From an uncultured Methanobrevibacter sp. (GTDB lineage Archaea > Methanobacteriota > Methanobacteria > Methanobacteriales > Methanobacteriaceae): a DNA stretch of 38,698 nucleotides. Below are positions 1 to 38,698 of this stretch, piece after piece (within the stretch, counting starts at the first letter, position 1; every line of letters begins with the position of its first letter). The stretch lies in assembly GCA_900314605.1 (NCBI GenBank), contig OMVX01000037.1:1-38698 (forward strand). The letters are read 5' to 3'. The notes under the pieces are model-generated. The model worked only from the letters and a program-made list of their open reading frames with translations. It made no database searches and had not been told where the DNA came from. The translations under genes were made by a program, and so were the position numbers.

Positions 1-1
1 A

Positions 2-250
2 TGTTTAAATTACCTACCACAAATTATGAAAAATGCAACAAAACTAGGTTTTACAAGTCAGTTATATGAATCATATACCAATTATGAAGAATTAGTTATG
101 GGAAATTACATTAGACTACTTGAATTATCATATGAAAACCAATTAATCAATGAAGAAAAACTAGCAGAACTACTTTTAAATAGAGCAAATCCTTATTTAA
201 TTAAAAAACACGGAATAAAAAACCATCACAAACAAAAGAAGAATAATTAA
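2..250 (+). CDS. hypothetical protein, C-terminal part, open at left window edge
   Basis: An open frame runs without a stop from the left edge to a TAA at 248-250. The first internal ATG (position 26) has no ribosome binding site in front of it, and the frame stays open upstream, so this is probably the C-terminal part of a longer gene and not a complete 74-residue protein. The visible part is hydrophilic and helical in character (LLELSYENQLINEEKLAELLL) and ends in a His/Lys-rich tail. I do not recognise the family. It lies about 90 bp from the convergent gene ending at 344. Confidence 0.45.
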   Translation, partial: CLNYLPQIMKNATKLGFTSQLYESYTNYEELVMGNYIRLLELSYENQLINEEKLAELLLNRANPYLIKKHGIKNHHKQKKNN

Positions 251-343
251 TCATTTATCTATCATACAAATTAACAATTAAGACTAATCAGATTTATTAA
301 ATTAACATATTTTAAAAGGAATAGATTGAATAAAGTTATAGTA

Positions 344-790
344 TTAGTTGTACACTATTAAAGTAAAGGTATAATCTCCTAATCTTCTTTTTGCTGAATT
401 ATAATTATCTTTATCTTCTAGGTTTCCTTTTGAAGCTAAAATTTCATTATTAACTTTAAATACATAATTTTTATCAGGTATATTTTTATCAAAAAATGAG
501 TTTAAAATAAGTGATACCTGATTTGTGGATTCTATCGAGTTATTATTTGATTTTAAAATATAATATATTTGGTTTAATGAGACCTCATCAGTATTTGTTG
601 ATAAAATTTCCATTAAATCTTGTGAAGTTTTATAATCATTTAATACCTGGTAGTTATTATTCACTATATCTATATTAATCATAGAATTAAATGCAAAGAA
701 TGCTATGAATATAAGTGAAATAGCTATAATCCCATCTGTAATAGTGTAAACACCAGTATTTTCCCCATACAATTGTTTTATGTTTAACAT
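344..790 (-). CDS. small membrane-anchored protein, pilin-like N-terminus, unknown function
   Basis: This 148-residue protein has one hydrophobic segment at about residues 19-41 (GIIAISLIFIAFFAF) after a short polar start, followed by a soluble Asn/Ser/Asp-rich domain. That layout (short leader, one N-terminal helix, soluble C-terminal domain) resembles archaeal type IV pilins or pseudopilins. However, a clear class III signal-peptide cleavage site with the usual Glu at +5 is not obvious, so the resemblance is only suggestive. The gene starts 19 bp after the stop of the AIR-synthase-like gene on the same strand and is probably co-transcribed with it. There is no strong Shine-Dalgarno before the ATG. 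I do not recognise the family, and the function is unknown. Confidence 0.6.
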   Translation of the reverse strand: MLNIKQLYGENTGVYTITDGIIAISLIFIAFFAFNSMINIDIVNNNYQVLNDYKTSQDLMEILSTNTDEVSLNQIYYILKSNNNSIESTNQVSLILNSFFDKNIPDKNYVFKVNNEILASKGNLEDKDNYNSAKRRLGDYTFTLIVYN

Positions 791-809
791 GTTTAGTATA
801 GTATTAAAA

Positions 810-2186
810 TTATTTATTATTGGAATTTTTTAAAATATAATCTATAACTTTTTCTTTTTTACGTATAGATTCATCAGCAGCTTTTTGAACCTTTTCTTTC
901 ATTTTTTCAAAGTCTTCAGGTGTTGTATCACCGACTAATTTTTTAATTTTTGTATATGCTGCTTCTCTAAATTGTGGTACTAATGTAGTTTCACTACCAT
1001 CTTCTTCTATAATTCTTGGAGTGGATTTATTATCTACTACACCAATTTGGTCAATTTTTACACCAACATTAGATATTGATTTTATTACATCATCTGAAAT
1101 TTCAGGTGGTACAATTAGCATTAATGAATCAGTTGAAACTCCTAAAGGATCAATATTTAAATCATTTAACATATTAAGCACATTACTTGATACAAGGGAG
1201 CTTATTTTATCATTATAAAATTCTAGACCTACACCGGTCGTTTGAGATATTTCATGAGCATCTCCACGTAGACCTCCATTTGTAACATCAGTCATAGCAT
1301 GAATATCTTTAATTAAATCATTGTTAAATAATGCATTAGAAGCCTTTATAAAACTTACATTTAAAGTATCCCATACAACATCAAAATATCCGTTATATAA
1401 TGCAGTGGTTGTAATTGTTCCTCCACCTGCACCTTCTGTCATTAAAATTATATCTCCATCAGTTGCTCCTTTTCTAGCAGTTGGAGGATATGGAGAAACA
1501 CCTACACTTCCAACAGCACTAACAAGCCTATCACCAATAACCATGTCTCCACCTACACGTAAGGTACTACCTGCTACAAGTGGAACATCTACTAGTTCAC
1601 ATACTGTACATACTCCTGCAGTAAAGTCAAATAATTTTCCAACATCACCATCATCTGCAAGGTGAAGGTCACTTAATATTGATACAGGATCTGCACCCAT
1701 AACACATACATCTCTTAAGGTTGCACGTGTAACATGAAAACCACCTAAAAATGGATAATCACTAAGTCTAGAGTGTACACCATCAACAGCTGTTGTAATA
1801 TAAAAATCATCTTGATTTGATGGTACTTTTACTACACCACCATCATCTTGAGCTTGAGGATTAACTTCAGATGAAACATTAGTACTTGATACAATTTCTG
1901 CAATTCTTCTATGTACAAAGAAATCACCAGACCCACGAGATCCGACTCCCATCTTACCCATAGTAACATTTGCTTTTGGAATCTCAGTAATCTCTTTTAA
2001 AAATTCGTCACCACAGGTTTTAACTTTAAGAGTAGTGGAAACTTCATCAATAACACTTTGAGCCATTAAAAGAGAAGTTTCATCATTTATATCCTTATAC
2101 TCTTTTATCCGAGTAGCCAATAGTTTTTTTAATTCTTTTTCATCTAAAGTATCTATTCTACTTCTTACAAATCCTTCAATATCCAT
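810..2186 (-). CDS. AIR synthase-related protein (PurM/HypE/SelD superfamily)
   Basis: This 458-residue protein has the two-lobe fold signature of the PurM/ThiL/HypE/SelD superfamily of ATP-dependent enzymes. The glycine-rich GVGSRGSGDFFVHRRI region sits at about residues 80-95. It is followed by the Asp-rich nucleotide and metal segment TAVDGVHSRLSDYPFLGG, then RDVCVMGADPVSILSDLHLADDGD, and a second-lobe glycine motif EGAGGGT. An N-terminal extension of about 75 residues makes it longer than typical HypE (about 330 residues). Archaeal members of this type are usually labelled hydrogenase maturation factor-like or AIR synthase-related, and the true substrate is not established. A GGTG ribosome binding site precedes the ATG. 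The downstream small membrane protein follows after 19 bp. The superfamily call is firm; the specific role is not. Confidence 0.85.
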   Translation of the reverse strand: MDIEGFVRSRIDTLDEKELKKLLATRIKEYKDINDETSLLMAQSVIDEVSTTLKVKTCGDEFLKEITEIPKANVTMGKMGVGSRGSGDFFVHRRIAEIVSSTNVSSEVNPQAQDDGGVVKVPSNQDDFYITTAVDGVHSRLSDYPFLGGFHVTRATLRDVCVMGADPVSILSDLHLADDGDVGKLFDFTAGVCTVCELVDVPLVAGSTLRVGGDMVIGDRLVSAVGSVGVSPYPPTARKGATDGDIILMTEGAGGGTITTTALYNGYFDVVWDTLNVSFIKASNALFNNDLIKDIHAMTDVTNGGLRGDAHEISQTTGVGLEFYNDKISSLVSSNVLNMLNDLNIDPLGVSTDSLMLIVPPEISDDVIKSISNVGVKIDQIGVVDNKSTPRIIEEDGSETTLVPQFREAAYTKIKKLVGDTTPEDFEKMKEKVQKAADESIRKKEKVIDYILKNSNNK

Positions 2187-2475
2187 AAATACACCGGAAA
2201 TTATCCCTTAATTAATATGAAAACTAATACTTTAAAATTAATTATATTAAATTAAATCAAGGATGAACTAATCAATAAAAAAAATTTTTAAGGTAAAATT
2301 CTTTTAGTAAAAATTTTCAAATCATAATTTTAATCAATTAAAGATATAGTTTTAAATATAATAAAGATTATGTTTAGAAATTAGTTTTTATTATCTATTT
2401 AAAAAAGATTTAATCTTTTTAAAATATATCTGATTTTAAAAAATTTTTTAAATAGAAAAAAGTGAGATAAATTAA
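2187..2475. other. intergenic, promoter side of the AIR-synthase-like gene
   Basis: This AT-rich spacer lies between two minus-strand genes. A TATA-like stretch (ATTTAATATAATTAA on the minus strand, near 2235-2250) is a plausible promoter for the AIR-synthase-like gene. No RNA gene or small coding frame with a ribosome binding site was found. Confidence 0.4.
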
Positions 2476-3072
2476 TTATTTTTCTAAATTTATAAAGTTT
2501 TTAAGTATTTTTAAACCATAAGAACCGCTTTTTTCAGGGTGAAACTGTGTTGTGTAAACATTATCCTGAGAAAGTGCAGCATTTACATCAAAACCATAAT
2601 CTGTTGTTCCAACTACAAGCTCATCATCATCTACATCTGCATAATAAGAGTGTACAAAATAAAAATATTTACCATCTAAACCTTCTAAAATTGGACATGG
2701 ATTTACTAAATTTAATTTATTCCATCCCATATGAGGTATTTTACGACCTTCAGGAAGTTTTCTAACATGACCTTTAAAGATATCTAAACCCTTAATATTA
2801 GGACTTTCATCACTACTTGTAAGTAATACCTGCATACCTAAACATATACCTAAAAATGGTTTACCTTCATTAATATATTCATAAATAATATCTTTAAATG
2901 GATTAATATTTTCCATTGCAGAACCAAATGAACCAACACCTGGAAGAACAAGATATTTAGCATTTAAAATCTTTTCAGGATCACTAGTTAGTTCTACCTC
3001 TGCTCCTATCTTTTTAAAACCATTAGAAATACTTCTAATATTTCCACTTTTATAATCAATAATCGTAATCAT
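2476..3072 (-). CDS. hisH: imidazole glycerol phosphate synthase, glutaminase subunit HisH
   Basis: HisH is the glutamine amidotransferase subunit that feeds ammonia to HisF in histidine biosynthesis. The 198 residues match the usual length of about 200. The class I amidotransferase triad is visible: the nucleophile Cys77 in GICLGMQ, and His178 with Glu180 in FHPEKSG. The oxyanion region LPGVGSFGSAM (residues 43-53) and the N-terminal IDYKSGN are typical. It begins 14 bp after the stop of cfbD on the same strand, so the two are probably one transcript, although they act in unrelated pathways. No hisF is present in the window. Confidence 0.96.
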   Translation of the reverse strand: MITIIDYKSGNIRSISNGFKKIGAEVELTSDPEKILNAKYLVLPGVGSFGSAMENINPFKDIIYEYINEGKPFLGICLGMQVLLTSSDESPNIKGLDIFKGHVRKLPEGRKIPHMGWNKLNLVNPCPILEGLDGKYFYFVHSYYADVDDDELVVGTTDYGFDVNAALSQDNVYTTQFHPEKSGSYGLKILKNFINLEK

Positions 3073-3086
3073 AGTACCATCAAAAA

Positions 3087-4178
3087 TTATTTTTCATTTT
3101 CCCAATCAATTGTTGAGCGAATCATCATAGCAAAATCAGCATCAACAATAGTATTTACACCAAGGGTTTTAGAATGAGCATCTAACTCTGCAACAACATG
3201 ATTGAATCCATCTTCTCTTAATGCTTCTACAAGTCTAGGTCCATCTGTAACAGCAATTGATTCAGCATTTATTTCCTCTATTTTAAGAGCATGAGGTACG
3301 CCTGCAACAACAACTAAATCAGGATTTGCACTTTTTAATATTTCAAGGGCCTTATCTGCTGCAATTGGATACTCATCAAGTCCACCAGTAATATAATCAA
3401 ATTCTACATCTGATTGTTCTTTTAAATCATTTTTTACATTTTTTGCATGTTGACGTATTCTTGCAAGGCCAATATCCTCTGAAAGATTTCCAATAAAAAG
3501 TGGCTTATTATTAGGATTGATTTTTCTATAATCAAAGTTTAAAATATCTGCAAATAAATATGAAGTTTCTTTTTTAACATTTAATACAAATGCTACTTTT
3601 TTATTTTCCTTAATGGCATGGACTATTATGGATGCAATTTTTTCCTTATTATCTCCAAAATTAGGTTTAACATATTTTCCCTGAGCCATTCCTCTAGTTT
3701 TTTCTACTTGAGTAGCCATCTCTAACATTTTAATTTGTCTATTTGCTTCCTGTTCGGTTATTACTCCATATTCAACAGCACGTTTAAGTACTAGAATTGC
3801 ACCTTCTGTATTGTCACCTTCACCTAATCCTGCATGAGTTTCAACTGGTATAATTGTACAATCTAAATCTAGATTTTCAATTGCAGATTCTAAATCTTCA
3901 CCAATAATCATACTTGCACATGTTCCAACTATACCCATAAGTTTTGGATTAAATTTTTCATATGCTTCAACAATAGTCTCTTCTAACTTTTCACTTGCTC
4001 CTAAAATAAAATCATTTTCACTCATACCAGATGTAACAACTCTTACACCATCACTTTCAAGAAGTCGACTTGTTCTAAAGCAACAACCCTTTGGGCCATG
4101 CATAATTATTACATCAGTATTCATATCTCTTAATGTATATAATGAAGCAGCAATAGGACTTGGACGTGGATGCATCAT
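3087..4178 (-). CDS. cfbD: Ni-sirohydrochlorin a,c-diamide reductive cyclase, subunit CfbD
   Basis: CfbD is the nitrogenase-like (NifD-related) catalytic subunit that, with the reductase CfbC, reduces and cyclises Ni-sirohydrochlorin a,c-diamide on the way to coenzyme F430, the nickel cofactor of methyl-coenzyme M reductase. The start [17 protein letters not shown] is characteristic. The cluster-binding cysteines are in GPKGCCF (Cys32/33) and [12 protein letters not shown] (Cys87). The protein is 363 residues, shorter than true NifD, as expected. A GGTGAT ribosome binding site lies about 8 bases before the first of two adjacent ATG codons. hisH follows after 14 bp. An inverted repeat lies about 110-155 bp upstream. 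cfbC is not in the window. Confidence 0.93.
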
Positions 4179-4285
4179 ATTATATCACCTATTGGAAAAA
4201 TTTACTATAAACTAATTAAATATTAGTCTAAGTATTAAATAATAACTTAATATTTAATATTTTGATATTTATTTTATAAAAATTT

Positions 4286-4333
4286 CACTTGAAATAAAAA
4301 TTATGTTCCCTATCTATACATATATTTCAAGTG
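4286..4333. promoter_or_regulatory. 10-bp inverted repeat upstream of cfbD
   Basis: CACTTGAAAT at 4286-4295 and ATTTCAAGTG at 4324-4333 are perfect reverse complements separated by 28 bases. On the cfbD (minus) strand a TATA-like TTTTTATAAAATAAATAT lies immediately downstream (about 4268-4285), so the repeat sits where an activator or repressor could bind. It could instead be a hairpin at the 3' end of the ychF transcript, which terminates about 100 bp away. Confidence 0.4.
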
Positions 4334-4429
4334 TAAAATTTAAAAATTAAAATTAAAATAAGTGTTTTAAAGGTTAAAATCTTAAAATTTTTTAAAAAAT
4401 TTAATTAAACTGACAAAAAATAATGAAAT

Positions 4430-5617
4430 TTATGTAGTTACAATACTAATAATATCTCCACTAACTAACTCATAATCACTGGATATTCTCATGTTTTTAC
4501 GAGCATCAATCGCATATAAAAACTTATCACCAATATCCGAATGAATAACAAAAGCTAAATCATGAGGAGTAGAACCTTTCTTAATAAGAAAAGCATCAGG
4601 AAGTACATTACCCTTTTGATCTGTATATTTATGTTCATCAGAAACAGGATAAACAGTAATCATATCTAAAAGATCAAAAATCGCTGTATTAAGAGCCTTC
4701 TGAATACCAGTACTACCATAAACGTCTAATATATTAGTTTGAATATAATCTAAAGCAGTTTTTTGATTTTTATTTAATTTTCCATCTTCGACTAAATCAA
4801 AAGAAGAATCACCAGAAGTATAATTAATTAAACCACTTTCAGCTGCTCTTACAAGTGCAAGTTCACTTTCAGCAGAACATGGTATAACATAAGGATATTT
4901 TTCCTGTAATCTTTTAATATTCTCTGCAGATGTAGGTAAATCTGCCTTATTTGCAACTATAATCATTGGTTTAGATATTTTTAAGATATTTCTTGTAAGT
5001 TCAATTAAATCTTCTTCTTCCCACTTATTGTAATCAGGTTCTATTTTTCTTTTTGCTTCTATAACATCTTCTACTGTTATACCAGTACCAGATAATTGTT
5101 CATAAATAACTTTTGATACATCTAAATGTTCTGCACCAATTTTACGAGCAAGTCTAACCCAGTTCCTACTTAAAATACCATATAACCACATTACAATTTC
5201 ATTTTCCATAAAATCAATATCATCTAATGGATCATATGTACCTGCTTCAACAGGATTACCTTCTGCATCTGTTGAACCTGAAGCATCAATCACATGTATT
5301 AATACTTTAGCCTGCATTAAGTCATCTAAAAATTTGTTTCCTAAACCTTTACCTTCATGTGCACCTGGAACAAGTCCTGCAACATCAATAAGTTCAACAG
5401 GTATAATTCTTTTACCATCTCTACATTCAGAATTTCTAGGATTACAAACCACATCAAGTTCCTTACAAGGGCATGTATCAATTACATGACCAATAGCAAT
5501 ATTAGCATCAATAGTTGTAAATGGATAATTGGCCATTTCAACTTTAGATGCTGTAGCTGAGTTAAAGAACGATGATTTTCCAACATTAGGTTTTCCTGTA
5601 ACAGCAATCTGTAACAT
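4430..5617 (-). CDS. ychF: YchF/Obg-family P-loop GTPase with TGS domain
   Basis: This is an Obg-superfamily nucleotide hydrolase of the archaeal YchF type, thought to act with ribosomes in translation. Over 395 residues the Walker A GKPNVGKS is at 8-15, switch [18 protein letters not shown] begins at 78, and the base-recognition motif NKAD is at 223-226. A C-terminal TGS domain occupies roughly residues 310-395. Bacterial YchF and eukaryotic OLA1 have lost NKxD and prefer ATP. Its retention here predicts GTP use. A small Cys cluster (Cys49, 51, 58, 65) follows switch I. The gene stands alone, about 250 bp upstream of cfbD on the same strand. Confidence 0.93.
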
Positions 5618-6243
5618 AATATCACATAAATATAAAATAATTTCAAATAAGTTAAATTAAAAATTAAAAGGTTTAATAAACATTATTAAAATTCAATTAA
5701 ACCTATTATCCTTTAATAAAATAGATTAATATAGATTTTTTATATTGAACTTTATGGGTGAGTATTATAATATCTTCCCATATTTGATTATATTTAGTTA
5801 ATATTTTTAATTTCAATTATATATAATTAATAGATATTTTTTTCTTTAGATTTAATAGACTGTTTTATTTAGTTACAATAGGTATGTAGATTTTAAATAT
5901 TATTTCTTAATTAAATTTTCTAAAATCTTTTTTAAGCTTATTTTATATGTATATTTAAATTATACCTTATTTTATCTTAATTTTAAAAATAATTTAATTG
6001 GCTACTTAAATAAAAGTAATACTGACTATTTAAATAAAATCAAAAAAAGTAATAAGATTTATATCTATTATACAATATAATAGTATTAGTAATACTGACT
6101 ATTTAAATAAAATTAAAAAAAGTAATACTTTTTTATTTTTTATTAATTTTTCACATTGGTTAATACTTGAAAAATTTTTTAATTGATACCCTTGTTTAAG
6201 GAAATCTCAAAAGTAATACTTAATACTTAAAAAGGTGTTTTAT
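5618..6243 (+). promoter_or_regulatory. repeat-rich upstream region of the P1B-ATPase gene
   Basis: No gene was found in this stretch of about 620 bp. Two 40-bp direct repeats (6015-6054 and 6088-6127) differ at one base. The heptamer TAATACT occurs at 6017, 6090, 6123, 6161, 6214 and 6221, all on the plus strand, the last two back to back just before the ribosome binding site. A separate inverted repeat, TATGGG at 5753-5758 with CCCATA at 5777-5782, lies nearer to ychF. I infer an operator array controlling the metal ATPase. Confidence 0.5.
6015..6127 (+). repeat. two 40-bp direct repeats
   Basis: The copies are at 6015-6054 and 6088-6127, with a single C/T difference at 6041 versus 6114. 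Each starts and ends with AGTAATA. A degenerate half-unit (GCTACTTAAATAAAAGTAAT) precedes the first copy at 6001. Confidence 0.85.
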
Positions 6244-8292
6244 ATGATTGATGAAATAACAGATTTTTTATTTAGCTTGAAAATGACTATCTTTTCAGGA
6301 ATTTTTCTATTAATAGGAATTGTTTTTATGATATTTCATATATCAACTCCAATTTACTTAAACCCTGCATGGGGAACAGTAATAATTAGTGGAATTCCTA
6401 TGTTGCTTTTAGCTATGACAAGATTAATCCGTGAAAAATGGATTTCATCTGCTCTTTTAATTGCAATAGCGATGGTAGCTTCACTTTTAATTGGTGAAAT
6501 TTTTGCAGCAGGAGAAGTAGCTTGGATTATGGCACTTGGTGCACTTCTTGAAGACTGGACAGTTGATAGGGCTAAAAAGGGTTTAAAAAACCTAATCAAT
6601 TTAACTCCACAAACTGGAAGAAGAATTGTAAATGGAATCGAAGAAACTGTAGGAGTCGATGAAATAAAAATTGGTGATACTTTAAGAATACTTCCAGGTG
6701 AAAGTGTTCCAGTAGATGGTAAGATAATAAACGGAACTACATCAGTTGACCAATCAATTATGACAGGAGAAGCACTACCTATAGACAAAGAAATAGGTGA
6801 TGAAGTATTTTGTGGAACAATGAATATGTATGGTGCAATTGATATTAGTGCAACAAGTTTAGGTGAAAACTCATCACTTCAAAAATTAATTGACCTTGTT
6901 AAATTAGCTGATGAAAAACAAGCTCCTACACAAAGAATAGCTGATAAATGGGCGACATGGTTAGTTCCTGTTGCTTTATTAATAGCTATAGCTGCCTGGT
7001 TAATAACAGGAGATATACAAAGAGGAGTAACAGTTTTAGTAGTGTTCTGCCCATGTGCATTAATACTTGCAACACCAACAGCAATAATGGCAGCAATTGG
7101 TCAAGCAACAAAATATGGTGTTTTAATAAAATCAGGTGAAGCTTTAGAAACATTAGGGAGCTTAAATACCTTGGTATTTGATAAAACTGGAACATTAACT
7201 TATGGTAATTTAGAAGTTTCTGATATTATCCCTTTAAAAGATAGCTTATCCAAAACAGATCTGCTTAAAATCATAGCATCATGTGAAAAATTAAGCGAAC
7301 ATCCACTAGCAAAGGCAGTAGTAAAAAATGCAGAAGAATATAAAATTGATATTGAAGAGCCACAAGAATTTAAAATGTATCCTGGTAAAGGGGTTACATG
7401 TAAAAACTCTTATGGAACCATATATGCAGGAAGTTCAAAATTCTTAAATGAAAACAATATAGATGTTAATGTAGATAAATACTTAAATAATCTTAAACAC
7501 GAAGGAAAGGCATCAATCATAGTTGGATTAAATGGTGAAGTTTCTGGCTTAATAGGATTATCTGATGTAATACGTGAAGATTCTAAAAATATGATTGAAA
7601 ACCTGAAAGACTTAGGAACTGACTGTATATTACTTACAGGAGATAATAAAGAAACGGCTAATTACTTTGCAAAACAAGTTGGAATAAATAAAGTATATGG
7701 AAATCTCCTTCCTGAAGAAAAATTATCATGGATTGAAAAACTTAAAAGTAAAGGTAAAAAAGTTTGTATGATAGGTGATGGTGTAAATGATGCACCTGCA
7801 CTTAAAACCTCAGATGTAAGTGTGGCAATGGGATCTGTTGGAAGTGAAGTTGCTATTGAAGCAGCAGACATTGCACTTTTAGGTGATGATATTGGAAAAA
7901 TACCTTATCTTAAAAAATTATCTAATTCTACATTATTTACTATTAAAGCAAATATTGCAATGTCAATGACAATTAATGCATTAGCTATAATTTGTTCTGT
8001 TTTAGGATTATTAAATCCAATAACTGGTGCAATCGTTCATAATGCTGGGTCATGTCTTGTAGTGTTGAATGCTGCATTACTATATGATAGACACTTTGAT
8101 GATTCAATTAAAAAAATAGATACGGAAAATGTAGAACATACACATTACCATTACCACAATGACGGTGAACACAGCCATTCACATGAAAATATTGATATAA
8201 TTGATGAGATTGTAACTAAAAATGGAATAAAACATTTGCATGCCCATAAACACACATTAACAAGGAAAAGTTGTGAAAATTATCACAACTAA
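6244..8292 (+). CDS. P1B-type heavy-metal-transporting ATPase with His-rich C-terminus
   Basis: This is a membrane pump that moves transition-metal ions out of (or possibly across) the cell membrane using ATP. The chosen ATG at 6244 follows AAAGGTG by six bases; an in-frame GTG at 6235 lies inside that ribosome binding site. In the resulting 682 residues I see the actuator motif TGEALP (174-179), the intramembrane metal site CPC (269-271), the phosphorylation motif DKTGT (Asp313), the P1B hallmark HP (353-354), TGDN (465-468) and GDGVND (511-516). There is no N-terminal HMA domain. The last membrane region carries HNAGS (599-603), unlike the DxG of Zn/Cd pumps or the MxxSS of Cu pumps, and closest to the HNxSS of CtpC-like pumps. 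The tail from 630 is rich in histidine (HTHYHYH, HSHSH, HLHAHKH). The metal is not assignable from sequence alone. Confidence 0.92.
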   Translation: MIDEITDFLFSLKMTIFSGIFLLIGIVFMIFHISTPIYLNPAWGTVIISGIPMLLLAMTRLIREKWISSALLIAIAMVASLLIGEIFAAGEVAWIMALGALLEDWTVDRAKKGLKNLINLTPQTGRRIVNGIEETVGVDEIKIGDTLRILPGESVPVDGKIINGTTSVDQSIMTGEALPIDKEIGDEVFCGTMNMYGAIDISATSLGENSSLQKLIDLVKLADEKQAPTQRIADKWATWLVPVALLIAIAAWLITGDIQRGVTVLVVFCPCALILATPTAIMAAIGQATKYGVLIKSGEALETLGSLNTLVFDKTGTLTYGNLEVSDIIPLKDSLSKTDLLKIIASCEKLSEHPLAKAVVKNAEEYKIDIEEPQEFKMYPGKGVTCKNSYGTIYAGSSKFLNENNIDVNVDKYLNNLKHEGKASIIVGLNGEVSGLIGLSDVIREDSKNMIENLKDLGTDCILLTGDNKETANYFAKQVGINKVYGNLLPEEKLSWIEKLKSKGKKVCMIGDGVNDAPALKTSDVSVAMGSVGSEVAIEAADIALLGDDIGKIPYLKKLSNSTLFTIKANIAMSMTINALAIICSVLGLLNPITGAIVHNAGSCLVVLNAALLYDRHFDDSIKKIDTENVEHTHYHYHNDGEHSHSHENIDIIDEIVTKNGIKHLHAHKHTLTRKSCENYHN

Positions 8293-8447
8293 TATTTTTA
8301 AAAATTAAACTGCATATTTCCATTTTTTTTTATTTGTAATATTTAAGCTAAGAATAATGGCAGTATTTTAAAATTGAAATCTGAGGATATTTTAAATAAT
8401 ATATCTATTTTTTATTTTGAATTGTCGGTAGTGTACAATTATTGGAA

Positions 8448-8876
8448 TTAACTCATTGTTATTTTATATAAAATTTTTTTAAGATTTTTTAGTTCTTCTT
8501 CAGATATATTAGCAGTAACTTTATCTTCCCATCCTTGAATAAGATCAATTAATTCATCAGTCTTTCTTATTCCATCATCTGTTAGCTTGACCAGTTTTTT
8601 TCGTCTGTTTTGAGGATCTTCTTTCCTTATTATATAACCATAATCTTCAAATTTACTTAAAATCTTTGCAATATAAGCTCCACTTACTTTAAAAAGCTTA
8701 ACCAAATCATATTGAGTTGCAACACCTTGAAACCTTATTCTTAACATAATTGAAAATTCATTTAATGTTAAATCATGATTATTGATGTTAGATTCATAAT
8801 AGGAACCATAACTTGAAATCATTTCTTCAACATAATGGTAAATGAATATGTTTTCTGGATTATCATCGAACATCAT
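8448..8876 (-). CDS. MarR-family winged-helix transcriptional regulator
   Basis: This 142-residue MarR-type repressor is probably a DNA-binding dimer that senses a small molecule. Residues 36-100 carry the winged helix, with the recognition region VSGAYIAKILSKFEDYGYI and the wing DPQNRRKKLVKLT. Flanking N- and C-terminal helices would form the dimer interface. It is divergent from the acetyltransferase/NTF2-like pair. A perfect 17-bp palindrome lies 46 bp upstream of its start beside a TATA-like TATTTATATTAG (minus strand), pointing to autoregulation and perhaps control of the divergent pair. It also ends convergently with the metal ATPase. No strong ribosome binding site is seen, and the ATG is the first of two adjacent ones. 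Confidence 0.9.
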   Translation of the reverse strand: MMFDDNPENIFIYHYVEEMISSYGSYYESNINNHDLTLNEFSIMLRIRFQGVATQYDLVKLFKVSGAYIAKILSKFEDYGYIIRKEDPQNRRKKLVKLTDDGIRKTDELIDLIQGWEDKVTANISEEELKNLKKILYKITMS

Positions 8877-8921
8877 ATTATCAAAAATAATTTTAAACCT
8901 ACTAATATAAATACTTAACCT

Positions 8922-8938
8922 AAGTTAATAATTAACTT
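8922..8938. promoter_or_regulatory. 17-bp perfect palindrome, likely MarR operator
   Basis: AAGTTAATAATTAACTT is perfectly symmetric about its central A (8930). It partly overlaps a second symmetric element (ACTTA-ACC-TAAGT at 8913-8925). It lies just upstream of the TATA-like element of the MarR gene. Size and symmetry fit a MarR dimer site. Confidence 0.6.
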
Positions 8939-9160
8939 TAAATAATAATTAATACAGATTAACAATTAAATATAATCTTGATTGAAACTTATAAAAGTAA
9001 GCCTAGTAAATAGTATTAGAATCATTATTTTCTTAATATAAATATTATATGAATTTTTAAGATAAAAATATATATTTTAATAAATATTTTAAAATAACAA
9101 AGTAAGAAAAAATCTTTAACAATGAATAAACATAGTTAAATAAATAAAGGAGATGATAAA

Positions 9161-9700
9161 ATGGAAAGAATAGATTTAGATAATATTTCCCAAGAAGAAA
9201 ATGAGTTATTATTAAAACAATCAAAATTATTGTTTAAATTTAACCACACTGAACCTATGACAGAAGAATATGCTAGATTACTTAATGAATTACTTGATGG
9301 TAACATCGGTGAAAACAGTACTATCACTACACCATTTGCAGGTGCAGCATTTAATAATATGAATATTGGAGACAATGTATTCATCAACAGTAACTGTCTT
9401 GCAATGGCAAGAGGAGGAATAATAATTGAAGATGATGTAATGATAGCTGGAAACGTCCAATTACTTTCAAACAACCATGATGAATATGAAAGACAGGTGC
9501 TCCTATGTGAAAAAATCATTATTAAAAAAGGTGCATGGATAGGAGCAGGAGCAAGTATTTTACCAGGAGTTACAGTAGGAAAATATGCAATTGTTGGGGC
9601 AGGAGCTATAGTCACCAAAGATGTGCCTGATTATTCTGTAGTTGTAGGTACACCAGCAAAAGTTGTAAAAAAACTTGATAAAGATAAATTCCCTAAATAA
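9161..9700 (+). CDS. sugar O-acetyltransferase-like left-handed beta-helix protein
   Basis: This 179-residue acetyl-CoA-dependent transferase belongs to the maltose/galactoside O-acetyltransferase group. Hexapeptide repeats run from about residue 68 to 165 ([48 protein letters not shown]). The catalytic His106 is in LLSNNHD, and the C-terminal [12 protein letters not shown] is the usual end of the family. A strong AAGGAGATG ribosome binding site precedes the start. The acceptor substrate cannot be read from the sequence. It is divergent from the MarR gene and followed 11 bp later by an NTF2-like gene, so the three look like a small regulated stress or detoxification unit. Confidence 0.9.
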
Positions 9701-9711
9701 ATTGGTTATAC

Positions 9712-10104
9712 ATGAAAGTAACTGTAGTTAATAAAAAAAATTTAAGCCCAATACAAGAAGAAGTCCTTAAAAGATTCATAGATTTTCAAGAAGCCATGAT
9801 TGTAAAGGATTATGATAAACTGGATGTAATTTTAAATGACAATTATACTTTAACACATATGTCTGGCAAAACACAGAGTAAACAGGAGTATATCAATGAA
9901 ATAATGGATGGAACACTAAATTATTACAAATCTACAATTGATAATCCTATCATAACAATAATTGAAGAGACAAAATCCATATTCAAGGCCGATATAACAC
10001 TTGAGGCAAAAGTCTATGGAATAAAAGGAACATGGACCTTGCATAGTGAACAAACTATGGAAAAAATAAATGATACCTGGTATATCAGCAAATGGGAAAA
10101 TTAA
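9712..10104 (+). CDS. NTF2-like (SnoaL/DUF4440-type) family protein
   Basis: This 130-residue protein has the NTF2-like pattern: an N-terminal helix with FIDFQEAMIVKDYDKLDVILNDNYTLTHMSGKTQSKQEYINEI, then alternating strands ending in GTWTLHSEQTMEKINDTWYISKWEN. Small proteins of this type form a cone-shaped pocket and are often ligand-binding or isomerase-like; no catalytic residues can be assigned. It starts 11 bp after the acetyltransferase and is surely in the same transcript. Its partner and substrate are unknown. Confidence 0.8.
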   Translation: MKVTVVNKKNLSPIQEEVLKRFIDFQEAMIVKDYDKLDVILNDNYTLTHMSGKTQSKQEYINEIMDGTLNYYKSTIDNPIITIIEETKSIFKADITLEAKVYGIKGTWTLHSEQTMEKINDTWYISKWEN

Positions 10105-10313
10105 GTGATGAAATATAATAATACCTAGTGAAAAAAAACAAGTTGAATTTAAAACTAATATGCCATTTATTTCATTAAAAACAACAAATTAAAATATGAA
10201 AATTATGTTAAATAGTATAAAAAACATAAGTAAAAATAATAAATAATTTTTTAATATCTTTAAATTTCATTACTGAAAATAATTAAGTAATAAGTAGCTA
10301 GGTGAAAAAAAAA

Positions 10314-10598
10314 ATGTTAGAAGCATATTTACCATTTATGTGGTTAATAATTTTTGGAAATATAGAAAATCTAATTCTTGCATCACAAGGTGTTGTAAAA
10401 GGAGTAAACCCTAAAAAATTAGCTATTTTAAGTATAATCGTTGTAATAATTTGGCATGTACTAGGTTCAGTTTTAACTGAAGTTGCAATGGATTATGCAA
10501 ATATTATCAACATTATCGGCGGAGTTGCAATATTAATATTAGGTATTCAAGCAATTTATGAAGCAGTGCAAAACATCAAAGTAAAAGGTGGTGAATAA
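10314..10598 (+). CDS. three-helix membrane protein, first of a paired duo
   Basis: This is a 94-residue integral membrane protein with three predicted helices (about 7-22, 35-55 and 60-83). I start it at ATG 10314, nine bases after GGTG; the GTG at 10302 overlaps that site. It shares IFGNIENLILASQG and an IIGGVAILILGI-AI-E segment with the next gene, so the two are paralogues. Positive charges fall in the first loop (VKGVNPKK) and at the C-terminus (KVKGGE), and none in the second loop, which by the positive-inside rule puts the N-terminus outside. The fold recalls half of a LysE/TerC-type transporter, but I do not recognise the family. The next gene begins two bases after its stop. Confidence 0.8.
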   Translation: MLEAYLPFMWLIIFGNIENLILASQGVVKGVNPKKLAILSIIVVIIWHVLGSVLTEVAMDYANIINIIGGVAILILGIQAIYEAVQNIKVKGGE

Positions 10599-10600
10599 TT

Positions 10601-10873
10601 ATGCATAACTTAAAAGATGATGCACAAATTACCAGTCTGCTTATTTTTGGAAACATTGAAAACCTGATTCTCGCATCACAAGGTGCCTCAGCCCATGTAG
10701 ATCCATACATCCTTTTAGGTTTAAGTTTAATTGCCGTTGTAGTATGGTTTTTAATAGGAACATTCGGTACTAAAGTAGCAATTAAATATGCAGACTACAT
10801 TGAAATCATTGGTGGAGTAGCAATTGTTATTTTAGGTATTAAAGCAATATTTGAAGGAATGGGCATACTTTAA
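10601..10873 (+). CDS. three-helix membrane protein, second of a paired duo
   Basis: This 90-residue paralogue of the preceding gene begins two bases after its stop. Its ribosome binding site, GGTGGTGA, is embedded in the end of the upstream gene, which implies coupled translation. It shares LIFGNIENLILASQGA near the N-terminus and IIGGVAIVILGIKAIFEG at the end. The lysines lie at the N-terminus (HNLKDD) and in the second loop (GTKVAIKYA), while the first loop (SAHVDPY) has none. This is the reverse of the partner, so the two are predicted to insert with opposite orientation. The likely unit is a heterodimer with antiparallel subunits. Transported substrate, if any, is unknown. Confidence 0.8.
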   Translation: MHNLKDDAQITSLLIFGNIENLILASQGASAHVDPYILLGLSLIAVVVWFLIGTFGTKVAIKYADYIEIIGGVAIVILGIKAIFEGMGIL

Positions 10874-10974
10874 CTTTATAAATTTCTTCAGTATAAAAAC
10901 AGGAGAATTTCTAATCTTATATTAAAATTAATATAATGGAAAAATATTAGTATTATAAATTTAAGATAATTTTC

Positions 10975-10990
10975 TTAAATATATTTAAAA
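10975..10990 (+). promoter_or_regulatory. TATA-like box of the tRNA gene
   Basis: TTAAATATATTTAAAA ends 13 bases before the mature 5' end of the tRNA, a plausible archaeal TATA element if the primary transcript carries a short leader. Confidence 0.35.
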
Positions 10991-11003
10991 TTTTAATCAA
11001 CTT

Positions 11004-11075
11004 AGTCCTATGGTGTAATGGTAATCATACGAGTCTCTGGAACTTGTGACTCCGGTTCGACTCCGGATAGGACTA
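11004..11075 (+). tRNA. tRNA-Gln (anticodon CTG)
   Basis: The acceptor stem AGTCCTA (11004-11010) pairs fully with TAGGACT (11068-11074), with discriminator A at 11075. The D arm contains AATGGTAAT. The anticodon stem CGAGT/ACTTG encloses the loop CTCTGGA, giving anticodon CTG. The T arm is TCCGG-TTCGACT-CCGGA. No CCA is encoded. The A1-T72 first pair with GTCC matches archaeal tRNA-Gln. A T-rich run (CTTCTTTATTTTTT) follows immediately and probably ends transcription. Confidence 0.95.
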
Positions 11076-11313
11076 CTTCTTTATTTTTTATAGAGATTTT
11101 TAAAATATTTAAAATTTTTTCATTGAATTAAAAAAAAAACTAATTTTAAAAACATATAATAAAAATATAGAAGATTGCTAGAAATAAAAATTCTCAAATT
11201 TTTTCAAAGGCCCAATTCTTGAAAAAACTAAAATTTTAAATAAATTATAGCATTAAATAAATAAATAATCTATTTATAATATTTTTAAAAAATATTTTAC
11301 TGGTGTACTATTA

Positions 11314-12783
11314 ATGATTAATAATAATAATAATAATCAATGGAATTCACGAATTGCTTTTCTTTTATCAATGATTGGAGCTGCTGTTGGAATAGGTAAT
11401 ATATGGCGATACAGTTACGTAGTTTATTCCAATGGTGGAGGAACTTTTTTTATACCCTACCTTGTTGCAATTCTAATTATGGGAATCCCATTTCTCATAT
11501 TAGAATATGGAATAGGATTTCGACATAAAGATTCATTTTCCAATATTTTAAAAAGTATTAATCCTAAATTAGAATACATCTCATGGGCATTAGTTTTAAC
11601 AATTTATTTTGCTTTAATCTATTATTTGGTAATCGTAAGTTGGGATCTTGTATATCTAGGTTCCAGTTTAAATTTCAACTGGGGAAGTAATTCTACACTT
11701 TATTTTTTAGAAAATGTTGGTGGAAGCTCAAATTTATCTAATATGACTAATTTCATTATTCCAACACTGATTTCTACAGTAATAGTTTGGATTATGACAT
11801 GGTACATTTCTCATAAAGATTTAAATGAAGGAATAGGTAAAGCTTCCAAGATTTTAATCCCTCTACTTTTTGGGATAATGCTTATTATTATTGTTTTTGC
11901 ATTAACACTACCAGGTGCTAATATCGGTATAAATACACTGCTAAAACCAGATTGGCAAATGCTTTTAAATGTTAATATTTGGCTAGCAGCCTTTTCACAA
12001 ATTATTTTCTCATTAAGTATGGGAGAGTCAATCTCATTAACATATGCTAGTTACTTACCTGAAGGGTCAAAATTAACTAGTAATGTTTTAATTGTAGTTT
12101 TTGCAAATTGTGCTTTTGAAGTATGTACTGCATTTGGAATATTTTCTATTCTTGGATATATGTCCTATACTTCTGGAACACCTATGACCAAATTGGTAAG
12201 TGAAGGTACAGGACTAGTATTCATTGTTTTTCCAATGATTTTTAATAAGATGGGTATTATAGGCCATATACTTGCTCCATTATTATTTATATCTATATTA
12301 TTTGCTGGAATAACTTCAGCTATTGCAGTATTTGAACCAATGATAAATTCAACAATCCACAAGTTAAATTGGTCACGTAAAAAAACAGTTACCATATTAT
12401 CAATTGTTGGTTGTATAATATCTTTAATATTTACAACAGGAATAAGCAGTTATCTAATAGGTATTGTTGATACATTTATTATAGATTTTTGCATTCTCCT
12501 TTTAATTGCTATTCAATGTATAATATTTGGATGGATCTATGATATTGAAGGTGTTATTCCAGTATTAAATGAAAATGACAAAGTTAAAGTTGGAAAAACC
12601 TGGATGTTTATCCTTAAATATATCTTACCAGTATTCTTGTTTATTATGTGGGGTAATGGAGTATATAATTTACTTTTAAATGCAAATAATTTTGAATTAC
12701 TTGTTTATATTATAATTACAGTAGCTATTTTAATATTAAGCTATATTTTCATAAATATTAAGGATAAAAGTAATGAGAGTTAA
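11314..12783 (+). CDS. sodium-dependent transporter, NSS/SNF family
   Basis: This 489-residue secondary transporter belongs to the neurotransmitter:sodium symporter family, which in prokaryotes usually imports amino acids with Na+. The first helix carries the signature GAAVGIGNIWRYSYVVYSNGGG (residues 22-43), whose unwound centre binds sodium and substrate. About eleven to twelve membrane helices follow. ATG 11314 has a weak TGGTG site 13 bases upstream. The first codons are a run of AAT repeats encoding six asparagines, an in-frame simple-sequence tract. It stands alone between the tRNA and the restriction genes; the substrate is not predictable. Confidence 0.93.
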   Translation: MINNNNNNQWNSRIAFLLSMIGAAVGIGNIWRYSYVVYSNGGGTFFIPYLVAILIMGIPFLILEYGIGFRHKDSFSNILKSINPKLEYISWALVLTIYFALIYYLVIVSWDLVYLGSSLNFNWGSNSTLYFLENVGGSSNLSNMTNFIIPTLISTVIVWIMTWYISHKDLNEGIGKASKILIPLLFGIMLIIIVFALTLPGANIGINTLLKPDWQMLLNVNIWLAAFSQIIFSLSMGESISLTYASYLPEGSKLTSNVLIVVFANCAFEVCTAFGIFSILGYMSYTSGTPMTKLVSEGTGLVFIVFPMIFNKMGIIGHILAPLLFISILFAGITSAIAVFEPMINSTIHKLNWSRKKTVTILSIVGCIISLIFTTGISSYLIGIVDTFIIDFCILLLIAIQCIIFGWIYDIEGVIPVLNENDKVKVGKTWMFILKYILPVFLFIMWGNGVYNLLLNANNFELLVYIIITVAILILSYIFINIKDKSNES

Positions 12784-13125
12784 TAAACCTTGACTATAGA
12801 GTCCAATTCAAAGTAAAATAATAATATATTAAAAAAAACTAATTTTAACTAAATTAGAAAACTTTTTTTTATACCATCGGAATTTATGTTTTTATGGTCT
12901 GAATGGAAACATTAGATCTGTAAGATCTTAATATGATCTAAAAAGATCTATTGATCTTATAATAGATCCATGTAAATATTATTTCTTTAATCCAATAGAA
13001 TAAGCAATTCTCATAATTTTTTAAAAAGACTATTCATATTCCTTTAATTCTTATAAAAAAGCCATTTTTTATATAGATGTTTATATAAAAATTGTAGTAA
13101 TACAATTTCTGTAGGTAGGGTATGT
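12784..13125. promoter_or_regulatory. mcrBC upstream region with phased GATC cluster and palindrome
   Basis: This gene-free spacer holds six GATC tetramers at 12915, 12924, 12935, 12945, 12953 and 12965 (spacings 9, 11, 10, 8, 12; mean exactly 10). They form three AGATCT palindromes and three near-copies. A TATA box (TTTATATAA) lies at 13080-13088, followed at once by an 8+4+8 palindrome. The GATC cluster is about 115 bp upstream of the TATA box. Confidence 0.6.
13089..13108. promoter_or_regulatory. 20-bp palindromic operator of the mcrBC promoter
   Basis: AAATTGTA (13089-13096), spacer GTAA, TACAATTT (13101-13108): a perfect inverted repeat directly downstream of the TATA box and overlapping the expected transcription start near 13110. 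A protein bound here would block initiation, so this is a likely repressor site. The repressor gene is not identified. Confidence 0.55.
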
Positions 13126-14949
13126 ATGTCAAATAAAAATATAAATGCTTATTCTTTTTATAAGTACTTAATTTCTAATGGTTACTATTTTGATAAAAAA
13201 TTAATAGAAGATTATCTTTTATCTCTAAAAGTAAAACCATTTACAATATTAACTGGAAATTCTGGAACTGGAAAAACAAAATTATCCCAATTATTTGCTA
13301 AATATATTAGTTCTGAGATTATTAATAAAGATAGTGAAAGTAAAGAAGTTGAAGAAAAATATGTAAATGTTAAGGGAAAATTAAATTATTCTTCATGGAA
13401 GCAACAGGGTTGGACATTAGAAAAAGGTCATTTTGAAAATTATTTTCCTCTAAAAGATTGTGAAAAACTATTACCAGTTTTAATTAATGATATTCCTACC
13501 GAAGGACAAATGATGATAGGAATACAATTATTTTATGATAGTGTTGATTTAAAAAATCATATGAAAAGTTTATTTGATAAAAACGATTTAAAAGGCAGAT
13601 ACAATAAAAACACGCCAGAAATTAATATTAAAATAAATTGTAATGGATTAAAAGAATTATTAGATGATTATAATGAAATTGACAACTTTGTTATGCTCGA
13701 ACAGAACTCAAATAAATCTGCTTACGAAAATGGAAATTGGATGTTGAATATGAAAATATTCGAATATTTACCATTTAAAAAAGGATTTGTCCCATGTAAA
13801 ATAATAATTGATGGAATCAAATCATCTGCAAAATTACGGATTACCCCTAGATTTAGATTTACTAAAACAGAAGATATAATAAATGTTTTAACAGAAAATA
13901 AAGATCAAAAAGTTGAACTTAAACTAAAAATGGATAATAAAGATATTAAAAATTTTAAACCCCACTGGGATTGTGATAAACCAGAGGAAAATATGAAAAA
14001 AATAGAAACAAATGAAGGTGCTGATGATAAATACATTATCGTTCCTGTAGGAGCTAACTGGACAGATAATACTAATATTATTGGATATTACAATGTAATT
14101 ACAAATGAATATCAATCTACACCTGCTTATGATTTTATTCAAAAAGCAGAAAATGATAGTGGAAATCCTTATTTTTTAATTTTAGATGAAATGAATTTAT
14201 CACATGTTGAAAGGTATTTTGCTGATTTTCTATCTGCAATAGAAAGTAAAGAAGAAATACCATTATATGGGGAAGATAGAACAATAAAACTTCCAGAAAA
14301 TATATTCATAATAGGTACAGTAAATGTTGATGAAACCACTTATATGTTTTCACCTAAAGTTCTTGATAGAGCAAATACTATTGAATTTGATACATTAGAT
14401 GCAATAGATTATATGAATAATAATATAAACACCAAGGACTTTAATGGAAACATTGAATATCTACAATCCCCATTAATTGATTCTAATATTTCAGATTTAA
14501 ATATTGAAGAGTTAAAAGAAATATTATTTAATATTACATATGAAGGAAATAGTTTATGGGATATTTTAGCTAAAGAACTTACAATATTCCAGAAAACACT
14601 TAAAAGTTCTGGATTTGATTTTGGTTTTAGAGTCATCAATGAAATATTAAGATTTATGATAGTATCCTGGAAATATGAAAACTCCCCTACAGAATGGGAT
14701 AACTGGCAGAGATATTTTGATGCTCAAATAAAGCAAAAAATACTTCCAAAATTACATGGTTCTGAAAAAGCAATAGGAGAGGTATTAATAAAACTATTTA
14801 ATAATTGCTTAAATAATAGGGAAAATAATGAAAACCCTAAAAACTTTAAAATTGAAACTGAAAATGCAAGATACCCTTCTTCTGCAATAAAACTTCAAAA
14901 TATGGCAAAAGTATTATCTCAACAAAGATATGTTTCATTTATAAACTAA
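13126..14949 (+). CDS. mcrB: McrB-like AAA+ GTPase of a type IV restriction system
   Basis: This is the NTP-driven motor subunit of a McrBC-type modification-dependent restriction system. In 607 residues I see Walker A GNSGTGKT (44-51), the McrB-typical VPVGANWTDNTNIIGYYN (306-323), Walker B LILDEMN (351-357), the sensor GTVNVDETT (397-405) and an arginine finger region LDRA (413-416). Only about 35 residues precede the AAA+ core, so the usual N-terminal DNA-reading domain is absent. Instead about 220-240 residues (roughly 66-300) are inserted between Walker A and the following core strand. A GGTAGGG site precedes the ATG. The McrC partner starts 8 bp downstream. No modification methylase is adjacent, as expected for type IV. 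Confidence 0.9.
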   Translation: MSNKNINAYSFYKYLISNGYYFDKKLIEDYLLSLKVKPFTILTGNSGTGKTKLSQLFAKYISSEIINKDSESKEVEEKYVNVKGKLNYSSWKQQGWTLEKGHFENYFPLKDCEKLLPVLINDIPTEGQMMIGIQLFYDSVDLKNHMKSLFDKNDLKGRYNKNTPEINIKINCNGLKELLDDYNEIDNFVMLEQNSNKSAYENGNWMLNMKIFEYLPFKKGFVPCKIIIDGIKSSAKLRITPRFRFTKTEDIINVLTENKDQKVELKLKMDNKDIKNFKPHWDCDKPEENMKKIETNEGADDKYIIVPVGANWTDNTNIIGYYNVITNEYQSTPAYDFIQKAENDSGNPYFLILDEMNLSHVERYFADFLSAIESKEEIPLYGEDRTIKLPENIFIIGTVNVDETTYMFSPKVLDRANTIEFDTLDAIDYMNNNINTKDFNGNIEYLQSPLIDSNISDLNIEELKEILFNITYEGNSLWDILAKELTIFQKTLKSSGFDFGFRVINEILRFMIVSWKYENSPTEWDNWQRYFDAQIKQKILPKLHGSEKAIGEVLIKLFNNCLNNRENNENPKNFKIETENARYPSSAIKLQNMAKVLSQQRYVSFIN

Positions 14950-14957
14950 TGATTTAA

Positions 14958-16841
14958 ATGATTGAACAAAAAATTATTATTCGTTTAAGAGATGAAAACT
15001 CTAAAGAATTAGGGATTTTAACTATTAGTTCAATAGACTATAAAGCAAATAAATATTATTCTAATAATATTTCTAGCCTAATAACTCTAGAAAACATACC
15101 AATGGTTGAGGATGTAGATAATGAAACTCCTATTCAATACTGGCATAATAATTCATCAAATTTTGCAAATTTAATGTTTCTAGAAGAAACAGAATACCAA
15201 ATACTATTTGAATCAGATGATGCAGATGCAAGTTATGAAGTCTTATATTCTTTAACAAAAATAAACAATAATCATTTTAAACCATTTAGATTCTCATTAG
15301 GAGATAATAAAAATTATAAAATAGCTGGAACTCTAAATTTTAGAAGTTATGTTGGTAAATCTTATCTAGATATTAAAAAAAATGGGAAGCTATCAATTAA
15401 AGTTCCAATTGAAGTTAGATCTAAAAAAATAGATTATATTAACCAATATTCATCAATGATTGCTGATTTATCACAACAAGCATTAAGTTTAATTTTTGAA
15501 GTTAACTCTCCCTTATATCAGGAATTTGAACTAGATAAGAAAGAAAAAAATACTTTTTATGAAGATTTTATGTTTTTAGAATATTTATTTAAAGAAGAAA
15601 ATTTACCTTCAATATTTGAATATTTATCTAAAAATTTACATTCCCAATTAAAAAATCATAATGAAACAGTTCCCATATCCTTTGCATCTAATGTAAATCA
15701 AAATACCTTAAAAAATATTGTTACAAAACCTAACAATTTATTTAAAACAGGATTTAATTTAGAAATTTCAAATAAACTTAATGGACATATACCATATAAA
15801 ATTGAGCAAATAAAACATGAAGATATAATTGATATCCCTGAAAATAGATTTTTTAAATATTTTTTAGAACTTATTCAAAATTTAATAGATAAATTATTAT
15901 TTAATTCCAATGAAGGATATATTAAAGACAAATTGCTAGACTTTAAAGATGAAACAAACTATTATTTATCTAAAAAATTCTTCAATGAAATTTCTACTAT
16001 GGATTATGTTCCATTTAACTCACAAATTTTACAGAAAAAAGAAGGTTACAGAGAAATTTTTCATTATTTTTTAATGTTAGAATTTTCATTTAGATTAAGT
16101 TGGAATGAAATAAACGACCAATTTAAAGGCTTTGAAAAAAAATTAAGTGAACTATACGAATACTGGTGTTATTTCAATTTACTAAAAGTTTTAAATAAAT
16201 TAAGTACAGATAAAATAAATTTTGAAAATGTTTTTGAGATTAACAAGGACAAATGGTCAATGAGCATTAAAAAAGGTGTAAAATCTCTTAAAAAATTTAA
16301 TATAAACTTATATAATTATGATATAAAGATAGAATTATTTTATAATTTAAAATTTTCAGATAAATCAAGATATAAATCATATTCACTTGCTTTTAAACCT
16401 GATTATACACTTTTAATTACCATTGGAGAAAACATACACTATATTCATTTTGATGCAAAATACAGATCCGAACTAGAAGTAGCCGATTTTTATTCAAAAA
16501 TTGAAAAAACTAACAAAGATATAGATGAAAAAATTGAAAAAAGAGATAACCTTGAAGAGAAAGATTATATTTTTAAAGATGGAGACATATACAAAATGCA
16601 TACTTATAAAGATTCTATTTTAAAAACTGAAGGGTCTTATGTATTATATCCCGGAAGCATTACTAAAAGATTCGCGGAATCAGATTTAATTATTCCTTCT
16701 GTTGGTGCTTTTGCACTGACTCCTGGAAATAAAGATATTGGAGAAAATAATTTAGAAATATTAATTAAAGAAATACTTAAAACACTTTTACTAAATCATG
16801 GTTTAATTTCAAACGATTTATTATATTCTACTAATTTCTAA
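14958..16841 (+). CDS. mcrC: McrC-like nuclease subunit with DUF2357 and PD-(D/E)XK domain
   Basis: This 627-residue partner of McrB supplies the DNA-cutting activity. The N-terminal two thirds match the DUF2357 type of long McrC proteins. The nuclease core is at the C-terminal end: Glu401 in LYEYWCYF, Asp482 in FKPDYTLL, and Asp499-Ala-Lys501 in HFDAKYR, giving E...D...DxK. A downstream KMHTYKD (547-552) is also typical of this nuclease group. The gene begins 8 bp after mcrB without a strong ribosome binding site, so translational coupling is likely. The catalytic residues look intact, so the system is probably active. Confidence 0.88.
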   Translation: MIEQKIIIRLRDENSKELGILTISSIDYKANKYYSNNISSLITLENIPMVEDVDNETPIQYWHNNSSNFANLMFLEETEYQILFESDDADASYEVLYSLTKINNNHFKPFRFSLGDNKNYKIAGTLNFRSYVGKSYLDIKKNGKLSIKVPIEVRSKKIDYINQYSSMIADLSQQALSLIFEVNSPLYQEFELDKKEKNTFYEDFMFLEYLFKEENLPSIFEYLSKNLHSQLKNHNETVPISFASNVNQNTLKNIVTKPNNLFKTGFNLEISNKLNGHIPYKIEQIKHEDIIDIPENRFFKYFLELIQNLIDKLLFNSNEGYIKDKLLDFKDETNYYLSKKFFNEISTMDYVPFNSQILQKKEGYREIFHYFLMLEFSFRLSWNEINDQFKGFEKKLSELYEYWCYFNLLKVLNKLSTDKINFENVFEINKDKWSMSIKKGVKSLKKFNINLYNYDIKIELFYNLKFSDKSRYKSYSLAFKPDYTLLITIGENIHYIHFDAKYRSELEVADFYSKIEKTNKDIDEKIEKRDNLEEKDYIFKDGDIYKMHTYKDSILKTEGSYVLYPGSITKRFAESDLIIPSVGAFALTPGNKDIGENNLEILIKEILKTLLLNHGLISNDLLYSTNF

Positions 16842-16941
16842 TATTTAATTTAGAAAACTAAAATATTTAAAATAAATAATTTAAAAATAAAAAATGAATT
16901 TATTAAAAATATAATATTACTTAATTTTATAGGTAGATGAA

Positions 16942-17586
16942 ATGTCAAAGTTGTATATTGTAGGTGTTGGCCCTGGTGCTAAAGAATATTTAACATATAA
17001 GGCTGTAGAAACAGTTAAATCTGCAGATATTGTTATTGGAAGTAAAAGAGCAATAGATTTATTTGATGAAGTAAATGATGTAAAGGAATTTAATGTGAAA
17101 AATCTACATGGAAATCTTGAAGAAAGTGTAGAAATTGCAAAAGGTGGAAAAACAGTAGCACTACTATCAACAGGAGATCCAGGCTTTTCAGGACTACTAA
17201 GCCCAATACTAGAAATAGCAGAAGAAAAAGAATTTAACAAAGATAATATTGAAGTAATCCCAGGTATAAGTTCACTTCAACTAGCCTCAGCCAAATCTAA
17301 AATTCCATGGGATAAGGCAAATATTATGACATTTCATGGAAGAGAAAATATTGAAGATATACTTCCAATTATAGATAATGGAAAAGAAACCATTGCACTA
17401 CCATCAAGAAAAGTAAAAGACATGGCCCAGTTTTTAATTGACAATAATGTAGATAGTAATCGTAAAGTAATAGTTTGTGAAAGATTAAGTTATCCAGATG
17501 AGAAAATAGTTGAAGGAACACTTAAAGAAATTAGTCAATCTGAATTTACCTACATGTGTGTTATGGTAATATCTGCTAATGATTAA
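16942..17586 (+). CDS. cbiE: cobalt-precorrin-7 (C5)-methyltransferase CbiE
   Basis: CbiE is an S-adenosylmethionine-dependent tetrapyrrole methylase that methylates C5 of cobalt-precorrin-7 in the anaerobic (early cobalt insertion) route to cobalamin-type corrinoids. The 214 residues are normal for a stand-alone CbiE without the CbiT decarboxylase fused. Motifs visible are the N-terminal YIVGVGPGAKEYLT, the STGDPGFSG loop (residues 75-83) and the VIPGISSLQLASAK segment. AGGTAGATG precedes the ATG. Other cobalamin genes are not in the window. The product pathway links loosely to the cobalamin-binding radical SAM enzyme further right. Its stop overlaps by four bases the end of a small gene on the other strand. 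Confidence 0.93.
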   Translation: MSKLYIVGVGPGAKEYLTYKAVETVKSADIVIGSKRAIDLFDEVNDVKEFNVKNLHGNLEESVEIAKGGKTVALLSTGDPGFSGLLSPILEIAEEKEFNKDNIEVIPGISSLQLASAKSKIPWDKANIMTFHGRENIEDILPIIDNGKETIALPSRKVKDMAQFLIDNNVDSNRKVIVCERLSYPDEKIVEGTLKEISQSEFTYMCVMVISAND

Positions 17587-17696
17587 AACCCTTTTTGAGC
17601 AGTATATAAAAATACAATAGCAACAGAGCCAAAAAGTAAAATTAAAAGAAAGAATATAGCTACAACACACCTTAAAAAATCTTCTTTTTTATTCAT
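17583..17696 (-). CDS. 37-residue single-helix membrane peptide, probably leaderless mRNA
   Basis: A short frame encodes 37 residues: a polar start MNKKEDFLRC, one hydrophobic segment (about residues 11-31, VVAIFFLLILLFGSVAIVFLY trimmed to its core) and a short tail TAQKGF. There is no ribosome binding site, but a TATA box (ATATATATAC on the minus strand, 17717-17726) is centred about 26 bases before the ATG, exactly where it would place the transcription start at the first base of the start codon. That fits a leaderless message. It overlaps the end of cbiE by four bases in convergent orientation. The clean Lys-flanked membrane span and promoter spacing support a real gene; function unknown. 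Confidence 0.5.
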   Translation of the reverse strand: MNKKEDFLRCVVAIFFLLILLFGSVAIVFLYTAQKGF

Positions 17697-18183
17697 AATA
17701 ATAGTTTAGTATTGATGTATATATATCGTACTATTACCTTAATCACCTCTTATATTGAGTATTAAATGTATAACTCAATATCATTTCAAAATTTAATTTA
17801 CCAAATCAATAAATAGGATAAGAAAATAGGATTTACTTAAAAAACATTTAAAATTTTAAAGTAAAACATTGGCACTTTCAAAAACTTATGTGATTTTAAT
17901 TTTTACAAGTTACACAACCCAAAAATTATCCATCGATTTATGATTTATTTTCAATTTAAAAATTTAAAATTATATATTAATTGTGTAATATAATAATAAA
18001 AGCTCTATATTTATATTTAAACTTTTTAATCCTTAATTTTTCTAAGGTTAAAAAATAATGGAAATAAAAGTTATCACACAAGTTTTTAAAAGAGCCAAAA
18101 CATTATTTAACATAAAATTTATTAATAATAATATACTAATATTATATGGAAATTTTACATATTAATATTTATAAGATGCAAAT
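17697..18183. other. intergenic region upstream of the adhesin-like gene
   Basis: About 490 bp with no coding frame supported by a ribosome binding site. It contains the TATA box of the 37-residue peptide (17717-17726) and an imperfect hairpin around CCTTA (18031-18035) and TAAGG (18043-18047), flanked by T-rich and A-rich arms. Promoter elements of the adhesin gene should lie at its right end. Nothing else was recognised. Confidence 0.4.
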
Positions 18184-18197
18184 GAGGTGTTTACAGA

Positions 18198-20732
18198 TTG
18201 AAAGATAAAAAACTATATTTACTATTCTTATCTTTTATAATTTGTATTTTAAGTATTTCAGCAATAAGTGCAACTGAAAATACTGTAAATACAGATGTTA
18301 TCAGTACTGATAATAATAAATATAATAATTTAGAAACAAACATCCAATATGATGAAGTTTCAACAAGTAAAGAGAATTCTGAAATTAATATAGAAGAAAA
18401 CAATAATAATGATAAAGAGAGCGAATCAGAAACAGATAAAATAACAACAGATAATGAAGGTGAGTTAACCTTCACGGACTTAAATACGACTATTAATGAT
18501 AATACTAATTCCACAGTCTATTTATCTAATAATTACAAATATGAGGATTCAGACTCTAATTTTCAAGATGGTATTATAATTAATCGTGATTTAACGATTT
18601 ATGGTAATGGAGTAACATTAGATGGAAGCAATAAGGCAAGAATATTTAAAGTAGAAAATAACATAAATGTTAAATTTTATGATATAATCTTTATAAACGG
18701 TCAAGCAGAGCTTGGTGAAGCTGGTGGAGCAATATACGGAGGAACTGCATACAACTGCATATTCAAAAACAACAATGCATTTTATGGTGGAGCAATATAC
18801 CAAGGAAATGCATACAACTGTACATTCACCGAAAACAAGGATACTAGTGACATATCATGTGGTGGAGCAATAAATCAAGGAAATGCAACTAATTGTACAT
18901 TCACTGAAAACAGAGCAGCTTATGGTGGAGCAATATATAATGGAACAGCTTACAACTGTAACTTCACAAATAACCGTGGAGAGTATGGTGGAGCAATTAA
19001 TCTAGTAAATGCATACAATTGTACATTCACCGAAAACACAGCAACATATTATGGAGGAGCAGCATATAACGTAACAGTCTACAACTGTACATTCATAAAG
19101 AACGAAGCTACGGGTTATGAAGATCAAAGTGGTGGAGCAATATACCAAGGAAATGCAACTAATTGTACATTCACTGAGAACAAAGCAGAAAAAAATGGTG
19201 GAGCAATATATGATGTTAATGCATATAACTGTGAATTCACCAATAACAACGCAACCTATGGTGGAGCAATGTATTATGGAGATGCAATCAATTGTATATT
19301 CACAAACAACAATGCATTAAATGGTGGAGCATTATACCAAGGAAATGCAACTAATTCTACATTCGCAAATAACCTAGCTACGGGGGAGGATGAGACAAAT
19401 GGTGGAGCAATATACCAAGGAAATGCATTTAACTGTATATTCACAAACCACCGTGCATTAAATGGTGGAGCATTATACCAAACAAATGCAACTAATTGTA
19501 TATTCATAGCCAACGATGCAGCTTATGGAGGAGCAATGTATGATGGAGATGCAATCAACTGTACATTCATAAATAACATAGGACAAGGATATGGTGCGGC
19601 AATGTATGGAGGAAATGCTATCTTATGTATATTTGAGAATAATACATGTGACAATACAAATATTATTCCTGTTACAATCAATGTATTAAATTACATATCC
19701 CCTTACAGCTCAGGTGAAAGTTTAAAATTCAACTTAACCGCTAATGATAGGGTGTTGGATGGATTTAATACTGCTATAAAAATATATAAAGATGGAGAAG
19801 TAATCAAAACTGTTTATGCTTTGACTGGTGAAGGATGGGTTGTAGATTTAGATGTTGGTGAATATATTGCAGAGTTAAGTCTCACAGATTTTCCAGATGA
19901 AAATTCAACAAATGCAACTATTGAGGTTTCAAAAGCAAATACAACAGTTGTTATTGACCCAATAATAGATGCTATAGTAGGAAAAGAAATAAAAGTTAAA
20001 TATACTACTAACAGTAAAGGAAATGTAACAATTAAAGTAAATGGTAAAGTAATAATAGACGGTATATTTAAACCAACTGCTGTGGGAACTTATAATCTTA
20101 TTGTAGAGATTGCAGAAACTGAAAACTACACTGCAGGATCAAATGAGACCACATTTACAGTTGGTAAAGCAGGAAGTAAAATTACCGTAAAACCTGTAAC
20201 CACTACTTACAATGTAGGTAAATATTTAATAATTACATTAAAAGACCAAAATGGTAATGCTATAAAAAATGCCGTATTAACAGTAAACCTAGGTAGTGCT
20301 AAAAATTATAAAACTGATAAAAACGGTCAAATTAAAATCAATGTTGCTACACTTATACCAAAAACATATAATGCAAAAATTACCTATGCAGGATCAAATA
20401 ATTATAATGGTTCTACCTCATCAGTAAAAGTCACAGTTAAAAAAGCTACACCAAAAATAACAGCAAAATCAACAATCTATAAGCTAAGAGTAAAAACAAA
20501 AAAATACACAGCAAGCTTTAAAACTAATAAAAATCAAGCTCTTAAAAACACAAAAGTTGCATTAAAAGTCCAGGGTAAAACATATATTGCTAAAACTAAT
20601 AGCAGAGGACAAGCAACATTTAAAATAACAAACCTTAACAGAAAAGGAACATCTATAGCAGTTATAACAGTCCCAAAAAACAAATACTACAATAAAATAA
20701 GTAAAAAAGTAAAAATTGCTGTAATACAATAA
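18198..20732 (+). CDS. secreted adhesin-like protein, polymorphic repeats and Ig-like domains
   Basis: This 844-residue surface protein is typical of Methanobrevibacter. The start is TTG at 18198, supported by GAGGTG eight bases upstream. A signal peptide covers about residues 1-25 (LYLLFLSFIICILSISAISA). An acidic Asn/Glu-rich linker follows. Residues 176-482 hold fourteen tandem units of 21-26 residues built on GGAIYxGxAxNCTFTxN, which should fold as a right-handed beta-helix. Three Ig-like beta-sandwich domains follow (about 575-660, 665-750 and 755-844). The last two are lysine-rich, as in C-terminal domains thought to hold such proteins to the pseudomurein wall. There is no C-terminal membrane helix. 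It is monocistronic, with a hairpin terminator after it. The binding target is unknown. Confidence 0.9.
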   Translation: MKDKKLYLLFLSFIICILSISAISATENTVNTDVISTDNNKYNNLETNIQYDEVSTSKENSEINIEENNNNDKESESETDKITTDNEGELTFTDLNTTINDNTNSTVYLSNNYKYEDSDSNFQDGIIINRDLTIYGNGVTLDGSNKARIFKVENNINVKFYDIIFINGQAELGEAGGAIYGGTAYNCIFKNNNAFYGGAIYQGNAYNCTFTENKDTSDISCGGAINQGNATNCTFTENRAAYGGAIYNGTAYNCNFTNNRGEYGGAINLVNAYNCTFTENTATYYGGAAYNVTVYNCTFIKNEATGYEDQSGGAIYQGNATNCTFTENKAEKNGGAIYDVNAYNCEFTNNNATYGGAMYYGDAINCIFTNNNALNGGALYQGNATNSTFANNLATGEDETNGGAIYQGNAFNCIFTNHRALNGGALYQTNATNCIFIANDAAYGGAMYDGDAINCTFINNIGQGYGAAMYGGNAILCIFENNTCDNTNIIPVTINVLNYISPYSSGESLKFNLTANDRVLDGFNTAIKIYKDGEVIKTVYALTGEGWVVDLDVGEYIAELSLTDFPDENSTNATIEVSKANTTVVIDPIIDAIVGKEIKVKYTTNSKGNVTIKVNGKVIIDGIFKPTAVGTYNLIVEIAETENYTAGSNETTFTVGKAGSKITVKPVTTTYNVGKYLIITLKDQNGNAIKNAVLTVNLGSAKNYKTDKNGQIKINVATLIPKTYNAKITYAGSNNYNGSTSSVKVTVKKATPKITAKSTIYKLRVKTKKYTASFKTNKNQALKNTKVALKVQGKTYIAKTNSRGQATFKITNLNRKGTSIAVITVPKNKYYNKISKKVKIAVIQ
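18723..19645 (+). repeat. fourteen intragenic tandem repeats (63-78 bp units)
   Basis: Units begin with GGTGGAGCAATATA or a close variant and include an AACTGTACATTCAC block. Near-identical 27-bp stretches recur around 18786, 19131 and 19400, so the units share DNA as well as protein identity. This would allow copy-number change by recombination. Confidence 0.88.
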
Positions 20733-20752
20733 AAAAATATATATTTTAATAT

Positions 20753-20791
20753 AAAGGGTTTACAACAACTCTTTAAAACTTTTCTTTTTTT
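20753..20791 (+). terminator. hairpin and T-tract after the adhesin-like gene
   Basis: AAAGGGTT (20753-20760), loop TACAAC, AACTCTTT (20767-20774) gives an 8-bp stem with one G-T pair, followed by a T-rich run (CTTTTCTTTTTTTC). This is an intrinsic-like terminator. The rest of the gap to 21035 holds nothing recognisable. Confidence 0.5.
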
Positions 20792-21035
20792 CATATATTA
20801 TTTAAATCTATAAAAATTAAATCTTATTTTATTAATTAAAATTTATACACAAGCCATGTAGATGTTTTAACGGTCATTAGTTTTCTTAAATGATTGTAAG
20901 TAGTATATTAGTTTAATAATAAAAGATAAAAAATTATTAAAATAGATAATAAAAAAAAATGCTATAATTTTATTAAAAAATTAATCAAAAAAATAAGAAA
21001 ATAAAAATAAGTTTGTGTATGAATTTAAACTTATT

Positions 21036-22417
<1,382 letters not shown>

Positions 22418-22954
22418 ATGTTTAAGGACCTAAACAACTTAATTGATAGTGAAGATAACAATAAATCATCACTAGTAAAAATTTTAAAAAAAATAGCTAA
22501 AACAATAACTGTTTATGACCAGATGAAAGTTATAAATGAAATCAAAGAAGAGTTAGTTTATACAGACGGTCCACTTAAAGAAACCACTTTTGAAACCTAT
22601 GCTAAATATTTTGTTTTAAGGATTAATGATATTAAAAATGATAAAAACACCTATGACAATGAAAAATTTGATTTTGATGAATATGTAAAATCTATTGTAA
22701 CACTTGAAAATCTATACCTTGAAAAACGAAAAACAAAAGAAAAAAGTATCGAAGCTATAAAAATCTATTTTGTTATTTCACTATATACAACATTTATCCT
22801 TGAAGAACCTATACATCCTGTAGGAACAAAATTCCCTGGAAATCTAGAATTACAATATAAAGATGGAATATATTATTGCCCGGTTAAAGAAAATAATAAG
22901 GATAATCCTCATGCAGTTTGCCCATTCTGTATTGCTGAGCAATTAGAATTTTAA
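22418..22954 (+). CDS. UPF0305/DUF2115 family protein
   Basis: This 178-residue protein is known almost only from methanogens. The C-terminal signature is clear: HPVGTKFPGNLELQYKDG (from His133), YYCPVK (Cys154), then NPHAVCPFCIAEQ with Cys168 and Cys171. Three cysteines plus a histidine could bind a metal such as zinc, which is an inference. The N-terminal 125 residues are helical and charged. AAGGGAT precedes the ATG. No biochemical role is established for the family. It converges with pnuC, leaving only nine bases between the stops. Confidence 0.85.
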   Translation: MFKDLNNLIDSEDNNKSSLVKILKKIAKTITVYDQMKVINEIKEELVYTDGPLKETTFETYAKYFVLRINDIKNDKNTYDNEKFDFDEYVKSIVTLENLYLEKRKTKEKSIEAIKIYFVISLYTTFILEEPIHPVGTKFPGNLELQYKDGIYYCPVKENNKDNPHAVCPFCIAEQLEF

Positions 22955-22963
22955 ATTTATCAT

Positions 22964-23644
22964 TTATCTAGTTTCACCCTTCCATTTGAAGTACATAATA
23001 AATGAGTTTATTAGGTATATAGCCCACATTAGTAATACTGCAACACTACCAGTGCCGTCTGACACTGCTTTTACCCACAATGTAACAGTAGCAAGGTTTA
23101 CGATTATCCACAAAATCCATTGTTCAGCATACATCTTAACGGATATGTATAATGCAACAATTCCTACAACTGTACTCAAAGCATCAACAAAAGGTAAATT
23201 ACCATTTAGTAATGCCAATATCATACCATAGACTAATGTTAAAAATGCAACGACAATGAGCATAATTATAGTGTATTTCAAATTCAATGATTTTTTGTAA
23301 ACCTCATTAGTATTTGGATTCATATTTTTTGTCCAGATATATAAACCATAGAGCTGCATTGGTAAATAATAAATGAGATTTAACATCACTTCACCATAAT
23401 ATTTTGATTGAAAAGCAATGATTGAATATGTAATTGCATGCAATAGCCCAAATACATATGCAGATAGTTTTCCTTTACCTGTGCAGATAACACATAATAT
23501 ACCGAATAATGCAGTTATAATTCCAAGTGGTTTGTCACTAATATATATTGACACGCCTGTTATAAGAATTGATGTTAGTACTAACCATATAATCTCCCAT
23601 TTTTTCCATCCCAAAAGTTCATTTTTAATTGTTTCATTTAGCAT
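22964..23644 (-). CDS. pnuC: PnuC-type nicotinamide riboside/mononucleotide transporter
   Basis: This 226-residue membrane protein has seven to eight predicted helices of the PnuC family, facilitators that take up nicotinamide riboside for NAD synthesis. The pattern KLSAYVFGLLHAITYSIIAF...YYGEV...LPMQLYGLYIW and the later QWILWIIVNLATVTLWV are typical of the substrate-lining helices. GAGTGAT precedes the ATG. It is divergent from the NRPS gene. nadE lies about 9 kb to the right and belongs to the same cofactor pathway but is not in the same operon. A related vitamin transporter (such as PnuT or PnuX type) cannot be excluded. Confidence 0.85.
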   Translation of the reverse strand: MLNETIKNELLGWKKWEIIWLVLTSILITGVSIYISDKPLGIITALFGILCVICTGKGKLSAYVFGLLHAITYSIIAFQSKYYGEVMLNLIYYLPMQLYGLYIWTKNMNPNTNEVYKKSLNLKYTIIMLIVVAFLTLVYGMILALLNGNLPFVDALSTVVGIVALYISVKMYAEQWILWIIVNLATVTLWVKAVSDGTGSVAVLLMWAIYLINSFIMYFKWKGETR

Positions 23645-24242
23645 TATGTATCACTCTAATGATTTGATATTTTTGTAAGGACCTTAAATATTTATATGAG
23701 ACTATATTTTTAACAAATCTAAACAACTAGAAATAATTATTAGTTCATTGAAAATAAGTCATAAATGGACATTTTACTATTATATTACATTATTTATTCT
23801 TTTTCCATTATAATATAAATTCATATCTTAATTTATCTAAAGATTAAAAAGAGATAATTTAAAAAATTATTACTATTAAATATCTTAAAGTAATTAAAAA
23901 TAGAATACAGATTAAATATAGTTAAATAAAACTCAAATTGTATATGTTGCATAAAATATTTATAATTTTTGATTCTAGAAAAAATCATAAAATTTTCATT
24001 CAATATAGTGTTAATAATAATTCATAAGTTTTTTGAGAGATGAAAAAATTATTGATTCTATATATTTTAATTAAGGTGGATTCTGTATAAAATATATTTA
24101 TTATAATTCATTTATATTTAATAAATTAATATATCAAAAAAGTTAAAATAATAGTACCCTCAAAATTTCTTGTTTATGAAACGATTCATTATATATAAAT
24201 GATTTAATACTAGCAATTATTAGACTATAAAAGTGATTTAAT
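23645..24242. promoter_or_regulatory. divergent promoter region of pnuC and the NRPS gene
   Basis: This 598-bp gene-free, very AT-rich stretch carries the NRPS promoter near its right end. A TATA core ATATATAAAT (24191-24200) sits inside a small inverted repeat, TCATT...AATGA, and would place the transcript start about 20 bases before the ATG. I searched all frames by eye for the missing N-terminal half of the first condensation domain and saw nothing coding. Confidence 0.45.
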
Positions 24243-27200
24243 ATGTATTCAAATTCAATTAATTATAAAAAAGATGCAGATTACTGGAAAAAATATCTTT
24301 CAAATATTGAGGGTTATGCTGAGATTAAAGTTCCGAAAAATCAAATGAATTATTCCATAGAAAAATCTGTGAAAAATTTAGGTAAAAATCTAAATCAATT
24401 AAACATTGCAGATTTTTCCAGTAAACATGATATTTCACCAGATATCCTATTCATGTCTGCTGTCTTATTAGTATTGGATAAGTATACTTATTCAACAAAA
24501 GCATTACTAACAAATATTCATAAGCAAAAAGTAGATTCCGAAATCTGTAGTAATATAAGAGAATTTTCAAAAGAATTACCCTTAATTATAGACAGAAATA
24601 ATCGGAGCCAAAACATCAAATCATTATTATCTAATGTAAAAAATACATGGGATAATGTTTTAAATCATAGTCGTTATCCTTTTGAAAGAATTATTGAAGG
24701 AAAAAATATTACTCCAACGATTACATTTAGGTATTTTAATGATTATCACTCTAATATAATTGAAAAGAATAATTTAAAATATTTTAAACAGAATCAAGAT
24801 TTGGAAATACATTTTAATAAGAATGAAGATAATAGCTTTTTTATAAGTTTATATTACAATACACAATTATACACCTATGAATATATGAAAACATTTATAA
24901 ATTCCGTTTATCTTATAATAAATAAAATTTTAAATTCAGATATTAATAATTTAACCATTAAGGATATTGGGTTAACTGACAAGAAAATGGATAAAGGTAT
25001 TTTTGATTATTCCATCCCCACTATTGTTGAATTATTTGAAAAGCAGGTTCAGTTAAATTCTTCCAAAAAAGCTTTGATTGTTAATGATGAGCAGATTTCT
25101 TATGATGAGTTAAACCAAAATGCCAATAGAATTGCTAATAGTCTTTTAAAAATAGTTAATCCCAAATCTTCTATTGTCGTTTTTCTTTCTAGGAGTAAAG
25201 AATTGATATATTCTATTTTAGGCGTTCTTAAGGCAGGTTGTTCTTTTATTCCAATAGATGAATCTTATCCTAAAGATCGAATAGAACATATTATAAATGA
25301 TAGTGATTGCCAGCTTATTATAACAGACAAGGATATGGACAATGCAATAAATCCCCAAGTATTATTAGATAATAAAAATACTGATAATCCGAATAATAAG
25401 ATTGATGTTAATGATTTAGCTTATATGCTTTATACTAGTGGTACTACTGGAGTTCCTAAGGGAGTATTTGTTTCTCACAAGAATATTGCAAATATTGTAA
25501 TGCCTGCAAAGGATAATATACTTAATCATACATTCACAGAAGATATAGATAAAGTATTAACATTAACTGCTGTCAATTATACTCCTTCTATAAGGGATTT
25601 CACATTAACACTGGCTTCTGGTTTAACTCTTGTTTATGCAAATAATGATGAAATTGAGAATATTAACAATTTAATCCATTTAATTGAAAAATATAAACCG
25701 CAAATTATAGGTTCAATTACCCCTTCAAGATTAACAGAATATTTGGAAATTCCAAATTTTGTTAAAGCATTCCAACATATTAAAAAAATTGTATTGTTAG
25801 GTGAAAAATTCCCACCATCTTTATATACTAAAATAAAATCTAAAAATTCTTCTATCCGTATATATAATGATTATGGATCTACTGAAACAGTATTTATTGG
25901 CCTTAAGGAAATAGTTAGTGAAGAAAATATTACAATCGGTTCTCCTGGACATAATGTTGATAGATATATAATGGATATTGATGAAAAAATTTTACCTGTA
26001 TCTGTTCAAGGACAATTATATGTTTCAGGCCCATCAATAACATTAGGATATTCAAATAAAGAACTTAACAGTTCTTATATCAAAATTAATAATAAACGAT
26101 TTTTTAAAACAGGTGATTTAGGTTATTTACTGGATAATGGTGAAATTAAATTATTAGGACGTGTTGACAAACAAATAAAATTAAGGGGTCAAAGATTAGA
26201 ACCTGATGAAATTATTACATTAATTAATAAATTTGAAAACATATCAAATAGTACAATAACCCTTAAGCAAATCAATGGTTTGGATTATTTAATTGCATAT
26301 TATGTGAGCAATGTTGAAATAAATGATGATGAATTAACTACCTATTTGAAAAGAAAGCTGCCCATGTATATGGTGCCATCTCAATTTATTAAAATTCCTG
26401 AAATTCCAACTAATATTAATGGTAAATTAGATATGAGCAAATTACCTGAACCATCATTTGATGATATTGAATATGAAGCACCAACAAATGAAAAAGAAAA
26501 CTTAGTTGTAAATGCTTTTGAAAAATTGTTTAATAAGAAAATTGGAATAAATGATGATTTTATTTCCTTGGGAGGAACTTCCCTTACAGCATCACATATT
26601 TTAAATTATTTATCTGATTATAATATAACAACTGCCGATATATTACAATTGAGAACACCTAAAAAATTAGCAGAACATTTAAAGGAAATTAATATTAATT
26701 TTGATAAATATGGATTTGATGATATTGTTCCTTTATCTACATCCCAATTAAATGTATATTTAGATGAAGTGGTTAATGAAACGGGAACTGGATATAATAA
26801 TTCATTTAAACTAGAATTTAATGAAAAATATTCTGTAGATGAAATTAAAAAAGCTTTAATTAAATTAATTGATATATACCCTATTTTAAAAACCCGTATC
26901 ATAAATCATAATGGACAAACACCATCCTGCGTATTTGATGCAAAATTAGAAATTAAAGAAGGAAACTTAAACGACATTAAAACTTTTGTCAGACCTTTTA
27001 AATTGGATAAAAATATATCAAGGTTTTTAATTGTAAAAGATGGTAAATCTAATATTTTATGTTTTGACATACATCATTTAATTTTTGATGGCTCATCATT
27101 AAATATACTATTAAACACATTAAACTCTATTTTAAATAATAAAAAAGTCGATTTTGTTGATAATGGAATATTAAGACAAATATTATTTGAAGAAAATATT

Positions 27201-30200
27201 GATTCCAAATATATGGATGATGCAAAAGAATTTTTTAATTCAATGTTAGCTAATATTGATGAAGCATATGATCTTTTACCTTCCATAGACAAGGATAATG
27301 AAACTGAATATATGGATACTTTTCATATAGATAATAAGGCTTTGACTACCTTTTTACAAAGTAACAGTATTACTCATAATCAGTTTTTTTCAAGTATTTT
27401 CGCCTATACCTTATCTAGATTTACAGGTTCCAATAAAGTTTTATTTAATCTCATTGTTGATGGAAGAGGGCATGTAGATTTAACAAATTCTGTAGGAATG
27501 TTTGTTAGAACTTTACCTATTTTACTTGATTGTAAAAATCAAAAAGTAAGTTCTTTTTTTAAACAATCTTCAAATATAATTAATTCATTGATAAAATATG
27601 AACTATATCCATTCCATCAATTAACTCATGAACATGATTTAAATCCAAATATATTTTTCCAATATTCTTATGATATTTTTGAAAATGATATCTATGAATT
27701 AAAACATGATTTTAAAAGAGATTTATCATTTAATATTTATGATGTTAGTGAAGATGAACTAGGAATAAAAGTATTATATTCTGAAAAATTCTCACAAGAA
27801 TTCATTAAACGCTTTGTTGATTGCTATATATTAATTTTAAATGGAATCATGAAAGTTAATGAATTATCTAATCTAAATTTTAATCTTAAATCAGATTTAA
27901 TTTTACTGGATTCCTATAATAACACTGAAGATTCTTTAATATATGAGGATGTTTTAGATGCATTTAATGAAAATCTCTCAAGGCATCCTGATAATAAACT
28001 TGTATCTTATAAAGATGTTTCTTACTCATATGGTGAAAGCGCTTTTATAGCAAATAAGATTGCTCAAAAGTTAATTGGGCTAGGAGTCGAATTTCAAACT
28101 AGTGTTGGCTTTTTAGTACCTCGTAGTGAATTGTATATGCTTTCAGTCTTAAGTATTTTATCCGTTGGTGCCGTTTATGTTCCTTTAGATAATCAGTTGT
28201 CTGATGAACGCATAAAATTCATGATTAATGATACCAAAACTAAGGTTATTATTGTCAGTGATGAGACATATGAACGTGCAACTAATTTAGGTGGGGAATA
28301 CAATATTTTAAATGTCTCAGACATTATAAATGACAAGGTCTCTACTTTATCAATATTACCTGTGGTTCATAGTGATTTAGCTTGTATTTTGTATACAAGC
28401 GGTACTACTGGCATTCCTAAAGGAGTCAAAATTACTAGAAAGGCAATTCTTAATATATCAAGTGTTTATTGTGATAAATATGAATTTACTCGAGATTGTG
28501 TTGGCGGTATGTTTGCAACAATTGGTTTTGATATAGGCTCTCTGTCAATTGTAACAGCATTGTATTCTGGTGCTTGTTTAGACATAATTCCTGAAGATAT
28601 TAAACTAAACATGTTTGAATTAAACAGATTTATTAATGAGCATAATATTACCCATATTTCAATTACTGCACAGGTAGCAAAATTATTCATGCAAAATGAC
28701 AGTGCTAATTCACTCAGAATTTTATCTGTTGGGGGTGAAAAACTAGGAGAAATCAAAAGCCCAAATAATTATATGTTAATTGATGAATTCGGACCTACAG
28801 AATCATTTGCTTTTGTATCATCAATCAATAATTCTGATAAAATTGACCCCTCTTCAATCGGCCACATTAATAAAAATATGAAATTTTATATTCTGGATGA
28901 TGAATTCAGACAAGTTCCTATTGGTGCTGTAGGTGAATTATACTTATCAGGTTTTCAGGTTGCTGAAGGTTATCTGAATCGTGAAAAAGAAACAAAAAAT
29001 GCATTCCTTAAAAATCCATTCAGTGATGATAATGATTATGATAAACTTTATCGTACTGGAGATATGGTACGTGTATTGCCTGATGGTTCTTTAGGCATTG
29101 TAGGTCGTCCTGACAGTCAGGTCAAAATTAGAGGTAATCGTGTAGAACTTTCAGAAGTTGAAGCTGCAATTCGCCAACTTAATTATATTGATGATGTAAC
29201 TGTACAACCTACCAAAATCCAAGAAAATAACGAGTTAGTAGCTTATGTAGTTGTATTAGAAGAGATTAAAAATCTTAAAGAAGATATTCAAAAATATATT
29301 AAAATGAATAAACCTGATTATATGGTTCCTCTCTTTGTTATTCAGTTGGATAATATTCCTTTAACCGTTAACGGAAAGGTAGATAAAAATAAGTTGCCAA
29401 AAGTAGAAATCAACACTAAAAATACAGCGCCAAAAAACCATACAGAAAAGAAATTGTTGGAAATATGTTGGGAAGTATTGGATAATCAAAATTTTGGTGT
29501 CACTGATAATTTAGCTTCTTTAGGTATTTCTTCATTTAATTTAATAGAGTTAAATCATAGAATTTATTCAACATTTAACATAGACTTAAAGTATTTGGAT
29601 TTAGTGCAGTGTAAAAATATTAGAGACATATATTATCTTTTGAACAAAAACAATTACACTGTCTTTAAAAAATATGAAAAAAGAAAATATTATCCTTTAA
29701 CTGAACATCAGACTTGGGTCAGTCAGTTAAGAATTGAAACTCCTAATTATCTTAAATTAAATTTTACTGTAAAAATTAAAAATGTTGATGTTTTTCGTCT
29801 TAAAAAAACCATTATAAACTTTATGGATAAACATCCATTTTTAAAATCTACATTAATAGAAAAACAGGGAAAATATTATCTTAAACGGGAAGACAATGCA
29901 AATATTTCAGATTTAATTGATATTGATAGGAAAAACAAAAAGGAATTTGATTTATTTGTAAAAAAATTGGATAATGATTCCCATTTTTTAGAAAATTATC
30001 TTAAAGAGGGATATATAAAATATAGCTCTAAATTTTTTTACTGCCGATTGACTGAATATAATAATACTGTATTTGTTACAATATTATTTGATCACCTGTT
30101 CTTTGATTATTATTCCTTATTCTCCATGCTAAATGAAATTGATAAAATTTATTCTAATGATGAGGATAAAATAGAACCTGAAATCATTGACGGTTTTGAT

Positions 30201-30968
30201 TATAATATGTTTTTTGTTAATGATGAGAAAAAAAATTCCAAATTCAATAAAAAACTGGAAAAAGAACTATTCGATTATGGAGATTTATATATTACACCAG
30301 ACAGAAATGAGGATATTAATCCAATTCAGCGAAGCAATATTATGCATGCTTTTCATAATAAAAAATCCATTCAGGAATATTGTAAAAAATTTAATATTAA
30401 ATATAATCAGTTTTTCTTAGCAACATTTGTTTTAACAATATCTAAATTCTGTGGATTGAAAAAAGGATTTGTTCCTGTATTATACAATGGACGGATTTTT
30501 AATGAAATACTAAATACATATTACTGTACTGTAAAACCTATTTTTTTAAAAATGGAAATGTATAAATGGACTACTATTAAAGATGTCATTGACAATATAT
30601 CTGATGAATTTATTAGAATTTTTAAGACAGAACCTAATACTTCATTATATCTTTTTTACGAAAATCAGTGGATATTCAATTTCATTGAATATTCAGAAAA
30701 TAATTTTAATTTGGATATTTCTGATTATAAAAATAGGGCAAATACTTCAGAATCAGCTAAGAAAGACCATGAAAATTATTTAAATGAATCAATAATATTT
30801 GAAACGGAAAAATATTATGTTGTTAATATGAGTTTTCGTGATAAATATTATTCACAAAAATATATTGATGAGTTTTTAAATTGTTGGGACCAAATAATTA
30901 AATATGTAACATATCAAGAAGATTTAAATATGAGTCTAGATTTTAATGAAAAAAATTTTGAAAAATAA
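24243..30968 (+). CDS. two-module non-ribosomal peptide synthetase with atypical ends
   Basis: This 2241-residue megasynthase builds a small peptide-like product on carrier domains. Order read from the sequence: C-terminal lobe of a condensation domain only (1-245, starting DADYWKKYL); adenylation A1 (260-735: YTSGTTGVPKG, NDYGSTET, FKTGDLG, NGKLD); carrier T1 (Ser780 in LGGTSL); full condensation C2 (825-1225, HHLIFDG at 944-950); adenylation A2 (1235-1715: YTSGTTGIPKG, DEFGPTES, YRTGDM, NGKVD); carrier T2 (Ser1764 in LGISSF); terminal condensation-like C3 (1815-2235) with DHLFFDY at 1950-1956. There is no thioesterase, reductase, epimerase or methylase. A1 has Thr447 where the amino-binding Asp normally sits; A2 keeps it (Asp1430). 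GTGATTT precedes the ATG. No phosphopantetheinyl transferase or dedicated exporter is in the window. The product is unknown. Confidence 0.95.
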   Translation: MYSNSINYKKDADYWKKYLSNIEGYAEIKVPKNQMNYSIEKSVKNLGKNLNQLNIADFSSKHDISPDILFMSAVLLVLDKYTYSTKALLTNIHKQKVDSEICSNIREFSKELPLIIDRNNRSQNIKSLLSNVKNTWDNVLNHSRYPFERIIEGKNITPTITFRYFNDYHSNIIEKNNLKYFKQNQDLEIHFNKNEDNSFFISLYYNTQLYTYEYMKTFINSVYLIINKILNSDINNLTIKDIGLTDKKMDKGIFDYSIPTIVELFEKQVQLNSSKKALIVNDEQISYDELNQNANRIANSLLKIVNPKSSIVVFLSRSKELIYSILGVLKAGCSFIPIDESYPKDRIEHIINDSDCQLIITDKDMDNAINPQVLLDNKNTDNPNNKIDVNDLAYMLYTSGTTGVPKGVFVSHKNIANIVMPAKDNILNHTFTEDIDKVLTLTAVNYTPSIRDFTLTLASGLTLVYANNDEIENINNLIHLIEKYKPQIIGSITPSRLTEYLEIPNFVKAFQHIKKIVLLGEKFPPSLYTKIKSKNSSIRIYNDYGSTETVFIGLKEIVSEENITIGSPGHNVDRYIMDIDEKILPVSVQGQLYVSGPSITLGYSNKELNSSYIKINNKRFFKTGDLGYLLDNGEIKLLGRVDKQIKLRGQRLEPDEIITLINKFENISNSTITLKQINGLDYLIAYYVSNVEINDDELTTYLKRKLPMYMVPSQFIKIPEIPTNINGKLDMSKLPEPSFDDIEYEAPTNEKENLVVNAFEKLFNKKIGINDDFISLGGTSLTASHILNYLSDYNITTADILQLRTPKKLAEHLKEININFDKYGFDDIVPLSTSQLNVYLDEVVNETGTGYNNSFKLEFNEKYSVDEIKKALIKLIDIYPILKTRIINHNGQTPSCVFDAKLEIKEGNLNDIKTFVRPFKLDKNISRFLIVKDGKSNILCFDIHHLIFDGSSLNILLNTLNSILNNKKVDFVDNGILRQILFEENIDSKYMDDAKEFFNSMLANIDEAYDLLPSIDKDNETEYMDTFHIDNKALTTFLQSNSITHNQFFSSIFAYTLSRFTGSNKVLFNLIVDGRGHVDLTNSVGMFVRTLPILLDCKNQKVSSFFKQSSNIINSLIKYELYPFHQLTHEHDLNPNIFFQYSYDIFENDIYELKHDFKRDLSFNIYDVSEDELGIKVLYSEKFSQEFIKRFVDCYILILNGIMKVNELSNLNFNLKSDLILLDSYNNTEDSLIYEDVLDAFNENLSRHPDNKLVSYKDVSYSYGESAFIANKIAQKLIGLGVEFQTSVGFLVPRSELYMLSVLSILSVGAVYVPLDNQLSDERIKFMINDTKTKVIIVSDETYERATNLGGEYNILNVSDIINDKVSTLSILPVVHSDLACILYTSGTTGIPKGVKITRKAILNISSVYCDKYEFTRDCVGGMFATIGFDIGSLSIVTALYSGACLDIIPEDIKLNMFELNRFINEHNITHISITAQVAKLFMQNDSANSLRILSVGGEKLGEIKSPNNYMLIDEFGPTESFAFVSSINNSDKIDPSSIGHINKNMKFYILDDEFRQVPIGAVGELYLSGFQVAEGYLNREKETKNAFLKNPFSDDNDYDKLYRTGDMVRVLPDGSLGIVGRPDSQVKIRGNRVELSEVEAAIRQLNYIDDVTVQPTKIQENNELVAYVVVLEEIKNLKEDIQKYIKMNKPDYMVPLFVIQLDNIPLTVNGKVDKNKLPKVEINTKNTAPKNHTEKKLLEICWEVLDNQNFGVTDNLASLGISSFNLIELNHRIYSTFNIDLKYLDLVQCKNIRDIYYLLNKNNYTVFKKYEKRKYYPLTEHQTWVSQLRIETPNYLKLNFTVKIKNVDVFRLKKTIINFMDKHPFLKSTLIEKQGKYYLKREDNANISDLIDIDRKNKKEFDLFVKKLDNDSHFLENYLKEGYIKYSSKFFYCRLTEYNNTVFVTILFDHLFFDYYSLFSMLNEIDKIYSNDEDKIEPEIIDGFDYNMFFVNDEKKNSKFNKKLEKELFDYGDLYITPDRNEDINPIQRSNIMHAFHNKKSIQEYCKKFNIKYNQFFLATFVLTISKFCGLKKGFVPVLYNGRIFNEILNTYYCTVKPIFLKMEMYKWTTIKDVIDNISDEFIRIFKTEPNTSLYLFYENQWIFNFIEYSENNFNLDISDYKNRANTSESAKKDHENYLNESIIFETEKYYVVNMSFRDKYYSQKYIDEFLNCWDQIIKYVTYQEDLNMSLDFNEKNFEK

Positions 30969-30979
30969 TAAAAAAATTC

Positions 30980-32572
30980 TTATTTAGAATCAAGATATTT
31001 TTTTACAGTATAATCTACACTTAATTTAAACCATTCTTTATCCATTTCAGATTCTATGGCATAGTACCCTTCATCAATTATCATACTTAAATCTCTTATA
31101 AAAAGATCATTATCAGATATATTTGAATTTTCAAATAAATCTTTTTCAATTGTCATCCCATATTTGTATAATTCTTCTATTTTGAAATTAGAATCCCTGT
31201 AAAAAATTTGAGGTTCTCTTAAAGGGTTTTCTGGAATTATATAATATTTTTCCCAATCATAACAACGTTGCTCTGGAGGGGTTAAATCCCATAATAAGGA
31301 TCCTGGAAGTGCTATAGGCATAAAAGATTTTACCATCAATTTTTCACAAATTAAATCATGTTCCTTGAAAAATTTAATCGTGTCCTCATACATTGTTGGT
31401 TTTTCTTTTGGCAACCCAAATAAAAATAAAACTAAACAAGAAATATTTACATCCATTAGCTTTCTAAAAGTTTTTGCAGCGACTGTTAGGTATTCCTCTG
31501 TTTTTTTATGAGAAATTTTTCCATTGAACTTTAATGTATCCAAGTTGACACTTTCAAATCCGAATATAATATTTCTACAGTAGCTTCCTTTTAATGATTC
31601 AATATCTTTTGTTTTCAAAAGGTCAACTCTTGTTCCAAACTCCCATGGAATCTTGAGGTCTCTCATAGTATTGCAGACAGCCTTTAATTGCCTTTTATTT
31701 GCCCCAAATAATGCATCATATATTGTGATTTTTTTGGGTTCATATAATTCATATAATGTTTTTAAATACTTGATAGTATTTTCTTCATTAAGTGTTCTGT
31801 ACTTTCCTTGGTCTACTATTCGGGAATTACAGAAGGAACATCTTCCTATACATCCTCTAGATAAAATTATTGAACCTGCAGGGTCTCTATCATGCCAAAA
31901 TGGTCCATCTAAAGCTTTAACATAAGCTCTATACTTTTCTATTTCAAAATCATCAAAAACTTCAAAAATTGGTGCTAAAGTATTTAAATCTTTAATAAAT
32001 CCTATACCTGGATTGATTTTCACATGACCATCTTCAAAATAATCAATCCCTTCAATATTTTCCAGACTTTTACCATTTTCTAGATTTTGAATAATTTGAT
32101 AAATAATTTCTTCACCTTCACCTTTTACAACTATATCGATTAATCCCTTATTTAATAATTCTTGAGAATAGTATGTTGCATGAATTCCTCCACAGATAAT
32201 AATACTTTCAGGTGAAACTCTTTTAATTAACTCAAATGTCTGAAATGAAGAATTTGCTGTAGAACTAAAATGACAATCAGATATGATTACATCAAAGGCA
32301 TGTTCTGTTAAGTATTTTTCCAGTTCCTTTTCAGGAAATTCCATACAATGTTGAGTAAATGTTTTGAACATAAAAATTTCACTATTTTTAAAATCATTGA
32401 AGGAATTTAATTTTAATGAATCAACATCAAGATAATGAATATTTGCATCCAATATATCTATTTCAACATTTTTAGATTTTAAGTATGCAGAAATACTCAT
32501 CAAACCCTGAGGAGGGGAATAGACAACATATTGCTTCGGACAATGAAGCACACAAATTTTTAAAGTATTCAT
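30980..32572 (-). CDS. cobalamin-binding radical SAM protein (class B type)
   Basis: This enzyme has an N-terminal B12-binding Rossmann domain (about residues 1-170: PPQGLMSISAYLKSKNVEIDILD, ICGGIHATYY, VVKGEGEE) and a radical SAM barrel with the 4Fe-4S motif CIGRCSFC (Cys241, Cys245, Cys248 from this start). Such proteins methylate unactivated carbons or do other radical chemistry, often in natural-product pathways. I start at ATG 32572, where GGAG lies nine bases upstream; the ATG at 32587 overlaps that site and has none of its own. It converges on the NRPS with an 11-bp gap. It could tailor the NRPS product, but it might equally act on lipids or cofactors; the placement is suggestive only. 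Confidence 0.9.
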   Translation of the reverse strand: MNTLKICVLHCPKQYVVYSPPQGLMSISAYLKSKNVEIDILDANIHYLDVDSLKLNSFNDFKNSEIFMFKTFTQHCMEFPEKELEKYLTEHAFDVIISDCHFSSTANSSFQTFELIKRVSPESIIICGGIHATYYSQELLNKGLIDIVVKGEGEEIIYQIIQNLENGKSLENIEGIDYFEDGHVKINPGIGFIKDLNTLAPIFEVFDDFEIEKYRAYVKALDGPFWHDRDPAGSIILSRGCIGRCSFCNSRIVDQGKYRTLNEENTIKYLKTLYELYEPKKITIYDALFGANKRQLKAVCNTMRDLKIPWEFGTRVDLLKTKDIESLKGSYCRNIIFGFESVNLDTLKFNGKISHKKTEEYLTVAAKTFRKLMDVNISCLVLFLFGLPKEKPTMYEDTIKFFKEHDLICEKLMVKSFMPIALPGSLLWDLTPPEQRCYDWEKYYIIPENPLREPQIFYRDSNFKIEELYKYGMTIEKDLFENSNISDNDLFIRDLSMIIDEGYYAIESEMDKEWFKLSVDYTVKKYLDSK

Positions 32573-32587
32573 ATTATTTTTCTCCAT

Positions 32588-33084
32588 TTTTTTAAACTTA
32601 ATGTTTAAATATGTTTTTTAAAGGTATTAATCTTTATATTTAATTCCAAAACTTTTGATATATATCTAAAAAATAATTAGTTAAATATAGTATATGATTT
32701 TATCTATTTAAAAAAAAAGCAAAAAAGTATATTAAACTACTTAATAATAATAATTAAAAACATTCCTAAGATAATGCAAGATTATCAAACAAAAATTTCT
32801 TCAAATTTATAGAAAATACCCAGGTTTTCTTAAAAGTCTATTGATAGGAAAAGTAGACAGTACAAATATAAACAGAAGATTATTTAAGATATATATCAGA
32901 TAAACCTTTTAAAAAATATTAAAATCCTAAAATAATATTAGATTATATATGATGAGAAGACGACTAAGTAGTTAACATAAAATATGTCCTAAGAATTGGC
33001 AGTTCATTTAATATAATTTAAATAAATTAAAAACAATATACAATACATAGGTTAATAATTTTAAAATCTTTAATGTGATTTTTT
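32588..33084. other. divergent intergenic region between radical SAM gene and nadE
   Basis: About 500 bp of AT-rich DNA with no coding frame or clear RNA gene. A perfect box-C-like ATGATGA occurs near 32949 but no CTGA partner follows. Promoters of both flanking genes must lie here. Confidence 0.35.
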
Positions 33085-33906
33085 ATGAGTAAATTACCAA
33101 AACTAAATAGTCAAAAAGTTAAAGATGAAATTTCTTTATTTATTCAAGATAAAGTTTCAAAATCTCATAGTGAAGGTATTGTTATAGGTTTAAGTGGAGG
33201 AATAGACTCAACAGTTTCAGCTTACTTAGCTACAGAAACTATTGGTCGTGAAAATATATTTGGTATACATATGTTCTCATCTACTACTCCCAAAGAAGAT
33301 ACTGATCATGCTAGATTAATAGCTAAAATTTTAGACATTGAATATAAAGAGGTAAATATTGATTCTATTTCAAAAGAATTTATAAAAATAGCTGATGAGA
33401 ATAATGAAGATTATGCAAGTGAATGTCTTAAATTATCTACTGGAAATCTTAAAGCAAGAATTAGAATGTCTTTATTATACTACTTTGCAAATCTTAAAAA
33501 CTATTTAGTAATAGGAACTGGTAATAGAAGTGAACTTTTAATTGGATACTTTACTAAATATGGTGATGGAGCTTGTGATATGGAACCTATTGGGGATATT
33601 TACAAAAGCCAATTAAGGGAACTTTCACGAGACTGGAATATTCCAGAAGAAATTATTGTAAAACCTCCAAGGGCTGGCTTGTGGCCAGGTCAAACTGATG
33701 AAGATGAAATTGGATTAAGTTATGAGCTTTTAGACAATCTGTTATATATGATTATTGATGAGGATTTAACAAATAAAGAAATTCGTAATGTACTTGAAAT
33801 ATCAGATGATGAAATTAATATGATTAGAAATAAAGTAATAAATAGCCGTCATAAAGTTCAAATGCCTGAAATTCCAATTGTATCAAATAAAATAGATAGA
33901 ACTTAA
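33085..33906 (+). CDS. nadE: NAD(+) synthetase NadE
   Basis: NadE makes NAD from deamido-NAD and ammonia with ATP, the last step of NAD synthesis. The 273 residues match the ammonia-dependent form without a glutaminase domain. The PP-loop SGGIDS is at 37-42. The later TGNRSELLIGYFTKYGDGACDMEPIGDIYK and PPRAGLWPGQTDEDEIGLSY segments form the nucleotide and acyl-adenylate sites. GTGATT precedes the ATG. leuS follows 49 bp later on the same strand and may share the transcript. Confidence 0.96.
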   Translation: MSKLPKLNSQKVKDEISLFIQDKVSKSHSEGIVIGLSGGIDSTVSAYLATETIGRENIFGIHMFSSTTPKEDTDHARLIAKILDIEYKEVNIDSISKEFIKIADENNEDYASECLKLSTGNLKARIRMSLLYYFANLKNYLVIGTGNRSELLIGYFTKYGDGACDMEPIGDIYKSQLRELSRDWNIPEEIIVKPPRAGLWPGQTDEDEIGLSYELLDNLLYMIIDEDLTNKEIRNVLEISDDEINMIRNKVINSRHKVQMPEIPIVSNKIDRT

Positions 33907-33955
33907 ATTTATTATAATGGATTAATACAAATAAAAATAATAAAATGGTGATTCA

Positions 33956-36823
33956 GTGACAGAGAATATAGAGAAAAAATGGCAGGAAAAATGGCAAGAT
34001 GCAAAGTTATTTGAATCAAACCCTAATGATAAAGAAAAAATGTATATTACAGTAGCATTCCCTTATCCTAGTGGTGCAATGCATGTTGGTCATGGAAGAA
34101 CATATACTGTTCCAGATGTATTTGCAAGATTTAAAATAATGCAGGGTTATAATGTATTATTCCCAATGGGTTGGCATGTAACTGGTGCACCGGTTATTGG
34201 AATTGCAGATAGAATAAAAAATAAAGATAAATGGACCTTAGACTTATATGAAAATGTTCATAAGGTTCCTCATGATACATTATCTTCACTTGAAGATCCT
34301 ATTAATATTGTAAAATACTTTTCAAATGAATATCATGATGTAATGAATAAAATGGGTTATACTATTGATTGGAGAAGAGAATTTAGAACAATTGACCCTA
34401 CTTATCAAAAATTTATAACTTGGCAAGCTAATACTCTTTATAAAAAAGGTTTAATCCAGCAAGGAGAACATCCTGTTAAATACTGCCCTCATGATGAAAA
34501 TCCTGTAGGAGACCATGACCTACTTGAAGGTGAAGGTGTTGGAGTAAATGAACTTACACTTTTAAAATTCCCTGTTGATGATAAATTCTTAGTCACTGGT
34601 ACTTTAAGACCTGAAACTATTTTTGGCGCAACAAATATCTGGTTAAATCCTTCTATTCATTATATTCTTGTTGAAGTGGAAAGTGGAGAGTATAAAGGTG
34701 AAAAATGGATAATGTCAGATGATGGATTTTATAATATTTCCAATCAAAAGGACCTTAAAAAATTAGAAGACATTGATCCTGAAGAGTATATTGGAAAAAT
34801 AGCTAAAAATCCATTAACAGATGAAGATGTACCAGTATTCCCTGCAAGTTTTGTAAGTAGTGAATATGGTAGTGGAGTAGTATTCTCTGAACCTGCTGAT
34901 GCACCTGCAGATTATATTGCACTTCAAGATTTGAAAAATAACGACACCTTAATAGAAAAATATAATATTCGCCAATTAGTTGAATCTGCCAAGCCAAGAA
35001 ATGTTGTGACAGTTGAAGGTTATGGTGAGATTCCTGCAAAAGAAATAATAGAAAAATTAGAGATTACAAATCAGGATGATCCTAAAGTTCAAACTGCTAC
35101 AGAAGAATTATATAAAACTGAACATAGTAAAGGTCATGTAAGTGACCATATAGAAAAGTATGCAGGTAAAAGAGTAGCATTTGTAAGAGATGAAGTTAGA
35201 GATGATCTTATAGATGCAGGATATGCTGATATAATCTACGACTTTGCAGAAAGACCTGTTATCTGTAGATGTGGCCATCGTTGTGTTGTTAAAATATTAA
35301 ATGATCAGTGGTTTATGAAATATTCAAATACTGAGTGGAAAGTAAAAGCTAATGAATGTCTTGAAGGAGAAACAATTATTCCTCAGGAAGTTAAATCAAA
35401 CTTTGAATATTATCTTAATTGGTTAGATGATTGGGCTTGTTCTAGAAGAGTAGGTCTTGGAACAAGAGTTCCTTGGGATCAGAAATGGTTAATTGAGCCT
35501 CTTACAGATTCAACAATTTACATGTCTTATTATTCTATAGCTAAATACCTAAAAGATATGGATGAAGATCTTTTAAATGATGCATTCTTTGATAAGGTAT
35601 TTTTAGATATTGACTCTGATGAGATTAAAGTAGATGATGATATAATAAAAGAAATACAAAAAGAGTTTAATTACTGGTATCCTTTAGATTGGAGATTATC
35701 TGCAAAGGATTTAGTTGGAAACCATCTTAGTTTCTTAATGTTTGCACACTCTGCAATATTCCCAAAAGACAAATGGCCTAAAGGAACAGTTGTTTTTGGT
35801 ATGGGACTTCTTGAAGGAAATAAAATGTCCTCATCTAAAGGTAATGTAATTTTACTTGATGATGCTATAGATGAATTCTCTGCAGATGTTGTAAGATTAT
35901 TTTTAATGAGTTCTGCAGAACCATGGCAGGATTTCGACTGGAGAGATAAGGAAGTTAAAGGTACACAAAGAAGACTCCAATGGTTTAGAGAATTTGCAGA
36001 TAAAGTAAATGAAATTGTTGGAGCTAAACTTAACTTATCTAATATTAAACCTGTAGAATTAAAACGTAATATAGATAAATGGATGATAGGTCAGTTAAAT
36101 ATACATATTAAAAATTCAACTGAAGCATTAGAAGTATTCCAAACAAGAAAAGCATCCCAGGAATCAATATTCTTACTTAAAAAAGATGTAGATCATTATA
36201 TGTATAGAACTAAACATTTACTTAATAATCCTGATGATGAGATGATTTATGTTCTATCTACATTAATTGAAAATTGGATTAAATTACTTACACCATTTAC
36301 TCCACATACTTCAGAAGAACTTTGGAGCAAATATGGAGGTTCAGGATTTGTAAGTGAAGCAAAATGGCCAGAATATGATGAAAGTACCATTAATGAAAAT
36401 ATTATTGCATCAGAACAACTTACCCAAAATCTTGTAAAGGATATTACAGAGATTATGAAAATGGTCAAAGAAGATGTTGGAAAAATCCATATTTATCTTG
36501 CACCAGATTGGAAATGGGACTTGTATAGAATAGCTGATGAGGTAGGTAAACCTGATATTGGCCAAATCATGGGTAAAGCTATTAAAGATAATATCCATTC
36601 AGATAAAAAAGATATTGCTCAAAATGCTAAAAAGATTAGTAAAGAAATTACTAAGACTAAATATATTGGTAAAATTGATGAGGCAAGTATATTAGAAGAT
36701 AGTAAGGCCTATATTGAAGAAGAATGTGGAAGTGAGGTTATTATCCACATTGATGATTCATATGATCCTCAAAATAAAGCAAGAAATGCAATGCCTTATA
36801 AACCAGCAATATTCTTAGAATAG
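33956..36823 (+). CDS. leuS: leucyl-tRNA synthetase, archaeal type
   Basis: LeuRS charges tRNA-Leu. The 955 residues are normal for the archaeal/eukaryotic form. The class I motifs are HVGHG (43-47, in [15 protein letters not shown]) and KMSSS (623-627). Between them lies the CP1 editing domain with [13 protein letters not shown] cysteine-rich CRCGHRC is at about 440, and a C-terminal tRNA-binding region ends the protein. The start is GTG 33956, with GGTGAT close in front; the next ATG (codon 29) would remove conserved N-terminal residues. An 11-bp-stem hairpin follows about 80 bp after the stop. Confidence 0.96.
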
Positions 36824-36904
36824 TCAGCTTATTTAATTATATTTTATAAAAAAAGTAAAATTTTATATAATTCAATAAGCTAATATTTAACTAACAGTCC
36901 GAAT

Positions 36905-36938
36905 CCAAGGGACAATCATTTGTCCTTTGGCTATTTTT
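36905..36938 (+). terminator. strong hairpin downstream of leuS
   Basis: CCAAGGGACAA (36905-36915), loop TCAT, TTGTCCTTTGG (36920-36930): an 11-bp stem with one G-T pair, followed by CTATTTTT. It is a GC-rich island in AT-rich DNA. It is most likely a transcript 3' end; a structured small RNA is a weaker alternative. Confidence 0.55.
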
Positions 36939-37109
36939 AATTTTATAAGATTTTTTTAAATCTAAATTTGATATTTACAATAAATTATCTTAATAAATAA
37001 AAAACTTAGTTTATTTAATTTTAAAATAGTTTAGTAAATTTAATATATTATCTTTATCAAAAATTTTATTGAAAATTTTTTTATAATTAAATATTTTAAG
37101 GTTATTAAC

Positions 37110-37490
37110 ATGCATGAATTATCAATGGCTCAAGGAATATTAGATTCTGTATTAGAAAATGCTGAAAAGAACAATGCTAAACAAGTAACACAGGTTGTTA
37201 TAGAAATTGGACGTTTAGCTATGCTTAATCCTGAACAAGTACGATTTATGTTAGGTGTTTTAAATGAAGATACTATAGCAGCTAATGCTGAATTTGTTAT
37301 TGAGGAAATTCCTGCTCAAATCAAATGTAAAGATTGTGATTTTGAAGGGGAAGCTAAAATTGATGATAGTGACCATTATATGCCTATTATTAAATGTCCT
37401 AAATGTGACTCTTATAAAGTAGATGTAATTAATGGTAAAGATGTTATTGTTAAAAATATTATTATTGATAAGGAAGATGATGAGGATTAG
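37110..37490 (+). CDS. hypA: hydrogenase nickel incorporation protein HypA
   Basis: HypA is the nickel chaperone that, with HypB, delivers Ni to the large subunit of [NiFe]-hydrogenases, which hydrogenotrophic methanogens need for hydrogen uptake. The 126 residues begin MHELS, whose His2 (with Glu3) is the nickel ligand. The zinc site is formed by CKDC (Cys73/76) and CPKC (Cys96/99). A short acidic tail (DKEDDED) follows. AAGG precedes the ATG. hypB lies 320 bp downstream on the same strand, probably with its own promoter given the long gap. Confidence 0.96.
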   Translation: MHELSMAQGILDSVLENAEKNNAKQVTQVVIEIGRLAMLNPEQVRFMLGVLNEDTIAANAEFVIEEIPAQIKCKDCDFEGEAKIDDSDHYMPIIKCPKCDSYKVDVINGKDVIVKNIIIDKEDDED

Positions 37491-37810
37491 TTTTTTAGTT
37501 TTTAGCTTTTAACTCTTCTTATTTTATTTTTTAAATAATTATAATTATTTTATTTCTTGTTTTTATTGATTATAAAATTGTAATTGTTTTAAATTTTTTC
37601 AGTTAGTAATACTTTTTTTTAGTTTTTTTTAAAAATTGTAATAATTTATTTTCTTAAAATAATAATGATTATATAATATTTAAATAAATATATTATAATA
37701 ATATTTGATTAATAATTTTAATATTATATTTTTTAATAATATTGATTGAAAATAAAAATTAAAGTTATTTTACCAATTATAAAGATTTTTAAGTTTTTAG
37801 GAGTGATTAG
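37491..37810. other. AT-rich spacer between hypA and hypB
   Basis: About 320 bp, rich in T runs (for example CTTTTTTTTAGTTTTTTTT near 37612), with no coding frame. The right end holds a strong GGAGTGAT ribosome binding site for hypB. A hypA terminator and hypB promoter are likely here but no single element is clear. Confidence 0.35.
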
Positions 37811-38476
37811 ATGCATAAAATTGCTGATGTTACTGTTGCAGAAAATATAATGAAAGCTAATAATAAAATTGCTGAATTTAATCATAAATTATTCGATGGT
37901 TATAACGTTTTTTGTATAGATTTTGTAGGTGCTATTGGTTCTGGAAAAACTGCACTTATAGAAAAATATGTAGATTCTGTTGATGATAAAGTAGGTGTAA
38001 TGGCTGGAGATTTAAACAGTAAATATGATGCAGAAAGAATAGAAAGTCATGGAGTACCTGTAGCTGGTATTAGTACTGGTACTGAATGCCATTTAGATGC
38101 TCATTTAGTTGAACATGGTCTGGAAGAATTAGATTTAGATGCTTTAGATACAGTTATTATTGAAAATGTTGGTAATTTAATTTGTCCTGTAGATTTCCAA
38201 TTAGGTTCCCATATGAGGGTTGTTATTGTTAGTGTTACTGAAGGTGATGATACTGTTGAGAAACATCCTTATATTTTCCAGGATTCAGATTTAGCTATTA
38301 TTAATAAAATTGATTTAGCAGATGCAGTAGGTTCTGATGTTGATAAAATGGTTGCAGATGCTAAAAAAATCAAACCTGATATGGAAGTTATAACTATGAG
38401 TTTAAAAGAAAATATTGGTGTTGATGAATTTATAAATGCAGTTAAAAAAGCAAAAGACGATTATAATAAAGCTTAA
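37811..38476 (+). CDS. hypB: hydrogenase nickel incorporation GTPase HypB
   Basis: HypB is the SIMIBI-class GTPase that drives nickel delivery to [NiFe]-hydrogenase together with HypA. Over 221 residues, Walker A GAIGSGKT is at 40-47. The inter-subunit metal site is Cys93-His94 (TGTECHLDAHLV) with Cys125 (NVGNLICPVDF), and the guanine motif NKID is near 166. The N-terminal CxxCGC nickel motif and His-stretch of some bacterial HypB are absent, as in archaeal homologues. GGAGTGAT precedes the ATG. Confidence 0.96.
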   Translation: MHKIADVTVAENIMKANNKIAEFNHKLFDGYNVFCIDFVGAIGSGKTALIEKYVDSVDDKVGVMAGDLNSKYDAERIESHGVPVAGISTGTECHLDAHLVEHGLEELDLDALDTVIIENVGNLICPVDFQLGSHMRVVIVSVTEGDDTVEKHPYIFQDSDLAIINKIDLADAVGSDVDKMVADAKKIKPDMEVITMSLKENIGVDEFINAVKKAKDDYNKA

Positions 38477-38617
38477 ACATTTTTTTTAATATAATAATTT
38501 TTTACCTTTTTTAACAAATATTTAACTTTTCTATTTTGTCCTACCATAATTTTTTAGATTATTTTTTATTTATTTTTATTTTTTTTATTCTATCATTATA
38601 TTGGGGCTGTAAAAAAT

Positions 38618-38698
38618 TTAACTGATAAATTTTTTTTTAAATTCTAAAACATTATTTTCCATCCATTTTATATTATTTGATTTTATTTGTCTTTTAGC
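38618..38698 (-). CDS. possible C-terminal end of a gene cut by the right window edge
   Basis: On the minus strand a frame is open from the right edge to a TAA at 38618, reading 26 residues with ordinary composition (KWMENNVLEFKKKFIS at the end). It would converge on hypB. Too short to identify, and it could be chance. Confidence 0.3.
   Translation of the reverse strand, partial: AKRQIKSNNIKWMENNVLEFKKKFIS

Follow-up and report, generated by a model that had tools for sequence, protein, structure and literature searches.

Which kind of building block is loaded by an adenylation (A) domain that lacks the aspartate normally holding the alpha-amino group of its substrate? This question is raised by a nonribosomal peptide synthetase (NRPS) gene of an uncultured Methanobrevibacter sp. 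(assembly GCA_900314605.1), found in a 38,698-nucleotide stretch of DNA (henceforth the window) which is a complete contig of the 2.37-Mb genome; the family also includes a MAG labelled Methanobrevibacter. NRPSs have already been reported in Methanobrevibacter (PMC2812497, PMC5467289), and the literature that we searched describes what archaeal NRPSs make as unknown. The gene (24243..30968, forward strand, as for all of its features below) is a single open frame encoding 2241 amino acids, with the Pfam domain order half-C, A1, T1, C2, A2, T2 and C3. Specifically, a condensation domain represented by its C-lobe only (24243..24935; Pfam Condensation positions 185-435, without the N-lobe that carries HHxxxDG) is followed by A1 (25035..26444; Pfam AMP-binding, AlphaFold and Foldseek), the carrier domain T1 (26532..26681; LGGTSL, Ser780), C2 (26721..27854; intact HHLIFDG at 27072-27092), A2 (27963..29378), the carrier domain T2 (29454..29630; LGISSF, Ser1764) and a terminal condensation-type domain, C3 (29682..30917), in which DHLFFDY replaces HHxxxDG (30090-30110). 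Pfam found neither a thioesterase nor a reductase domain in the 2241-residue protein.

The gene is flanked upstream by a divergent PnuC-like nicotinamide riboside transporter gene (22964-23644, reverse strand) and downstream by a convergent B12-binding radical SAM gene (30980-32587, reverse strand). The best NCBIfam models for the latter were P-methyltransferase-like and HpnJ-like, both far below cut-off, and we rejected it as a conserved partner of the NRPS since only distant matches were found in relatives. The genome is unusually rich in NRPSs, with 29 stretches matching A1 on roughly a dozen contigs and with open frames of up to 3629 amino acids.

To locate the substrate pocket of A1 we used as reference a GrsA fragment checked against chain 1AMU, in which chain numbering gives an Asp at position 235. 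The motif NYTPSIRDF is present in the translated frame, with T447 to F453 encoded exactly by 25581..25601, and the alignments place Thr447, Pro448 and Arg451 at positions 235, 236 and 239, respectively. The initial annotation had matched Thr447 to Asp235 by eye and named an Asp at 235 on realignment as the outcome that would overturn this match. We looked for such an Asp in every alignment made (MAFFT with 3, 51 and 181 sequences, BLOSUM62 pairwise and HMMER, the last against both LgrA A domains), and each time found Thr. Nine positions of the pocket read in the initial annotation, T-P-R-G-V-L-D-F-I-K, likewise agree with ours (T447, P448, R451, V517, L519, D543, F551, I552 and K728), while position 278 shifts with the aligner (G490, S491 or T493), making Gly one option among several. 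A1 therefore has Thr447 in place of the clamp of alpha-amino-acid A domains; A2 of the same protein keeps Asp235 (code D-I-L-S-S-G-E-A-F-K in the 181-sequence alignment). Thr235 is not an isolated change, since the nearest relative of A1, 60-63% identical over the A domain (60% by blastp), also has Thr there.

The altered pocket lies in what appears to be a working NRPS A domain. The P-loop (TSGTTGVPKG) and the YGSTE, FKTGD, GRVDKQIKLRG and NGK motifs are intact, Lys728 (26424..26426) is the equivalent of the catalytic Lys517 by pairwise alignment, and a carrier domain follows downstream. An AlphaFold model based on an input of 66 sequences had a mean pLDDT of 92.8, and a Foldseek search with it returned LgrA, Txo2 and GrsA as top matches, the LgrA initiation module being the best. 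The expectation that the remaining core motifs are intact and that the domain looks active is thus borne out by motifs and predicted structure, and the genome encodes a phosphopantetheinyl transferase. Alternatively, A1 could be a decayed, inactive leftover at the head of a series of domains in which half of the first C domain is gone, which would fit the truncation seen by Pfam, the degenerate HHxxxDG of the terminal C domain and the lack of any recognised export, thioesterase (TE) or regulatory gene adjoining the NRPS gene. We consider this very improbable: the 2241-residue frame is open with all core A motifs in place, the model is confident, a homologue in the Methanobrevibacter MAG RUG11428 retains the pocket pattern, and other NRPSs of the family also give C-lobe matches at their N-termini.

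Is it exceptional for a related enzyme to lack Asp235? We compared 180 non-redundant A-type domains from fetched Methanobacteriaceae loci (181 sequences including GrsA). In this sample, which was drawn from NRPS-rich regions chosen by similarity to A1 and whose counts are not family frequencies, position 235 was Asp in 150/180 domains, Ile or Val in 27/180 (three of which look to us like acyl-CoA ligases), Asn in 1/180 and Thr in 2/180, i.e., A1 and one domain in RUG11428. When the pocket columns were left out of a tree of A domains, the two Thr domains formed a single, fully supported clade, and A1 grouped with a clade of methanogen A domains, most of which keep Asp235. Loss of Asp235 occurred in several separate events on this tree, at least four of them forced by starred branches; one case is a two-module NRPS that ends in a reductase, resembles M. 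ruminantium mru0068 and lacks Asp235 in its first A domain. Having been lost repeatedly among methanogen A domains, Asp235 is not remarkable here by its absence alone. A search for wider relatives, with one scan over named genomes and another over the class, gave the RUG11428 MAG alone, and plasmid-borne NRPSs were at most 35% identical among the matches listed.

Val or Ile at 235 was found at loci L052, L054/L007, L053, L055 (own genome), L100, L101 and L076:832-2343 (RUG11428), with codes such as VALIAAAGSK and IARIVAAAAK; several of these have no other A domain before them in their frame, and they could be loading keto acids or other starters that lack an amino group. Ile235 combined with Arg239 (IVRGIGSIAK, IARSTGSIAK) was found at L140, L147, L138, L143, L139, L134-L137 and L142, in the first A domain of methanogen NRPSs of C-A-T-C-A-T-reductase layout (L140 by Pfam) and of similar ones.

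A domains lacking Asp235 are already known (PMC11253843), and the initial annotation took the loss to suggest a starter without a free alpha-amino group. This is still the leading idea, but a missing Asp235 is not enough to settle which class of substrate is used, since the A domain of McyG activates L-Phe with Val at 235 (PMC11253843) and many A domains of the family do without Asp235. Judged from sequence, A1 and its homologue stand apart as a clade of two that combines Thr235 with Leu301, Asp322 and a loop that is one residue shorter. Position 301 (Leu519 in A1; 25797..25799) is Gly or Ala in 174/181 sequences and Leu in only two, A1 and its homologue. An acidic residue at position 322 (Asp543; 25869..25871) occurs in 7/181 sequences. 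The shortened beta13-beta14 loop of A1 (T549-V550-F551; 25887..25895) was identified both by a loop count and by HMMER: between YGxTE and the next Lys there are 6 residues in A1 (TVFIGL) and in its homologue (SVGIGL) and 7 or 8 in 121 comparable relatives, and alignment of A1 to LgrA places a one-residue deletion directly after YGxTE. Pro236, by contrast, is not distinctive, as 10 Asp235 domains also carry it. The two pockets differ at positions 239 and 330 (Arg and Phe in A1, Ile and Gly in the RUG11428 homologue), meaning that the substrates of the pair need not match. None of the literature that we searched reports these changes together.

The position of the two domains within their proteins further narrows the choice. 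The description of A1 as a starter domain holds in that A1 is the first loading site of this protein, because the half C domain upstream lacks the catalytic lobe; a frameshifted or remnant N-lobe was searched for in the DNA upstream of the NRPS, and none was found. The C-lobe remnant is 41% identical to the C domain preceding the homologous A domain in RUG11428. Five further NRPS frames of methanogens likewise start with a match to no more than the C-terminal part of the condensation profile (four at 23-29 bits and one at 19, all below the Pfam cut-off), so that such a beginning appears to be common. The homologue itself belongs to an elongation module of a 5880-residue NRPS (carrier, C with HHIIMD, A, carrier, C, carrier). 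Standing behind a full C domain, it probably takes a substrate with a nucleophile (amine or hydroxyl), and a plain acyl, carboxylic or keto acid is therefore unlikely for the homologue's A domain, as far as its domain order tells.

Several substrate classes have to be weighed against these observations. The plain carboxylic and keto acids proposed initially fit poorly with the homologue's place in an elongation module. For a keto acid in particular, the A domain would normally have an aliphatic residue at 235 (PMC10949194) and a ketoreductase (KR) domain would be expected; A1 has the polar Thr, no KR domain was matched in its module or elsewhere in the protein, and we rejected this option. An alpha- or beta-hydroxy acid, its hydroxyl group held by that of Thr447 and by backbone carbonyls, would lead to a depsipeptide or a hydroxyacyl-aminoacyl product. 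Known alpha-hydroxy domains lack Asp235 (with Ala in engineered TycA and Gly in EnSyn; PMC11253843), a hydroxyl would still serve as the nucleophile in the homologue's elongation module, and no KR domain would be necessary if the hydroxy acid were taken up directly. These precedents, however, have small aliphatic residues at 235 rather than Thr, the engineered phenyllactate variant of TycA keeps a full-length loop, and both the short loop and Asp322 would be left without explanation, which makes a hydroxy acid an unlikely substrate in our view.

An ordinary alpha-amino acid, with its amine held by backbone carbonyls or Asp543, has the McyG precedent (L-Phe with Val235; PMC11253843) behind it, as well as the placement of A1 in a methanogen clade that mostly keeps Asp235; yet the joint occurrence of loop shortening, Leu301 and Asp322 suggests an altered substrate geometry and not drift, and we regard it as distinctly unlikely. 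A1 might instead activate the distal carboxyl of an amino dicarboxylic acid in the manner of ACV synthetase (ACVS) with aminoadipate; Arg451 would then bind the free alpha-carboxylate, and the alpha-amine would be held by Asp543 at the bottom of the pocket. The ACVS code EPRNIVEFVK resembles TPRxVLDFIK, and the P-R at 236/239 is common to A1 and the aminoadipate code DPRHLALLAK (PMC12283262). However, DPRHLALLAK keeps the acidic residue at 235 where A1 has Thr, Arg239 is also present in methanogen pockets that differ in other respects (IARSTGSIAK, DVRTIGSVAK), and it is replaced by Ile in the only homologue; we thus set an aminoadipate-like code aside as the main reading and hold activation of a distal carboxyl to be quite improbable.

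All of this points to A1 probably loading an unusual building block, and our preferred, if tentative, reading is that its substrate is a beta- (or longer omega-) amino acid, with the amine bound by Asp543, a possible replacement anchor that the initial annotation had not weighed. In VinN, IdnL1, CmiS6, HitB and engineered TycA, a short beta13-beta14 loop together with bulkier residues at 236 and 301 admits beta-amino acids (PMC11253843), and the beta-Phe variants of TycA (5n81/5n82) show the same one-residue loop shortening (YGPTE-CLV-ATIW). A1 resembles these enzymes in its shorter loop; of its residues at 301 and 236, Leu301 is distinctive and Pro236 is not. By contrast, all beta-amino-acid A domains covered in the same review keep Asp235, which binds the beta-amine (PMC11253843), whereas A1 has Thr at 235 and Asp at 322. 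Lacking a defining feature of the VinN type, A1 is not assignable as a member of that group, but it may work in a VinN-like manner with a relocated anchor, for which Asp543 is the candidate. The beta-amino-acid option of the initial annotation is thus weakened by the missing Asp but favoured by the short loop and Leu301, neither of which it had noted. It is also consistent with the homologue's C domain, which carries HHIIMD and needs a nucleophile such as an amine; on the other side, the pattern is carried by two sequences only.

As for a likely monomer, neither the genome itself nor RUG11428 gave a match to the lysine-2,3-aminomutase family, meaning that there is no obvious supply of beta-lysine or beta-glutamate, and we rejected both as substrates of A1. 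The genome encodes an archaeal Tyr/Asp decarboxylase, making beta-alanine a possible monomer. Separately, two other domains in RUG11428 (L110:1144-2736 and L149:6988-8532; codes DVELQAVY-K and DIEFRGLA-K) have a loop after YGxTE that is apparently one residue shorter and keep Asp235; by their sequence, these archaeal domains could be beta-amino-acid domains of the classic VinN type.

Under the beta-amino-acid reading, the pocket of A1 would have been rebuilt away from alpha-amino acids within a small, methanogen-specific clade, through replacement of Asp235 by Thr and of residue 301 by Leu, loss of one loop residue and gain of an acid at 322. Asp543 would pair with the displaced amine, while Thr447 and the loop backbone would hold the remainder. 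A1 would then load T1 with the starter, C2 would couple it to the alpha-amino acid that A2 selects, and release would take place through the terminal C3.

Other known systems share parts of this arrangement. The LgrA initiation module (linear gramicidin), a starter adenylation module, is the best PDB match of A1 by both sequence and fold, but it has Asp235 and a longer loop. LgrA begins with a formyltransferase domain, whereas A1 is preceded by the C-lobe remnant. McyG (Phe, Val235) and the hydroxy- and keto-acid domains of EnSyn and StsA lack Asp235 as A1 does; unlike A1, their published residues at 235 are aliphatic or Gly/Ala, and the literature searched describes no short loop for them. 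The NRPSs of the M. ruminantium mru0068/mru0351 type belong to the same archaeal family, and A1 clusters with A domains of methanogens. Several of those also lack Asp235, but there it is replaced by Ile, Val or Asn and the loop is normal or longer. We propose, with reservation, that a natural type of A domain for beta- or omega-amino acids, dispensing with Asp235 in favour of Asp322 and a short loop, may have evolved within methanogen NRPSs, the pattern having been seen so far in two species. The combination of changes in A1 would extend the code by which building blocks are predicted and would make it possible to test whether the amine anchor of an A domain can be relocated, and it would point to an unusual monomer in a methanogen natural product.
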